This document shows positions 1 to 57,303 of a stretch of 57,303 nt of DNA, piece by piece (positions within the stretch are counted from its first letter, which is position 1; every line of letters starts with the position of its first letter). The notes below the pieces were generated by a model. It was not told where the DNA came from and searched no databases. It saw only the letters and a list, made by a program, of their open reading frames with translations. This DNA is from an uncultured Flavobacteriaceae bacterium (GTDB taxonomy: Bacteria; Bacteroidota; Bacteroidia; Flavobacteriales; Flavobacteriaceae): positions 1-57,303 of the forward strand of contig CANMSB010000032.1 of assembly GCA_947500445.1 (NCBI GenBank), written 5' to 3'. Made by a program: the position numbers and the translations under genes.

Positions 1-26
1 GCTTCGGTAAATCTGCTTTTCTTCAT
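1..26 (-). CDS. IS3-type transposase OrfA, N-terminal fragment (runs off window)
   Basis: Read from 26 down to 1 the sequence gives MKKSRFTEA, which is the typical opening of IS3-family (IS407-like) OrfA helix-turn-helix proteins. Only nine codons are visible, so the call rests on this short signature and the element continues outside the window. No terminal inverted repeat could be fixed with certainty between 27 and 93. An unrelated start is possible. Confidence 0.45.
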
Positions 27-93
27 AATCTAAAAATAGTTGATTTTTAAACTGTACGAAAAACAGGGAAGCCTTCAAGATACGGAATGGTTC

Positions 94-948
94 TTATTGA
101 TCCCTGGTAGCGACCCAAATTTCACTTGCAAAACCAGGTGCGCCCCCGAATGGATAATTTCCAACAACTCTACCAAAACCTACTCCTACTTCAGATTTTA
201 TGAATCTTCTGGAAGAGCTTGTATAATATTGTTTTGCTGGCACCTTAGTTTCATTTCCATTGGAGATTCCTCGTACATAGCCGCGCATGGCATTAATTGC
301 TCTTGAAGTAGAGGCCACCAAGTACTGCCCTCTTTTGGAAGCAGGGTAACTATTTGAACGGAATAAAAAGTCGCAATCTGGAGAATTTCCCCCAAAATTG
401 ACGCGTCCTACATATCCAATGCTATAATAACTGGTATATCTATCTACAGAAGAGCGTCTATATCTATAAAATGGATACGTCCCACGATTATCCCATGTTC
501 CACTAGGGCAATAGGCACCTCTTCCCATTTCAAAGTTTTCCGATTTGTACTTTTCCTCTGCAGCGACACCATCGAATGCAGTGCCTAATTTTTCAGATTG
601 CGCTTGCGCGTACGATTTTCCAGTTTCTTCCTGCAGATTATTGTTGACCTCCAATAGCATGGCCACCCGGGTATCAACTTCGGCAGCATTCATGCCACGG
701 TCCTTCATAATTTCACCTCGCAACTGAAAAAATTCTTTCATTTGTTCACTATCCAGGGTCAGATATGCATCCGCAATTTCATTCATTTCGCCCTGGTCCA
801 GGTCGGGATTGTCGTAGTTTTCCGCAATGTACTTCACCGTGTATTCCGTGTCGTTCACGGCTTCCATATTTACCGTTTCCTCCTCTTTTTGGCATGAGCT
901 CGCTATGAACACTGTCATGCCGATAATTAATAGATTTTTTGTTTTCAT
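94..948 (-). CDS. Predicted lipoprotein, paralogue of the next gene
   Basis: 284 aa with a short hydrophobic leader ending in a lipobox (IASSC, Cys about residue 19) followed by an acidic QKEEE stretch, so an envelope lipoprotein is likely. The N-terminal third is helical and acidic. The C-terminal part is rich in Tyr/Arg and carries the motif NFGGNSPDCD, shared with the paralogue at 1421-2263, where the residues around it (FRS) are also conserved. The two genes share a leader before the start codon (CCTAAA-CTTTTAAA-ATGAAAAC). No known family is recognised; an enzyme cannot be excluded because the DC pair is conserved. The IS3 fragment begins only 68 bp beyond the stop. Confidence 0.8.
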   Translation of the reverse strand: MKTKNLLIIGMTVFIASSCQKEEETVNMEAVNDTEYTVKYIAENYDNPDLDQGEMNEIADAYLTLDSEQMKEFFQLRGEIMKDRGMNAAEVDTRVAMLLEVNNNLQEETGKSYAQAQSEKLGTAFDGVAAEEKYKSENFEMGRGAYCPSGTWDNRGTYPFYRYRRSSVDRYTSYYSIGYVGRVNFGGNSPDCDFLFRSNSYPASKRGQYLVASTSRAINAMRGYVRGISNGNETKVPAKQYYTSSSRRFIKSEVGVGFGRVVGNYPFGGAPGFASEIWVATRDQ

Positions 949-1420
949 TTTTAAAAGTTTAGGGGTTACAATTTTGGAATCTGTACAGTTCCAGTTAGAT
1001 TATGGTGCAAGGTTCTCAATATTCGGCAACAACCATTCACAAAAATGTACGGTCCTTTCTGAAAATTGCGATTAAATGAGGGTTCCATTAATTTAAGATG
1101 AAACGAACATCCAACACCCTCCAAAAAATTGCATGCCAATAGGATTTCCTTCAAATTGGAACACCGATTTATGAATCGGATACGTTCTTAAAACGTATGA
1201 AAAGGGGTTGCCACTTTAGCGTTATGAGTTTGAGTTATCATACAACCAGAAAGCGCTATTGAAAAATCCTTGGACATGCATAGGCAACATATGCAGAAAA
1301 ATAATATGCTCACGGGAGAACAAACGAAATAGGGCTATTATCAGCTTAAACCAAGTTGATAAAAACCCTACTTCTATATTTCAACAATCTTTCTAACGGA
1401 CCTCTTTCGTTTGGTAAATG
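949..1420. other. Intergenic region between two lipoprotein genes
   Basis: About 470 bases with no convincing gene. It must contain the promoter of the downstream lipoprotein gene (minus strand, start at 948), but I could not identify a clear TAnnTTTG box. No strong repeat or RNA structure was seen. Confidence 0.5.
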
Positions 1421-2263
1421 TTAGTATGCAAAAGAAGTTACCCAAATCTGTCTTGCAAAGGTATTCGCACCTCCAAGGGGGTAGTTAACGTTAATTCTAT
1501 CGGCTCCTATGCCTACTTCTGCGTACAGGCTTCTTCTAGATGAACTGTACCATACTTCCCTTCCCAGAACTTCCGTGGCATTCTTGCTATAAATACCTAG
1601 AAAAGTTCCCGTCATGGCATTCATTGCCGCCGCGGTACTGGCCACCAAATAATTTATCCTGCGACTCTCTACATATCGCGTCGATCGAAACATCATATCG
1701 CAATCAGGAGAATTTCCACCAAAATTCCGAAATCCTACGAAGTACATAGCATGATATTGTGCGGCCGTTGCAGGACCTTGGTACCTATAAAAGCGCCAGT
1801 TTGTCGTTTTATACCAATTACTGCAAGATGAATTACGAGCAACCTCTTGCCCTTTTTCGTCCAGATTTGCTTCTACTAGCTTTTCATAGTAGCGCGCACT
1901 GACCTTAGCGACATCTGCTTGGCTATATGACTTACCTGTTTCCTGAAATATTCCATCGTTCACTTCAAGTAAAAGCTCCAATTTTGCGTCAACATCTTTA
2001 GTGTCCGAACCTTCAGCCTTCATGATTTCGGCCCTCATTTGAAAATACGCTTTCATCTCCTCTACATCTAGCTCAAGGTATGCGTTTGCCACTTTTGTCT
2101 TTTCTTCTTCCGTTAAATCTGGGTTATAATAATTCTCCGCAATATATTTTACGGTCAGCTCCGTTTCTTGAGCGGTTTCCACGCTTGGGGTTTCTTCTTC
2201 TTTTTGGCAGGCCGTTACCAGGAACAATGCCATACCGATTACAAGTAAATTCTTTGTTTTCAT
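1421..2263 (-). CDS. Predicted lipoprotein, paralogue of the 94-948 gene
   Basis: 280 aa from the ATG at 2263. A longer reading frame extends upstream, but the lipoprotein signal starts at MKTKNLLVIG, as in the paralogue, with lipobox FLVTAC and a following QKEEE. The acidic helical N-terminal half (EELTVKYIAENYYNPDL) closely matches the neighbour, as does the NFGGNSPDCD motif in the C-terminal half. The pair therefore arose by tandem duplication and then diverged mainly in the middle. Function unknown; likely anchored to the inner or outer membrane through its N-terminal Cys. Confidence 0.8.
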   Translation of the reverse strand: MKTKNLLVIGMALFLVTACQKEEETPSVETAQETELTVKYIAENYYNPDLTEEEKTKVANAYLELDVEEMKAYFQMRAEIMKAEGSDTKDVDAKLELLLEVNDGIFQETGKSYSQADVAKVSARYYEKLVEANLDEKGQEVARNSSCSNWYKTTNWRFYRYQGPATAAQYHAMYFVGFRNFGGNSPDCDMMFRSTRYVESRRINYLVASTAAAMNAMTGTFLGIYSKNATEVLGREVWYSSSRRSLYAEVGIGADRINVNYPLGGANTFARQIWVTSFAY

Positions 2264-2749
2264 TTTAAAAGTTTTAGGGTTTATAGTCGACCTCAATGCC
2301 GGACCATTCGTATTAGAGCGCAAGTTGGCCAATCCAAAGCAATACAAGTTGACTATAGTTAGAGGTAGTTGATCAAAAATGAGATTAAAAACGCCTTAAC
2401 TGATATTTTAACCCGGATTATGTATTAAAACTTCGTTATGAAGGTTGAAAATGCAATAAAGCCTAACATTTTACAAGTTTTTGCAGAGCATCGCTCTGGT
2501 TAAATTTGAAAATGTTGCGAAGCTTAGGATTTGAAGCATCTTCAAGCTATAATAGATTTTTTAATGCATAATGCGGGTTTAACATAGTAGCGCCTCACAA
2601 AAGGAGTTTACTAAAGTAAATACCATGCTAAGCGCGATGCTCCATTTTAGTAATTAAAGGACTTCGCTTTCATACAGGTGTCGGCGCCAAACGAACAATA
2701 CAGGTAATCTGTAAACGGTGATACAGGGCATTAGTGTGCTCTACAAGAA
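2264..2749. other. Intergenic region holding a MITE-like element
   Basis: About 490 bases without a gene. It contains the leader of the lipoprotein gene ending at 2263 and the inverted-repeat element described at 2406-2583. The rest (2584-2749) shows nothing I can name. Confidence 0.6.
2406..2583. repeat. MITE-like element with terminal inverted repeats
   Basis: The 29 bases at 2406-2434 and the reverse complement of 2555-2583 match at about 23 positions (core AACCCGGATTATGTATTA against AACCCGCATTATGCATTA). Internal sequence is partly inverted too, so the whole 178 bp could fold into one long hairpin. There is no coding capacity. A shorter related piece lies at 13178-13241. This fits a non-autonomous transposable element or a remnant of one. 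Confidence 0.6.
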
Positions 2750-3499
2750 CTACCGGTGCATACGGTCTAAAATATCGATGATCTCGGCTTTTTTTCGAAC
2801 GGAAACCGGAACGTTCTCCCCATTTTTGAGCATGAGGTACCCCCCGTCCGTTTTTATATAGGCACTAATGTATTGTAGGTTTACCAAATGACTTTGGTGA
2901 ATGCGCACAAAATCGTAGGCCTTCAACATTTCGGAGAAGTACTTTAAGGTTTTGGTGACAAATATCTTGCGTTTGTCCCGCAGGTGAAAAATGGTATTGT
3001 TGCTGTCCGATGCACAGCGCACAATATCGTCAAGACTTACAATAATGATCTGATCCAGCGTGTGCAACGATATTTTATCCGGTTTTTGTTCCGGGGCCGA
3101 AATGGTATCCTTTAGTATTTGCAAACGTTCCCCGTTGGGCCGTAACTGTTCCTTTGCCCGCGCGATGGCCAATCCAAGGTCGTTTTGATCATAGGGTTTC
3201 AATACATAATCGATAGCCGCAAACTTAAAGGCCCGTATGGCGTACTCATCACTGGCCGTGACGAAAATGATCTTTGATGTAAGTTCCGGGAAAATTTCCA
3301 ACACATCAAAACCGGTACCATCGCCGAGCATAATGTCCAAAAACAAAATATCCGGTTGATTTTTCCGTAGTACTTTCGCCGCTTCTACCACGCTTTGGGC
3401 CGTTGCGATAATTTCGATTTCGGGATGTCGGGTTTCAATGTCCTTTTTCAAAAGGGCAAGGGCATCGGACATGTCTTCTACAATAATGGCGGTTAGCAT
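2750..3499 (-). CDS. LytTR-family response regulator
   Basis: 249 aa. Residues 1-120 form a receiver domain with the acidic pocket (E8, D9), phospho-acceptor D55 in LFLDIMLGDG, and the conserved KPYD near residue 102. Residues about 140-249 form a LytTR DNA-binding domain (HLVNLQYISAYIKTDGGYLMLKNG). The gene lies 73 bp downstream of the histidine kinase on the same strand, so the pair forms one signalling system. LytTR regulators often control secreted or envelope functions, which fits the four secreted proteins encoded just upstream. Target sites were not identified. Confidence 0.93.
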   Translation of the reverse strand: MLTAIIVEDMSDALALLKKDIETRHPEIEIIATAQSVVEAAKVLRKNQPDILFLDIMLGDGTGFDVLEIFPELTSKIIFVTASDEYAIRAFKFAAIDYVLKPYDQNDLGLAIARAKEQLRPNGERLQILKDTISAPEQKPDKISLHTLDQIIIVSLDDIVRCASDSNNTIFHLRDKRKIFVTKTLKYFSEMLKAYDFVRIHQSHLVNLQYISAYIKTDGGYLMLKNGENVPVSVRKKAEIIDILDRMHR

Positions 3500-3572
3500 A
3501 GGGCTTCTAGTTGTTATATCGGTCTATATTGAAAATTACATTATACCACTTTAACTTTGAAATAACACCATT

Positions 3573-6500
3573 TTAAAAGTCGGTCACCAAGGGAATGGCA
3601 AAGGTAATGCGCGTTCCTCCGACCGTCCCATCTTCATTTTTTACTTCATCGATCTGCAAGCTTTCCTTTCCGGATATGGACTCCAAACGTTCTTTTGTAA
3701 CTACCAATGCCATGGACTGGTGGTCGGTTTTCGCCTTTTTTTGTTGGGACGAAAAAATACCCATACCGTTATCCGAAACCGTGCAATGCAAATGGGTATC
3801 GGTGGTATGGAAGGTTACTTGCAATACCCCTTCCCTAGTTCCTTTTAGTATGCCATGCCTGATGGCATTTTCCACAAAAGGCTGTATCAGCATTGGCGGA
3901 ATCAAAATTTCCTCGGCACCGGGCGTTGTTTTTACGTCTATGGAATGGGTAAACGGCTTAGGGGCCATTAACTTTTCTACAGCGATATAATGTTCCAGCG
4001 TTTTTACTTCTTGGTCCAGGGCGATCGTTTCCTTTCGGGAATTGTTTAGCGTATCCCGAAGCAACACCGCAAAACTGTTTATGGTGGTATTCATTTTTTC
4101 CGGTTTATCGGTCGCCATCGCTTTGATCCCGTTGAGCACGTTAAAAATAAAATGTGGGTTCATTTGCAGTCGCAATGCTTTTTGCTCCAAGGTGAGCAGG
4201 TAATTTTGCGTTTTCAAACGTGCCTGTGCCGCCCTGTTTTTGGATTTTAATTTTTGAACGTACCACCATACCAAACTTAACAGCACCATAAGCACCGATG
4301 CCAGTACGGTCCATTGAAACCAATTTTTCCTGTACAGCGGACTATCGATAAAAAAGCGGAACGCTATGGGGTCGCTCTCTTCCCAGCTGTGGTTTCGGGA
4401 CTGTACGGAAAAGGTATGTGGCCCATAGGCCAGACCGGCAAAATTTTGCTGTCGCGACGCGCTCCAAGGGCTCCATTCGTTATCGTCCAACTTGAAACGA
4501 TATGCAATGGCGTTCGGATGGTCCAAGTCTACGGTCCTGAAGGAAAAGCCCAATTGCGTTTGATCGGGGTTCAGCTGTAGTACCTTGTTACTGTTGTTGG
4601 TCCATTGCCTCAGATCAATGGAGTCAATGGCCTTATACGCTTCTTCTACCCCTGTAAAATAAACCCTCGGGGGTAAGGATGTTCTGGTGTTTTGACTAGG
4701 CGTGTGTTTGGTCAATCCGTAAATCGCACCGAACCAAAGGTTGCCCTTCCCGTCCTTGTCCACGGCGTTCAAACAGGTTTCTATCCCTAAAAAACCATCG
4801 TTCCTACCAAAGTGGTATACCTCCATAATTTCGTTGGAGGCGTTCAACACTATCTTATCCACACCCTTTTCGGTGCCTGCCCATAAATTTCCTTCATCAT
4901 CAAAAATAAGTTGGTAAATGTTATTGGAAGCGCTGTTTTTTGCACCCTTGAGTTGCTGAAAATTATCGGGTGTGCCGCTATTGGAATACCAAATACCTTT
5001 CCCTGAAGTTCCGAGGAACAACCTGTTGTTATGGAAGCGCACCGTTCCTATGGCCGTAAGCCCTTCCAGCGGCGTATCGAGCATGGTCAACTTACCCGCT
5101 TCAATATAGCCCAAATGTCCGTTCTGAGAGGAGAACCATAACCGACCACTTTCATCTTTTACCATATCCTTGAGCAGCAGATCGGTCATTCCCTCCCGTT
5201 TTCCGAAGGTTTTGCGGATTACCAGACTGTCATTGCCCGAAAAGTAATTGAACTTTACAATTCCGTTGGCATAGGTAGCCGCCCATACGTATTCATCGTC
5301 AACGACCAGTTTTCGGATCCAGTCGGAAGGAAAACCCTTGCGTTCGTCAATACTATGTTCGGTGGTCCGGGTTACCGGTATGGTGTCTATTTGAATTTGA
5401 AAGGAATTTCGGGATCGGAGCACCAAACTATCCGTGGTTTTTGTTTCGCGGAAAAGGATGCCCCTATCGTCGGATCCGGCCCAGATGTTCCCATTTGCGT
5501 CACTGGCAATGGTCTTGATCTTTACCTTGTAAAAAGGGTTTTTATTGGGTAACGGATGTATGCCCGAGGAGTCTATTTTTGTAAGTCCGGCCTCCGAGCT
5601 GGACAACCAGATCTCATCCTTTGCGCGGTGTACCGCATAAATACGGTTTCCCTTTAAACCGTTGCGTTTGTCATAATGCACAAAATTGTTTTGGAAGTAC
5701 TTGTACAGTCCCCCTCCGGAGGTAGCGATCCAAAGATTGTTTCGGGAATCGCAAAACACTTTTCGAACGTGGGGTGCCGCCAAACCGTTACCGGTGTGCA
5801 ATTGTTTTACCACATCAAAATTTTTGGTTTCGATAACCGAAACTCCATTATGGGTAGCCATCCATAACTCGTTTTTGTAAACGGACATGCTGTTGACACC
5901 GAGCGGCTCGGGCATCAGAAACGTATTCTTGGGGTTTTCTTGATCCATAACGAACACCCCATCATCAAAAGTAGCCGCAATGATCTTGTTGTTATGCTGT
6001 AGTACCGCGGTAAAATTATTGGACTCCAATTTGCTGATTTCTCCGGCGGTAGCGTTCAACGCATTGCATTTCCAGAGTCCGTTATCGGTGGCCAACCAAA
6101 AATGGTCCCCATCAAAATAAATGGTGTTGATGCTACTGGCATCTATTTCAGGATGTATCGGTATTTTTTTGGGTCCCGATTTTTGGGAAAAGGCATAAAT
6201 GCCTTTTCGTGTTGCGAGATATAGGTTGTTTTTATACCGATAGAACTGCTGTATTAAAGGAATTTCATAATTGGTAAAACCACGCTTTGTTTTTATGGAA
6301 AGTCCTCTTTTGGTTCCAACGAACACCGAATCGTTGGCGCTGTGCAGGGCATGGATATAGTTGGAAAGCAGTCCATCATTCTCGTTCCATACCGAAAAGG
6401 TTTCGCCATCGAAATTTGCGAGGCCGCCCCCTTGGGTTCCCGACCATAAAAACCCTTTTTCGTCCTGTGCCACATCGTACACCTGCGACTGGGGCAAGCC

Positions 6501-6602
6501 CTGGGCTATCGTATACGGGCGCAACTGGCTATTTTGTGCGACTAACTGTTCCGCGTATACGAAACATAAACACAAAAAAAGGTATGTTAGGGTCTGGTTC
6601 AA
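3573..6602 (-). CDS. Beta-propeller sensor histidine kinase (LytS-type kinase core)
   Basis: 1009 aa. A signal peptide (to about residue 22) is followed by two-component-regulator propeller repeats (GLPQSQVYDVAQDEKGFLW, DSRNNLWIATSGGG, DDEGNLWAGTEKG) to about residue 640, a Y_Y_Y domain, a single membrane span near 760-780, then the kinase. The phosphorylated His lies in LQMNPHFIFNVLNG (H817), typical of the LytS/His_kinase type, and the ATPase part carries ENAIRHGI and DNGMGI. The periplasmic propeller probably binds an extracellular ligand; the signal passes to the LytTR regulator at 2750-3499. The ligand is unknown. Confidence 0.92.
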   Translation of the reverse strand: MNQTLTYLFLCLCFVYAEQLVAQNSQLRPYTIAQGLPQSQVYDVAQDEKGFLWSGTQGGGLANFDGETFSVWNENDGLLSNYIHALHSANDSVFVGTKRGLSIKTKRGFTNYEIPLIQQFYRYKNNLYLATRKGIYAFSQKSGPKKIPIHPEIDASSINTIYFDGDHFWLATDNGLWKCNALNATAGEISKLESNNFTAVLQHNNKIIAATFDDGVFVMDQENPKNTFLMPEPLGVNSMSVYKNELWMATHNGVSVIETKNFDVVKQLHTGNGLAAPHVRKVFCDSRNNLWIATSGGGLYKYFQNNFVHYDKRNGLKGNRIYAVHRAKDEIWLSSSEAGLTKIDSSGIHPLPNKNPFYKVKIKTIASDANGNIWAGSDDRGILFRETKTTDSLVLRSRNSFQIQIDTIPVTRTTEHSIDERKGFPSDWIRKLVVDDEYVWAATYANGIVKFNYFSGNDSLVIRKTFGKREGMTDLLLKDMVKDESGRLWFSSQNGHLGYIEAGKLTMLDTPLEGLTAIGTVRFHNNRLFLGTSGKGIWYSNSGTPDNFQQLKGAKNSASNNIYQLIFDDEGNLWAGTEKGVDKIVLNASNEIMEVYHFGRNDGFLGIETCLNAVDKDGKGNLWFGAIYGLTKHTPSQNTRTSLPPRVYFTGVEEAYKAIDSIDLRQWTNNSNKVLQLNPDQTQLGFSFRTVDLDHPNAIAYRFKLDDNEWSPWSASRQQNFAGLAYGPHTFSVQSRNHSWEESDPIAFRFFIDSPLYRKNWFQWTVLASVLMVLLSLVWWYVQKLKSKNRAAQARLKTQNYLLTLEQKALRLQMNPHFIFNVLNGIKAMATDKPEKMNTTINSFAVLLRDTLNNSRKETIALDQEVKTLEHYIAVEKLMAPKPFTHSIDVKTTPGAEEILIPPMLIQPFVENAIRHGILKGTREGVLQVTFHTTDTHLHCTVSDNGMGIFSSQQKKAKTDHQSMALVVTKERLESISGKESLQIDEVKNEDGTVGGTRITFAIPLVTDF

Positions 6603-6650
6603 AAGACTAGAATTTCCATTAGTTGGACCGTAGATTAAACGAAAATAAGG

Positions 6651-7682
6651 CTATAATATTTGATATAGCGTTGTCTCTTCGGCTACTGGCATACGGTACT
6701 CTTCGTTACAATGACTCAAAACCGGCTCCAGTACACAAAGCACGGTAGTTTTTGCTTTGATCGTCATTTTTTTTCCTTGAACTTCGCTCTTCCAACGGAA
6801 CTTTTCCAGAGGAATATTCAATTCCAAAAGGACTTCGGCCATTTCCGGGGATTCCGCCACCCAATCCATAATGGCTTCGCGGCCGTCCAGTACGGGCACA
6901 TCCGAAACCGTATCGAAACTAAACTCCCAGGTAACGGGAATGTTGAACTTAAAACTGTATGCTTCCCCAAGGGTAGCTTCACGACGGGTTTTCATGGCTT
7001 TGCGCCAATCGATTTTTGTTTCCGGGTAAGCCGATCGGAACGCTTTGGTAAGCGCCAACGGTCCGGGAGATTCCGCAGTGGGGTAATACCCATAATAGGG
7101 TTTGGCAAAATAATGCCCTGCAAACTTTCCGCCAAATACGTTAAAGTAGGCAGAAGCATAGACCTTTGGCGAAACCGTACCACTAAAGCTTCTTTTTAAC
7201 TCCTGTAAAAGTTCTGTATTCTCGCCCAATCCACAGGAATGGAACATTACTTTAGTTTCTGGGTGTATTCCCCTTTTCAGTTCCGGTATTTTATGTTCCC
7301 CTTTGGCGTGCAGTAAGGTTTTTACCGTTATACGTTGCCCGTTCTTTGTGGTTTTTAGGGACATTCCCATCCATGCATTGCTATGGCTAACAATATGTAC
7401 CTCATCAAAATTTATTTGGGCCGATCGGTTCAACCAAGTGATGACCTCCTCCAGGGAAAAGAGCCCTTTTACTACGGGCAGCCCTTGCTCCAAAAAGTAG
7501 TTTTCCGCATTGGTATAATACGTATTGTCACCTTCATCAAAACCGGTTATGAACACCACCGATCTCTTTGTTTCATTCGCTAACACAGGCATAGGGGCAA
7601 TCGTCCCTAAAGTTTGTGACAATGGTTTGCCGTAACCTAACAACAATACCAAAACGAATACTAACGTATGGAGCTTTTTCAT
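6651..7682 (-). CDS. Secreted protein with caspase-like His/Cys motifs
   Basis: 343 aa with a signal peptide to about residue 22. The middle part resembles the caspase/CHAT/DUF4347 layout: a hydrophobic strand plus His in VHIVSHSNAW (H100), then a strand plus Cys in VMFHSCGLGEN (C150), each at a strand end as in clan CD peptidases. No family is firmly recognised, and the resemblance is by motif only. The upstream stretch SVVFITGFDEGDN would be the first strand. The gene is 48 bp upstream of the kinase gene and co-directional, so it may be a sensor partner or an output of the system. An alpha/beta-hydrolase-like fold is an alternative. Confidence 0.6.
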   Translation of the reverse strand: MKKLHTLVFVLVLLLGYGKPLSQTLGTIAPMPVLANETKRSVVFITGFDEGDNTYYTNAENYFLEQGLPVVKGLFSLEEVITWLNRSAQINFDEVHIVSHSNAWMGMSLKTTKNGQRITVKTLLHAKGEHKIPELKRGIHPETKVMFHSCGLGENTELLQELKRSFSGTVSPKVYASAYFNVFGGKFAGHYFAKPYYGYYPTAESPGPLALTKAFRSAYPETKIDWRKAMKTRREATLGEAYSFKFNIPVTWEFSFDTVSDVPVLDGREAIMDWVAESPEMAEVLLELNIPLEKFRWKSEVQGKKMTIKAKTTVLCVLEPVLSHCNEEYRMPVAEETTLYQIL

Positions 7683-8071
7683 TTTTGATTTTTTTGGACG
7701 GGTACCCTCGCCCCGTGAGTTTTTATAAATATCTGGTCTTGAAATAACGTCAAAAAGGTGCTTCTACAGGCGACGCGATATTGAAGTGGATTACACTTTT
7801 CAATTGCCTTGACCAATCACCAAAAAGGGTACGGCCCAAGAATGGTATTGCCCTACCCTTTTGTATGATGCTAATCCTATTATTCTTACCATTTATACCA
7901 TTTTTGCTTTGAAATTGCCCAAATAAAAAGCCGTCATTTTTTGCTTGGACGAAAAAGAAAAATCAAGCATAGCAGTAGCTACGGTTGTTTTTTATTTTTG
8001 AAGTATAAGCGGAAAAGGGCAATTTTTAATGGGTAATTTCAAGGTAGAAATGGTATTACTTTGAAATGGTA
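7683..8071. other. Intergenic region occupied by a MITE-like repeat
   Basis: About 390 bases without a gene. Most of it is the element at 7895-8056. A further copy of the TTTGAAATGGTATTAA motif directly follows it up to the stop codon of the SH3 gene. Confidence 0.6.
7895..8056. repeat. MITE-like element with 26-bp terminal inverted repeats
   Basis: The 26 bases at 7895-7920 match the reverse complement of 8031-8056 at 22 positions; the outer edge is ATACCATTT and the inner edge AATTGCCC. The 162-bp element has no coding capacity. Related palindromic sequences sit beside the ends of other genes at 3541-3575, 9801-9831 and about 30940-30965, so this is a dispersed family. Confidence 0.65.
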
Positions 8072-8962
8072 TTAATTGGTGCTTGCGACCGAAGTGTTGG
8101 ACACCCCATGATCGTCGCCTTTTTTGCTCAACTTGTAACCGTTCCAGCCGTATGCCGTGGTAATATGCCGTTTCTGCGAGGCGAGCAAACCACTTTCAGG
8201 AACCATATTGTTATCCACAATAACCGTTTTTAAGGCAACTGTACTTCTGGTTCCCTCCATATCGGAAGGAAAAACGAAGGATTCCGTTTTGGTGTAAAAG
8301 GCATCGGAATAGTCCATTAAATTCGCGATGTTCGTAAACTTACCATTGTTCCAAAACACATAGCTTTTTCCAATATTGGCACCGGTATGCTTATCCGCAA
8401 CATCCAATTTTATAATGTCCTCTACATTGAACAGTCCTTTGTTTCCGATGTTTTCCACAGCGCATGGAGTCGATACCAAACTATCGAGTACGATCTTATC
8501 CAACTGATGCCCATTTTTGAAGGCGCGCAACTGATACCTGTTTTCTGCAATACCATGCTCATTTATACTACTGGCCTCTAAGCCATAAACGAACTTTACC
8601 CGGTAATCGGCCTCGCTACCGAATGCTTTTTGAGCGATCATACCGCCCCACACCCATCCGGTCTGCGTACCTGCCGTTACACGGTACCAATTGCTCTTGA
8701 TACCGTTTAGCTGTTCGGTATTTTTACTTTTTTCCCACAATACCATTGGTGTTCCTATATTCAGAATCCCAATTTTTTTTCCTTTGACGGACGGTTTTGC
8801 GCGAAGAAAAACCTTGTGTGCCATCAGGTATTCATACTGAAGTTCTGCTTCCGGTGTTTCGGTGTGCATCGTTTCAAACTGTACTTCTGGAGTATTTTGG
8901 GCAAACAGTTGCGCGAAGGCGAACAAGCAAATCATCAAAGCACTTTTTTTCAAATTTTTCAT
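8072..8962 (-). CDS. Secreted protein with bacterial SH3 domain
   Basis: 296 aa with a signal peptide (cleavage after FAQLFAQ). Residues about 48-115 look like a bacterial SH3 domain: VFLRAKPSVKGKKIGILNIG, then WYRVTAGTQTGWVWGGMIA. Such domains bind peptidoglycan or protein ligands in the periplasm. The remainder (about 116-296) is beta-rich and not recognised. It is one of four secreted proteins in the same direction as the two-component system, separated by repeat-rich spacers, so co-transcription is uncertain. Confidence 0.75.
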   Translation of the reverse strand: MKNLKKSALMICLFAFAQLFAQNTPEVQFETMHTETPEAELQYEYLMAHKVFLRAKPSVKGKKIGILNIGTPMVLWEKSKNTEQLNGIKSNWYRVTAGTQTGWVWGGMIAQKAFGSEADYRVKFVYGLEASSINEHGIAENRYQLRAFKNGHQLDKIVLDSLVSTPCAVENIGNKGLFNVEDIIKLDVADKHTGANIGKSYVFWNNGKFTNIANLMDYSDAFYTKTESFVFPSDMEGTRSTVALKTVIVDNNMVPESGLLASQKRHITTAYGWNGYKLSKKGDDHGVSNTSVASTN

Positions 8963-9000
8963 AATCTTATGTTTTAAAGGGTTATTAATAAATGAACCTA

Positions 9001-9573
9001 TTACGGTTCGATCGCTGTTATAGCGTCTTGGTATTCGAAGTCATCGTCGTTCCAGACATGGCTTTGAAGTACATGAATATTTTTAATGGAGCCGTTGGTT
9101 GCCGAATACCGCAGTTCGGCCCTTACGATGATACCTTCCTTACCGAAGGCCTGACTCGGAAAAACATAGTGCTCATCGGATTCGGCGGTATCGCAATACA
9201 GGTTGTCAATTTTCGGTAAGGCCGTATACTGATTGTCATGGTCGACCAAAAAGTAATAGGTTTCGGTATTGGCACAGCAGGCAATGTATTCAAACGTAAC
9301 TTTTACAACTTCCTTGACCGCTTCGAGTCCAGGATTTGGAAGTACCGCAATACGTACATCTTCCAACAATTCCATGGAGGTGATTCCCAGGGTGGCAACA
9401 ATTGTGGAGGAATCTTCGGAACCCACTAGGTCTACCAGTGACCGATCTTCCTCTTCCGGGCCCCAGGTCCGTTGATTGACGAACGTATACTTTTCCGTAA
9501 GTGTAAATTCTTGGGCGTTGCCGAAAAAGAAGGCCAATAACAGGAATAGGAATAAAAGAATGCTACTTTTCAT
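9001..9573 (-). CDS. Secreted protein of unknown function
   Basis: 190 aa, signal peptide to about residue 20 (cleavage near FGNAQEF). The mature part is beta-rich and acidic with a lone CC pair (FEYIACCANTETYYF). No family is recognised. It lies 38 bp upstream of the SH3 gene on the same strand, so the two are probably co-transcribed, suggesting a shared envelope role. Confidence 0.7.
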   Translation of the reverse strand: MKSSILLFLFLLLAFFFGNAQEFTLTEKYTFVNQRTWGPEEEDRSLVDLVGSEDSSTIVATLGITSMELLEDVRIAVLPNPGLEAVKEVVKVTFEYIACCANTETYYFLVDHDNQYTALPKIDNLYCDTAESDEHYVFPSQAFGKEGIIVRAELRYSATNGSIKNIHVLQSHVWNDDDFEYQDAITAIEP

Positions 9574-9800
9574 AATGTTAGTTTTTGTTGTTGTTTTGTT
9601 TCTATACCCTAAAAGTAATGTGCCTATGGCCGCTTTTTGGGGCGGTTCTAGTATCCGTAGCGGTTAAACTAGAATCCGTAGCTCTGGGCACTTTTCTTAA
9701 GACGGTCGGGTTAAAAAAGAAATGCCCGCAAGCGCTTTCGACACTTACAGGCCCTCTTCCCCCGAAAAGGGAAACCAACCAAACACTAAAGAATACCCTG

Positions 9801-9831
9801 TTAATACCATTTCAAAGTTAAAATGGTATAA
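9801..9831. repeat. Near-perfect 31-bp palindrome at a gene 3' end
   Basis: The sequence reads TTAATACCATTTCAA / TTAAAATGGTATAA around a central AG and is almost identical to its own reverse complement. It lies 8 bp beyond the stop codon of the VIT/vWA gene and has no T-run, so it is not a classic terminator. It equals the outer edges of the 7895-8056 element joined back to back. It may be a solo terminal repeat or an operator-like or RNA 3'-end element. Confidence 0.6.
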
Positions 9832-9838
9832 CTACAAC

Positions 9839-11992
9839 CTATTTTTTCAATGTCAAGATCATCTCTTGGTCCAACCTCATTTTTCTTGTGGAAAACGCCT
9901 CAAACTCATGGATCAGACCAGAATCCGAGACCCATTTTCCGTTTTCCATTTTTTCAATGCTCATTACCTGGCCCTTCGCATTGAATTTTATTCGGAGTCC
10001 TTCATACTTTTCCAAATACGTATCGACCAGTTTTGTATAGATCATCTTAAATTCCATTGTTATTTTTCTTTTTGTGGTTTTATCCATGCTTTCATTGAAC
10101 ACGATACTGTAGGAAGGCTTGTATGTTGTCCGTTCCTTTACTTCGGCCTCGGCCCCTACCGCGGAATTATTGACATTTTGGGGCATGGGCAGCGGCTGTT
10201 TTACCGTACGCATGGCACCATCCCTATTCACCACCGCTTGATCCACGGCAACGAAAGAGGTATACTTGGTGGCCAAATGATATCGGAGTCCCAAGGCGAT
10301 GACGCTATCTTTTACATCCTCATTGAACAGGGTATTGTAATCGTCGAGTTCCGCTATTCGTTTTCGTGCCCATAAATACGGTAAGGCTTTGTTGGCCTTG
10401 CTCAAACGGCCTTCCGAAACATTGAACGTTTGCCTGAACCGTTTACCGCCCTGATAGCCGGTTACGATAATTTTGCCTTCCGGCTTACCATGATATTTGC
10501 CATATACGGTTACCGGTCTTGCCGCAAAAACATCGGGAATACTGCTTGGGGCAGTAGCATACATATCAAAACCTTTTGCTTCTATTTTCACCTGGGTCAA
10601 CAAGGGTGTGGCGATATACGCTTCAAATTTTTTGGCCACTTCAAAAGCTTCTTTTTTAGACGTGGCTATAAAAGATTCGCTTTTGGCTACCTTGGCCATG
10701 CCCTCTACCAAATACCGATTGACGCTGGAACCGATTCCGAAAGTGAATACATTGGCTTGGTCCAAATTGTTTTTGATCAATTCGAACGCCTCTTTTTCCA
10801 CGCTTACATAACCATCGGTAATGACGACCATAGAACGGGCATTGGCAGGGTTTTTTCTAGGAAGTTTATAGGCCTCTTGTAAAGCGTTCAGCAATTGTGT
10901 ACCCCCGCCCCCTTGTCCTTCGGAAAGAAACCGAATGGCCGCTTCAATATTCTGCTCGTTCGTTTCTACCGGTGTGGCACTGAATACGGTGGAACTGGAA
11001 GCGAACAGTTGTACATTAAAGGTGTCGGTCGACCTTAGGCCGCAGAGCAGGTTGCGCATCAGTTCTTTGGAAACCGCTAAGGGGTAGCCGTTCATGGAAC
11101 CGGAAACATCCACAATAAAAAGGTACTCCCGAGCGGGAATATCTTCCAAGGCCACGCTTTTTGTCGGTTCCATTTGAAAGGTGAAAAAGTTCTCATCTTC
11201 TCCTTCGTACAAAAGCATTCCCGATTGTATGGTGTTCCCACGAAGGTTATAGTTCAGGATAAAGTCCCTATTGGAGGGGTTCTCGTTGTTTTGCGACAAA
11301 AAAACCTCAGCGGTCATGGCGTCCGGGTAGGTAACCTTTACATTGTGACTATTACTGGCAACACGTTGAATGATCATTCCGGCATTGATGGACACCGTCA
11401 TATCAAAAGCGAACGTATCCGAAATTCCCTCTGCCGTATACGGCATATGAAAACTAGCTGAACCTTCCGAGCTTTCTCCCGTAAACCGCGGCCCGGCAAC
11501 TGCCGGAGCTACAAACTGATACTCCCCATTTACGGGCACCAACATTTCGGTATAATAAATGGCTATTGTTACTTCATCGTTCGGCATAATGTTACCGACA
11601 TTCATTTGAAATACATTGGGGCGATCTTGATCCAGTTTTGCCGCCCGCTTGCCTTCGCGCAACGCGGTCTCATATACTTTTTGGGCTTCTTGTTTTTCAA
11701 AGATCTTCGCATTTACGATTCGGTCGCCCACTGTCATCTGCATTTTATGTACCGCCGCTCGGGTGGAGAGCGGAAATACATATTTGGCCTCGATAGCTTG
11801 ATTACCGTTATTTTGATATACTTGGGAAACCCGTACATGTGCAATAGCACCGGAAATTTGCACGTCGGTCTTGGAAGCCATTAAAGGAACCTCGGCATCT
11901 TCCGTAGTTACCGATAAATAGGGACTATTGTGTTCTTGGGCGTAGCCAAAAGCAATGGTACAGTAAAGAAGCAGTGTGTATACGTATTTCAT
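9839..11992 (-). CDS. Secreted VIT and von Willebrand factor A domain protein
   Basis: 717 aa from the ATG at 11992, chosen because MKYVYTLLLYCTIAFGYAQ is a signal peptide and the upstream in-frame extension is not protein-like. A VIT (vault/inter-alpha-trypsin) domain at about 25-150 includes YVFPLSTRAAVHKMQM. It is followed by a vWA domain at about 285-450 with an intact MIDAS motif DVSGSM (Asp near 293). The C-terminal 200 residues are unrecognised. Such proteins bind protein partners through a metal ion at the cell surface. It is upstream of, and co-directional with, the SH3 and kinase genes. Confidence 0.9.
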   Translation of the reverse strand: MKYVYTLLLYCTIAFGYAQEHNSPYLSVTTEDAEVPLMASKTDVQISGAIAHVRVSQVYQNNGNQAIEAKYVFPLSTRAAVHKMQMTVGDRIVNAKIFEKQEAQKVYETALREGKRAAKLDQDRPNVFQMNVGNIMPNDEVTIAIYYTEMLVPVNGEYQFVAPAVAGPRFTGESSEGSASFHMPYTAEGISDTFAFDMTVSINAGMIIQRVASNSHNVKVTYPDAMTAEVFLSQNNENPSNRDFILNYNLRGNTIQSGMLLYEGEDENFFTFQMEPTKSVALEDIPAREYLFIVDVSGSMNGYPLAVSKELMRNLLCGLRSTDTFNVQLFASSSTVFSATPVETNEQNIEAAIRFLSEGQGGGGTQLLNALQEAYKLPRKNPANARSMVVITDGYVSVEKEAFELIKNNLDQANVFTFGIGSSVNRYLVEGMAKVAKSESFIATSKKEAFEVAKKFEAYIATPLLTQVKIEAKGFDMYATAPSSIPDVFAARPVTVYGKYHGKPEGKIIVTGYQGGKRFRQTFNVSEGRLSKANKALPYLWARKRIAELDDYNTLFNEDVKDSVIALGLRYHLATKYTSFVAVDQAVVNRDGAMRTVKQPLPMPQNVNNSAVGAEAEVKERTTYKPSYSIVFNESMDKTTKRKITMEFKMIYTKLVDTYLEKYEGLRIKFNAKGQVMSIEKMENGKWVSDSGLIHEFEAFSTRKMRLDQEMILTLKK

Positions 11993-12163
11993 AATTTTAG
12001 TTTTAGAAGGTTTTATTTTGATCAAATGTAATGGTGGTCCGTACGGCGTATCCGGTGCTTTTAGAATTCGTCGGGGGTAAACTAGAATTCGTTGCGATCG
12101 GAAAGGAGCCCAATGGCAATCGGTAACTTTAACTATGAAAACCCTCGTAACGACCGGATTTTT

Positions 12164-12194
12164 TTTGACCGTTGGCATATAATCCGCATCTTTG
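12164..12194 (+). promoter_or_regulatory. Predicted Bacteroidota promoter for the S24/S26-like gene
   Basis: TTTG at 12164-12167 and CATCTTTG at 12187-12194 are separated by 19 bases, which fits the TTTG...TAnnTTTG pattern with one mismatch. GTTCATTGAAA follows at 12200-12210; the same 11-mer precedes each tRNA-like transcript further downstream. Confidence 0.5.
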
Positions 12195-12278
12195 CGGCAG
12201 TTCATTGAAAATGTTCTTTTGACGATTTAAGGGATATGTACTTCCATAAGGAGGTGCATAACTTTTAAAATCGATACA

Positions 12279-12566
12279 ATGAATTGGAAAATTCAAAAAT
12301 TACAGGATGGTGAGACCATCATTTCAAAAGAACCCGGCAATTCTATGTTGCCCCTTTTAAAATCGAAACAAGCGGTGCGCATTGCGCCCATTGGTTGGGA
12401 AGATTGTGAGGTAGGTGACATTGTGTATTGTAAAGTACGTGGAAACGTCTTTACACATCTTGTTAAAGGGAAAAACAACAAACGTGGTCTGCTTATTGGC
12501 AACAATCACGGTAGAATTAATGGATGGACCAAAAATGTGTATGGTAAAGTAATAGCGATATTATAG
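12279..12566 (+). CDS. Small S24/S26 (LexA/signal-peptidase-like) protein
   Basis: 95 aa. The sequence GNSMLPLLKSKQAV carries the Ser-Met-x-Pro signature (S22, M23) of the S24/S26 peptidase fold, followed by the usual GDIVYCKV beta strand, HLVKG, and the NNHGRINGW strand. There is no DNA-binding domain and no membrane anchor, so the gene encodes only the bare catalytic-fold domain, with a possible partner base near VKG. Candidate role: cytosolic self-processing peptidase or sensor for the RNA-repair genes downstream. It is separated from them by two small transcript units, so an operon is not certain. Confidence 0.65.
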   Translation: MNWKIQKLQDGETIISKEPGNSMLPLLKSKQAVRIAPIGWEDCEVGDIVYCKVRGNVFTHLVKGKNNKRGLLIGNNHGRINGWTKNVYGKVIAIL

Positions 12567-12623
12567 GTGCCATGCCACATTTTAATCGTTGAATTTTAAA
12601 AGTTAATTATAAAAATATAGTAC

Positions 12624-12689
12624 ATGCCAAATTGTTTTCATCACATATCGGACGCCGAAAAGCTGGGATTGCATCAAATTGATGGGTAG
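12624..12689 (+). CDS. Possible 21-residue leader peptide or small RNA
   Basis: Frame MPNCFHHISDAEKLGLHQIDG, followed 28 bases later by a strong intrinsic terminator. Coding status is unproven; the transcript may act as an RNA. It sits in one of four short units with near-identical terminator tails around the RtcB/PrfH genes. Confidence 0.3.
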   Translation: MPNCFHHISDAEKLGLHQIDG

Positions 12690-12717
12690 GTACTATTGAA
12701 AACTGATACATAACTGG

Positions 12718-12745
12718 AGCGTCCAAGAAATTGGGCGCTTTTTTT
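12718..12745 (+). terminator. Intrinsic terminator with GAAA loop
   Basis: AGCGTCCAA-GAAA-TTGGGCGCT gives a 9-bp stem (one G-U) followed by seven T and ATG. Three similar terminators ending TTTTTTTATG lie at 13097, 16953 and 17428. Confidence 0.85.
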
Positions 12746-12881
12746 ATGTAATTTTTTTTGGGAATTCTCCAAATTTCAAAAGGATGCCATTTGAAAGCTA
12801 ATCGTTTGATAAACAGCAAATTCATGAAATATGCTGCTATCCGTTCCAAAACGGATAGGGACAGCTATGTCTTGACTTAAA

Positions 12882-12961
12882 TACAACTAATTGATTATCA
12901 GTAATTTAAATCGATTTTAATTTGGTAAATCCAAAAAAGCGTTTTAGATTTGCATCAAAAT
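12882..12961 (+). promoter_or_regulatory. Promoter, paralogous to that at 17132-17202
   Basis: About 73 bases here align at roughly three quarters identity with 17132-17202, including TGATTATCA and the -7 boxes TAGATTTG here and TAGGTTTG there. TTTG lies 20 bases before TAGATTTG. The conservation well beyond the boxes suggests a shared regulator or a duplicated unit. Confidence 0.6.
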
Positions 12962-12990
12962 TAATCACTCCCATTTTTAACTGAAGTAGT

Positions 12991-13074
12991 ATGACTTTTA
13001 TAAATACATATCGAAAAACACTAAAAGCACCAGGTGCTTTATTGGTGTCGCTTCAGGACTTCTACATTACATAA
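12991..13074 (+). CDS. Possible 27-residue small protein
   Basis: Frame MTFINTYRKT...YIT lies 30 bases downstream of the promoter at 12882-12961 and ends just before the terminator at 13097. It is basic in the first half. Coding status is unproven; a small regulatory RNA is equally likely. Confidence 0.35.
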   Translation: MTFINTYRKTLKAPGALLVSLQDFYIT

Positions 13075-13096
13075 TGCTACCCTAGCCTATGATCGA

Positions 13097-13129
13097 AAGT
13101 CCGAAGCCCAAACGTTTCGGACTTTTTTT
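13097..13129 (+). terminator. Intrinsic terminator
   Basis: AAGTCCGAA pairs with TTTCGGACTT around a short loop and is followed by a T-run and ATG, ending the small unit that starts near 12970. Confidence 0.85.
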
Positions 13130-13177
13130 ATGCCTGATTTTTAAAGGCAGGACTTTCCGGGATTTATACTAGGATCA

Positions 13178-13241
13178 TTTAACCCAGTTTACATACAAAA
13201 TTTTCGCCCTAAGGGTCGAAAATGCGATAAAACCGGGTTTT
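13178..13241. repeat. Short inverted-repeat element upstream of the rtcB operon
   Basis: TTTAACCCAGTTT at the left and AAAACCGGGTTTTG at the right are inverted copies, with GAAAATGC-ATAAA inside, resembling the left end of the 2406-2583 element. Its right edge overlaps the TTG start proposed for the next gene, so that start may be wrong, or the element may supply regulation. Confidence 0.45.
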
Positions 13242-14025
13242 GAAACAAAATCAATGCCATTGCGCAAACGATTTTGGCATCGAACGATGCAGCAACATGA
13301 TTTTAAAAAAATGCAACCCTAAAAACGGATGTGTCGTGAAACCCCCACATATCAAATGTAAAAGAGCGAAAGAAATTCGTCGTATTCGAAAGAGAATAGG
13401 TCAACTATGGGCAGAAAAAAATGCACTGGGGTTTATCGAGTTAAAGAAGCCTATTCGACATGGTTGGTTTAAAGAAATTATCATCACCCATGGCGTGGAG
13501 CACTATAAAAATGGTGCCGCTATAAGAGAGGTGTACGATAAGGTGGAAAAACTATTTTGGGGACGCACCAAAGAAGAAGCGGAAAAAAAGTGGTGTCATC
13601 AAACTTCAAAATATTTGATCAACAAGGAAATTCCGACCATTAGCAGAAAACAGTACAATAGATTGAGCGATAAAGCAAAATTACTGTGCGTGCCTTTCCA
13701 CTATATGGTGGAAAGTAAAAAATTGAGACTCCGGTACTATGTAAAAATCCCGAGAGGGGCATATCGGATCCGATTTACCAGAGCCTTTATCACCCATAGC
13801 AAACGCATTGACCCAAAACTGGAAAGTGAAAGTGCGCTATTGGGACAGCAAATGAAAAAGCATGGCTATTACGAAGCGAATGAAAAATTAGACAAATGGA
13901 ACGATTGGTGGAAGGTAGAAGAAGTGAAAAAACGGAACAGAAAAATTAAAAAAGATGTCCAAAACCTTAGAAAATATTCCATTCACCAATTACTAAAAGA
14001 CGAAATATCATGGGAAAAAAATTAA
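13240..14025 (+). CDS. Unrecognised basic protein preceding rtcB
   Basis: 261 aa from TTG at 13240; the first ATG is at 13297. I do not recognise the family. The N-terminus is Cys-rich (CHC, then four further Cys up to residue 40), as in a zinc-binding knuckle, and is followed by a Lys/Arg-rich stretch KCKRAKEIRRIRKRIGQLW. A central part has WGRTKEEAEKKWCHQ, and the tail is a basic coiled-coil-like helix. The charge suggests RNA binding. The last 16 bases overlap the rtcB start, so translation is coupled, pointing to a direct role with the ligase, for example substrate recognition or end processing. Confidence 0.75.
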   Translation: MKQNQCHCANDFGIERCSNMILKKCNPKNGCVVKPPHIKCKRAKEIRRIRKRIGQLWAEKNALGFIELKKPIRHGWFKEIIITHGVEHYKNGAAIREVYDKVEKLFWGRTKEEAEKKWCHQTSKYLINKEIPTISRKQYNRLSDKAKLLCVPFHYMVESKKLRLRYYVKIPRGAYRIRFTRAFITHSKRIDPKLESESALLGQQMKKHGYYEANEKLDKWNDWWKVEEVKKRNRKIKKDVQNLRKYSIHQLLKDEISWEKN

Positions 14026-15401
14026 GCGGGAAGGACCTGATCAAATTAGGTTTTCCAAAGAACAATAGCATAAACATCACTTTGGGCCAAATCAACAGAT
14101 ACCATAAGCGAAAAAAGAAAGCGCAGGTATTGACGGAAGCCAAAAAAGTGTTGTTGCACCCCGAAGACTATAGCGGAGATGCCGTGTGGGGAAAGATAGC
14201 CGAAAGTTTATTGGACCCGGTCATCGTTAAAAAACAGGAACTCAAAACGGTACGCGCTCCTTTTTGGATATACGGTGAAAATGAAATTGAGCAACAAGCC
14301 AAGTATCAATTGTACGATGCCCTAAAATTACCGATTTCCGTAGCTGGTGCTCTAATGCCGGATGCCCATAGCGGGTATGGCCTGCCGATCGGAGGTGTTT
14401 TGGCGACCCATAATGCGGTAATCCCCTATGGTGTGGGAGTCGATATTGGCTGTAGTATGTGTTTGACGGTTTATCCTATTGCGGTTTCCTACCTTAAAGG
14501 AAAGAAGCATCAATTGGCGAACATGCTTTCCGAACATACCAAATTCGGAATGCGGGAAACACATCGGATAAAGCATGACCATGAAATCTTTGAGCGAGAA
14601 GAATTTAAAAATATACCGCTCGTAAAAAGACTAAAGGACAAGGCGTACAAGCAGTTGGGAACCTCAGGTGGAGGAAACCACTTTGTTGAATTCGGTACGG
14701 TAACCCTTACGGACGACGATAACGAATGGGGACTTAAATCGGGGGAATATCTCGGTCTACTTTCCCATAGCGGGTCGCGTGGCCTTGGTGCGAACATTGC
14801 AAAACAGTACACCTATTTGGCCACTAAGCAATGTCCCTTGCCCAAACACGTACAGCATTTGGCATGGTTGGATTTAAATACCCATGACGGACAGGAATAT
14901 TGGTTGGCGATGCGTTTGGCGGGCGATTATGCTACCGCATGCCACGATGATATCCATACTAGGCTGGCCAAGCTTTTGGGAGCAAAACCAATAGTCAAGA
15001 TACGGAACCATCACAATTTTGCCTGGAAACAAGAGGTAAACGGTGAGGAGTGTATCGTACACAGAAAAGGAGCGACCCCGGCTGCAAAAGGCGAACTGGG
15101 AATCATTCCCGGATCTATGACGGCACCTGGTTATATCGTAAAAGGCTTGGGAAATGCAGCAAGCTTACAATCCGCCTCCCACGGTGCGGGGCGTCTTTTT
15201 TCAAGACGAAAATGTAAGGAGACCTTTACCCAAAACGAGATTAAAAAACAATTGAACGCCAATGAAGTAACCCTCATTGGCGGGGGAATAGACGAAGCGC
15301 CGATGGCCTATAAAAACATAGAAAAAGTCATGGCGAATCAACAAGAATTGGTCGAAGTACTTGGAACCTTTACCCCTAAAATAGTACGAATGGATAAATG
15401 A
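14010..15401 (+). CDS. rtcB: RtcB RNA ligase (GTP-dependent 3'-phosphate/5'-OH joining)
   Basis: 463 aa, the usual RtcB length. Motifs are complete: MPDAHSGYGLPIGGV (116-130), metal-binding VDIGC (D145, C148), GGGNHF (N223, H224), SHSGSRG (H253), the HHN triplet (334-336), HRKGATPA (351-358), PGSM (367-370) and SHGAGR with the guanylylated His391. RtcB joins 2',3'-cyclic phosphate or 3'-phosphate RNA to 5'-OH ends using GTP and Mn2+. Its start overlaps the gene upstream, and prfH follows 137 bp later across a 7-bp tandem repeat. Pairing with PrfH indicates repair of cleaved RNA rather than tRNA intron splicing, but the unusual tRNA array nearby raises another possible substrate. Confidence 0.97.
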   Translation: MGKKLSGKDLIKLGFPKNNSINITLGQINRYHKRKKKAQVLTEAKKVLLHPEDYSGDAVWGKIAESLLDPVIVKKQELKTVRAPFWIYGENEIEQQAKYQLYDALKLPISVAGALMPDAHSGYGLPIGGVLATHNAVIPYGVGVDIGCSMCLTVYPIAVSYLKGKKHQLANMLSEHTKFGMRETHRIKHDHEIFEREEFKNIPLVKRLKDKAYKQLGTSGGGNHFVEFGTVTLTDDDNEWGLKSGEYLGLLSHSGSRGLGANIAKQYTYLATKQCPLPKHVQHLAWLDLNTHDGQEYWLAMRLAGDYATACHDDIHTRLAKLLGAKPIVKIRNHHNFAWKQEVNGEECIVHRKGATPAAKGELGIIPGSMTAPGYIVKGLGNAASLQSASHGAGRLFSRRKCKETFTQNEIKKQLNANEVTLIGGGIDEAPMAYKNIEKVMANQQELVEVLGTFTPKIVRMDK

Positions 15402-15411
15402 AATAGTAGTG

Positions 15412-15484
15412 AGTAGTGAGTATTGAGTATTGAGTATTGAGTATTGAGTATTGAGTATTGAGTATTGAGTATTGAGTATTGAGA
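15412..15484 (+). repeat. 7-bp tandem repeat (TATTGAG) between rtcB and prfH
   Basis: About nine head-to-tail copies of TATTGAG, with degenerate copies (AGTGAG) at the left edge. The unit length is not a multiple of three, but the array lies outside both genes. Copy number changes would alter the rtcB-prfH spacing. Downstream ACTCAGTACTTAATACC can pair with repeat units, so transcript folding may depend on copy number. Confidence 0.9.
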
Positions 15485-15538
15485 AGGTATTCAAAATACT
15501 TTGTACTCAGTACTTAATACCTAATAAAACTAAAAACA

Positions 15539-16231
15539 ATGGAAAAGATATTACAAATTACAGCAGGAAGAGGCCCGGCAGAATGCTGCTGGGTGGTTTC
15601 CCAAGTGCTTAAGCTATTCTTGCAAGAGGTGAAGGCAGAAGGATTGGAATATACCATACTTCACCAGGAAAAAGGCACTCAAAACGGAACGGTACAATCG
15701 GTCACCATTGGGGTGAAAGGGAAGAACCTAAATACTTTTTTAGCAACGTGGTTAGGAACCATTCAATGGATCGGCACCTCAAATTTTCGAAAGTACCATA
15801 AACGAAAAAACTGGTTCATCGGCGTTTTTGAACTGAAACTGTTGAAACCTACAGAAATTAAGGATAACGATATCTCTTTTCAAACTATGAGAAGCACGGG
15901 ACCTGGTGGGCAGCATGTAAATAAGGTCAACTCTGCGGTCAGGGCCACTCATCATCCGACAGGAATTCAGGTCGTTGCCATGGATAACAGGTCGCAACAC
16001 CAAAATAAAAAACTGGCAAAAACCCGGTTACAGGAAAAGGTGAACGAGGCCAACCTTCGGCAGTTGAAAAACAGTATATCGGACCAATGGGAAAATCATT
16101 TGAAGCTACAACGGGGAAAACCGGTTCGGGTATTCAAGGGCACCGATTTCAAACATCAGAAAAAAAACAAAAGCTTCAAACCAAAACGGCAGAAGCTAAA
16201 GAATGATTTAAAACAACAAAAATGGGACTAA
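15539..16231 (+). CDS. prfH: Peptide chain release factor H (rescue factor)
   Basis: 230 aa. The GGQ peptidyl-tRNA hydrolysis motif is present (GPGGQHVNKV, G123-G124-Q125), with the family's short N-terminal part and Lys-rich C-terminal tail that enters the ribosome. PrfH belongs to the RF2-like class and in known systems is encoded with a particular RtcB type; it releases ribosomes stalled by damage to the decoding-centre rRNA so the cut can be sealed. Here it lies directly after rtcB. The start ATG at 15539 follows the tandem repeat by 54 bases. Confidence 0.95.
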   Translation: MEKILQITAGRGPAECCWVVSQVLKLFLQEVKAEGLEYTILHQEKGTQNGTVQSVTIGVKGKNLNTFLATWLGTIQWIGTSNFRKYHKRKNWFIGVFELKLLKPTEIKDNDISFQTMRSTGPGGQHVNKVNSAVRATHHPTGIQVVAMDNRSQHQNKKLAKTRLQEKVNEANLRQLKNSISDQWENHLKLQRGKPVRVFKGTDFKHQKKNKSFKPKRQKLKNDLKQQKWD

Positions 16232-16770
16232 CGATAGCCGACACCTATTATTTAAAGGCAAAGGCAGCATCGGGTTATGACTGGGACGAAGTGTGCGAAT
16301 CATTAAATTATGCCCTGTCTTACGATGAAAACCATTGTGCGGCACTTTGCCTTTTGGGGGAAGTGTACGCAGGTAACTTGAATCGGTTTGCCGAAGCTTT
16401 TGCCTGTTTTGATAGAGTAATCGCAATAAACAGCAATTATACAGCTGTTTATCCCGTTTATACAAAATACCTTATTTGGGCCGATGAAATCGATAGAGCA
16501 GCAAAACTTATCGCCTTTGCTCTCAGTATAAAGGGAATAGCAAAAGGAAGTCTATTTTGGCTTTCCGCGTATGCGGCGGAAACCAAACAAGATTATAAGG
16601 CTGCTATAAAACAACTGAAGAAGGCCAAAAAACATGCTTTTAATGATGATTACTTTTCCTTTATCGAAGAAGAGGAGAACAGGCTCAAGAAGAAGTTGAA
16701 ATGGGATAAATCCAAAGTAAAAAAGAGGCGGTCCTCTTCAAAAAAGAGAAAGAAAAAGCATAAAAATTAA
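16222..16770 (+). CDS. TPR-like protein with very basic tail, in the rtcB-prfH operon
   Basis: 182 aa. Helical repeats resembling TPRs (ALCLLGEVYAGNLNRFAEAFACFDRVIAI; then AAKLIAFALSIKG and DYKAAIKQLKKAKKHA) cover residues 5-150. The last 30 residues are almost pure Lys/Arg/Ser (KKRRSSSKKRKKKHKN), suited to binding RNA or ribosomes. The start overlaps the prfH stop by 10 bases, giving translational coupling. Likely an adaptor that brings repair factors to ribosome or tRNA; that is inference. Confidence 0.8.
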   Translation: MGLTIADTYYLKAKAASGYDWDEVCESLNYALSYDENHCAALCLLGEVYAGNLNRFAEAFACFDRVIAINSNYTAVYPVYTKYLIWADEIDRAAKLIAFALSIKGIAKGSLFWLSAYAAETKQDYKAAIKQLKKAKKHAFNDDYFSFIEEEENRLKKKLKWDKSKVKKRRSSSKKRKKKHKN

Positions 16771-16807
16771 TATCGAAACGTTTAAAAATTACATCTTTGT
16801 AGTACAA

Positions 16808-16918
16808 ATGAAACAGAGAAAGTTACATATCACCCCACATATAGGGCTCAGCCTTGACCATTTTCGTTCGGAATATAGTGAACGAAACGGGCGTTTTGTG
16901 ACTTTATCCAGTAGTTGA
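16808..16918 (+). CDS. Possible 36-residue small protein
   Basis: Frame starts MKQRKLHITPHIG and ends TLSSS, 34 bases before an intrinsic terminator. A possible -7 box CATCTTTG lies at 16794-16801, immediately upstream of the ATG, which would make the message almost leaderless. Basic and His-rich. Coding status is unproven. Confidence 0.35.
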   Translation: MKQRKLHITPHIGLSLDHFRSEYSERNGRFVTLSSS

Positions 16919-16952
16919 TTCTATGAAATGACTTAATTAAGCGATAAAAAGA

Positions 16953-16983
16953 AAGCGTCCAATTCAAATTGGACGCTTTTTTT
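16953..16983 (+). terminator. Intrinsic terminator
   Basis: AAGCGTCCAATT pairs with AATTGGACGCTT and is followed by seven T and ATG. Same tail as the terminators at 12718, 13097 and 17428. Confidence 0.88.
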
Positions 16984-17131
16984 ATGGAATAATTTTAACC
17001 ATTGAATGAGAAGTAGAAAAATACAAGAATAGCTAGTTGAAACACGAAACAATTGGTAGACAGGCGATTGTGTAAAATGTTCAAAATCCGCAATATGACG
17101 GACAGGAACCTTATTACCCATATTTTAATTA

Positions 17132-17202
17132 TAACTAACTGATTATCAATAAATTAAATTGATTTTTTCTTGTGTAATCTAAAAATCATTTTTAGGTTTG
17201 CC
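17132..17202 (+). promoter_or_regulatory. Promoter, paralogous to that at 12882-12961
   Basis: Shares about 73 aligned bases with the upstream copy; the -7 box is TAGGTTTG and a TTGT sits at the -33 position. Drives the 60-residue frame that starts at 17221. Confidence 0.6.
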
Positions 17203-17220
17203 CTGTCGAAAAAAAGACAA

Positions 17221-17403
17221 ATGAAAACACAACGACATACACATAGAAAAAAAAATCAACGTTGTTGGGGTTCTTACGAATTTGAAAAAATGAGAAAAGA
17301 AATGGTACATACACTCACACCGATAAACTCACCGAAATCGAGTTTATATTTTTATGGAGAAAGACTGTACGACAATAAACGGGAGAAGTATATATGGGTT
17401 TAA
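17221..17403 (+). CDS. Small basic protein of 60 residues
   Basis: Starts MKTQRHTHRKKNQRCWGSYEF and ends REKYIWV. Strongly basic at the N-terminus. It has a recognisable promoter and a terminator 24 bases after the stop, so it is an independent small unit. Family unknown. It is the best coding candidate of the four small units. Confidence 0.5.
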   Translation: MKTQRHTHRKKNQRCWGSYEFEKMRKEMVHTLTPINSPKSSLYFYGERLYDNKREKYIWV

Positions 17404-17427
17404 CTCAAATAAAGCCTAGCAATACAA

Positions 17428-17459
17428 AAGCGTCTCCCAGAACAGGAGGCGCTTTTTTT
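17428..17459 (+). terminator. Intrinsic terminator preceding the tRNA array
   Basis: AAGCGTCTCC pairs with GGAGGCGCTT (10 bp, one G-U), followed by a T-run and ATG. Confidence 0.87.
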
Positions 17460-17464
17460 ATGAT

Positions 17465-17475
17465 GTTCATTGAAA
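17465..17475 (+). promoter_or_regulatory. GTTCATTGAAA leader motif of tRNA array 1 (boxA-like?)
   Basis: GTTCATTGAAA followed at once by a CCCTC-AGA-GAGGG hairpin and then tRNA-Lys. The same 11-mer plus hairpin occurs at 18790 and 19749, and the 11-mer alone at 12200. It resembles boxA-type antitermination leaders of stable RNA operons; that role is inference. Confidence 0.4.
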
Positions 17476-17508
17476 CCCTCAGAGAGGGATTGGGTAAAAT
17501 TTAAATAT

Positions 17509-17583
17509 TGATTCGTAGCTCAGCCAGGTTAGAGCAAGGCCCTTTTAAGGTCGAGGTCATGGGTTCGATTCCCATCGGGTCAA
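17509..17583 (+). tRNA. tRNA-Lys(UUU)-like
   Basis: Cloverleaf: acceptor TGATTCG/CGGGTCA, D stem GCTC/GAGC, anticodon loop CTTTTAA, T arm ATGGG-TTCGATT-CCCAT. The outer pair of the anticodon stem is an A-G mismatch and the acceptor has two U-G pairs, so this is not a standard housekeeping tRNA-Lys. CCA is not encoded. Confidence 0.8.
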
Positions 17584-17589
17584 CAAGAT

Positions 17590-17677
17590 GGAAGGGCAAA
17601 CCAATTTGGTGGTGGTCGCTGTTTTGAAAACAGTTAGGAGTTAACGACTCGTGTGGGTTCGACCCCCACTCCTTCCG
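17590..17677 (+). tRNA. tRNA-Ser(UGA)-like
   Basis: Acceptor GGAAGGG/TCCTTCC, anticodon loop TTTGAAA, long variable arm with GAGT/ACTC stem, T arm GTGGG/CCCAC, discriminator G. The long variable arm confirms the serine class. Confidence 0.85.
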
Positions 17678-17682
17678 CAACA

Positions 17683-17755
17683 CTGAGAGGATAACGATGG
17701 TTTGGTTACCTGCCTTGGATGCAGGAGGTTGCAGGTTCGAATCCTGTCTCTCAGA
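17683..17755 (+). tRNA. tRNA-Pro(UGG)-like
   Basis: Acceptor CTGAGAG/CTCTCAG, D stem TAAC/GTTA, anticodon arm CCTGC-CTTGGAT-GCAGG, T arm GCAGG/CCTGT, discriminator A. A relative with two inserted hairpins lies at 18193-18286. Confidence 0.82.
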
Positions 17756-17763
17756 CAAAAAAT

Positions 17764-17851
17764 GGAGAGTAGGTAAATACTGGTTTGTTACACTTGTCTG
17801 CTAAACAAGACCGCACCAGAGGCGGTGGAGGTTCGATTCCTCCACTCTCCG
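17764..17851 (+). tRNA. tRNA-Ser(GCU)-like
   Basis: Acceptor GGAGAGT/ACTCTCC, anticodon arm CTTGT-CTGCTAA-ACAAG, long variable arm ACCGC/GCGGT, T arm GGAGG/CCTCC, discriminator G, followed by CCA. Confidence 0.87.
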
Positions 17852-17857
17852 CCAAAT

Positions 17858-17931
17858 AGACAAGGTGGCTGAATGGTTAAGGTGGCAGACTGCAAATCTG
17901 TTTTTACAGGTTCGAATCCTGTCCTTGTCTC
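17858..17931 (+). tRNA. tRNA-Cys(GCA)-like
   Basis: Acceptor AGACAAG/CTTGTCT, anticodon loop CTGCAAA with stem GCAGA/TCTGT, T arm ACAGG/CCTGT. The discriminator is C, whereas cysteine tRNAs normally carry U there, so charging may be altered. Confidence 0.8.
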
Positions 17932-17937
17932 AAAAAA

Positions 17938-18019
17938 GGGAATGCGTCAACGATGGAGGGTTGAGCCAGTCTGTAAAACTGGTGCTTTGGCTTAATAGGT
18001 TCGAATCCTATCATTCCCA
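17938..18019 (+). tRNA. tRNA-Tyr(GUA)-like
   Basis: Acceptor GGGAATG/CATTCCC, anticodon arm CCAGT-CTGTAAA-ACTGG, long variable arm as expected for bacterial tyrosine tRNA, T arm ATAGG/CCTAT, discriminator A. Confidence 0.85.
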
Positions 18020-18025
18020 CAAGAA

Positions 18026-18097
18026 GCATCTATGATGAAAGGGATAGCACTAAAGATTTCCACTCTTTCAGTCCGGGTTCGAATCCTAGTAGGTGCA
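18026..18097 (+). tRNA. tRNA-Gly(UCC)-like
   Basis: Acceptor GCATCTA/TAGGTGC (one U-G), anticodon arm AAAGA-TTTCCAC-TCTTT, T arm CCGGG/CCTAG with one mismatch. Functional status is less certain than its neighbours. Confidence 0.7.
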
Positions 18098-18103
18098 CGA
18101 AAT

Positions 18104-18187
18104 AGGGTTCATTGGGGTAATGGCGATCCTTCCCGACTGTCTCTCAGGAGATACGGGTTCCCCCGAAGTTTCGGGGCCATCGGTACT
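18104..18187 (+). tRNA. tRNA-Asp(GUC)-like with hairpin inserted in the T loop
   Basis: Anticodon arm CCCGA-CTGTCTC-TCAGG (one C-A mismatch) gives anticodon GUC. The T arm starts ACGGG-TTC, but the loop continues into CCCCGAAGTTTCGGGG (18161-18176), a stem-loop. The 3' acceptor strand could not be matched well to the 5' strand, so the ends are approximate and the gene may be broken. Confidence 0.5.
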
Positions 18188-18192
18188 GCAAA

Positions 18193-18286
18193 CTGGGAAG
18201 ATAATCCCGAAGCTTCGGGAGATGTTTACCCGCTTTGGACGCGGGAGGTCGCAAGTTCCCCCGAAGCATCGGGGTTGCTTCTCAGA
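18193..18286 (+). tRNA. tRNA-Pro(UGG)-like with hairpins in both D and T loops
   Basis: Acceptor CTGGGAA (18193-18199) pairs with TTCTCAG (18279-18285), discriminator A. Anticodon arm CCCGC-TTTGGAC-GCGGG. TCCCGAAGCTTCGGGA (18205-18220) interrupts the D loop and CCCCGAAGCATCGGGG (18259-18274) interrupts the T loop. Apart from the inserts the layout matches the Pro tRNA at 17683. All canonical stems still pair, so selection on the fold is plausible. Confidence 0.7.
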
Positions 18287-18292
18287 AGAAAT

Positions 18293-18364
18293 GCTCCATT
18301 AGCATAGTGGCTAGTGCATCCGACTTTCTATCGGAAGACAAGGGTTCGATTCCCTTATGGAGTA
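18293..18364 (+). tRNA. tRNA-Glu(UUC)-like
   Basis: Acceptor GCTCCAT/ATGGAGT, anticodon arm TCCGA-CTTTCTA-TCGGA, T arm AAGGG-TTCGATT-CCCTT, discriminator A. No insert. Confidence 0.85.
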
Positions 18365-18369
18365 CAAAT

Positions 18370-18441
18370 AGATCCGTGATGTAACGGTTAGCATACAAGG
18401 TTTTGATCCTTGGCGTAAAGGTTCAACTCCTTTCGGATCTT
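18370..18441 (+). tRNA. tRNA-Gln(UUG)-like
   Basis: Acceptor AGATCCG/CGGATCT, anticodon arm CAAGG-TTTTGAT-CCTTG, T arm AAAGG-TTCAACT-CCTTT, discriminator T. Confidence 0.83.
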
Positions 18442-18446
18442 CAAAT

Positions 18447-18531
18447 GGTGTCTCTAGCTTATCTGGTAAAGCGTCCCACTGTGAATGGGAAGAACAGGGT
18501 TCTCCCGAAGCGTCGGGACCGGAGTACACCC
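18447..18531 (+). tRNA. tRNA-His(GUG)-like with hairpin inserted in the T loop
   Basis: D stem GCTT/AAGC and anticodon arm TCCCA-CTGTGAA-TGGGA are intact. The T loop is interrupted by TCCCGAAGCGTCGGGA (18503-18518). Five acceptor pairs form between GGTGT and ACACC; the two inner positions are weak. Probably the third hairpin-bearing tRNA of the array. Confidence 0.6.
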
Positions 18532-18574
18532 AAAGAAAAGACCGCAATAAAGATGGTCAAATGAACAACGCATT

Positions 18575-18637
18575 GTCAGTCCGAGCTTGTCGAGGGCCGA
18601 GCAAAAATGAAACGCGCTTCGACAGACTCAGCGTGAC
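18575..18637. repeat. REP-like inverted repeat
   Basis: GTCAGTCCGAGCTTGTCGAGG at the left is mirrored by CTTCGACAGACTCAGCGTGAC at the right. This resembles dispersed intergenic palindromes common in Flavobacteriaceae genomes. It marks the end of the first tRNA array. A further hairpin CTACGCA/TTGCGTAG follows near 18671-18691. Confidence 0.6.
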
Positions 18638-18737
18638 GACGCAGAAGTAATGCGATGAAAAAAAATATCTACGCATAATAATTGCGTAGTTATGATTCAA
18701 TTTTGGCCAGTATTTAAAAACAAGCCTTTTAAAAAGA

Positions 18738-18800
18738 GGTTTGTGAGCGTGCCTCGCAGCAACAAGGAGTGTTGTGAGGCTCAACTAAAGTTCATTGAAA
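18738..18800 (+). promoter_or_regulatory. 63-nt leader repeat, copy 1
   Basis: Starts GGTTTGTG, contains a stem-loop built on GCCTCGCA...TGTGAGGC, and ends AAAGTTCATTGAAA. The same 63-nt layout recurs at 19697-19759. Each copy heads a structured RNA that leads into tRNA halves, so it is likely a promoter-proximal leader. Confidence 0.55.
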
Positions 18801-19237
18801 TAAAAAGGAGTCCATATCATGGGCTTCTACGAAAAAAATCGTCATTTCTTGTAAATGACGGGGCGGCTTATCGTCCTTAGATAAACTTGGTAACAAGGAT
18901 AAATCTATTTGCGGGCCTCGCAAATGGAGACTATCCCCTTCGGGGAGAGTACAGGTAAGCAAGCAACCAACATATTTTTACGAGGCCTCAGGGGCGACCG
19001 CTGAGAGGCCTTAGAAAAATATAGCCGACCAAAAGTAGGCTTGCGGTGGAGACACCAACAGGAAAAGTTGTAGTTCTCGGTAACGCTTAAACCATCCGAT
19101 TTAACGGTGCCGATTACAGCATGAAAGTGACCCGACAGGTAAACTGTTCGGTGGCTTGAACTGCCGTAAGCTGGGAAGCTTACAGGAAGAAGGTTGGTAT
19201 TTTGTAGGCCAAAATCTACGGAGCCATTCTCGAAGCC
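18801..19237 (+). ncRNA. Large structured RNA, segment A (upstream of a tRNA 3' half)
   Basis: No coding potential, but many compact stem-loops: AGTCCAT/ATGGGCT (18811-18827), CGTCATTT/AAATGACG, CTTG-GTAA-CAAG, ATTTGCG/CGCAAAT, a UUCG-type hairpin near 18937, a roughly 45-nt hairpin (ATATTTTT/AAAAATAT enclosing GGCCTCAG/CTGAGAGGCC), GGTG-GAGA-CACC, CCGACAG/CTGTTCGG and GTAAGCT-GGGA-AGCTTAC. Several GNRA-type loops suggest tertiary contacts. It runs directly into the T-arm piece at 19261. The RNA class is not recognised. It could be one half of a permuted intron or an ornate ncRNA of the kind found beside tRNA arrays. Confidence 0.6.
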
Positions 19238-19319
19238 CTTCTTCCAGGTCAAACTTTTGTTTGGGTTCGATTCCCAAGAGAAAACCATTTTCGTCTCTTA
19301 GCTCAATGGGAGCATCAGA
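19238..19319 (+). tRNA. Candidate permuted tRNA: 3' half followed by 5' half
   Basis: T arm TTGGG-TTCGATT-CCCAA (19261-19277) and acceptor 3' strand AGAGAAA with ACCA come first. After a short loop come the acceptor 5' strand CGTCTCT (19292-19298), TA, and D arm GCTC-AATGG-GAGC (19301-19313). AGAGA and TCTCT pair across the junction (5-6 bp). The anticodon region is not joined here: TCAGA follows the D arm and leads into RNA segment B. No matching anticodon 3' strand was found, so this is the weakest of the three junctions. Confidence 0.45.
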
Positions 19320-19668
19320 ATACGCAAAAGACTTCGGGCATTGTAGCAGCTAGTAGTTGCCTAAACCCATTGTAACATATGGGGTGGTAGCGGTCGCAAG
19401 CCGATACCATGCGGTGAACATTCCAATAGGTCGCCCCGCAAGGGGACACCTATGAACGGTGGGGGAGCCAACCCCCGTAATTGCAAAGCGCGGCCAAAAA
19501 CCGCTATGCAGGCCGGGTCTAAGTTGCCGAACGGCTACAATGTATTTGGCATCGGACAGGTACGCAACTTCCAAAGCAACGGAACGCGCGTGGAAAAGTA
19601 GGGAAAGCGTTTGCCATACTCCTACGAAAGCTTGTCCACAAGCGTGGGTATTCCCAGCACGTTTTTTT
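19320..19668 (+). ncRNA. Large structured RNA, segment B, with terminator
   Basis: Follows the tRNA 5' half. Strong hairpins: GCAGCT/AGTTGC, GGTAGCGG/CCGATACC, GGTCGCCCC-GCAA-GGGGACACC (GNRA loop), ACGG-GGGGG/CCCCCGT, GCA-AGCG-GG/CC-GCT-TGC. It ends in a terminator with stem CGTGGG/CCCAGCACG and a seven-T run (19642-19668). No reading frame of note. Together with segment A it flanks the permuted tRNA halves. Confidence 0.6.
19642..19668 (+). terminator. Intrinsic terminator of structured RNA B
   Basis: Hairpin CGTGGG-TATT-CCCAGCACG followed by TTTTTTT; it separates the first structured unit from the leader repeat at 19697. Confidence 0.75.
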
Positions 19669-19696
19669 AAAATATAGTGTAAACCGCAGCTTATCG

Positions 19697-19759
19697 TGGT
19701 TTGTGGTGGTGCCTCGCAGCAACAAGGCGTGTTGCGAGATTTTATTAAAGTTCATTGAA
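19697..19759 (+). promoter_or_regulatory. 63-nt leader repeat, copy 2
   Basis: Same layout and length as 18738-18800 (GGTTTGTG, the CCTCGCAGCAACAAGG stem, GTTCATTGAAA at 19749-19759). It is followed by a CCCT...AGGG hairpin, as in the other two units. Confidence 0.55.
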
Positions 19760-19950
19760 AATAAGACTCCCTGGCGAGGCCTACGCTTCGCATAGGGAAA
19801 TCGTAAAAGATTCCCGCCTTCGCGGGAATAAAGTATCAAGCGGGTCTTGTTGGGTGTTTCTGTATGGCACCATTGTGTGAATAGTTGCCGAAGGGTATTA
19901 GGCTTTCATATACAACTTGACTTGAAGGTTTGGCTGTTTTCCAAAAAATG
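19760..19950 (+). ncRNA. Structured leader RNA ahead of permuted tRNA pieces
   Basis: Contains the hairpin CCCTGGCGA/TTCGCATAGGG (19769-19796), a palindrome TTCCCGC-CTTC-GCGGGAA near 19812, and less structured sequence to about 19950. No reading frame. Shorter than segments A and B but in the same position relative to a tRNA 3' half. Confidence 0.4.
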
Positions 19951-20034
19951 GTCTCAGATCTGTCGGTCACGGGTTCGAATCCCGTCGGTTCTATTTGGAA
20001 CCGTAGTTCAGTTAGGTTAGAACAACAGAAGGAT
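19951..20034 (+). tRNA. Candidate circularly permuted tRNA 1 (3' half then 5' half)
   Basis: The 3' half comes first: TCTGT (19959-19963), CGGTC, T arm ACGGG-TTCGAAT-CCCGT, acceptor CGGTTCT, discriminator A (19993). After TTT comes the 5' half: acceptor GGAACCG (19997-20003), TA, D arm GTTC/GAAC, A, then ACAGA (20025-20029). GGAACCG pairs fully with CGGTTCT (one G-U) and ACAGA pairs fully with TCTGT, i.e. both stems form only if the halves are joined in permuted order. The anticodon cannot be read because the loop is interrupted. Confidence 0.55.
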
Positions 20035-20107
20035 GCGCAGGTTCGACTCCTGCTCCCGCCAGCAGCGGGATAGCTCAGTTGGTAGAGCACCACGCTCATA
20101 ACGTGGG
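20035..20107 (+). tRNA. Candidate permuted tRNA 2, CAU anticodon
   Basis: T arm GCAGG-TTCGACT-CCTGC (20037-20053) and acceptor TCCCGCC (20054-20060), A, then GC, then acceptor GCGGGA (20065-20070), TA, D arm GCTC/GAGC, anticodon arm CCACG-CTCATAA-CGTGG (20090-20106). The acceptor strands pair over six bases across the junction. Break point in the variable region. Met or Ile(CAU) type. Directly followed by a second anticodon-like arm (ATGGA-CTGAAAA-TCCAT, Phe GAA loop). Confidence 0.55.
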
Positions 20108-20503
20108 ATATGGACTGAAAATCCATTTTCTAAAGCCGACCATCTTTTAAAACTGGTCTCCAAGTCCTGTTAGACTTAAAATGACAAAAAACCGTGGTTA
20201 TGGATCGGTCGGCTTTTCTTCGGAAAAGCAAACAGTCCTAATACTACCTTGAAATGTTGACTATTTGATGTGGAAGGTCATTTCTTTTTGAATATCCCTC
20301 CCTTGGAAAAAACCAATGAACACCGTTGGCAACGCCGATGGAAGCATACTAAAAAACAAATCATCCGACACTTCAAAAACCAATATTTCCGTAGTCGATG
20401 GATGAACCACAGCTGCGGTTTTTTAAACAAACGAAATAATTAAAGTATATGATGATAGTTTAACCAGTTCGTCCGTCACCGGCGAGGCGGACACAAATTT
20501 AAA
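20108..20503 (+). other. tRNA fragment, structured RNA and slipin leader
   Basis: Begins with a Phe-type anticodon arm (20110-20126). AAAGCCGACC (20132-20141) pairs with GGTCGGCTTT (20207-20216) enclosing 65 bases; a perfect UUCG hairpin CTTTTC/GAAAAG follows (20213-20228). A hairpin GTCCG/CGGAC at 20471-20492 lies just before the slipin start. The rest shows nothing I can name. Confidence 0.5.
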
Positions 20504-21610
20504 ATGATGATGAAACGAGTACGAATCAATGCAGGAAAAGTAGGTTTGGTCTTCAAAAACGGAGATTACCAAAACGTTATTACCAAGGGCACACACTGGG
20601 TAGGCCTACGGAACGTGGTTATGGTGTACGACCTTGCCAAAGCCTTTGTGGCCCCGATAGCATTGGAGATTTTGCTACAGGACCAAGGTTTGGAGGCAAT
20701 GTTACACGTTATCGAGGTAAAAGATGCGGAGTTGGCATTGGTATCTGAAAACGGGACTTTGAAAAAAGTGCTTACAGCGGGTAAATACGCTTTCTGGAAA
20801 GGATTGATCAATTATGAGTTCGTGATGGCCGATTTGAGCAAAATCTACATCACCGAACCCATCGGCAAAATGCTGCTAGGACATCCTTTGCTACGCCCTT
20901 ACATTCGCGTATTGGAGGTATTGGCATACGAAAAAGCGGTGTTGCTGGTCGAGGATACCTTCGTGAAAGTTCTGGACAGTGGGGTATACCACTTCTGGAA
21001 AAACGATACCTCGGTAAAGATCGCACGTGCCGATATGCGACAATTGCAACTCGAAATCGCGGGTCAAGAACTGTTGACCAAAGACAAGGCCGCTATTCGA
21101 ATCAACTGCTATACCCAATACAGAGTAGTTGACATTGAAAAAGCCTTATTGGAAAACAAAGAATACGAGAAGCAATTGTATGTTGCCATTCAGTTGGTAT
21201 TGCGTGCCTATATGGGCAGTTATACCTTGGATGAGCTGTTGGAACGAAAAGAACGTATCGCTGAGGTGGTACTTTCAGAAATCAAAACCACAGCGGCCAA
21301 ATTGGGTGTTGAAGTATTGAATTGTGGTATCCGAGATGTCATCTTAACAGGTGAGATGAAGTCTATCATGAACCAAGTGCTTGTGGCACAAAAACAGGCA
21401 CAGGCCAATACCATTACCCGACGTGAAGAGACCGCTTCTACCAGAAGTTTGCTGAACACTGCAAAGTTGATGGAAGAAAACGAAATGCTCTTCAAGTTGA
21501 AGGAGATGGAATATGTGGAGAAAATAGCCGAGAAAATCGGCGAGATCACGGTCTCTGGCAACGGGGGTATGGTAAAACAGCTAAAAGAGATTTTTGCTGT
21601 AAACAAATAG
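20504..21610 (+). CDS. SPFH/band-7 slipin-family protein
   Basis: 368 aa. The N-terminal 120 residues hold repeated beta segments (VGLVFKNGDYQNVITKGTHWVG; LALVSENGTLKKVLTAGKYAFWKG; AVLLVEDTFVKVLDSGVYHFWKN). The SPFH core spans about 130-300 (KDKAAIRINCYTQYRVVDIEKAL, TLDELLERKERI, GVEVLNCGIRDVILTGEMK), followed by a helical tail. No membrane anchor is obvious, so it may form soluble rings or cages. Slipin-type genes are found near RtcB systems in other bacteria; with the tRNA array in between, a scaffold for RNA repair is a reasonable guess. Its 3' end is duplicated at 30712. Confidence 0.9.
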   Translation: MMMKRVRINAGKVGLVFKNGDYQNVITKGTHWVGLRNVVMVYDLAKAFVAPIALEILLQDQGLEAMLHVIEVKDAELALVSENGTLKKVLTAGKYAFWKGLINYEFVMADLSKIYITEPIGKMLLGHPLLRPYIRVLEVLAYEKAVLLVEDTFVKVLDSGVYHFWKNDTSVKIARADMRQLQLEIAGQELLTKDKAAIRINCYTQYRVVDIEKALLENKEYEKQLYVAIQLVLRAYMGSYTLDELLERKERIAEVVLSEIKTTAAKLGVEVLNCGIRDVILTGEMKSIMNQVLVAQKQAQANTITRREETASTRSLLNTAKLMEENEMLFKLKEMEYVEKIAEKIGEITVSGNGGMVKQLKEIFAVNK

Positions 21611-21612
21611 TG

Positions 21613-21659
21613 AATGCGCCGGTAGGTTCCAACAAAGGAATCGACTAGCGCATTTTTTG
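21613..21659 (+). terminator. Terminator after slipin gene
   Basis: AATGCGC pairs with GCGCATT around an inner GGTTCC/GGAATC stem, followed by a T-run. A diverged copy occurs at about 30827-30872 with the slipin 3' fragment. Confidence 0.75.
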
Positions 21660-21720
21660 TTGAAAGTATGATAGTAAAACCTCATCTGAACCCTTTAATA
21701 TTTGATTACTATATTTGAGC

Positions 21721-22815
21721 ATGACTATTGCCTTATTTATTTGGGGAATAATTCAAAGTTTATTGGTCGGTATTGTAATCCCCCTAGTAAAAAAAGGGTA
21801 TGTCAATTACCTTTTGTCATTTATCTTTTTTGTGATATCTACTAATATCACGTTTCAATATGTTTTGCGGTTTACAGAAGTTAAGTTTAATACCCCACAA
21901 TTATTGGTGGTGCCCGATATTTTAGATTTACTGCTTCCTACCCTACTTTATATTTACTTAAAAAAGATATTCAACAAAAATCTCACCATAGATTATCGAA
22001 TACTTTTTGCGCCATGTCTTATTTGGTCCTTATTGCTGTTGGGTTTTGTTTGTTTTAAAAACAACCTTGATTTTCATGATTACATCGGAACATGGCTGCA
22101 TAAGGGAAGTTTAATCGTAGTTTTTGGATGGAAATTAATTTTGCTATTGAAGATGCTACCGGATTTTCGTTTGGCTAAAACATCTTTTAAGAATAAACAC
22201 AGGAAACTCTTGACGTGGCCCAAAACCTTGATTATTTTTTTGGCGGTGATTACCTATATCAGTTTTTTTAATCTACTATTCTCTATCCTAAGTGAGGTAC
22301 TAATATCTGCCAAGAGCTCGTTAATGCTTATAAGGCCGATAACGCATCTCAATTACATCATATTTACTTGTTTTATACTTTTTATTAGCATCTATCTCTT
22401 CATAAGATATCCACGTATACTTGCCGGGTTTCCTAATTTTCAAACTGGTTTAAATGCTGAAAATGCTCCCCTCTCCGAAGAAATGTCCCTTGTGTTGGAG
22501 AAGATAAATAAAAAAAAGCTTTATTTGGATACAGAACTTAACGAACATAAACTGGCCCAAAAACTCGATATTCGACCCTACCTACTATCAAAGTTTTTGA
22601 ACGATGAACTGGGGAAAAGCTTTAGCCAGTTTATAAAAGAAAAAAGAATCGAAGAAGCCAAGAAATTATTACAAAAATCTGAAAATCAAAATCTAACAAT
22701 TTTTTCCATTGCCATAGACAGTGGTTTCAAATCAGAGTCGAGCTTCTACGCCAATTTTAAGGAAGCTACGGGAATGACACCGAATCAGTACAAAAAACAA
22801 TTTTTAAATTATTAG
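21721..22815 (+). CDS. Membrane-bound AraC-family transcription regulator
   Basis: 364 aa from ATG 21721. The N-terminal 235 residues contain about seven hydrophobic segments (for example LFIWGIIQSLLVGIVIPLV; YIIFTCFILFISIYLFI), and the C-terminal 100 form an AraC HTH_18 domain (ELNEHKLAQKLDIRPYLLSKFLND; FSIAIDSGFKSESSFYANFKEATGMTPNQYKK). Such 7TM-AraC proteins sense external signals and act from the membrane. It precedes two secreted polysaccharide-active genes and probably controls them. Confidence 0.9.
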   Translation: MTIALFIWGIIQSLLVGIVIPLVKKGYVNYLLSFIFFVISTNITFQYVLRFTEVKFNTPQLLVVPDILDLLLPTLLYIYLKKIFNKNLTIDYRILFAPCLIWSLLLLGFVCFKNNLDFHDYIGTWLHKGSLIVVFGWKLILLLKMLPDFRLAKTSFKNKHRKLLTWPKTLIIFLAVITYISFFNLLFSILSEVLISAKSSLMLIRPITHLNYIIFTCFILFISIYLFIRYPRILAGFPNFQTGLNAENAPLSEEMSLVLEKINKKKLYLDTELNEHKLAQKLDIRPYLLSKFLNDELGKSFSQFIKEKRIEEAKKLLQKSENQNLTIFSIAIDSGFKSESSFYANFKEATGMTPNQYKKQFLNY

Positions 22816-23713
22816 GGGTATCGCTTAATTAAAATGGATAGTCTCGGTTTTTTGAGTTTGTGCCATCTCGGGTAAGCCGACTTTACTACTGCCGACCTTG
22901 GCATTTTGAACCAAAACTTGCCCGTTATTATGACTGAAATAGGTTAATTATCGCAAGAAATCGTGGTTTTTGAGAACAAGACCCTTCTTTTGTTGGTCTC
23001 TTTAGTACTTTCCTTAAGGTCAAAAAAATCATGATCTACACGTAACTACCGCTGTTTCAAATTCATCTGCTATCGCTTATGGAATAAGGGAATATCCTTA
23101 AAAACCAGTTTTCCAAACCCTGGTTTTTAATGCAAACGGTCTTCATATTTGTTATCCAAATTTGCAAATTAGCAGTTATAACTAGCTAATTACAAGTACT
23201 TTTACCACTTCTTATATTTGGTACGGGTACATTGTTTTTAAAATGCCCCAAGCAATGACCGTATCAATATATGGCCAAACCAACATGTATTTTTTTAAGT
23301 AACCCAAAATTACATACATGTTATGATTGAACTTTGCCTTAGTGGTAGAACCTACTTACTTCAGATTTTTTTAAAAATCTTTCTTGTATTCCAATCGATG
23401 CTACTGCGCCGTTTCTCCGATCCGCCGCCATAGCTTAGAAATGCCCCGATATGCTTATTGGTGTTCATGTCAGCTTTGTAATAGCTGGTGCGATACCATG
23501 GCATTCACAGGTAGCATTCACTTTCCAAAACCAAATTTTCGCTAACATCCTTGGTACAATCCCATGCATACAAGCGTACGCGTAAAACTCAAGGCAAGCC
23601 TTGGTAAAACGCACCAGTGGAGGGCAGGTGTACATCTGGATCATAGCGTAAAAGAGCCGTTTGAAAAGTTGATAGAAACCCCAAAAATTTAACATGAATT
23701 CAAAATATTCCCC
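22816..23713. other. Long intergenic region with terminator and promoter box
   Basis: About 900 bases without a convincing gene. A strong inverted repeat TTAAAAACCAG/CTGGTTTTTAA (23098-23130) is a likely terminator. TATATTTG near 23213 fits a -7 box for the next gene. Short frames in 23465-23695 do not look protein-like. Confidence 0.5.
23098..23130 (+). terminator. Likely intrinsic terminator
   Basis: Perfect 11-base arms TTAAAAACCAG and CTGGTTTTTAA around an 11-base loop. Lies 283 bases after the AraC stop and could work in both directions. Confidence 0.6.
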
Positions 23714-26700
23714 ATGAAAAAAAATGACACTTACTTTATAAAATTGAAAACCAACATTTTGTTAGTGCTCTGCGCATTTTGTATCACTACCGCCTTTTCT
23801 AAAAAAACGACCACCGCGAAAGGGAATCCGGTTGATGCGACACCAGAATTGAAAAACCAACTGCATACGGCCTCATACGGTGGAACCATGATCAACCTAT
23901 CCGACTCGAACATAAACTATAGTCAGGATAAAACGGAGAAAGCGTCAGAGGTTTATGACCTTGTACTATTGGCAGGGCAGTCAAATATGCGAGGTAGGGC
24001 ACTTTGGTCTGAACGAGTCCCCAGAAATCACCCGGCCGAAACGGATGTGGGCGTACTTTTGAGCAACAATTCCAATGTAATCGGGGTTTCGAGAAATATT
24101 GGTGATTTTAAGGCTTTATCGCCCCACCTGCACAAATTAAAAAAAACAGGGGTTGAAGTAAGAAATTATGGAATGTACGTACCGCTGGCCCGCAAACTAT
24201 ATGATTGTGGACAAACCAAGTTGGCCATTATCAATGGGTCTTCTGGCGGAACTTCTATCAAAATTTGGCAAAAAGGCGAACGCATGTACAACGACTTTCT
24301 TGCACGAATTACGCGGGAAGTAAGGGCACTAAAACAAGCCAACAAAACCATTAATCTGGTCGGTTTTGGTTGGCAACAGGGCGAAGCGGATAAAGCAATG
24401 TCCAAAAATCAATATCGTGCGCTACTGAGAACTATGCTTAGCGACCTAAAGGCCGATATTGAAAATTTACTTCCCGGCCAGGCAAATTCGATGAAAGTAG
24501 TTTTGATGGAACCGGCCTATACATTTGCCGGGCAATTAGACCTAGATGTTGCCCATGCGATGCAGGAATATGCCTCGAACAATGCTGCTACCACTTCCTA
24601 TGTCAGTACCATTGATCTTACTACCAGAGTTGACAATGAACCCATTCATTGGGATGCCGTTGCCATTAGGACAGCGGGCAATAGACTGTTCAATGCAATG
24701 ATCTCATGCGATTCAGGAACGGGAGATGGAACACTGCCCAATATCACCGATTTGAGGGCCACCTATACCGAAAGTGGTGTAACCTTAAACTGGAGCGATG
24801 TTGCAGGTGAAACAGGCTATCGTGTTCGTCGGTTTAGAGGGGATGATGTGGACAATATTGGCGACGTTGCAGCAAACACGCTTACATTTACCGACACAAA
24901 TCCCGAACCTGGTGCGGAGTATACGTATGTTGTAAGACCCATGTTAAATGATGAGGCCGTGGCTTATTCTAACAAGGTAACGATCACCATCCCTTCACAA
25001 GATGAAGATGACACCGAAACAGGCGGTATAAGGGTATTGCCACCTCGCAACGATATACCCAGATCAAATGAATATCAGGTATTTGTTTCGGTCAATGAAA
25101 ATGGCCCTTACAAAGAGGCGCATGTACATCATACCTTTGCGAAGAACAACACCATCATGCCTGGATATTCAAATACGGGTGACCACTTCTTACGGGGGTA
25201 TAAGATGGGTTATGTGAATTTTGAGTTTGGTAATCAGGGAGCATGGGTGAAAGTTGTGAAGAAAAATGGCAATATTTCAAACCTGGAGGTCCGTCCCAGT
25301 AAAAAAGGAGCGGCAGTCAAGTATGTAACCGAAAACGACAAGCGTGTCGCCAAGATACGCGTGAAAGCGCCTACCACTGCATATCTGAAAACAGCTTATC
25401 TTTCCGTAGTGCCCCTGTCCGGAGCAAAGGCACAATTAGAAAATACCCTTGGTATTTTTGCCAATCCGTTCATCGACGCCCCCACGAACAATCTCGTTGT
25501 AGTACAACCGGGCACAAGCATGCCCAGAGCGTCCAATCTCACTGCGGGACAAACGGTAGTTTTTAAACCTGGGACACATAATATGGGACTCAATTACAAG
25601 GTAAAAAATGGGGTAAACTACTACTTTGCCAATGGTGCTTTTGTAAAAGGTACGTTTGAAAAAGAGGTGGAATACAACAACATAAGAGTTTTTGGCTTGG
25701 GGATCCTTTCAGGTGCACATTTACCCAGGTTTATCAACGGAACAAAACAATCGCAAGCTGCAATTAAATGGTTAAGAGGCAGTAGCAATCTAAAGATCGA
25801 GGATATTACCATCGAAGACCCCTCGCACCATTCCTTGACCATTGGTGACGGTACAGCTGCCGCACCTAATAAAATTCGCCGGGTTAAGATCATGAGTTGG
25901 CGCCCCAATGGAGATGGGATACATGTATCGGGTTATGCACTAGTTGAAGACTGTTTCACCCGAACACAAGATGATGGCTACTATGTTGCCAGCGCCATGG
26001 ACGACGTTACGATACGGCGCATTTCATCATGGAATGACGGGAATGGTTCCGCCTTTATCTTTACCGCTTATGCAGGCGGAAAAAATTGTGTTGTTCGTGA
26101 TGCCGATATCCTTTACCATCGTGGCAACGTAAACAATACATCGGGCGGAAATGTCATTGATTTGCAAGGCCTGAAATCCGACGCTGTTATCGAAAATATT
26201 CTGTTGGAAAATATACGGGTAGAAGACAAAGACCTAAATAAACGACTTTTTGACCTGAAGATGCAACCAGGCAAAAATTCGGGTGAGCGCTTGGTAAGTG
26301 CAAAATTCAGGAATATCACTTTTAGGAACTGGACCGTGGCGGCCGATGGAGGACTTAAAAGCAGGTTCTTAGGGTATAGCAATACCATTTTCCCCCAGAA
26401 CATCACCTTTGATTGTGTTTCCATTGGTGGCCAGGAATTAACCGACCTGAAGAACTGGACCAAAAAAGACCTCAAGTTAAGCGAAATACAATTTATGGGT
26501 TGCAATGGCAATGGTAGTACGAGGCTGCAAGCAGATAATGTGGCGGCCAAGCAATTGCTGCTATATCCAAATCCGGCCCAAAGCACCGTTACCTTGGACA
26601 GTCAAGAAGACATTCTTTATGTGAATGTTTATACGCTTTCGGGAGCATTGCTGAAACAGATTACCACCTTCGAAGGCAGGAGTATCGATGTGTCCGAGTT

Positions 26701-26779
26701 GAAAGATAGCACATACATACTGTCCGTTGTCGACGTAAATGGCCATAAGGAAAGTGGCAAACTCGTCATACGGCATTAA
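23714..26779 (+). CDS. Secreted multidomain enzyme: SASA esterase, Fn3, beta-helix, T9SS tail
   Basis: 1021 aa. Signal peptide; SASA (carbohydrate acetylesterase) domain at about 78-335 with GQSNM (catalytic Ser90) and HWDAVAIRTAGN; fibronectin type III at about 343-430; a right-handed beta-helix at about 440-940 resembling GH49/GH28-type enzymes (DGIHVSGYALVEDC, RTQDDGYYVASAMDDVTIRR, SSWNDGNGSAF); T9SS type-A sorting domain at about 945-1021 (LYPNPAQSTVTL...). It would deacetylate and cleave one acetylated glycan outside the cell. Substrate is unknown; hydrolase versus lyase cannot be decided from motifs alone. Confidence 0.85.
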   Translation: MKKNDTYFIKLKTNILLVLCAFCITTAFSKKTTTAKGNPVDATPELKNQLHTASYGGTMINLSDSNINYSQDKTEKASEVYDLVLLAGQSNMRGRALWSERVPRNHPAETDVGVLLSNNSNVIGVSRNIGDFKALSPHLHKLKKTGVEVRNYGMYVPLARKLYDCGQTKLAIINGSSGGTSIKIWQKGERMYNDFLARITREVRALKQANKTINLVGFGWQQGEADKAMSKNQYRALLRTMLSDLKADIENLLPGQANSMKVVLMEPAYTFAGQLDLDVAHAMQEYASNNAATTSYVSTIDLTTRVDNEPIHWDAVAIRTAGNRLFNAMISCDSGTGDGTLPNITDLRATYTESGVTLNWSDVAGETGYRVRRFRGDDVDNIGDVAANTLTFTDTNPEPGAEYTYVVRPMLNDEAVAYSNKVTITIPSQDEDDTETGGIRVLPPRNDIPRSNEYQVFVSVNENGPYKEAHVHHTFAKNNTIMPGYSNTGDHFLRGYKMGYVNFEFGNQGAWVKVVKKNGNISNLEVRPSKKGAAVKYVTENDKRVAKIRVKAPTTAYLKTAYLSVVPLSGAKAQLENTLGIFANPFIDAPTNNLVVVQPGTSMPRASNLTAGQTVVFKPGTHNMGLNYKVKNGVNYYFANGAFVKGTFEKEVEYNNIRVFGLGILSGAHLPRFINGTKQSQAAIKWLRGSSNLKIEDITIEDPSHHSLTIGDGTAAAPNKIRRVKIMSWRPNGDGIHVSGYALVEDCFTRTQDDGYYVASAMDDVTIRRISSWNDGNGSAFIFTAYAGGKNCVVRDADILYHRGNVNNTSGGNVIDLQGLKSDAVIENILLENIRVEDKDLNKRLFDLKMQPGKNSGERLVSAKFRNITFRNWTVAADGGLKSRFLGYSNTIFPQNITFDCVSIGGQELTDLKNWTKKDLKLSEIQFMGCNGNGSTRLQADNVAAKQLLLYPNPAQSTVTLDSQEDILYVNVYTLSGALLKQITTFEGRSIDVSELKDSTYILSVVDVNGHKESGKLVIRH

Positions 26780-26997
26780 ACAAGACCATCGGGGCGGTGA
26801 ACTATTATTTCCCTACCCCTATTTTGTTTTGATCGGTAAAGGGTCCCATAAATAGTTGTTGAAATATCAAACCAAGACGGTTTCACAATAGTTTCTGCAG
26901 CCATTTCATTGTGAACATGCTTAAACAAGGTCTACTAGATATGACGTGCCAGGGCTACCTAATAACTATAAAATACGCTTCCCTTTAATCTTATAAA

Positions 26998-29900
26998 ATG
27001 ATGAATACGAAAAATACACTCCCCATTTTACTGTTTCTAGTGCTATTTGCATCCCGCAATGCACTTGCGCAAAACATTCCAGTGATACGTCCAACCATAA
27101 CCTCGGAACCCATGTTGGGAAATGGGGATAAGGCAGATGACCCCAGTATCTGGATTCACCCCAATACACCAAGCAAAAGTGTGGTCTTAGGAGTGAATAA
27201 AAGTAAAACGGACGTGGGCGGCATCTACGCCTTTAAATTGGATGGAAAATCTGTAAGGCAAAGCACTTGGCAAGAAGCAATCAATCTATTTGAAAAAGGC
27301 GAACGCTATAACAACATTGATATCAAATACAACTTTGATACCGGTCAACAACTTTGGGATATTGTATGCGTTTCAAACCGATCAGATGAGGAAATAGATG
27401 TTTTTAAGGTCAACAAGAATACCAGTGGCGATTTTATTTCCCTGGAAAAAGTGGGTGAAATAGCGCTGGGAAATGGCTTCTTATCCGGAGGCGATGCCCC
27501 CTATGGCCTGGCCATGTTCCATAACAAAGCCAAAGACATCCATTACGTTATTGTTAGTGATAAGGCGGGAAAAGTAGCGCAATATCGATTGGAGCCCAAC
27601 CTGTCCGGTGCGGAAGAGGACCGTATCAAAGGGGTACGGGTAACAGCGGTAATAGATGTTAGTGGCAACGGAACTGAAGTTGAAGGAATTGTGGCGGATG
27701 ACGAGAAAAACGTCATCTACATCGCCGCTGAGGACAAAGGTATTTATCGATACCCTACCAACGGCGACGGTGTACTTATGAATGAAAGAGTGACCGTCGC
27801 TACCGTATCCGGTAATGCCAACCTTGCTGCAGATGTGGAGGGGTTAACGTTGTATTACGGAAACTCGGGAAATGGATATTTAATAGCATCGGTCCAGGGA
27901 AAAAATCAGTACGCGGTTTTCGAAAGAAGCTTTGCAGATAGCCAGGCCAAAAACAAATACCTCAAAAGCTTTGCTCTCACCGATGTTCAAAATACAGATG
28001 GTATTGATGTCACCAACGTGAATTTAGGAGACGATTTCGCGAATGGCATGTTTTTGGCCCACGATGGAGTGGCAAATCAAATTTCACGTTACAAATTTGT
28101 AAAATGGGATGCCATAGCAAACGCCGGTAATACGCCTTTGAACATACAAACCGATTACGACCCAAGATCAAGCGATTCCAATGCCACAGGAAATGCGACG
28201 GACAAAATACATGTAAATCAAGTAGGTTACGAAACCTTACATCCCAAAGACTTTAGAACCAATTTTTCAGCGGCTTCTTTCCAGTTATTGGATACTGATA
28301 ACAATGTAGTGTTTACGGGAAACATGTCTGATTCCAAATACGATAAATACGCCAATGAAAACGTCTTCAAAGGTGATTTTTCAGATTTTACCGCCCCTGG
28401 TAGGTACAGGGTCAAGGTAAATGAACAAACCTCTCCTGCTTTTGTTATTGGTGATCGAGTGTACCAGGAGTTGTTCCGTACTTCGTTAAGGGGGATCTAT
28501 TCCAGCCGTTGTAGTTATGCTGTTCAACATGAGGTTGTAGGGCATCCTAAATGCCACTTGCATGCCGGCAAACAGCGATATGTAGATGGTAACTACATTG
28601 CGGACAATAGAAATGTTGAAGGTGGCTGGCATAATGGAGGCGATTACAGAAGATCGACGATGAGCCATGCCCAGGCGGTCAATAGAATGTTGGAAATAGC
28701 AGAGTTGTTTCCCCGTGAATTTGATGAAATCCCCTCTTCTTTAGCTTCAAATGAGCGTATTTCCGGTATGCCCGATTTGTTGATAGAGGCAAAATGGGGG
28801 CTGGATTGGATGATAAAGATGATGAACGATGACGGCGGTGTTTCCATTGGTCTCGGCCCGGTTCAAGACAGTCATCCAAGCCGGGTACCTCCTCAGAACG
28901 ATCATACGGAATACCTGATCGGGGATGTATACTCCACAAACACGGGTAAAGTAGGGGCCGTATTGGCCAGAGCAAATCGTGTATTTAAAGACTACGACAC
29001 ACCATTTGCGAATCGCTGTCAGCAAAAGGCAATAGCAGCATGGAATTTTTTAAACGCGAATGGAAGGACAGGATCTGCGGATACGGTCGAGGCATATCGT
29101 TTTGACTTTACCTACGAGGAAGATTTCCTTTGGCTCTCCATGGAATTATACATCAACACAGGGGAACAAAAATATCATGACAAATTTGTTGCTATCTATA
29201 ACAGCTACAGCAAACTAAATTATCCCTTCCCGGAAGAAAACCCAAATACACATTCTATGCGTATCGAGAATCTTTTACAGGTACTGCAGCGCTATTGCCT
29301 TATTGAGAATAGGGCCGTTAATGCTACCATTAAAAATGATATCATCAATGCGATGAAGGCGCAACTTGGTTCTTACATGGCTCAAAATACTTCGGACGGT
29401 TATGGCAATATATTGCCAGAGAAGTATTGGGAGCACCGGCATACCATTGGAAACATGCTTCACAAAGCATGGACTTTGATGGGTGCTTATCACATTACAG
29501 GAGATATCAAATATAAGAATGTAGCGTTAGATCAATTTCATATCCTATTGGGTAGAAACGCGCTAGGCAAGGTGTTCATTACCGGTGTAGGCAGTTCTCC
29601 TGTGACAACCCCGCATTTTAGGCCTTTTAGTATTAGTGATGCTGCACCTAGCGGGCTTCCGGTCAAAGGCCCTTCGCACGACAGAAGTTATCTCAACAGC
29701 AATTACAATGACAACGTACCCCCACCTGCTAAGGCGTATATAGATGCGTACAATAAACACTGGGTAAATGAACCGGATATCGAAGTTATGGGTTACCTAA
29801 TCGCCTTTTCCGGATATTTTTTGCAGGATACCCAAGATTCTGGAACGCCCGGCGGTGACAGACTGGTCGTAAAGGCAAAAGGCGACAGCGGTAAAGAAGC

Positions 29901-30597
29901 GTTTCGGGTACTGGTCGAGGGTACTCAAATAGGAGCTACACAACAAGTGACCAAAAGCTACCAGCAATTTGAGTTCATTCTCCCTACGCCAAATGCACCC
30001 ATACGAATCGAATTCCTAGATGGATCCCTTGAAGAAAATGGTGAAGACAAAAACCTACAAATAGATTTTATCTCAATAGGTGACACCATTTTACAAGCAG
30101 AACAACAAGCAGTAAACACCGGAAGTTATAATAATGAGACCAATAGCTGTGGAGGGGCGCTTTCTGAAAGATTGCTATGTCAAGGTTTTATTGAATTTCT
30201 AAGTGAAGATAGCGATGGCGATGGCGTATTTGATGTAAATGACAACTGTCCCACGACTCCCAACGCCGATCAAGCGGATAAAGATGATGACGGAATTGGT
30301 AATACTTGTGATCATGATGCTAGTAAATCCCTATTGGATATAAGTAGTGTTGAAAAACTAACATTCTATCCCAATCCAAATAAAAACAGGATTTTGAAGT
30401 TGGAAATACCCAAGGAAGAAACCACTATTTTAGCGGCACGCATTCTTGATATGAATGGCAGACTAATTTATGAAATGGCCAATACGTCCGTAAAAAGGCT
30501 ATTAGAAATAGATTTAAGTTCAATCCCATCCGGAATGTACATTATTGAGGCAATCACCACATCTAAGCGACATACGGGCAAGCTAATTCTTAAGTAA
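26998..30597 (+). CDS. Secreted phytase-GH9 fusion with CBM, TSP3 repeats and T9SS tail
   Basis: 1199 aa. Signal peptide; beta-propeller phytase domain at about 25-380 (GNGDKADDPSIWIHP, DGKSVRQ, GDAPYGLAM, VEGIVADDE, ADVEGLTLYYG); CelD-type Ig domain at about 400-490 (DKIHVNQVGYETLHPK); GH9 catalytic domain at about 495-945 with base region GGWHNGGD (D549) and acid NEPDIE (E925) plus GRNALGKVFITGVG; a beta-sandwich CBM-like domain (about 955-1050); thrombospondin type 3 repeats (1069-1104); T9SS sorting domain. It lies 218 bp after the SASA gene. A phosphatase propeller joined to an endoglucanase is unusual. Confidence 0.88.
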   Translation: MMNTKNTLPILLFLVLFASRNALAQNIPVIRPTITSEPMLGNGDKADDPSIWIHPNTPSKSVVLGVNKSKTDVGGIYAFKLDGKSVRQSTWQEAINLFEKGERYNNIDIKYNFDTGQQLWDIVCVSNRSDEEIDVFKVNKNTSGDFISLEKVGEIALGNGFLSGGDAPYGLAMFHNKAKDIHYVIVSDKAGKVAQYRLEPNLSGAEEDRIKGVRVTAVIDVSGNGTEVEGIVADDEKNVIYIAAEDKGIYRYPTNGDGVLMNERVTVATVSGNANLAADVEGLTLYYGNSGNGYLIASVQGKNQYAVFERSFADSQAKNKYLKSFALTDVQNTDGIDVTNVNLGDDFANGMFLAHDGVANQISRYKFVKWDAIANAGNTPLNIQTDYDPRSSDSNATGNATDKIHVNQVGYETLHPKDFRTNFSAASFQLLDTDNNVVFTGNMSDSKYDKYANENVFKGDFSDFTAPGRYRVKVNEQTSPAFVIGDRVYQELFRTSLRGIYSSRCSYAVQHEVVGHPKCHLHAGKQRYVDGNYIADNRNVEGGWHNGGDYRRSTMSHAQAVNRMLEIAELFPREFDEIPSSLASNERISGMPDLLIEAKWGLDWMIKMMNDDGGVSIGLGPVQDSHPSRVPPQNDHTEYLIGDVYSTNTGKVGAVLARANRVFKDYDTPFANRCQQKAIAAWNFLNANGRTGSADTVEAYRFDFTYEEDFLWLSMELYINTGEQKYHDKFVAIYNSYSKLNYPFPEENPNTHSMRIENLLQVLQRYCLIENRAVNATIKNDIINAMKAQLGSYMAQNTSDGYGNILPEKYWEHRHTIGNMLHKAWTLMGAYHITGDIKYKNVALDQFHILLGRNALGKVFITGVGSSPVTTPHFRPFSISDAAPSGLPVKGPSHDRSYLNSNYNDNVPPPAKAYIDAYNKHWVNEPDIEVMGYLIAFSGYFLQDTQDSGTPGGDRLVVKAKGDSGKEAFRVLVEGTQIGATQQVTKSYQQFEFILPTPNAPIRIEFLDGSLEENGEDKNLQIDFISIGDTILQAEQQAVNTGSYNNETNSCGGALSERLLCQGFIEFLSEDSDGDGVFDVNDNCPTTPNADQADKDDDGIGNTCDHDASKSLLDISSVEKLTFYPNPNKNRILKLEIPKEETTILAARILDMNGRLIYEMANTSVKRLLEIDLSSIPSGMYIIEAITTSKRHTGKLILK

Positions 30598-31087
30598 TCG
30601 CATGGAAACCATGCTATGGTTACATTCGTATTGATTGATTTGGTCTTGGCAATTGCGGATTTTTTCGCATAGCCATGGAATGGGGAAGAGCCTCATAGCG
30701 AACCTAAATTGGGAAAACGAACTACGCTTCAAGTTGAAGGAGAGAAAAATCGGCGAAATTACCGTCTCTGGCAACGGGGGTATGGTAAAACAGTTGAAAG
30801 AGATTTTCGCTGTAAACAAGTAGTGAATGCGCCGGTAGTTCCCAGAAAGGGAATCTGTTAGCGCATTTTTTATTGCAAAAAGGAAAGAACCTTTGAACCC
30901 GCTTCAGCGCTAAAAATCTATTTCGGATGGAAAGAATACCGTTTTAACTTTGAAATTGGATCAAAACAAAATGAAAAATGGTACTCGGGGGGAACACCTG
31001 GAAACCACTAGGTCATCAGGCCTATTCTAGTACCATTTTTTTAACTATTCGGGCTTGGACGCTATCGTAAAATTCGCTTGTCGCAAT
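30598..31087. other. Intergenic region with slipin remnant
   Basis: About 490 bases. Contains the slipin 3' fragment (30712-30823), its terminator copy to 30872, and one more TTTTAACTTTGAAAT repeat motif near 30943. Otherwise no gene was seen. Confidence 0.6.
30712..30823 (+). pseudogene. Slipin gene 3' fragment (duplicate of 21480-21610)
   Basis: Translated, it ends KIGEITVSGNGGMVKQLKEIF and AVNK, identical to the slipin C-terminus. About 27 bases are deleted in frame compared with the intact gene, and similarity fades upstream of 30700. The downstream terminator is also duplicated (to about 30872). No start or SPFH core is present. Confidence 0.8.
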
Positions 31088-31858
31088 TTAATTTTTGAAT
31101 ACCTTAATATAGTCAATAACGAATTCTTGGGGCAGTATGTCATTATCGATATCATGCCCGCCAAAATCGCCGCCAATCGCCGCGTTTAGAATGAGATAAA
31201 AAGGTTGGTCGAAGGGCCAAATTTTTTCATCTTTTTTATCGGGTTGAAATGTGTACAACAGCACTCCATCCACAAAAAATTCGATCTTATCGGGTGTCCA
31301 GTTGGCTGCATAGACATGAAAGCCTTCCTCGATATTCTCAATAGTACTTTTTTTCGTATTTACCGTTTTACCATGGCTATCGGCAGTGTGCAGGGAATTA
31401 AAGATCACATCTGGTTCGCGCCCTACGTATTCCAGGACATCGATTTCCCCACATAACGGCCAACCGACCTCTCTGTGGTTGGATCCAAGCATCCAAAAGG
31501 CCGGCCATATCCCTTTTCCTATCGGTAGTTTGGCCCGTGCCTCCACCCTACCATACTTGAACTCGAACTTCTTCTCGGTAGTGATTTTTGTAGAAGTATA
31601 TACCGAGTCTTTTTTATCCACGGTAATGTACAGATACCCATTTTCCAATCTGTGGTTGGATTTTGTGTATACCTGTGGTTCGTTATTCCCCCAGCCACAC
31701 AGATCGGGGCAACCGTCACCCAATTCAAAATTCCAATATTCCTTGTTCAGGCCAGTACCTGAAAAGTCTTCCTCCCAAAGCAATACCTCTTGCGCATTGC
31801 ATGAAATAATGAGAAGTAAAATCAAAGGAAAGCGCACGAAACGCATAATGTATTTCAT
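31088..31858 (-). CDS. GH16 family beta-glucanase (laminarinase type), lipoprotein
   Basis: 256 aa from ATG 31858; the upstream in-frame extension overlaps the next gene and lacks a signal. Leader MKYIMRFVRFPLILLLIISC has a lipobox, so the enzyme is probably membrane-anchored. Catalytic signature GEIDVLEYVG (about 137-146), E-x-D-x-x-E with the extra residue typical of laminarinases. Cleaves beta-1,3 (and possibly mixed-linkage) glucan. Last gene of the SusCD operon. Confidence 0.93.
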   Translation of the reverse strand: MKYIMRFVRFPLILLLIISCNAQEVLLWEEDFSGTGLNKEYWNFELGDGCPDLCGWGNNEPQVYTKSNHRLENGYLYITVDKKDSVYTSTKITTEKKFEFKYGRVEARAKLPIGKGIWPAFWMLGSNHREVGWPLCGEIDVLEYVGREPDVIFNSLHTADSHGKTVNTKKSTIENIEEGFHVYAANWTPDKIEFFVDGVLLYTFQPDKKDEKIWPFDQPFYLILNAAIGGDFGGHDIDNDILPQEFVIDYIKVFKN

Positions 31859-31886
31859 AGTTACAACTAATTTGACGAACAGCGCT

Positions 31887-34001
31887 TTATTGGTACATTC
31901 TGATGTAGTCAACTTCCATGGTCGACTGGGTAAAATTCGAATCGATATCGCCACCAAAGGTGCCTCCCATGGCCACATTTAAAATGAAAAAGAAGTCCTT
32001 GTTAAAGGGCAAGGTACCGTCATTGGAAACGGTATGGTATACGGTACCGTCTACCGCAAATTTAATTTCGGTCTGCGTCCATTCCATTTCATAAATATGA
32101 AATTCCTCGGATACGCCCGAGACCAACGTCGATCCCGTTCTGGCATTGCCCGCAAAATTATTGGGATCGTGGGTACTGGCAAAAACAATGTCCTGTTGGT
32201 TGCCCACATGTTCCATAATATCCATTTCACCCGCGGCTGGCCATGGGTTGGTCAAGTAATCCCCTCCCAACATCCAAATTGCGGGCCAGGTACCTCCGCC
32301 CGTGGGCAGCTTGGCCCTTGCCGCTACCCTACCGTAGGTAAACTCCTGAAGTCCCTCACTTTTTATCCGTGCCGAGGTATAGGCGGAACCCATTGGACCT
32401 GCAAGCCCGAAGTCAAAGAAAATTACGATCCTATCGTAATCGAACCCCGGAGCGGCACTTAGATCATAGGTCAATTCTTCCCATTGGTTTTCGACCGTTG
32501 TGGTCGCATCTACCTCTACAAATTTTGAACCGTCCGATGAATCTTCAAGCTTAAGTCGAACAACGGCCCCCGATTTAGGGGACCAGGTCTTTAAAAGCAA
32601 TCGGTTGTTTACAGAAAAATCCAAAGGCGCATCCAAATCAAAAAATGTTCCCGCAAAGGTGGCTGCACCCGCATTCTTCGTGAACGATGCCACGTTCGCG
32701 GAAGTATTGATGCCAGAAATATCGGGATTACCGACCACCGCGGAGCTTGCCCCTTCGAACCCATTGAATTCTGGAGCTGTTCCCTCAAAATCCTGTACTT
32801 CCTGAATAGGATTTGCACCAGCATCGGCCTGTCGGAAACTATCGTAATAATAAACATCGGCCGCACTGCCTCCTCCGGTCGCCCTAGCGGTTATCTTCAA
32901 AAGATCGTTTTCAACAACAACGTTGTCGGCATTACTGGTATAGCTTTGGGCCTCTTCATTGCCCCAACCGTTATCGCCCGTTCCTAAATCGTAGGTCCAA
33001 TTTGCAGGATCGGGAGCCCCGTCAACGTCGAACTCATCCGACCATACGAGGGTATTAAAAACGGTTTCCAACGCTTCTCCGCTTCCGGTATCCCCTTGGT
33101 CTTCCGGTACAAAAACGCTGTACCAGGCAAGTGGGTCGTCACCATTGAAAGGTTGGCTGATTCCACGCAAGGCCAATCTGTTCTCAGAAAGCTCCAATAT
33201 TTCGTACTGCCCCGGTATCACCGACCAATAGCTTAAAAAGCTACTGCCGACATCCAACGTACGGGTTCCATCTTCGTTTTCGATGATTACAAAACTCGTA
33301 TCAAAAACCGCTTGATCCGTGATATCGCGGCATTCATCCGCAAATTGTTGGGGGGTAGCGTCCGGAAAAAATCGGTTTACCTCGGTCCAGTTCATAAATA
33401 TTTCATTCCCTTCCCCAGGTTCCAAGGTGTACCCGTAATTATCGTTTTCATCATAACTGAACACTAATACATCATCATACAGACAGGAATTTAACTGGTT
33501 TGGGCCTGCACTGAAGAATTCGGGAAAACTATTTGTCAAGGGACCTACTCCAAAATGACCGCCTACGGTCCGGTCCCAGACCCATCTTTTGGTACCATCG
33601 CCACCGATCAGCCTTAGGGTTTCCTCATCGATAAACAAACGCACATCCATATCCACGTTGACCGTGGTACTTGAACTTACGCCTCCTTTACCAAAAGCTA
33701 TGACCGTAATGGGCGTGGAGAACTGCCCGGACCGGGTATATCTAAAACTGGCCGACTCTCCATTTGAAATTACGACGGGGTCTTCCCCTTGATTGAAAAT
33801 GATATGAAAATTAAGCGCATTTTCGGCTGATGGCGTAACGGTTACGTTACCGGATTGGTCATCGGCCACCAAGGTGTTTACCGTAAGGTTGGAAGGTACT
33901 ATAACGGCATCCAATGTGGGTTCGTCTTCCTGACACGAAATTAATAGGGCCAGTGCCGTAAAGAGGCCCATACAATAGCTGATTGCTCTTTTCATGGTCA
34001 T
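31887..34001 (-). CDS. GH16 laminarinase-type lipoprotein with nested CBM-like domain
   Basis: 704 aa, lipobox LALLISC. A PKD-like domain (about 40-115) is followed by a Trp-rich domain (120-310), then GH16 starting at LVWSDEFDVDG (about 318) with catalytic GEMDIMEHVGN (near 587). Between LLKITARA and YTSARIKSEG of the GH16 fold lies an extra 135 residues (about 400-537) that match the third repeat of the glycan-binding protein next door. Thus a binding module is inserted within the catalytic domain. It starts 5 bp after the upstream gene. Endo-beta-1,3-glucanase at the cell surface. Confidence 0.9.
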   Translation of the reverse strand: MTMKRAISYCMGLFTALALLISCQEDEPTLDAVIVPSNLTVNTLVADDQSGNVTVTPSAENALNFHIIFNQGEDPVVISNGESASFRYTRSGQFSTPITVIAFGKGGVSSSTTVNVDMDVRLFIDEETLRLIGGDGTKRWVWDRTVGGHFGVGPLTNSFPEFFSAGPNQLNSCLYDDVLVFSYDENDNYGYTLEPGEGNEIFMNWTEVNRFFPDATPQQFADECRDITDQAVFDTSFVIIENEDGTRTLDVGSSFLSYWSVIPGQYEILELSENRLALRGISQPFNGDDPLAWYSVFVPEDQGDTGSGEALETVFNTLVWSDEFDVDGAPDPANWTYDLGTGDNGWGNEEAQSYTSNADNVVVENDLLKITARATGGGSAADVYYYDSFRQADAGANPIQEVQDFEGTAPEFNGFEGASSAVVGNPDISGINTSANVASFTKNAGAATFAGTFFDLDAPLDFSVNNRLLLKTWSPKSGAVVRLKLEDSSDGSKFVEVDATTTVENQWEELTYDLSAAPGFDYDRIVIFFDFGLAGPMGSAYTSARIKSEGLQEFTYGRVAARAKLPTGGGTWPAIWMLGGDYLTNPWPAAGEMDIMEHVGNQQDIVFASTHDPNNFAGNARTGSTLVSGVSEEFHIYEMEWTQTEIKFAVDGTVYHTVSNDGTLPFNKDFFFILNVAMGGTFGGDIDSNFTQSTMEVDYIRMYQ

Positions 34002-34006
34002 AGGTT

Positions 34007-36142
34007 TTAGTTGCTCAACGCGATATCGTCAAAATAATAGGTGCTACCGTCACCGGCAAGCCCATCGATAAATTCAAAGAAAATGACTACCCGATTGTAC
34101 GAGGCACCAGCATCAAAAGCGCCGCTGAAATCAAAAGTGAGTTCTTCCCACTGGTCGGTGACCGTGGTATTGACGTCCACCGTTATTTGAGTGACCCCAC
34201 CCTCGGAGTTTTCCAAGGCCATTCTTATAGGAATATTGGCCTTTGGCGAGTATGTCTTCATCCGAAGGGTTTGCGAGGCCGAAAAATCAATGGCCTCCTC
34301 CAGGTCAACAAAAGTACCCGCAAAAAACTGGGCGCCATTGGTTTTGGTGGTCCTCATAACCTGTGTACTGGTGTTGATACCGCCGGAAACGGAATTCGCT
34401 TCAATGGCCGAATCAGCCCCCTCAAAACCGACAAAATTGTATGTCAGCGTCGTCGATTCAAAATCCAAGGGAAGGCGCACAACGGCCGCGTCCATGTCCG
34501 GTGCCGATTGCGCAATCGCATCCACATAGAACGTACCCGACGTATTTCCGGGACCATCTACAAAGAGTACCATGGTGGCATACTGTCCTTCCGGCACAAA
34601 GGATTCGCCCACCCCTTGGGAACCGTCAATAAAACTCTTGGTAGCATCATTGGCGAAGTCGAACGTAAGATCTTCCCAACCGGTACCGCCATGGGTAACA
34701 ACGACCTCATTTTCACGTTCGCCATTGACCCCATTTTCAAATTTTAATAGCACGGGTACCGAAGTAGTGGCCCAAAATTTCATGCTAATGGTCTTGTCGG
34801 TCATAAAATTCACCGGTGTACCCAGATCAAAGGCACCTCCTTCAAATGCATTCCCACTGTTGGTGATCGCTCCAACCTTTGATGCCTCCGTATTGGCACC
34901 TGATAGGTCCGGGTTGTCCACTACCTCATAGCTTGCACCGTTAAAGGTTCCAAAGGCATAGTCCACGTCGGGATCGTCAAAATCCATAGGGAGTTCCAAA
35001 GCTGCCATTGCCTCCGAGGATTGTTCCAGGTCGTCCAAGTAGAACGTACCCGCTGTAGTACCCGGCCCGTCCACGAAAATAACAATGGTGGCATACTGTC
35101 CATCCGGCACGAAAGCTTCGCCCACTCCCTGGCTGCCGTCAATAAAACTTTTGACCGCATCGTTGGCAAAATCGAACGTTAAGATCTCCCACCCGGTACC
35201 TCCGTGGTTTACGGTAACTTCATTTTCTCTTTCGCCATTGACACCACCTTCGAATTTTAGTAAAACGGGCACAGCGGAAGTTGACCAAAGCTTCATAGCG
35301 ATGGTTTTGTCCGTACCGCTAAAATCGACGGGAGTACCCAAATTAAAGGCCCCGCCCTCAAAGGCATTGCCCGAATTGGTGATGGCCCCAACCTTTGATG
35401 CCTCCGTATTGGCACCGGATAGGTCCGGATTGTCCACCACCTCATAGCTTGCACCATTGAAGGTTCCGAACGCGTAGTTCACGGTAGCATCGTCAAATGT
35501 TATCGGCAATACAATGGGGTTATCCGATCCGGTAATGGTTACCGTTTCCGAAAGTTCGATGGTAGCCGATCCGGCTCCACGTGCCACGACCCGAACGGTA
35601 TATTCCCCGGTTTCCGCATATATTTTGGTAGCGGTTTCACCGGCCATGATCGTAGTGGGCGACTCCTCTTCTACATCGCCAAAGAAAACATCGAACACCG
35701 TGGCATCATCGGCGGAAGGAGTTACGGTCACCTCAAAGGGATCTGTTTCCGATACGGAAATAGTTGCCGCTAAATTGGTTGGTGGTGTAAAGGATATGGT
35801 GACGATTCTGACCAGTTCACTTTTCAGGCCCGTAGCCCCTATTGCTACAATACGAAGGGTAAAGGTACCTTCTCCATAGATCTTGCTTATGGTTTCGCCC
35901 GGCGATGCGGTGGTCGCCGTTTCATTTTCAACATCGCCAAAGAATATTTCAAACGACGATGCCCCGGTGCCCGTTGGGGTTACGGTGACCGTTCCAGTAT
36001 CGTCATCGGAAATATCAAAAACGGCGTTTACGTTTGTGGGTGCGGAGATGTCCTGTAGTGCAAAAGAGGTCGTTTCATCTTCATCACAGGCCGCGAAGAG
36101 CACTACGAATAGCGTTATCAGAAAATTTTTAGCATTTCTCAT
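34007..36142 (-). CDS. Surface glycan-binding lipoprotein (SusE-like) with PKD and CBM-like repeats
   Basis: 711 aa, lipobox LFAACDEDE. Two PKD-like domains at about 30-200, then three CBM-like beta-sandwich repeats at about 213-383, 384-553 and 555-711. Repeats 1 and 2 are nearly identical (NYAFGTFNGASYEVVDNPDL versus DYAFGTFNGASYEVVDNPDL) and also close at DNA level; repeat 3 is divergent and resembles the insert in the neighbouring GH16. Position after susD and domain type indicate a laminarin-capturing surface protein. No catalytic residues are recognised. Confidence 0.85.
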   Translation of the reverse strand: MRNAKNFLITLFVVLFAACDEDETTSFALQDISAPTNVNAVFDISDDDTGTVTVTPTGTGASSFEIFFGDVENETATTASPGETISKIYGEGTFTLRIVAIGATGLKSELVRIVTISFTPPTNLAATISVSETDPFEVTVTPSADDATVFDVFFGDVEEESPTTIMAGETATKIYAETGEYTVRVVARGAGSATIELSETVTITGSDNPIVLPITFDDATVNYAFGTFNGASYEVVDNPDLSGANTEASKVGAITNSGNAFEGGAFNLGTPVDFSGTDKTIAMKLWSTSAVPVLLKFEGGVNGERENEVTVNHGGTGWEILTFDFANDAVKSFIDGSQGVGEAFVPDGQYATIVIFVDGPGTTAGTFYLDDLEQSSEAMAALELPMDFDDPDVDYAFGTFNGASYEVVDNPDLSGANTEASKVGAITNSGNAFEGGAFDLGTPVNFMTDKTISMKFWATTSVPVLLKFENGVNGERENEVVVTHGGTGWEDLTFDFANDATKSFIDGSQGVGESFVPEGQYATMVLFVDGPGNTSGTFYVDAIAQSAPDMDAAVVRLPLDFESTTLTYNFVGFEGADSAIEANSVSGGINTSTQVMRTTKTNGAQFFAGTFVDLEEAIDFSASQTLRMKTYSPKANIPIRMALENSEGGVTQITVDVNTTVTDQWEELTFDFSGAFDAGASYNRVVIFFEFIDGLAGDGSTYYFDDIALSN

Positions 36143-36185
36143 TTTTCAACATTTAATTTTATTGGCACCGCCAAGGGGTTTACGA

Positions 36186-36255
36186 TCCCGAGGCTTGCCC
36201 CGTATTTAAAAACTTGTTCTTTACGAATACCGCGCGGGCTTGCCCCGAGGTGGTT
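36186..36255. repeat. Pair of REP-like hairpins between susD and the binding-protein gene
   Basis: CCCGAGGCTTGCCCCG and CGGGCTTGCCCCGAGG flank about 30 bases; each folds around GGGC-TT-GCCC and both share GGCTTGCCCCG. In a polycistronic message such structures can lower expression of distal genes relative to susCD. Confidence 0.6.
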
Positions 36256-36257
36256 TG

Positions 36258-37739
36258 TTAGTAGCCCGGATTTTGGTTCCATCGGTTTCCGGCCAATTCT
36301 ATTTCTATACTGGGAATCGGAAAAATTTCGTTTTTTCCAGACGTAAATCCGTCTATCTCTAATGCGGCACGATCTGTTCGTACCAGATCAAAGAAATGAT
36401 GGCCCTCGCCGACCAGTTCCACCCTTCGCTCTTGATAAATAGCTGCGGTAAGGTCACCTCCCGTTAGCGTCACATTTCCCAACCCTGCCCGATTTCTTAC
36501 GCGATTTAGGTATTGCTGTGCGGTAGCGTCACCAAGACTACCGCGACTATAGGCCTCGGCGGCCATAAGAAGGACATCGGCAAACCGGATCGCCCTATAA
36601 TTGTTGGGGTTGGTCAGGTTTGCATCACCGGTATTCAAATCCCCTTGGCGGGCAATATACTTTCTGTTATAGTAACCGGTATGTTCAAAACCTTCCACAA
36701 AGGAAACATCGGTGTTGGCGGACGCCCAAGCCTCAATATCCAGTATCGCTATCCCTCTTCTCACATCGCCAGCCTCAAAGGCATCAAAAACTTCTTGGGT
36801 GGGCACGTTAAAGCTAAAACCGGATTCGAAAAGCGGTCCGGAGTAATTGCGGATGCCATTAAATCCTACGGCCACGTTGCCCTCGCTACATTGCAAACAA
36901 CCAAATCCGGCACCCTCAACATCGGTATACTGCACCTCAAAAACCGATTCTATGTTGTTCTCATTGTCATTTTCAAATATGGTGGTGTAGTCGGCTACAA
37001 GATCGTAACCTCCGGAAGCGATCACTTCATCCAATACGGTAGCCGCTTCTTGAAATTTGCCTTGATACAAATAGGCTTTTCCTAAAAGTGCTTGGGCCGC
37101 ACCCTTTGTGGCCCTACCGAGCTCATCCTGGGTATTGGGCAGGTTCGCGGCGGCAAAAATCAAGTCTTGTTCTATTTGGGCATATACTTCGGAAGCCGCT
37201 GTACGTTCTATGGTGTTCTGGTCGCCGAACAGTAACCGTTGATCTACGGCCAAAGGCACGTCGCCAAACCATTTTACCAATTCAAAATAGTAATAGGCCC
37301 GTAAAAAAGTTGCTTCCGCCAATACCACCCCTTTGTTGGAAAAATCGGTTTTGTCCTTAAATTCTAAAATATAGTTGGCGCGGTTCACTCCCGCGAACAT
37401 CCAGTTCCAAACATCCCTTAATTGTTGGTTGACCGGAGTGTGTACCATATCGTCTATCTCTTGAATGCCTTGTACGTCCGTGGCGCTTTCACCTCCGGCC
37501 AAGGTATTGTCCGAAGCAATTTCCCCCAACAGCACATTCAAATAGGTCGACTGTAACAGGTCGTATGCGGCAATGAGCGCACTTTCATAATCCTCTTCCG
37601 AATTAAAAAAGTTCTCGGTATCCTCATTAAAGGATTCTACCGCTACAAAATCGTCCGTACAGGCATAAACTGCAAGGCTGGAAAGCAGGATAAAAAGAAT
37701 TCTTTTCATACGTCTTACGTTTTTATTGCTCGTTTTCAT
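36258..37739 (-). CDS. susD: SusD/RagB outer-membrane glycan-binding lipoprotein
   Basis: 493 aa; lipobox AVYACTDDF, with a second possible start ten codons later. Family features: NFFNSEEDYESALIAAYDLLQ at the N-terminus, TEVRFLRAYYYFELVKWFGDVPL-like helix (ATFLRAYYYFELVKWFGDVP), and the C-terminal YQERRVELVGEGHHFFDLVRTDRA with NRWNQNPGY end. SusD caps the SusC pore and binds oligosaccharide. It starts 4 bp after the susC stop. Confidence 0.97.
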   Translation of the reverse strand: MKTSNKNVRRMKRILFILLSSLAVYACTDDFVAVESFNEDTENFFNSEEDYESALIAAYDLLQSTYLNVLLGEIASDNTLAGGESATDVQGIQEIDDMVHTPVNQQLRDVWNWMFAGVNRANYILEFKDKTDFSNKGVVLAEATFLRAYYYFELVKWFGDVPLAVDQRLLFGDQNTIERTAASEVYAQIEQDLIFAAANLPNTQDELGRATKGAAQALLGKAYLYQGKFQEAATVLDEVIASGGYDLVADYTTIFENDNENNIESVFEVQYTDVEGAGFGCLQCSEGNVAVGFNGIRNYSGPLFESGFSFNVPTQEVFDAFEAGDVRRGIAILDIEAWASANTDVSFVEGFEHTGYYNRKYIARQGDLNTGDANLTNPNNYRAIRFADVLLMAAEAYSRGSLGDATAQQYLNRVRNRAGLGNVTLTGGDLTAAIYQERRVELVGEGHHFFDLVRTDRAALEIDGFTSGKNEIFPIPSIEIELAGNRWNQNPGY

Positions 37740-37743
37740 CCTT

Positions 37744-40700
37744 TTAGAATTTTAGATTTACACCCAACAAATAGGTTCTTGGAACGGGATAAAAACCCTG
37801 GTCTATACCGGCCCCTATGGGCGAACCGTTTCCGTTTGTACCTCCGGAAGGCCCCGAGGCACCACTGGGATCGTATCCCCGGTATTCGGTAAAGGTGTAT
37901 ATGTTGTTGGCGGACACATAAATTCGTAGTTGGTCCGCTCCAAAACGTTCCATGGTCTTTTGGGGAAGGGTATAGCCCAATTGGGCGTTTTGAATTCTGA
38001 CAAAGGAACCGTCTTCCACAAAAAAGTCCGAAAAAAGGGTGTTGGAAGTCGCCCCGGTAGTTACCCTGGGATAGGTGTTGGTGCTTCCTTCCCCTGTCCA
38101 GCGATCGATGGTGAACACCGATCTGTTGACCAGCGGTTGGTTCCGTTCATAGTTTCGTACGATTTCGTTTCCGACGGATGCAAAAGTATAGGCCCCAAAA
38201 TCGAAGTTTTTATAATTAATGGATAGGTTCAGCCCCATGGTAGCATCCGGAATCGGGTTTCCAATATCCACGCGGTCATCGGCATCGATCTGCCCATCGC
38301 CATTTTGGTCCCTAAAGCGAAGGTCTCCCGGTCCGGCGTTCGCCTGGGTAGCATGCGCATCTACCTCGGCCTGATTTTGGAAAATTCCCTCGGTCTCCAA
38401 TCCAAAGAAATATCCTATAGGTTTCCCTGCCTCCATTCTGGACGGTGGGTCTTGGCCGACACCAAAAGAGCCGCCCTGTAAAAATCCTGCCTCATTATTG
38501 ACCTGCGTGACCTCATTTTCTAAAAAGGTAACGTTGTAATTGATGCCATAGTTAAACGCCTTGGCACGGTCGCTTTGGTAGCCTATGGCGAACTCCACAC
38601 CTGAATTTACGACGGTACCGCCGTTTACTACCGGCGCTTGAGCACCTGGGGCGGAGGCCCCTAAAATTCCCGATACCTGTGGTTGTAGTAGGAGTCCTTC
38701 CGTTGTTTTATTGAAATAATCCGCCGTAAGGTCAACCGTATTATCGAATAGTTTGATGTCCACCCCGACATCAAAGGTTTTTTGTTCTTCCCATTGGATC
38801 GACGGATTGGGCAAGACGCCTACTGCCTGGCCGAACACCAACTCCCCGTTCACCACATAAGCCGCCTCACCGTTCAACACTCCCCTAAAGCCGTTTGAAG
38901 GGATACGATCGTTACCCAAAATTCCATAGCTGCCCCTAAGTTTAAGAAAGTCGATGATGTTGCTCTTACTTAAAAAATTCTCATCGGAAACGATCCATCC
39001 CACGGAACCGGAAGGGAAATATCCAAACCTATTTTCAGGCCCGAACTTCGTAGAACCATCGCGCCTAATAATACCGGATAATAGGTATTTGCCCTTATAG
39101 TCATATTGGACCCTGGTAAAATAGGATAAGAGTCGTTCATCAAATTTGCCGCTGAGACCGCTGTCTATTAAACCATTTCTTCTATCCACGGTATTGGCGA
39201 TATCGGCTTCGGCAAATGGGACTTCGTTTTCAAAGAAACCAGTGGTACTGCCGGAGAACAAGCCCGTTGTTTTGAATACCGAAGTACCCAAAGTGGCCTG
39301 TACGTTGTGCACCTCCCCCAACTGTTTATTGTAGTTGATAAACGTATCAAAGGTGTAGTCCCTAAAAATATCCTTGTTTGTGGTCAGGGAGTTTCGTCCT
39401 AGGTTGTTGAACACTTTTCCGGAACCAAAGAAAACCGTAGGTGAAAACCCGCGTCCCTGCACTTCTGCATAGTTGAACTGAAGACTACTCTCGACCTTAA
39501 AATTCTTTAAAAAGCGATAGTTCAACGCAATTTTACCGCTTAGCCGATCTACACGGTTGCTATTGAAGGTATTGGCTATTTGCGCCAAGGGATTGATCAC
39601 TTCGTTTCCCAGTCCTTCGGCCAGCGTAAAATTCCCTGTCACGTCCTTTACCGCAAAGGTAGGGGCGTTGTTCAACGCATTGAACAATACCGACCCGATC
39701 GCGTTCTCCGATAGTGTTTTTCTTTCCGTACCCGTATATAAAAGGTTTGTAGTCAATTTTAGATTTTCAAGAATATCGGTGTTGAAGTTGAACCTGGTGG
39801 TGTACCGTTTAAAGTTTGCCTTGTTACCGCCCACGATACCATCTTGAGTTAGCAGTGAAGTTCCCAAGGAATATGTTGATTTTTCGCTACCGCCATCCAC
39901 GGTAAGGTTATGGTTAAATATTGGTGCGGAACCAAAAACTTCCTCCTGCCAATTGGTACCTGCGCCCAATTGGGATAGGTTCGGAAATGGATTGGGGCTG
40001 CCATTTGCGGCAAAGGCTTCGTTTACCAGCAAAGCGTACTCCGTAGCGTTGAGCACCGGAATGGTGCGCGAAGTTTCCTGAAAACCTCCGAAAGCATCAT
40101 ATCTGAAGCGTAGTTCCGAATTTCTTTTACCCGTCTTGGTAGTAATCAAAATCACCCCATTTGCCGCCCGTACGCCATATATACCTGCCGTTGCATCTTT
40201 GAGCACATTTATACTTTCAATATCCCCGGGATTTAATACGCTCAGATCTTCAATAACGTTCCCGTCCACGAGAATCAAGGGCCTATTGTCGCCGTTTGTG
40301 GATATTCCCCGAATACGGATACTGGAGCCACTACCTGGAGAACCAGACTCTGCCGTAATGTTCACCCCGGCAACTTGGCCTTGTAGGGCCTGCTCCACTC
40401 TTGTCGGGTTGAGCTCTTCTATGGTTTGGGCACCTATAACGGCCACCGCTCCCGTGATTTCCTTTTTGGTCTGTGTCCCATAGCCAATGACCACCACCTC
40501 ATCCAGAGCCGCAACATCCTCCTCTAAAAAAATTTCCAGGCCGCTTTGTGGACCATCGATCGGGTATTCTTGATTTTTAAAACTAATATAGGAGAACACC
40601 AGCACATCTCCGATAGCTACGTCCGATAGTTCAAAGTTTCCATCAAAGTCCGCCGTGGTGCCCGTATTCGTATTCTTAACGAACACATTTGCCCCTGGTA

Positions 40701-40809
40701 AAGGCTGGGAAGTAGTTTGGTCGTACACCGTACCGGAAACCTTCACGCTCTGCGCTATGGTAGTGGTGCATAAAAACAGGAATGAAATAAAAAATAAGAA
40801 TTGTTTCAT
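37744..40809 (-). CDS. susC: SusC/RagA TonB-dependent glycan importer
   Basis: 1021 aa. Signal peptide, carboxypeptidase-regulatory-like domain (VSGTVYDQTTSQPLPGANVFV), TonB-box region DEVVVIGYGTQ, plug domain with the SusC signature (IRIRGISTNGDNRPLILVDGN) and a 22-strand barrel ending TYLLGVNLKF. Imports beta-glucan oligosaccharides across the outer membrane using TonB energy. First gene of the operon susC-susD-SGBP-GH16-GH16. The 240-bp upstream region probably holds the regulated promoter; no site was pinned down. Confidence 0.97.
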   Translation of the reverse strand: MKQFLFFISFLFLCTTTIAQSVKVSGTVYDQTTSQPLPGANVFVKNTNTGTTADFDGNFELSDVAIGDVLVFSYISFKNQEYPIDGPQSGLEIFLEEDVAALDEVVVIGYGTQTKKEITGAVAVIGAQTIEELNPTRVEQALQGQVAGVNITAESGSPGSGSSIRIRGISTNGDNRPLILVDGNVIEDLSVLNPGDIESINVLKDATAGIYGVRAANGVILITTKTGKRNSELRFRYDAFGGFQETSRTIPVLNATEYALLVNEAFAANGSPNPFPNLSQLGAGTNWQEEVFGSAPIFNHNLTVDGGSEKSTYSLGTSLLTQDGIVGGNKANFKRYTTRFNFNTDILENLKLTTNLLYTGTERKTLSENAIGSVLFNALNNAPTFAVKDVTGNFTLAEGLGNEVINPLAQIANTFNSNRVDRLSGKIALNYRFLKNFKVESSLQFNYAEVQGRGFSPTVFFGSGKVFNNLGRNSLTTNKDIFRDYTFDTFINYNKQLGEVHNVQATLGTSVFKTTGLFSGSTTGFFENEVPFAEADIANTVDRRNGLIDSGLSGKFDERLLSYFTRVQYDYKGKYLLSGIIRRDGSTKFGPENRFGYFPSGSVGWIVSDENFLSKSNIIDFLKLRGSYGILGNDRIPSNGFRGVLNGEAAYVVNGELVFGQAVGVLPNPSIQWEEQKTFDVGVDIKLFDNTVDLTADYFNKTTEGLLLQPQVSGILGASAPGAQAPVVNGGTVVNSGVEFAIGYQSDRAKAFNYGINYNVTFLENEVTQVNNEAGFLQGGSFGVGQDPPSRMEAGKPIGYFFGLETEGIFQNQAEVDAHATQANAGPGDLRFRDQNGDGQIDADDRVDIGNPIPDATMGLNLSINYKNFDFGAYTFASVGNEIVRNYERNQPLVNRSVFTIDRWTGEGSTNTYPRVTTGATSNTLFSDFFVEDGSFVRIQNAQLGYTLPQKTMERFGADQLRIYVSANNIYTFTEYRGYDPSGASGPSGGTNGNGSPIGAGIDQGFYPVPRTYLLGVNLKF

Positions 40810-41049
40810 TTGGTGCGTTCTTTACGAAAATCAAAACTATCGTCACCAAATCACAAATCCTTACTATTCACCTATATAAAAAACATACAACGCTATTTTT
40901 TTGGGTAATTTTTGATAAAATCATAATGAAAGCCTGTATTTAACGCAGGTTTAACGAATCAAAAGCCAAATGAAAAAAGATGAGATTACCACGCTATTTT
41001 CATGTTTGTATAGGTAATGTAGTGGTAAAAAAGAAGTTTGTTAAGTGCC

Positions 41050-43851
41050 TTAGATATTGAGCAAGTACTCGGTAAGGCTATTTTCGTGCTCCAATTGCAT
41101 TTTTTTTCGCAATCGGTAACGTTTTACCTCAACGCTTTTCACTGAAATGTTAAGCAATGGGGCAATTTCTTTGGAAGAAAGGTTCAATCTCAAATACGCA
41201 CAAAGTTTTAGATCATTCGACGTAAGGTCGGGGTGCAGTTCCTTTATTTTCTTAAGAAAACCGGTATCCGCATTATTAAAGGCTTTTTCAAAAAACTTCC
41301 AGTCGTCCTCATTGTCAATGTTACGATCGATCATTTTAATGACCGACCCCACGGCGGCACTGTTCTCGGTCTTGGTCAATTGTGATTTTATGGAATTCAA
41401 AAATTCGTTCTTTTTGATCATGCTCATGGTCGCCACGGCCAACTCCCTATTTTTGGCCTCTATCTCATTTCTTAACTTTTCATTTTTTATCTGTACTATT
41501 TTACGTTTGGCCTTGTTTCTTTTGCGTTTCAGTTTTCGCTCGTTCTCGCGCATTATTTTCGCCTGCTGCTTTTTATAATACCTTTTGTACAGCTTGTGTA
41601 CCATCACCGAAAATCCTAAAATAGCCAAAATATAAAACGCTATGGCCACTATGGACCAATACCAAGGTCTTTCAATTGAAAAAGTATACGAAATTTCATT
41701 GTCGGTCATCGTATTTCCCACTTTTGCCCTTGCCACGAACGTGTACTCCCCAAAGGGTAGGTTTTCAAAGGAAACTTCGGGAACGGTGGTCCATTCGCTC
41801 CAATCTTCGTGCATTCCGATCAGTCTGTATTGGTACGCTACCGCTTTGTATTTGTCAAATTCGGGAACGCTATAGGAAAATAGCAGGCTGTTTTCTTGGT
41901 TTTTCAATGAAGCAACCGTGTCCAAAGGGATGTTTTCGGGAGAATCGCCGTAACGGTACTTTTTTACCTCATTCAAAAGAACGGTGTATGTACTCGGTTT
42001 GAGTTTGGACCTGTTCAAGGTAACATACCCGTTAGAAGCGCCGATAAGGTATTTTTCGTCGCCAAGAGTGCCGATGTTCTCAAAACCCGAGACACCCAAA
42101 TTATTGCGCAGGCCCCTCGGTACCGCTATAACGGTTCGGTTATAGCCATCATCGAACTTGGAGGGTTCTGCGAACATGATGTCCTGTTTTCCAAACCGCC
42201 ACAACTTTTTATCCGATCCATCGGTTATTAAGATACTCGGTTCATCCCCTTGATCCTCGTGAAAAATATTGGTGAGGGTGGTATCTACCACAAATTGGTT
42301 CCGTTGTGTATCGATATCGAAAACGGCATGAACGGTAGCGTACACAAGTGCACCGTTGAAGCGTACCAAGCTGGATGCTTTTCCCTTTCCCTCTTCTTTG
42401 GATAGCAGTTTTGCATTTCTGAGGTCGTCATCGATCTTTAATCCAAATACCCCTTTAAACTCATGGTTGACATAGATGGTATCCTTACCGGAAAATTCAA
42501 AAAAGCGGCTGGAATTATCGAACCCTTTCAGTTTGTTTCGGAACGTCCATAGCCCATCCGATTTTTCCAAAACGCTTAACCCTCCATAGTTGCCCTGTAG
42601 CAAATAGTTTGGTTTGCCCGCTATCGGCTTAATATTCCATGTACCGGGAAACTTGGAAATCATTTTTGCCGTATCCCCTTCAATAACAAAGGTACCTTTA
42701 TGATGCCCGCAGAAAAGCGCTTCCCCGATTTGAGGAAGACACCACACCTGGCCTTCGGTACCGGGAACCAGTTTAAATTTGGGAGCGCCCTCTTTTTCGG
42801 TCCAAAACAACCCTTGATTGGTACCCAAGTATAATTTATCCTCAAAAACTTTTGATGCATACACCACGCCCAATTTGCCCACATTGTCGATATATTCGTT
42901 AAAATGGGAATCGAGGTTGATTACGCTCAAGCCGTTATCGTGCCCCAACCATACATTGGAATCTTTATCCTCGAAGATGGCCAGTATGGTATTGTTGTTC
43001 AAACCCTGTTGCTGGTCTATCTTTCTGATCAGCCTGCCCTCTTTTGATATTTGGTACATTCCGTTGGAGATGGTGCCCAATATAAAACTACCGTCCCCAA
43101 GTTGTAAACTGCTGTAAATATTGAGCGATGAAAGACCGGTATTCGCGGGAATGTCCCACCCGACAAGTTTGCCATCCTTTTCCTCACGGTACCACTCGGC
43201 GTCCGAAGTAAGATAAATCAACCCTTTAGTATCCTCGAAAAGCCCGATTACCGTTTTGTTTTTAATGCGTTCATCTTGGGTAATCGCGCGAGCAGTATTT
43301 TCGGCGATCTTGAATATCCCTTGGTTTTTTCTTTGAAAATACACCCCACTTTCTAAATTGAACAGCTGCGCTTTATCGGTTTCCGCCTCAACAATTCGAA
43401 ACTCCTTTCTGGAAAGCGGGCAGATATAGATCCGGTGGAGCGACTGGAACAATATGCGATCTTCTACGGCAACGATGTTCCAAAATTCCTCATCCTCCAA
43501 AAGGGGCCGGCTTAGTTTATCCACCAACGAGGTGTAGTTAAGTTTACCTGTGGAATCCTTTGTCCAATACCCGAATTCCATGTAGCATCCCGTGTAGATC
43601 TTGTTCCCGACCACCTTTACATTTCTGATAGAGGAACCGTTCGGCGAGGCGTATTTGTTCCATCGAACACCATCAAACTCCATGAGGCTATGATCGTTGG
43701 CCACATAAATGAACTTGTCCAGCGATTGCGAAATGGCCCAATTTTGGTTTTCGCCCTGATAGTCCGATGGCGAAAATGTTTGGATAGGAGGCAGTTCTTG
43801 GGCCAGTAGCCCAAAAGGAACCAATAATAACATTGTCAAACAGAATCTCAC
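41050..43851 (-). CDS. Propeller/Y_Y_Y membrane sensor with LuxR-type HTH
   Basis: 933 aa. Signal peptide; propeller repeats (FEDKDSNVWLGHDNGLSVI; FEDTKGLIYLTSDAEWY) to about 630; Y_Y_Y domain (645-715); membrane span (about 735-757); a long Lys/Arg-rich coiled coil; C-terminal LuxR-like HTH (TSNDLKLCAYLRLNLSSKEIAPLLNISVKSVEVKRYRLRKKM). It lacks kinase and receiver domains, so signal passes directly from periplasm to DNA. Directly upstream of susC and in the same direction, so it is the likely activator of the beta-glucan locus. Confidence 0.92.
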   Translation of the reverse strand: MRFCLTMLLLVPFGLLAQELPPIQTFSPSDYQGENQNWAISQSLDKFIYVANDHSLMEFDGVRWNKYASPNGSSIRNVKVVGNKIYTGCYMEFGYWTKDSTGKLNYTSLVDKLSRPLLEDEEFWNIVAVEDRILFQSLHRIYICPLSRKEFRIVEAETDKAQLFNLESGVYFQRKNQGIFKIAENTARAITQDERIKNKTVIGLFEDTKGLIYLTSDAEWYREEKDGKLVGWDIPANTGLSSLNIYSSLQLGDGSFILGTISNGMYQISKEGRLIRKIDQQQGLNNNTILAIFEDKDSNVWLGHDNGLSVINLDSHFNEYIDNVGKLGVVYASKVFEDKLYLGTNQGLFWTEKEGAPKFKLVPGTEGQVWCLPQIGEALFCGHHKGTFVIEGDTAKMISKFPGTWNIKPIAGKPNYLLQGNYGGLSVLEKSDGLWTFRNKLKGFDNSSRFFEFSGKDTIYVNHEFKGVFGLKIDDDLRNAKLLSKEEGKGKASSLVRFNGALVYATVHAVFDIDTQRNQFVVDTTLTNIFHEDQGDEPSILITDGSDKKLWRFGKQDIMFAEPSKFDDGYNRTVIAVPRGLRNNLGVSGFENIGTLGDEKYLIGASNGYVTLNRSKLKPSTYTVLLNEVKKYRYGDSPENIPLDTVASLKNQENSLLFSYSVPEFDKYKAVAYQYRLIGMHEDWSEWTTVPEVSFENLPFGEYTFVARAKVGNTMTDNEISYTFSIERPWYWSIVAIAFYILAILGFSVMVHKLYKRYYKKQQAKIMRENERKLKRKRNKAKRKIVQIKNEKLRNEIEAKNRELAVATMSMIKKNEFLNSIKSQLTKTENSAAVGSVIKMIDRNIDNEDDWKFFEKAFNNADTGFLKKIKELHPDLTSNDLKLCAYLRLNLSSKEIAPLLNISVKSVEVKRYRLRKKMQLEHENSLTEYLLNI

Positions 43852-43972
43852 TTGGGCCGAATTAAATAAGGATTCTTAAATATAACTGATTTTCAGTTTA
43901 GGGGCCCTCCCGAAAAGGATATGGTGTAGGCAGCTCCCCTACAGAGAAGGTGTTGTCGCATTTTTAGGGTGT

Positions 43973-44479
43973 TTAATTACCTAACAAATTGTTGTAAATA
44001 GCGTAGTTCTCGGCATCAAAGCATACGAAAACGATTCGGTGGAGGTCGGCAGGATGCTTTTGTACCGTTTCGATAGCGATGGCCGCTGCCCGTTCCTTGG
44101 GAAATTTATAGATTCCCGTACTGATATTCGGAATCGCCATTGTTTTTAAACCGTGTTCTTGGGCGATAGCCAGACAGTTGATATAACAATTCCGGAGCTT
44201 TTCATCTTCGTTCGATTGTCCGTTGTTCCATCGCGGGCCGACGGTATGGATCACATGTTTTGCCCTTAGTTTCCCCGCTGTAGTAATAACAGCTTCTCCC
44301 ACCTTACATCCCCCTTGTCTGTTTCTAATCCTGATACAATCGTCCAACACTTCTTTTCCCCCGGCCCTATGGATGGCACCGTCAACACCCCCTCCGCCAA
44401 GCAATGAAGTATTCGCCGCATTTACTATTGCATCTACCTCAATTTTTGTGATGTCGCCTAAAACTAGCTCCAGTTCCAT
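43973..44479 (-). CDS. Macrodomain ADP-ribose hydrolase
   Basis: 168 aa, a complete macrodomain: [24 protein letters not shown] (N20, N23, D33) and the second loop [12 protein letters not shown]. YmdB/MacroD-type proteins remove ADP-ribose from proteins or nucleic acids and deacetylate O-acetyl-ADP-ribose. It lies 3 bp after the DUF4291 gene and is the last gene of the NAD/ADP-ribose operon. Confidence 0.95.
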
Positions 44480-44482
44480 TTT

Positions 44483-45118
44483 TTAGTTTAGTTTAAGTCG
44501 TTTTCGCACCACCTTTTCACTGGGTTTAAAAGGAATTTCTCTCGGCGTCCTTAATTCATCCAGGCGTTTTAAATTTACCAAAACACGCTGTTCTGCCACA
44601 AATTCAGAAACATCTTCAATTAGCAAAATATCTTCATTTGAGAATTTTCGTATCTCCTCGTTTCGTATTCCTATCTGAATTGCTCTTCTTTCCAATTTTG
44701 TTCCATATGGATCATGGTCAGGATCCCATTGCAACCTAATATTTGAGCTCTTGACAGCCTCGGCCCATTGTTCGCGGTTACCATAGATTTCTTCCTGATA
44801 GCTAGAATAAACGGCCAATCTAAGATATCGTTCAAAAGCCTCGATTTTTAAATGTACCGCCAGCACAACTTCCTGACCTTCCTTGGTTCCCCATCCATTA
44901 CGATACATCATCCATAAGAAATTCGGTTTTATCCAAGTCATTCTAGTGAAACTAAAATCCCCTCCAAAATATTGATTTGTAACTGCAAAATTTCCAATAC
45001 TGGCCCTGTAAGATTGGTACACGACTACCTTTTCGTCATCATACTGCGCCATAATATGATATCCGCTTTGTGGCCAGGTATTGGCTTGTTCCAAATAGGG
45101 TATTACTTCTAAAATCAT
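44483..45118 (-). CDS. DUF4291-family protein
   Basis: 211 aa. Matches the DUF4291 pattern YQSYRASIGNFAVTNQYFGG...FSFTRMTWIKPNFLWMMYRNGWGTKEGQE and RRAIQIGIRNE. Function is not established. The placement between ADP-ribose-processing genes suggests a role in ADP-ribosylation of nucleic acid or nucleotides; this is inference. Follows the small 'crystallin J1'-like gene after 64 bp. Confidence 0.85.
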   Translation of the reverse strand: MILEVIPYLEQANTWPQSGYHIMAQYDDEKVVVYQSYRASIGNFAVTNQYFGGDFSFTRMTWIKPNFLWMMYRNGWGTKEGQEVVLAVHLKIEAFERYLRLAVYSSYQEEIYGNREQWAEAVKSSNIRLQWDPDHDPYGTKLERRAIQIGIRNEEIRKFSNEDILLIEDVSEFVAEQRVLVNLKRLDELRTPREIPFKPSEKVVRKRLKLN

Positions 45119-45182
45119 ACTACTTTTGTTCTTTCAATGATTCTCATAATCGGTTCGCTCAGCTCGCCCGAAAATTGCTCGC

Positions 45183-45530
45183 CTAAAACGTTTTGGTGAT
45201 GTAAATCCCACCCATTATGTTGTCATTAAATGCTGCCAATTCTTCGGATGGAACCCATAATTCATTATGATTTTTGCTCCCAACATTTTGCACCTCATAC
45301 TTATTGACGTAATAACGGGGTACATCAAAAGCCGTTACGAAGCCGCAGTATCCCGAAAATTCGTCTATGGTGTTCCATTTCAATGCAATTTCAATGGCAT
45401 ATTCTTCGTTCATTACAGGGTAAAAAATAGGCTGCCATTCCAATCTAGGCTGAAATTCGCTAAAACTACTTTCTACTATCAATTCAAGTTCTTTTAAGCC
45501 CACCGGGCGGTACAACGTTGCTTTTTCCAT
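45183..45530 (-). CDS. Small 'ADP-ribosylation/crystallin J1'-like protein
   Basis: 115 aa from ATG 45530; a TTG 42 bases upstream is possible but would add an unconserved extension. The sequence MEKATLYRPVGLKELELI, QPIFYPVMNEEYA, KWNT...SGYCGFVTAF and NELWVPSEELAAFN matches a short family commonly labelled ADP-ribosylation/crystallin J1. Biochemistry unknown. The label and the neighbours both point to ADP-ribose chemistry. Confidence 0.7.
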   Translation of the reverse strand: MEKATLYRPVGLKELELIVESSFSEFQPRLEWQPIFYPVMNEEYAIEIALKWNTIDEFSGYCGFVTAFDVPRYYVNKYEVQNVGSKNHNELWVPSEELAAFNDNIMGGIYITKTF

Positions 45531-45586
45531 TTCTTTTACTACTGTTTCAAATTGCTCCCCTAGTCCGATCAAACCTTGTTATTCCA

Positions 45587-46315
45587 TCAATTCCTCCCTT
45601 TTTCATTAGGATATAATTCCATTACCCTATCACTTTGCCAATAGTCCTTTGTGTTTATATCCAACACGGTCAACTTACCGGTAAAGGCCGCTCCGGTATC
45701 TACATTCCATAGGTTTGCCACATTGATCGGTGTGGGTACGTTATAATTCATAGTCGGGGTATGCCCAATATAGATTTCATTATAAAGGCTTAATCGCGTT
45801 TCTATTTCCGAGCGTTTTTCTTCGCTTACATGCTTCAATATTCTAGCTGATTCCCAAAGTGTTCTATCCCAATAGAAATCGTTTTCATTATATTCTTTCT
45901 CAACACCGTGCATGGAGGTAAAGCCTGCATGAACAAAAAGGCGGTTAGCATCATCTAGATAGTAATTCTTCAATTGATCAAAAAAGGCTCTATGTACCTC
46001 ACTGGTCAGATAACCGGTTTTTATATAGCTTTCTATAGTTCCTTGACCTCCATGGGCCAACCAAATAGGGTTGGAAGCCCCCTTTTCCAACCAGAGCTTA
46101 CACCATAGATCATGATTCCCCAAAATGAAAATACATTCTTGTTTTTCAGATAATTCAATTAAATATTGAATAGTCTGTGCCGATTCACTCCAACCGTCTA
46201 CATAGTCACCAAGAAATATGAGCTTATCATCGGAAGTAACTTCGGCTTTATCCAATACTTGCATTAAGGCCCTTAAGCCTCCGTGCATATCCCCTATTAC
46301 CAGTGTTCTTTTCAA
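45587..46315 (-). CDS. PPP-type metallophosphoesterase
   Basis: 242 aa. All PPP motifs are present: GDMHGG (8-13), GDYVDG (36-41), GNHD (66-69), HAGF and IGHTP. These enzymes are di-metal phosphatases; members of this group act on phosphoprotein or dinucleotides such as Ap4A. The start overlaps the kptA stop by 4 bases (ATGA), so a product of KptA chemistry or a phosphate end on RNA may be its substrate; that is inference. Confidence 0.9.
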   Translation of the reverse strand: MKRTLVIGDMHGGLRALMQVLDKAEVTSDDKLIFLGDYVDGWSESAQTIQYLIELSEKQECIFILGNHDLWCKLWLEKGASNPIWLAHGGQGTIESYIKTGYLTSEVHRAFFDQLKNYYLDDANRLFVHAGFTSMHGVEKEYNENDFYWDRTLWESARILKHVSEEKRSEIETRLSLYNEIYIGHTPTMNYNVPTPINVANLWNVDTGAAFTGKLTVLDINTKDYWQSDRVMELYPNEKGRN

Positions 46316-46866
46316 ACTTGCTCTTTAAAATGTATGAATTCCGGTGCCACCTGTTCGGTCAACCAAACACCGTTTTCCGATTTATAGAACCGTTGTCCTT
46401 TGTTATGCATATCCAAAGCCCTGACAGCAAGTATAACGGGCTTGCCCCTTCTTGACCCTACTTTAGCAGCGGTATCTCTATCCACACTTAAATGAACGTG
46501 TTGCCTCCTCATTTTTTTTAGTCCCTGCAATCGTATTTCGGACATGAACTTAGCCACTGTACCGTGGTATAGAAAATTGGGCGGTATTTCTGGTTTTAAG
46601 TCCAAATCAACGGTTTTTAGGGAATGTCCTTGATTAGCCCGTATCTTGGTCCGATCATCATTCAATGCAAATCGTTGCTTATCATTTGTTTTGACTACCT
46701 CGACCAACTCTTCATTGGTGAATGATAATGTTGATTTTTCAAGAATATCATTCACCTTGGCCCATCCGTTTTCATCTAGGGTGAGACCAATTTTTTCAGG
46801 TTGATGTCTTAATATCAAGCTTAAAAATTTACTTATCTGTTTTTTATGTTGCTCCGTCATTTTCAA
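46312..46866 (-). CDS. kptA: KptA/Tpt1 RNA 2'-phosphotransferase
   Basis: 184 aa. Family residues are present: SLILRHQPEKIGL (R20, H21), DENGWAKVNDIL, IRANQGHS (R76), YHGT (100-103), RRQHVHLS and VGSRRGKPVIL. Tpt1 uses NAD+ to remove a 2'-phosphate from RNA, releasing ADP-ribose 1'',2''-cyclic phosphate, and some members ADP-ribosylate nucleic acid ends. Bacteria lack the classical substrate, so a role linked to NAD/ADP-ribose is likely. Gap to the gene upstream is 7 bp. Confidence 0.95.
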   Translation of the reverse strand: MKMTEQHKKQISKFLSLILRHQPEKIGLTLDENGWAKVNDILEKSTLSFTNEELVEVVKTNDKQRFALNDDRTKIRANQGHSLKTVDLDLKPEIPPNFLYHGTVAKFMSEIRLQGLKKMRRQHVHLSVDRDTAAKVGSRRGKPVILAVRALDMHNKGQRFYKSENGVWLTEQVAPEFIHFKEQV

Positions 46867-46873
46867 TAGCAGT

Positions 46874-47407
46874 TTAATCGTTCAAAATCCTTTTCCGTAA
46901 CGCCGGCACATCTTTTACTACTTGAAACAAACAATGCTCTTTCGCGGGTATTAAAGTTGATTTTAGCGAATCAATACAATTATCCCAAATGGCGCCAACA
47001 AAATACATTTTAGGCCTTTGCCCTTGAGGTTCTTTGCGAATGATATCCAATGCCAAAAAAACTTCTGAAAGTGTTCCGATACCACCTCGTTGTACAATAA
47101 AAATAGAGGTGTTCTCAATCAATAATTTGAGCCTGTCATACAATTTTTCCGTAGCGATAGTCTCTGATAAATACCGGTTTCCCTCGGTAGGCCCCACTTG
47201 CCTGCAGGTGATTCCAATGGCTTTGCCACCGGATTCGGTCGTTCCTTTCGAAACAGCTTCCATCATGCCTTCGTATCCGCCATTCTTCACAGTGTACCCT
47301 TGACTGGCTAAAAAAGATCCAATTTCAATGGTTTCAAGGTACTCCTTGGAGTTTGTATTATTTCCGGAACCTCCAAAGAGGGCTGCATATTTTTTCATAG
47401 TCGTCAT
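46874..47407 (-). CDS. SLOG/LOG-like nucleotide-binding protein
   Basis: 177 aa from ATG 47407, which overlaps the NADAR stop in an ATGA, so the longer in-frame start is unnecessary. Rossmann-like fold with YAALFGGSGN, the NGGYEGMMEAVSKG loop and RGGIGTLSEVFLALD, matching LOG/DprA-type (SLOG) proteins. LOG proteins cleave the ribose from nucleoside monophosphates; SLOG domains also bind NAD-derived signals. Either fits the operon theme. Confidence 0.82.
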   Translation of the reverse strand: MTTMKKYAALFGGSGNNTNSKEYLETIEIGSFLASQGYTVKNGGYEGMMEAVSKGTTESGGKAIGITCRQVGPTEGNRYLSETIATEKLYDRLKLLIENTSIFIVQRGGIGTLSEVFLALDIIRKEPQGQRPKMYFVGAIWDNCIDSLKSTLIPAKEHCLFQVVKDVPALRKRILND

Positions 47408-47949
47408 ATTAGTTGATCGCGCACCTCCATCAAAGCAAATCCAAGCAGGTTTTCGCCTTCCCATAAATGTGGGTTTTGGGCCTTTGGGTCGTCTTTTGCC
47501 AAGCCGATCCCCCAGATGTTATCTACCGGGCTAGCCTCTACTAGTATGCTACTCCCAGTATTTGCTAAAAAATCCCTTAGCGGTGTATGCTGAGAGAATT
47601 TTAGAAGATTCGCTTCTTTTACGATACCATACTTATGTTCGTCCCATACCTTAGCATCAAAACCCTTTACCTTACGTCCCATTTTCTTTGCTTCCGCAGG
47701 ATGTGTGCTAGCTAGAATCTCCTTTCTAATGTTTGTGGCCCGAAACAAACGCGCCTTTTCGGCCATCATAAAATGTTCCGCTGTTCGGTACGTTTCGTTT
47801 TCTTTTCTGAACGGGGCCTGCCACCATTGGCTGAGACAACTTTTGGTTATCGAACCATCCTGACTAGGGGTATGTCCCCAAAAAAATAGAAATTTGCTGT
47901 TTTCGGTCGCATCAAATTGTTGTTGAATTGTTTTAATTGAATACTTCAT
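47404..47949 (-). CDS. NADAR-family ADP-ribose hydrolase
   Basis: 181 aa. Classic NADAR motifs: FFWGH, NETYRTAEHFMMAEKARLF (E59), HPAEAKKMGR, EASPVDNIWGIGL and GENLLGFALMEVRD. Characterised NADAR proteins remove ADP-ribose from guanine bases in nucleic acid or act on N-glycosidic ADP-ribose products. Four-base overlaps (ATGA) with genes on both sides show tight coupling. Confidence 0.94.
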   Translation of the reverse strand: MKYSIKTIQQQFDATENSKFLFFWGHTPSQDGSITKSCLSQWWQAPFRKENETYRTAEHFMMAEKARLFRATNIRKEILASTHPAEAKKMGRKVKGFDAKVWDEHKYGIVKEANLLKFSQHTPLRDFLANTGSSILVEASPVDNIWGIGLAKDDPKAQNPHLWEGENLLGFALMEVRDQLI

Positions 47950-48404
47950 CCCATTTTCATTTTCACCTCATCGATCAATGCTTCCAAACTTTGAACCTCC
48001 GATACGTTATATCGCTCACAGACGATAGCTACGTTTCCCTTTCTCCAAAAACCGTCCGGGCAACAAACCACCAGCTTTCCACTCTTGGCAAACAGGCCAA
48101 GTTCCAATAACGATATGGGCGATTTGGTACTCTTATCGAAATACATGACAATCAAATCGGCCTTTTCCAATGCTTCCAATTCCCAACATACCTGTGCTTT
48201 AAATACAGGGTTTTCAATATCCTGTTTCCAACTTGCATCCCAGGCATCTCTTCTGGGATTCAACAGCATTCCTTCCTTATTTTTTAATTTTTCAATAACA
48301 ATATCTTGCCATCTTTGCACCGTATCACCTTCGATACTACCCGCCAAAAAAACGCTGTAACTGCCTTTCAAATCGAGTGCTTCCGGTGCTGTAATAACCT
48401 TCAT
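47946..48404 (-). CDS. Nucleoside 2-deoxyribosyltransferase-like protein
   Basis: 152 aa. YSVFLAGSIEGDTVQRWQD, LLNPRRDAWDASW, EALEKADLIVMYFDKSTKSPISLLELGLFA match the Nuc_deoxyrib_tr2/DUF4406 fold, with the catalytic Glu likely in LLELG. These proteins exchange or hydrolyse N-glycosidic bonds in nucleosides or nucleotides. Start overlaps the prs-like stop (ATGA). Confidence 0.85.
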   Translation of the reverse strand: MKVITAPEALDLKGSYSVFLAGSIEGDTVQRWQDIVIEKLKNKEGMLLNPRRDAWDASWKQDIENPVFKAQVCWELEALEKADLIVMYFDKSTKSPISLLELGLFAKSGKLVVCCPDGFWRKGNVAIVCERYNVSEVQSLEALIDEVKMKMG

Positions 48405-49159
48405 AGCACCTTAAATTGGGTTACAAATTCATCATCGATCTCCCTATAGCTATTGGTACAATACACATGATCGATCGTTTCCTTTAATTCATCAAAACCA
48501 TAATTGAACTGTGCATGGGTCACGTAGAGGTATACGTTGGCCGCACCCTGTTCTTTGAGGGCCGCCGCCAAATACTTAAACGTTCGACCACCATCGGCTA
48601 GATCGTCGACTATCAAACAATCTTTCCCCCTTACATCACCTTGAATACTAATTTGAGGTGCCCCGTTCACCCTTACTTTGTTGGAGGGTACCAGGTCGGC
48701 CCCCAATTTTTCCGCGATCTCGTGGGTCGTTTTATAGGCTCCGGCATCCGGGCTCACCAAAACAGGGTTCCCGATCGCGTTAAACGTTTTTTGCACATAT
48801 GGAAAATGAGAACGTTTGACGGCGTTTTTGATCAAGGCCATGGAGATTGGACTATGGGGATGCAAAATTTCAACTACATCAAAAGCCATGGTATTGATAA
48901 AATTCGCTATGACTTTTAAGTCAAAGGATTCACCAGCATTAAAGCGCCTATCCGACCGCTGTCCGATAAGACAATAGATCGTTAGCCTTGCCGTGGCCGT
49001 TTTGTTCATGGTATTTTCGGCATCCCAGGCCTCCTTCACCGCAGCAATGGCGAACAGGTCTTCGTAGCTGTTGCCCCGAATTTGGATTTCTAGGTTCCCC
49101 TCCTCCAATATGCTGGCGGCCACTTGTCCGTCCCTAAATTTTTTGATTTCGTACTTCAT
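48401..49159 (-). CDS. PRPP synthetase homologue (possible ADP-ribose pyrophosphate synthetase)
   Basis: 252 aa, shorter than housekeeping Prs (about 310). The two-domain PRTase fold is intact: IGQRSDRRFNAGESFDLKVIA, HPHSP (100-104), VSPDAGAYK (135-143) and the PRPP loop CLIVDDLADGGRT (181-193). It would make PRPP for NadV, but phage NAD+-recovery systems use a Prs homologue that pyrophosphorylates ADP-ribose. The pairing with a NAMPT homologue fits both. Follows nadV after 46 bp. Confidence 0.9.
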   Translation of the reverse strand: MKYEIKKFRDGQVAASILEEGNLEIQIRGNSYEDLFAIAAVKEAWDAENTMNKTATARLTIYCLIGQRSDRRFNAGESFDLKVIANFINTMAFDVVEILHPHSPISMALIKNAVKRSHFPYVQKTFNAIGNPVLVSPDAGAYKTTHEIAEKLGADLVPSNKVRVNGAPQISIQGDVRGKDCLIVDDLADGGRTFKYLAAALKEQGAANVYLYVTHAQFNYGFDELKETIDHVYCTNSYREIDDEFVTQFKVL

Positions 49160-49205
49160 GCTATCGGTTTATTATGATTCCTTCAACGTATACACTTACA
49201 TAACT

Positions 49206-50660
49206 CTATACCCGTTCGTTTATTCGCGCTCTAATCTCTTCTATAGCCGTTGCATTAGAGAACTTCCCGTCTTCGAAAATCACTTTCAGTTCCCCTTTTT
49301 GCTCTTCGGCTTCAGTCACCTCATCGACCAATACATAATTACCATCTACTTTATCGACTCGAATCAATCCTTTAGCGGATTTTTTAACACCATCGTCGGT
49401 AATAGGATCTTTAAAAATTTCCCTTCGCTCCCCGTTTACCACAACAGAGGTAGCTTTCATTGCAAAACCAAAAGTATCCCTAGTATTGAACTGATAAGTA
49501 AATGAGCCAATACCCAACACAACGTTGGTGGTCGCAAATCCCTTATCATGTAATCGTTGGCAAATATCCTCGGCGCGGGCCGTGGTGATACTGTCCCCGT
49601 AAATAGCACCAATATGAGGATCTAATACTTTAAAGCTTTCTTTATTTACCGTACCGCCAAAAACATCCCAAAGCAGTTCAACCACCCCTTTTTCAACAGG
49701 CGTACCTTGTCCCATTGTTGTATTCGTACCACAAATGATATCCACTGGATCGCCACTGTCGGGGCGTATGACCAGTTTCCCATCACGCGCCAATACTTCT
49801 TGGTTTAAAACGGGAAGGTATTCCGTAAGTACTTTCCATAAATCCCAGGTATCGCTTACTACCGATAATATTCCGGTCGGGTAGGTTTTCATTAGTTGCC
49901 GAAACGTACCGATTTCATCGTCCTTGGTACCCGCACACATCACGGAATGCTCCGTAGCGTTTACCGAACCGACCACAAACCCTTCGGCCTTGTAGTACTT
50001 TCGAAGTCCGTGAATTACCGGCAGCGTATCGGAACCTAAAAATACCGCGGCATGCCCCATGCCCGAAGCAACGGCACTTTGTAGCCCTCCCATTCCCCTC
50101 ATGGAAAAGTCATGCCCTTGAAAATCAATGAAAGCAAGGTTATCGGCATCCGTTTTTAAGGCCCATTTCTTAAAAATGCGCTTATAGGTCAAGGCGATGG
50201 AGGCAGATGTCATGGGCAACCACAGCATGGTCGACAGAATGGTCTCAAGGAAATTGGTGACCCAATAAAAATCCGGTGAAGTATTCACAACGGTGAGCAT
50301 GGGTACCCGTATCGGTACTTCAACACCTTCATCGAGCGATTTCACGCGAATGGGCAAATAACCAAGGTCGTGTAGCTGTTCAAAATGCGACACATCGTAA
50401 TCCGCATTGAGATACAGGGACAGCTCTGTTTTTATTTCGGCACAAACAGTTTCTTTAGGTTTGGAAAAGAAATTGACCTCAAAATAATCATGCAACCACT
50501 GCATTACGTATTGTTGGCCAAAAGAGAGCACCTTATCGCACCCTTTTGGGGCGTATTTATTACTTCGGGGGGTCCAATTGGAATAGACTTCTTCTGTTCC
50601 TCTTGGGTATTGTTGGTGATGTCCTGTCTTATATCCGTCGGTCAATAATAATCCATTCAT
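49206..50660 (-). CDS. nadV: Nicotinamide phosphoribosyltransferase (NAMPT/NadV)
   Basis: 484 aa, full NAMPT length. GHDFSMRG with D184 (the residue that selects nicotinamide over nicotinic acid), NATEHSV with catalytic H238, SDTWDLW (269-275), IRPDSGDP (298-305) and LGIGSFTYQ (382-390). Makes NMN from nicotinamide and PRPP, or, if it resembles phage Namat, NAD+ from nicotinamide and ADP-ribose pyrophosphate. First gene of the ten-gene operon; two palindromic operators lie upstream. Confidence 0.96.
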   Translation of the reverse strand: MNGLLLTDGYKTGHHQQYPRGTEEVYSNWTPRSNKYAPKGCDKVLSFGQQYVMQWLHDYFEVNFFSKPKETVCAEIKTELSLYLNADYDVSHFEQLHDLGYLPIRVKSLDEGVEVPIRVPMLTVVNTSPDFYWVTNFLETILSTMLWLPMTSASIALTYKRIFKKWALKTDADNLAFIDFQGHDFSMRGMGGLQSAVASGMGHAAVFLGSDTLPVIHGLRKYYKAEGFVVGSVNATEHSVMCAGTKDDEIGTFRQLMKTYPTGILSVVSDTWDLWKVLTEYLPVLNQEVLARDGKLVIRPDSGDPVDIICGTNTTMGQGTPVEKGVVELLWDVFGGTVNKESFKVLDPHIGAIYGDSITTARAEDICQRLHDKGFATTNVVLGIGSFTYQFNTRDTFGFAMKATSVVVNGERREIFKDPITDDGVKKSAKGLIRVDKVDGNYVLVDEVTEAEEQKGELKVIFEDGKFSNATAIEEIRARINERV

Positions 50661-50776
50661 AATTTTCGGTTTTTATGTTGGTGGGAATAGGGGTATCGGT
50701 TGCAGAAACATAACGTGGTTTCCTTGGTAATATTTAAAATTCGATTCCCCTATTTTATTTCCCGTATCGATTTTAA

Positions 50777-50797
50777 TTTGTGTAATTATGACGCAAA
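50777..50797. promoter_or_regulatory. Palindromic operator 1 upstream of nadV
   Basis: TTTGTGT, 7-base spacer, ACGCAAA. Same 7-7-7 build as the sites at 50830 and 51554. Lies 117 bp upstream of the nadV start. Likely bound by the Nudix-type regulator encoded at 50877-51551. Confidence 0.65.
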
Positions 50798-50829
50798 TAT
50801 AGATTACAGCTTTCGGCTCTGCAAGATAT

Positions 50830-50850
50830 TTTGCGTTTTTTTTACGCAAA
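50830..50850. promoter_or_regulatory. Palindromic operator 2 upstream of nadV
   Basis: TTTGCGT, seven T, ACGCAAA: a perfect inverted repeat. It lies 27 bp downstream of the regulator's stop codon and 170 bp upstream of nadV. Confidence 0.65.
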
Positions 50851-50876
50851 TAAAAATTTGACGAAGCTACATCGCC

Positions 50877-51551
50877 TTATATCTCGAAGATGATGCCCTC
50901 TTTTTTAAGTTGGAAATAACGCTTTTGATTAAAGCTAAAAAGACTGCCGGGCCTGCCCCTGCCTTTGGATACCTTTTCATCCAATTCGTCCAAAACCTTC
51001 AAACTGGTGATTTTCTTTTTGAAATTTCGCCGATCGATTTCCCTGCCCAACAAAGTGGTGTACAATTTCTCCAAATCGGAAAAAGGGAACTTTTTATCGA
51101 GCAGTTCAAAGCCGATAGGTTCGTAGGTTATCTTAGCTTGAAGTCGTTCGAGCGCCATTTTGAAGATTTTTTTGTGATCAAAGGCCAGTTTTGGAAGTTT
51201 ATCGATGTGAAACCACTCGGCCAGCGCCGCGTCGGTAGATGCCCTAAGTTGAAACGCATTGGGCTTCACCAAACCGAAATAGGCGACAGACACTACCCTG
51301 CCCCTAGGATCCCTTCCCAGATCGCCAAAGGTATATAGCTGTTCCAGATAGTTGATCTTTACGCCCGTCTCCTCCGAAAGTTCCCGTTCGACGGCCTGTT
51401 CCAGGCTTTCATTTTCCAGTACAAAACCTCCCGGTAGCGCCCAAGCGTTTTTATAGGGTTCGTATTTACGCTTGACCAACAATACAAAGATCGTACCGGC
51501 CTCATAACCAAATACGACGGCATCTACGGTAAGTTGAATGGATTTTTTCAT
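50877..51551 (-). CDS. NrtR-like Nudix-domain transcription regulator
   Basis: 224 aa from ATG 51551 (upstream frame is not protein-like). Residues 1-135 form a Nudix domain with the full box G-x5-E-x7-REL-x-EE-x-G-V (GGFVLENESLEQAVERELSEE then TGV), followed by a winged helix (FSDLEKLYTTLLGREIDRRNFKKKITSLKVL) and a basic tail. NrtR proteins bind ADP-ribose and release DNA, controlling NAD salvage genes. Unlike many NrtRs, the Nudix box looks catalytic. It lies directly upstream of nadV with palindromes before both genes. Confidence 0.9.
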   Translation of the reverse strand: MKKSIQLTVDAVVFGYEAGTIFVLLVKRKYEPYKNAWALPGGFVLENESLEQAVERELSEETGVKINYLEQLYTFGDLGRDPRGRVVSVAYFGLVKPNAFQLRASTDAALAEWFHIDKLPKLAFDHKKIFKMALERLQAKITYEPIGFELLDKKFPFSDLEKLYTTLLGREIDRRNFKKKITSLKVLDELDEKVSKGRGRPGSLFSFNQKRYFQLKKEGIIFEI

Positions 51552-51553
51552 TT

Positions 51554-51574
51554 TATGCGTACTAATTACACAAA
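51554..51574. promoter_or_regulatory. Palindromic operator 3, upstream of the regulator gene
   Basis: TATGCGT, 7-base spacer ACTAATT, ACACAAA. Begins 3 bp before the regulator start codon, so binding would block its own expression. Confidence 0.6.
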
Positions 51575-51698
51575 AATAACGAAGATTTATACCAAGTGAC
51601 ACTAAACCCTTAAAAAAGATGGCTTAGCGGAGCTGGGTAAACATTACCGCGTTGAACCAGGGCCTTTAACGGGAGGCTATTATTAAGCTGGCCTTTTT

Positions 51699-52346
51699 CT
51701 AGTAGTTTATCGTCAAACTTAGCCCTTCCAAATGCACTGTTTTCTGTTGCTCAAAAGCATCGAATTCAAGGGTTACATGATTTGGAAGGCCATTCTTGAA
51801 CGCAATGTTTGCACTACTTTGAAAATGATTTTCAAAGGCTTTTCCGTTATGCCCCAATGGCATACCGAATTCCGTTCGGGTAAGTTTTCGTATTCCGTTA
51901 GGATGTTTTGTTGGCTCGCTATGCGTTTTTTTTTCATTACGATATGGAAGTCTAAATGTCCAAGGCAAACTTCTGTCTTTTTCGTTCGTAAGGATATCTA
52001 TTGCCATTCCTTCAGGAAAATAGTTCGGCTGATACTTTTCGCTCTGCTCAAAAAGTTTGTCGGTTGATTTTGAGTTGACCAAACACAGACCAAAAGGGGA
52101 GTACCCATTCTCCATAAATCGAGAACGTTCCCAAAGCTTGGTTTTAGCGGTAGTTTCGTTTTGAATTTCACTTGCGTTGATTACCCATAAAATTTCAAGG
52201 AAAAAGTTTTCAAAATTGAATTTTCGGTTCCTTGTTCCCTGTCCCGGATGAATGCGACCACTCCCTTCGGTCAAACCAAACTCGACCAATCTCTCCGCTT
52301 CTTTTCCACCAGTATTTGAAAAAATAAATATATGGTCTATTTCCAT
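51699..52346 (-). CDS. VOC/glyoxalase-like domain protein
   Basis: 215 aa. The N-terminal IDHIFIFSNTGGKEAERLVEFGLTEGSGRIHPGQGTRNRKFNFENFFLEILWV is typical of the Glyoxalase_3/VOC-type beta-alpha-beta-beta-beta unit, with a possible metal-binding His and Glu. The second half carries HVTLEFD. The substrate is unknown. It is 148 bp away from the regulator's start and not evidently part of the NAD operon. Confidence 0.78.
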   Translation of the reverse strand: MEIDHIFIFSNTGGKEAERLVEFGLTEGSGRIHPGQGTRNRKFNFENFFLEILWVINASEIQNETTAKTKLWERSRFMENGYSPFGLCLVNSKSTDKLFEQSEKYQPNYFPEGMAIDILTNEKDRSLPWTFRLPYRNEKKTHSEPTKHPNGIRKLTRTEFGMPLGHNGKAFENHFQSSANIAFKNGLPNHVTLEFDAFEQQKTVHLEGLSLTINY

Positions 52347-52531
52347 TTTTTGCTGATTAGGTGAAATATTTTAGACGAATAGCGGTATGGTTAATAATGC
52401 TTTTGTGCTTTCTTTTTGAGAAGGCCGTGCCAATATGGTCCAAAAGAAAAGAGCACCTTTAAAGAAGCTTAAAAAGAATCTGAACTTCGAATATTATAGG
52501 CTTGCACAACGGATACTATCGCAATACCCTG

Positions 52532-53068
52532 CTATTTTTCACAAGCTATCTTCAAGAGTTCCATCCCTCTGGCATTCATTTTTTCCATATCATTTTTTGC
52601 TCCGGAAAGCCACATAAAAAAGGAATCCACCAATCCAGATTTTAAATTGAATTCTTGCGTTACCTTAATCCCATTGCCCGTTTTTGAAAAAGAGTATTCA
52701 AAAGTAGGATTTGCTTTAAATGGTTTTTGAATATCACATTCCATCTTTATATAGTTTAACGGTCGAATTTCAGTAATTTCCTGATACCCCAGGTCTTTTC
52801 CCTGGTTGCCCTCCCAATAAAACTGTGCACCGACTTGCCCGTCAGTTCCTTTTATATTTGTTTTTTGGTTTGGGTCGGCTTCATAGAATGGCGACCACTT
52901 TGTGAAGTTTTTCAGATAAAGCACGTTATCAAAAGTGGTCTGCATGTCCGATTGAATATTTACGGTTTTTTGAATATTGATATGTTGTAGCTTACTTGCA
53001 TTGTAAAACCCGATTCCTAAAAACAAGAGCAACGCTACCGCCGTTATTGTAAAAATAATTTTTTTCAA
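52532..53068 (-). CDS. SRPBCC-family (START-like) membrane-anchored protein
   Basis: 178 aa. An N-terminal hydrophobic segment (about 4-24) is followed by a START/polyketide-cyclase fold: MQTTFDNVLYLKNFTKWSPFYEADPN, GAQFYWEGN and the C-terminal long helix KNDMEKMNARGMELLK. It probably binds a small hydrophobic ligand at the membrane. No operon partner is obvious. Confidence 0.85.
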   Translation of the reverse strand: MKKIIFTITAVALLLFLGIGFYNASKLQHINIQKTVNIQSDMQTTFDNVLYLKNFTKWSPFYEADPNQKTNIKGTDGQVGAQFYWEGNQGKDLGYQEITEIRPLNYIKMECDIQKPFKANPTFEYSFSKTGNGIKVTQEFNLKSGLVDSFFMWLSGAKNDMEKMNARGMELLKIACEK

Positions 53069-53164
53069 GTTTATATTAAATTCCCACTAGTATAATCTTT
53101 CAAACTTCAACAGGGAAACCCTCAGAATATTTAAATTGAATTGAAGTCGATGCTGATGTTCATT

Positions 53165-53797
53165 CTACCAAAAGTAGTTTGAACCGATATATAGGCCGGC
53201 AACGACGATGACCGTAATTAAAAAAATAGTGTACGCAATTTCTAGCTGTAGGTAGTTCCTAGAGATGCTTTTGCTCATAAAATAGTTAAATCTGGTAAGG
53301 TTCCCTATTTGTAGGTTTTGACTCTTTAAAACCTTCTGCATTGACAATTCATACTTCTCAAATTCCGGTACTTCAAAAATCATGAAGTTGTTTTCTTCTA
53401 AATTCGGATATTTCTTTTTGACAATTTTATTAAAGACCTTATACATAATATAGCTAAAAGGTTTTGCTGCGAGAATGGCAAAAATCAATGAAATGGAAAG
53501 CCCAATGATCAGAACAGGTATAATTTGCTCGTTAAAAGATGTATTTCCTTTAAAATAACTCTCAAATACAATCAAAGCAGATATTATTGCAGTGTTTATT
53601 CTAATTAAAATTGCCGCTTTTTTATCCGCGATCGCTATCGAATTCATGATGAGCCTATTTTGATTTTTCAAATAGACCCCCATTGATTTTCTTGGTTCTT
53701 TTTTAGTGTCATACATGTCTTGCCCTGGATTGTGTTCTGCTTTTGAAATGAATTTATCAGGACCTACATCAGTTGAATGTTGCGCTTCATTGTTCAT
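53165..53797 (-). CDS. Pycsar-effector-like (DUF5706/PycTM) membrane protein
   Basis: 210 aa. After a polar N-terminus, NQNRLIMNSIAIADKKAAILIRINTAIISALIVF matches the start of DUF5706/PycTM effectors (helix with ADKKA, then a first membrane span), followed by spans near 95-112 and 185-205. PycTM proteins damage the membrane when a cyclic-pyrimidine signal is present. No uridylate/cytidylate cyclase gene is adjacent, so it may be an orphan, a housekeeping relative or respond to a cyclase elsewhere. Start may be at the later Met (GVYLKNQN). Confidence 0.65.
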   Translation of the reverse strand: MNNEAQHSTDVGPDKFISKAEHNPGQDMYDTKKEPRKSMGVYLKNQNRLIMNSIAIADKKAAILIRINTAIISALIVFESYFKGNTSFNEQIIPVLIIGLSISLIFAILAAKPFSYIMYKVFNKIVKKKYPNLEENNFMIFEVPEFEKYELSMQKVLKSQNLQIGNLTRFNYFMSKSISRNYLQLEIAYTIFLITVIVVAGLYIGSNYFW

Positions 53798-54125
53798 TAT
53801 TGTTATGGTTTCGGTTTTTAAGATGGTTTTTAAAATCCTATTAAACTAAACAATTTTCCTTTTTGTTCGGTGATACCATCCGTGAAATTGATTGTCATTC
53901 CGTTTATAAACAGCTTTGTTCTGCATTTGGAATAGTTTTTTGTTTCTACATAACCACCTGAAGAAATACCTGAAATTCGGACAAAAACCTTCGAAAAGCG
54001 GGTGAGACCGATGGTTTAATCGCCTTCAGCATCTCTTTAGTTTTCACTTTTAGGGAAAAATATGGGATACCGAACCACTTTCAACGCTCATAAAAGCAAC
54101 CTAATACACATCGCCCTGGATTACT
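53798..54125. other. Intergenic region
   Basis: About 330 bases with no gene, repeat or RNA structure that I can support. Confidence 0.5.
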
Positions 54126-55082
54126 TTACCTACCATGCAATTCCATATTGGGCAAGTCGTTAAGGTCCCTTACATAATGGTCCAAAAAACTTTTGGTCTG
54201 CGCAAAATACTGGTCACGATATTCCCGTATGCCGTGATCGGCCCCTTCGAATAGCATAAAACGTATAGGGTGTTTGTATTCATACAATTTGTTTACCAAC
54301 TCCAGTGATTCCGAAGCGGTGACCCGCCAGTCGGAACTCCCGTGCATTAAAAGTATCGGCGTGGTTTTGCACATTTGATCTGCCCAAAACACCGCTGACC
54401 TTGCCCTGAGTGCTTCTTCTTTATTTTCATAATAATCCGGAATGTATTTGGAATATACATGCTCCTCAAAATCCGGTCGGTTGGTAAGCTGTTTGAATGC
54501 ATTTGCTGCACCGGCAAGAACCACGGCAGCCTTGAACGCACATGTGTTCTTAAGTGCGAGGTACGTCATCATACCACCTCTGCTGGCCCCTTCTACCCCT
54601 ATTCTTGAGGTATCGGCATTATCAATTTCATTTAAGGTCGTTACCAGGTTCAATACATCATTAATATCTTTTCCGCCAGCTTCTTCCTGACCTTCACTGC
54701 CATCATTTCCGCGATATTGGCTTGCAACAACAACATATCCCCAACTGGCAAGTTTGCCCAAAAAGAAGCCTATCCCGGTTTCGGTCCATTGTCCGAATTC
54801 GCCTGTTCCCCCTCGATTGGAAATGATACACGGAAAGCTTCCCTTCCCGATCGGCTTGGCGATAAAGCCTTTGATCTTAAGCGAATCGGACAGGTATGTA
54901 ATGCGATAAAATTCGATTTTTTCAAGAGCTGCGATCATTGTAGAATCGGCCTTGTGAATTTTAGCGATTACGGAATCGCTTAAGATCAGTTTCTCTTTTT
55001 CTACGATTTTTCCATCCTGTGAATGAACAAGGTAAGACCCTAGAAAACCTAAAATTAGCAGTATGTGTTGTTGATATCTCAT
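54126..55082 (-). CDS. Secreted alpha/beta hydrolase
   Basis: 318 aa with a signal peptide. The catalytic triad is visible: nucleophile Ser in GVEGASRGGMM, Asp in LMHGSSDWRV and His in FEGADHGIREY. Resembles prolyl-oligopeptidase/dienelactone-hydrolase-type exported enzymes (oxyanion region SNRGGTG). The substrate is unknown; peptide or ester hydrolysis in the periplasm is likely. Confidence 0.88.
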   Translation of the reverse strand: MRYQQHILLILGFLGSYLVHSQDGKIVEKEKLILSDSVIAKIHKADSTMIAALEKIEFYRITYLSDSLKIKGFIAKPIGKGSFPCIISNRGGTGEFGQWTETGIGFFLGKLASWGYVVVASQYRGNDGSEGQEEAGGKDINDVLNLVTTLNEIDNADTSRIGVEGASRGGMMTYLALKNTCAFKAAVVLAGAANAFKQLTNRPDFEEHVYSKYIPDYYENKEEALRARSAVFWADQMCKTTPILLMHGSSDWRVTASESLELVNKLYEYKHPIRFMLFEGADHGIREYRDQYFAQTKSFLDHYVRDLNDLPNMELHGR

Positions 55083-55419
55083 GATTTTTTTTGCTTAATG
55101 GATTCGTCTAGAGTTGTTTTTTCGGGATAAAAAAAGTCATCTTTCGGATGCATAGCACCCGGTACTTCGAGACTACGAAATCTAAAAATACCGTAAAAAC
55201 CTGACTAAGATTCGTTACGGAAATATCCTGCGAATATCCTAATTGAAATTAGTAATTATTGCCAACACTTGGATACTGGTTTCGCTGCGAAATTGTCCTT
55301 TTGTACATTCCAAAGGAACCAGGCTATTATTCAAGGGGAAAACTTCCGAGGAGGCAGATCTACCTAAATAAAATATAGTGCCATAATGTGCAGTATTTTA
55401 CTGGTTAAAGGATCTATTT
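55083..55419. other. Intergenic region
   Basis: About 340 bases without a gene. I see no strong repeat, RNA or clear promoter. Confidence 0.5.
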
Positions 55420-55779
55420 TTACAATCCTAAAGATTTGTTTGCTCTATCGGCCCAAGAGAAATCATGGATGATAAAATGTAATAATTCAAAGTAAAGCGT
55501 TTCAGTATACTGCTCAATAAATCTTGCAATTTCTAAGTCCGAATGGTTGTTATACAAATACCCTGTCTTCCTTTTATTAAATCTCAGAGCAGTTTCTAAG
55601 TCGTACTTTTTTCCATCAATATCAATACAACATTCAATACTATGGTACATCTGATTCTTATAGTATTCAATGAAACAATTTGGAAACATGATACGATAAA
55701 AATTATCGGAAACCTCAATTATCGAATAGTCGACAGTCCAATTATACCTTTTAAACTCCAATACAATCTTACTTTTCAT
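55420..55779 (-). CDS. Small protein of unknown function
   Basis: 119 aa, no signal peptide or membrane span. Aromatic-rich and mixed alpha/beta in appearance (KSKIVLEFKRYNWTVDYSIIEV, IECCIDIDGKKYDLETALRF, RFIEQYTETLYFELLHFIIHDFSW). No family is recognised. It is isolated between spacers of 336 and 100 bp. Not certain to be expressed, but its length and composition support a real gene. Confidence 0.6.
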   Translation of the reverse strand: MKSKIVLEFKRYNWTVDYSIIEVSDNFYRIMFPNCFIEYYKNQMYHSIECCIDIDGKKYDLETALRFNKRKTGYLYNNHSDLEIARFIEQYTETLYFELLHFIIHDFSWADRANKSLGL

Positions 55780-55879
55780 TTGCTATGACAGACAAGGTGT
55801 TAGACTAAATTACAAACCAAAATCTTGCTACCGACCTTCACGGCGGCTGTATGAGCCTTAATTTTTATTTGGCGCAGTT

Positions 55880-56293
55880 TTATTTCGTCCAGTTGTACTC
55901 AATTAATTGTCCGATTTCTTCTTCATTCAGAATATCACCCCACATATTTTTATGAAAATCAATTCCCATTTCTGAATACTTGGTGCTATCTATTTTTTCC
56001 TCCATCTTCGTCAACCATTCCCGTATTTTTATTGAATCCATTTCTGCAAAAGCGGGTCCAGTCATTTTTCTGCGCATCGAATGGCAAGCGGCGCAATGGG
56101 TTCTGAAAATTTTTCTTCCGTTAAGAGCAGTTTCCGTGAAGTTTGATTCTGTTCCGCAGAATAAAACAGGGTCGGGAGTTACACAAACCACGGTTTGCGG
56201 CACATTATTTTTGTAAATAACAAATCCAACGACAATGGTTAAGACCATAAAAGAAATAGTCATAACAATTACTTTATTGGTGAACTTTTTCAT
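55880..56293 (-). CDS. Membrane-anchored c-type cytochrome
   Basis: 137 aa. One N-terminal membrane span (about 9-28), then GRKIFRTHCAACHSMRRKMTGPAF with the heme-binding CAACH motif and a possible Met ligand (MTGPAF). A single-heme class I cytochrome exported to the periplasm, anchored by its N-terminus; electron transfer partner is unknown. Confidence 0.9.
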   Translation of the reverse strand: MKKFTNKVIVMTISFMVLTIVVGFVIYKNNVPQTVVCVTPDPVLFCGTESNFTETALNGRKIFRTHCAACHSMRRKMTGPAFAEMDSIKIREWLTKMEEKIDSTKYSEMGIDFHKNMWGDILNEEEIGQLIEYNWTK

Positions 56294-56506
56294 GTATTCT
56301 TAAATTGCTTACAATGGTTGTACGAGCAGAGACAAGGAAACTTTTCGTTTCCGTCCGGTCAGTTGGCTATAGCCTTTTGTTTCGTAGTTATTTTTTTCAT
56401 TGCGAACTTAACGCAGCGTTATCACGAATTCCATAACGAAAATAGAAATCATATAGTTAAATCAATAAGCTTTGGCCAACTTGATAAGTAAGCCCAAGCC
56501 AAAAAT

Positions 56507-57013
56507 TTACTCACTTTTTCCCCTATTTGCCATAGCCATTTTGGTACGTAGTTTTTTTATTTCCATTCCTTTTAAGTCTAAGCTAATAATCTCGAACCTC
56601 ATGTATGGTCTTGGGTTAGGAATTTCTAACTCAGGATAGTCTTCTTTTACTTTTTCCCAAAATTCTGCTTTAAAGTTCTTAGGGTAGTACATTTCTATTA
56701 TTCCAGATGTATCGCTATAAGTCCAAGTCCCCTCAACAGTTTTATATATTATCGGACAAACCGCATCTTGTATTACGGCCTGAAACTCACATTTATTGTG
56801 GGCCATAAACCTGATTTTTGAATTCTGACGGAAAAGTGTTTCATCAGTTTTAAGACAAGGTCGATTTACCTCTTTTTCGAGCCGCGCTCCATCTTTTGAA
56901 CGTTGGAAAGTCCAACAACCATATAAATCAAATTCGGTAATTCCATTTTCTTGCCCATATGTAGAGAGTCCATTCACAAGAAAAATCACTAGAAGAAAGG
57001 CTGATTTTTTCAT
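56507..57013 (-). CDS. Secreted lipocalin-like protein of unknown function
   Basis: 168 aa from ATG 57013, where MKKSAFLLVIFLVNGLSTYGQ forms a signal peptide; the longer upstream frame does not. GCWTFQRSKDG and KTVEGTWTYSDTSGIIEMYY resemble the start and middle strands of lipocalin-like beta barrels of small secreted Bacteroidota proteins. Four Cys could form two disulphides. Function unknown. Confidence 0.7.
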   Translation of the reverse strand: MKKSAFLLVIFLVNGLSTYGQENGITEFDLYGCWTFQRSKDGARLEKEVNRPCLKTDETLFRQNSKIRFMAHNKCEFQAVIQDAVCPIIYKTVEGTWTYSDTSGIIEMYYPKNFKAEFWEKVKEDYPELEIPNPRPYMRFEIISLDLKGMEIKKLRTKMAMANRGKSE

Positions 57014-57124
57014 ATCTGTTGAAACAACAAAAATTGCTCCAAAAACACTCACAATAGTCTCGTGGAGCTTATTTATGACTTACATTCCATAAATTATGGC
57101 CTGGTGCAACGGTTACCGTTGTTA

Positions 57125-57228
57125 CTAGCCGTTTTTTTGGATTTCTATTATTTCGATTTCCAGTCTTTGATTTCCGTAATTGATATATTCTAATTTCACG
57201 AAACCATAATTTTTGTGATACCAATAAA
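57125..57228 (-). pseudogene. C-terminal remnant of a gene cut by an IS5-type element
   Basis: Reading down from 57228, the frame gives YWYHKNYGFVKLEYINYGNQ, then RLEIEIIEIQKNG and stop at 57125-57127. This resembles the C-terminal strand pair of secreted flavobacterial proteins. No start or N-terminal part is visible because the transposase abuts it. Confidence 0.45.
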
Positions 57229-57303
57229 CTAGGGCGTGTTAACACTAATTGCATCGAAAATCAGGGCGATATAGATAAAGGCCGTGAACATGACGTCGAG
57301 TTT
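57229..57303 (-). CDS. IS5-family transposase, C-terminal fragment (runs off window)
   Basis: The last 24 residues KLDVMFTAFIYIALIFDAIS-VNTP and stop match the typical end of IS5-type DDE transposases. The stop codon TAG lies within CTAG (57229-57232), a common target duplication of this group, so the element's end may coincide with its stop codon. GGCGTGTTAACAC just inside would be the terminal repeat. Confidence 0.6.
   Translation of the reverse strand, partial: KLDVMFTAFIYIALIFDAISVNTP

Follow-up and report, generated by a model that had tools for sequence, protein, structure and literature searches.

The tRNA-like module of the Y RNA YrlA (Rfam RF02553), an RNA that lies near rtcB in some bacteria, presents a T arm, a capped acceptor and a D arm in swapped order. 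The permuted tRNA genes of algae and archaea also place a 3' half before a 5' half, and tmRNA holds tRNA-like acceptor, D and T parts within a larger stable RNA. GOLLD RNA (RF02032) has a linker that lies inside an RNA cage, where tRNAs are sometimes present, according to the cryo-EM report (PMC12286853). In Anabaena, rtcB, a slipin gene and a tRNA operon are all under the control of a single translational-stress repressor (PMC10272220).

We analysed a 57,303-nt stretch of DNA (the window) from an uncultured Flavobacteriaceae bacterium (assembly GCA_947500445.1, contig CANMSB010000032.1). A hypothetical gene, RtcB, PrfH and a TPR protein are followed in this order by an RNA region of ~3 kb and by slipin. 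The RNA region contains eight tRNAs called by ARAGORN, a GOLLD RNA and then, upstream of slipin, a structured RNA that we call RNA-C. The features of the locus are as follows.

13240..14025, plus strand: hypothetical gene 5' of rtcB (open reading frame; homologues in 5 of 16 fetched PrfH loci)
14010..15401, plus strand: RtcB RNA ligase (Pfam RtcB, E 1.1e-82)
15539..16231, plus strand: PrfH, peptide chain release factor H (NCBIfam TIGR03072, 243 bits, above cut-off)
16222..16770, plus strand: TPR-repeat protein, often the next gene (weak TPR matches; homologues in 13 of 16 fetched loci)
17465..17474, plus strand: boxA-like leader GTTCATTGAA 5' of the tRNA array (sequence)
17509..18442, plus strand: array of 8 divergent tRNA genes, with more tRNA-like stretches behind (ARAGORN, Rfam tRNA)
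18669..18689, plus strand: palindrome CTACGCA-N7-TGCGTAG, then TTTTG, promoter- or operator-like, 5' of GOLLD and RNA-C (pattern search)
18790..18800, plus strand: boxA-like leader 5' of GOLLD (sequence)
19185..19660, plus strand: GOLLD RNA, 3' domain (full-length cmscan match of 121.3 bits at E 1.2e-32, under the gathering score of 150)
19260..19313, plus strand: junction 1, permuted tRNA-like module in the GOLLD linker (sequence, linker comparison)
19750..19759, plus strand: boxA-like leader 5' of RNA-C (sequence)
19834..19928, plus strand: RNA-C domain I, conserved 5' domain, model R1 (alignment; 25 of 249 family genomes)
19926..19955, plus strand: hairpin with putative pseudoknot GG..CC (by eye; GGCT/AGCC and TACC/GGTA in other species)
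19959..20029, plus strand: junction 2, RNA-C module 1, permuted at the anticodon loop (module covariation)
20037..20106, plus strand: junction 3, RNA-C module 2, permuted at the variable region (module covariation, anticodon-arm scan)
20110..20126, plus strand: 5-bp/7-nt anticodon-like hairpin, loop CTGAAAA (hairpin scan of relatives)
20138..20158, plus strand: third hairpin with CTTTTAA in the loop (sequence; similar CTTNTAA loops in relatives by eye)
20504..21610, plus strand: slipin/Band 7 gene 3' of RNA-C (Pfam Band_7, E 4.7e-25)

Searches of Pfam and NCBIfam with the hypothetical gene gave no match. A preliminary description of this DNA had pointed to three junctions at which a tRNA 3' half precedes a 5' half and to an RNA ligase gene close to them; all three were found where it had placed them, and the ligase is RtcB (14010-15401). 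At junction 1 the T arm occupies ~19261-19277, AGAGA (19277-19281) stands opposite TCTCT (19294-19298), and the D arm follows at 19300-19313. The acceptor has 4 or 5 bp, A19277 possibly belonging to the T stem, and pairs at 5 of 7 positions in the register of the linker test described below. Junction 2 consists of a T arm (19969-19985), an acceptor 3' strand (19986-19992), 4 nt, an acceptor 5' strand (19997-20003) that pairs at 7 of 7 positions, one G-U included, and a D arm (20006-20023). The match of ACAGA after the D arm to TCTGT before the T arm, also reported earlier, is present at 20025-20029 and 19959-19963. Junction 3 has a T arm (20037-20053), acceptor 3' and 5' strands (20054-20060 and 20064-20070) paired at 6 of 7 positions, a D arm (20073-20088) and then a full anticodon-like arm at 20090-20106 (CAU; loop CTCATAA). 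The preliminary description had put the acceptor complementarity at about 5-6, 7 and 6 bp. Folding 19834-20225 without constraints gave an MFE structure that includes the T, acceptor and D helices of both RNA-C junctions (2 and 3) as well as the arm at 20090-20106; the TCTGT/ACAGA helix is absent from it. The z-score of this fold was -2.57, and 0 of 100 shuffles folded as low. ARAGORN called no tRNA at any of the three junctions, and the Rfam tRNA model gave a weak match of 32.7 bits at 20064-20132.

RNA-C (~19834-20225) is a conserved structured RNA, and junctions 2 and 3 are its modules. Domain I gave no Rfam match above chance level (Rfam 15). RNA-C as a whole had only weak matches to YrlA, tRNA and tmRNA, all to its tRNA-like parts; the tmRNA matches were fragmentary or very weak (16-25 bits), which sets RNA-C apart from tmRNA. 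A model, R1, was built from a domain I alignment of nine sequences. With R1, RNA-C was detected in 25 of the 249 genomes sampled from the family, 26 of 296 from the order and 14 of 395 from the phylum (overlapping samples), and 13 of the 14 in the phylum sample belong to the order. Relatives were also gathered with a domain I pattern that is blind to the modules, which gave at least 116 loci in genome contigs. Among the 80 loci listed, one comes from a Saprospiraceae MAG and the others from Flavobacteriia, e.g., Flavobacterium, Tenacibaculum, Aquimarina and Chryseobacterium. This taxonomic range is a lower bound, since other taxa may have lost domain I or carry a form too diverged to be recognised. 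The pattern search of viral contigs and the blastn search of phages and plasmids, directed at a phage, plasmid or viral origin of RNA-C, returned no match. Mimicry of rRNA was considered and rejected: eight conserved rRNA motifs showed no consistent presence in the fetched loci. In the open-access literature searched we found no paper on an RNA like RNA-C, which is apparently an unlisted structured RNA of Flavobacteria.

We compared the modules in 126 distinct RNA-C sequences, each 230 nt or longer, taken from the window, the fetched loci and the at least 116 pattern-found loci. T and D arms were detected without using the acceptor, and 262 T arm-D arm modules were obtained; 10 T arms without a D arm by this rule (24 under a narrower rule) were excluded from the pair counts and not scored as misses. 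Module 1 was found in 125 of the 126 sequences (the exception being G036). Its permuted acceptor paired at a mean of 6.30 of 7 positions (n = 125; 66 perfect), vs. 3.67 when partners were shuffled between species (maximum 4.02 in 1000 shuffles). The permuted acceptor of module 2 paired at 5.86 of 7 (n = 120) vs. 3.28 after shuffling (maximum 3.76 in 1000). Some module 2 copies are degenerate or mis-parsed, as six of the 120 have 0-2 pairs. With the normal-order partner (the module 1 acceptor 5' strand and the next acceptor 3' strand) the value was 3.08 of 7 vs. 3.21 for shuffles; acceptor pairing of a normal-order tRNA cloverleaf was thus not above chance in RNA-C modules. Distinct acceptor sequence pairs numbered 87 for module 1 and 96 for module 2, and all four Watson-Crick pair types occur at several acceptor positions. 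We also aligned 77 copies of module 1 whose acceptors are distinct and whose acceptor loops do not exceed 5 nt. In this alignment 93.3% of cells were paired (38-50% in slid controls), 394 cells carried double changes vs. 117.5 shuffled, the covariation score was 0.652 vs. 0.219 shuffled, and double changes occurred at 19 of 21 pairs vs. 16.0 shuffled, a value reached by 6 of 500 shuffles; these controls, like the shuffles used throughout, make no adjustment for kinship among the sequences. Ordinary neighbouring tRNAs (401 pairs from the fetched loci) paired at 3.19 of 7 positions in the same junction register, 11 of them perfectly, so that permuted pairing is not produced by tandem arrangement alone. 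We concluded that the complementarity of acceptor strands in permuted order, on which the preliminary description had been built, is selected and covaries in many species.

On the anticodon side the two modules differ. In module 1, a closing helix of 5 bp corresponds to the anticodon stem, and its loop opens into the body of RNA-C. All five pairs of this closing stem form in 102 of 125 sequences (mean 4.67 vs. 4.11 shuffled, maximum 4.24), and compensated types include TCTAT/ATAGA, TCTGT/ACAGA, GCTAT/ATAGC and others. Behind module 2, a stem of 5 bp carrying a 7-nt loop was detected in 87 of 120 sequences (best of three offsets); the same rule detected one in 8 of 125 copies of module 1. U33 is present in 84 of these 87 loops, and A or G at position 37 in 86. 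Their anticodons comprise 16 types, of which UUU (40) and CAU (15) dominate. In 80 of 125 sequences another 5-bp/7-nt hairpin is found no more than 60 nt away, compared with 400 of 2500 mononucleotide shuffles (16%). We read these anticodon-side features of RNA-C as tRNA mimicry.

A module of this design also occurs at junction 1, in the GOLLD variable linker. The GOLLD of the window resembles RF02032 in its full-length model match, its tRNA-array setting and the position of junction 1 within the linker; it differs in its score (121 bits, under the gathering score) and in its RtcB/slipin locus. The 5' domain probably starts at ~18800, as judged by eye. Among relatives, RF02032 scored 119-136 bits in 4 of 8 loci scanned, and the GOLLD core motif occurs near RNA-C in 12 of 126 loci. 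Eleven distinct linkers show the order T arm, acceptor, D arm, with acceptors paired at 5.18 of 7 positions vs. 3.23 shuffled (maximum 5.09 in 5000); the twelfth GOLLD (L189) was excluded from this test, its T arm lying outside the sequence in view. What these 11 linkers carry is a permuted tRNA-like module and not an ordinary tRNA. Some GOLLD linkers also have an anticodon-like arm by eye, and that of the window is without one. We are nearly certain of the anatomy described so far, i.e., swapped-order tRNA-like modules within both RNA-C and the GOLLD linker.

PrfH is present in 18 of 249 sampled genomes of the family, and 16 PrfH loci besides the window were fetched for comparison. RtcB of the window type precedes PrfH in 14 of the 16 and the TPR gene follows it in 13. 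At least one ARAGORN tRNA lies after PrfH in 11 (range 0 to 17 tRNAs). Domain I was found in 8 of the 16 loci, 7 of them with modules; the eighth (G036: L074/L041) has neither modules nor slipin. Two more of the 16 genomes (G156, G196) carry RNA-C away from the PrfH locus. The two features overlap in part among family genomes, compared between two samples of the same size and labels: RNA-C was detected in 12 of the 18 PrfH genomes, and 13 of the 25 RNA-C genomes lack PrfH at E 1e-30. Within 3.5 kb 5' of RNA-C, at least one tRNA was present in 50 of the 80 loci listed (a tally of 52 minus two whose sole match falls inside RNA-C itself), and many loci end short on one side. Motifs resembling boxA occur at 40 of 123 RNA-C loci and in 1 of 1230 mononucleotide shuffles. 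Canonical tRNAs for the isotypes of the window array and for CAU exist elsewhere on the chromosome. With 150 of 250 candidates scored, the window genome has 34 canonical tRNAs outside the array, Ala-UGC and Ile-GAU not among them, and no clear gap in the tRNA set was seen at this coverage. Derivation of the window modules from a particular tRNA of the same genome was examined and rejected, as the best local scores were low and mostly different for each half. The Asp tRNA scores high against both halves of RNA-C module 1 in the window.

The palindrome at 18669..18689 and the TTTG box behind it, which was seen by eye in the examples inspected, are presumably a promoter of the kind known in Bacteroidota. 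The exact form TACGCA-N7-TGCGTA has a single site (18670-18688) in the 5.2 Mb window genome. With one mismatch allowed, 7 sites were found vs. 5 for a reversed-pattern control, so one-mismatch sites are not enriched as a class; one of the 7 (G000:C69:4388) lies directly 5' of the second rtcB of this genome. TACGCA-N6-8-TGCGYA (≤1 mismatch) was present within 1200 nt 5' of RNA-C in 77 of 105 loci vs. 7 of 525 mononucleotide shuffles. Among RtcB starts in the fetched loci, the palindrome (≤2 mismatches, 400 nt) also precedes 12 of 13 rtcB genes of the second type, including that of the window genome, and 4 of 24 of the window type (≤2 mismatches, ~400 nt; 13 of 370 shuffles). The rtcB gene beside prfH in the window is among those with no palindrome seen within ~400 nt upstream. 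Because the palindrome precedes both, RNA-C is probably joined with some rtcB genes in a single regulon. Set against such a regulon are the 20 of 24 window-type rtcB genes without palindrome and the 7 one-mismatch sites vs. 5 in the window genome. The arrangement resembles the Anabaena trn operon/TrcR regulon, in which a spare tRNA operon, rtcB and slipin stand under one stress regulator, and differs from it in belonging to another phylum; the words GOLLD and tRNA-like are absent from the main text of that report (PMC10272220).

From these features we infer that RNA-C may act as a tRNA-mimic scaffold or decoy in an RtcB-linked stress regulon, the mechanism that we favour, although we would stop a little short of calling it probable. 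In every module, the elbow and acceptor of a tRNA (T arm, acceptor, D arm) are reassembled from swapped halves, and because of the swapped order the acceptor is a capped hairpin. RNA-C would be a mimic of tRNA and not a tRNA precursor. A regulated promoter of the type common to rtcB genes would drive RNA-C, GOLLD and the spare tRNAs together, with transcription during translational or RNA-damage stress. Enzymes that bind or cut tRNA could then dock on modules that are incapable of charging. The varied anticodon-like loops might serve as targets that spare the real tRNAs, or their cleavage might signal to the RtcB repair system. The same module in GOLLD would sit inside the RNA cage. For Salmonella, Hughes et al. 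(PMC7790460) suggested that the tRNA-like domain of YrlA may competitively inhibit an anticodon nuclease; they also reported that no YrlA RNA fragments were detected and that YrlA itself was not cut, and the missing fragments speak against the decoy analogy. The anticodon-like loops of RNA-C fall mostly into the two types UUU and CAU (40 and 15 of 87), a narrower spread than might be expected of a broad decoy. The presence of RNA-C in only 8 of 16 fetched PrfH loci, one of them (G036) with domain I alone, the 13 of 25 RNA-C genomes without PrfH and the missing anticodon-like arm in the GOLLD linker of the window also count against a decoy.

An alternative is that RNA-C serves mainly as the slipin mRNA leader, a tRNA-like or stress-sensing element that controls slipin translation or transcription in cis. 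Slipin lies 3' of RNA-C in 73 of the 80 loci listed, its match starting 556-1193 nt downstream of where the domain I motif begins, and the other 7 have <1,000 nt of downstream sequence. Among the 16 fetched PrfH loci, slipin is present in 7, exactly those that have RNA-C with modules. However, hundreds of bases separate the modules from slipin; a boxA-like leader and a promoter element often belong to RNA-C itself, which often stands beside tRNAs or GOLLD; and an independent RNA working together with slipin explains the same linkage. We consider a function mainly as slipin leader unlikely.

A second alternative is that RNA-C is a Y RNA whose modules act in a Ro60-type particle that guides RNA decay. 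The two modules score 37.7 and 37.3 bits against the YrlA model (E 6.5e-6 and 8.6e-6); model positions 23-89 and 30-81 align to them, in agreement with the swapped arm order of YrlA. Both scores are below the YrlA gathering score of 69, and 0 of 249 genomes gave a match above the cut-off. Weak YrlA matches are common, occurring in 141 of the 249 genomes and in 8 of 14 controls, and many of them are probably tandem-tRNA junctions. Since weak matches are so widespread and tandem tRNAs may yield them, the YrlA score was not taken as proof. TROVE/Ro60 was found in 0 of 17 PrfH-locus genomes, that of the window included and 11 of them with RNA-C, compared with 1 of 14 controls; the RNA-C modules are therefore not typical Y RNAs. 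RNA-C further differs from YrlA in its two or more chained modules, its anticodon-like arms and its different body, with a domain I that lacks an Rfam match above chance. Some bacteria do have Y RNAs in rtcBA operons (PMC7790460). In sum, a Y RNA identity appears improbable to us.

The preliminary description had proposed circularly permuted tRNA genes. Such genes would give working tRNAs if the transcript were cleaved in the anticodon or variable loop, its ends were sealed by RtcB and the acceptor was released by RNase P and RNase Z. The permuted order itself was borne out, is selected and occurs with a ligase in its setting. The topology of module 1 is that of type II permuted tRNAs, with the junction in the anticodon loop (PMC3978253). 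RtcB is encoded nearby and the second rtcB shares the promoter element; and CCA or NCCA directly follows the acceptor strand in 18 of 262 modules, 17 of them modules 2 or 3. The identification as tRNA genes was not supported. A BHB-like flank helix of 4 bp was found at module 1 in 57 of 125 sequences vs. 63.8 shuffled, i.e., not above chance. A complete anticodon-like loop is present at module 2 in 87 of 120 sequences; in the flanks of module 1, inspection by eye revealed no conserved one. The acceptor strands of module 1 are separated by 0 nt in 11 of 125 sequences and by 1-2 nt in 40, which leaves no room for tRNA ends in some species. This last counter-argument is weakened by the 22 of 125 loops of 18-22 nt and by an archaeal permuted tRNA with a 1-nt intervening sequence (PMC3978253). 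The modules are, moreover, bacterial and built into longer conserved RNAs, GOLLD and RNA-C, unlike the permuted genes of algae and archaea, and chromosomal tRNAs already cover the array isotypes and CAU. Modules as tRNA precursors are unlikely, and we give working permuted tRNA genes very little chance. Decay of tandem tRNA copies by deletion, the other explanation offered at first, might be suggested by the nearby tRNA array with its degenerate tRNA-like stretches and by the T and D arm sequences shared with tRNAs, but it is contradicted by permuted pairing that recurs with 87 and 96 different acceptor pairs, by the neighbouring-tRNA control (3.19 of 7; a shared anticodon in 1 of 401 pairs) and by a close relative (L119, slipin 95% identical to that of the window) that has the same modules, and its probability is negligible.

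Taking RNA-C as a tRNA mimic, we can extend the proposal to a class of RNAs. RNA-C could be the founding member of multi-module tRNA-mimic RNAs in Flavobacteriales, whose unchargeable permuted modules and sequence-variable anticodon-like loops are bait for anticodon nucleases or other tRNA-targeting factors, the cut bait being sensed or resealed by co-regulated RtcB and the GOLLD linker carrying the same bait inside its cage; this is a conjecture, and we think it has only a modest chance of being right. RNA-C adds a structured RNA family with strong covariation that was not found in Rfam 15 or in the open-access literature searched. Swapped-order tRNA modules, known in Y RNAs, recur here in chains and within GOLLD linkers. 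The function of GOLLD and of the spare tRNA arrays by RtcB becomes linked to one promoter element, and hence to a probable regulon. If the proposal is true, a bait module inside the cage would give GOLLD linkers a function.

The tRNAs Lys, Pro, Ser, Cys, Tyr, Gly, Glu and Gln form an array at 17509-18442. For each of them a gene of identical anticodon is located elsewhere in the window genome, and the array tRNAs are divergent second copies. Palindromes of the CCCGAAGC..TCGGG type were seen to interrupt the T loops of tRNA-like sequences at 18448-18535 and 18120-18265. Module 1 of RNA-C, the structured RNA with permuted tRNA-like modules, has a palindrome of another sequence in its T loop in the Sediminicola luteus contig (L105/L005).

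Features of the window genome and of related loci
L065, ~2447-2650: RNA-B, a further tRNA-like RNA near RNA-C; similar in L066, L067, L154 and L158
L119 (close relative), 6148-6642, minus strand: gene for a ribonuclease H-like protein (PF04308, E 3.6e-33)
L242 (G000:C69), 1389-2905: second rtcB of the window genome
Window, 17465, 18790 and 19750: GTTCATTGAA leaders ahead of the tRNA array, the large RNA GOLLD and RNA-C, respectively

RNA-B comprises tRNA halves in normal order separated by a large insert: an acceptor 5' strand and D arm are followed by a conserved insert of ∼150 nt, and then by a T arm and the matching acceptor 3' strand, the two acceptor strands being complementary (CCTCTT/AAGAGG). 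A motif search of the 126 RNA-C loci detected the RNA-B core motif in 30 of them and did not find it in the window.

In the Kordia locus L111, a stretch at 4630-4653 resembles the helix 69-71 region of 23S rRNA; it sits ∼220 nt upstream of RNA-C, the position of GOLLD or RNA-B in other loci. In L119 the PF04308 gene has the tRNA array on one side and the RNA genes on the other, and by eye a similar sequence lies ∼1080-1550 nt upstream of RNA-C in L158.

Upstream of the second rtcB, 92 nt from the start position taken for the gene, lies the same operator-like palindrome (TACGCA-N7-TGCGTA kind) that precedes GOLLD and RNA-C; a TTTG box accompanies it. The three GTTCATTGAA leaders are boxA-like and suggest that the tRNA array, GOLLD and RNA-C are three units subject to rRNA-like antitermination.
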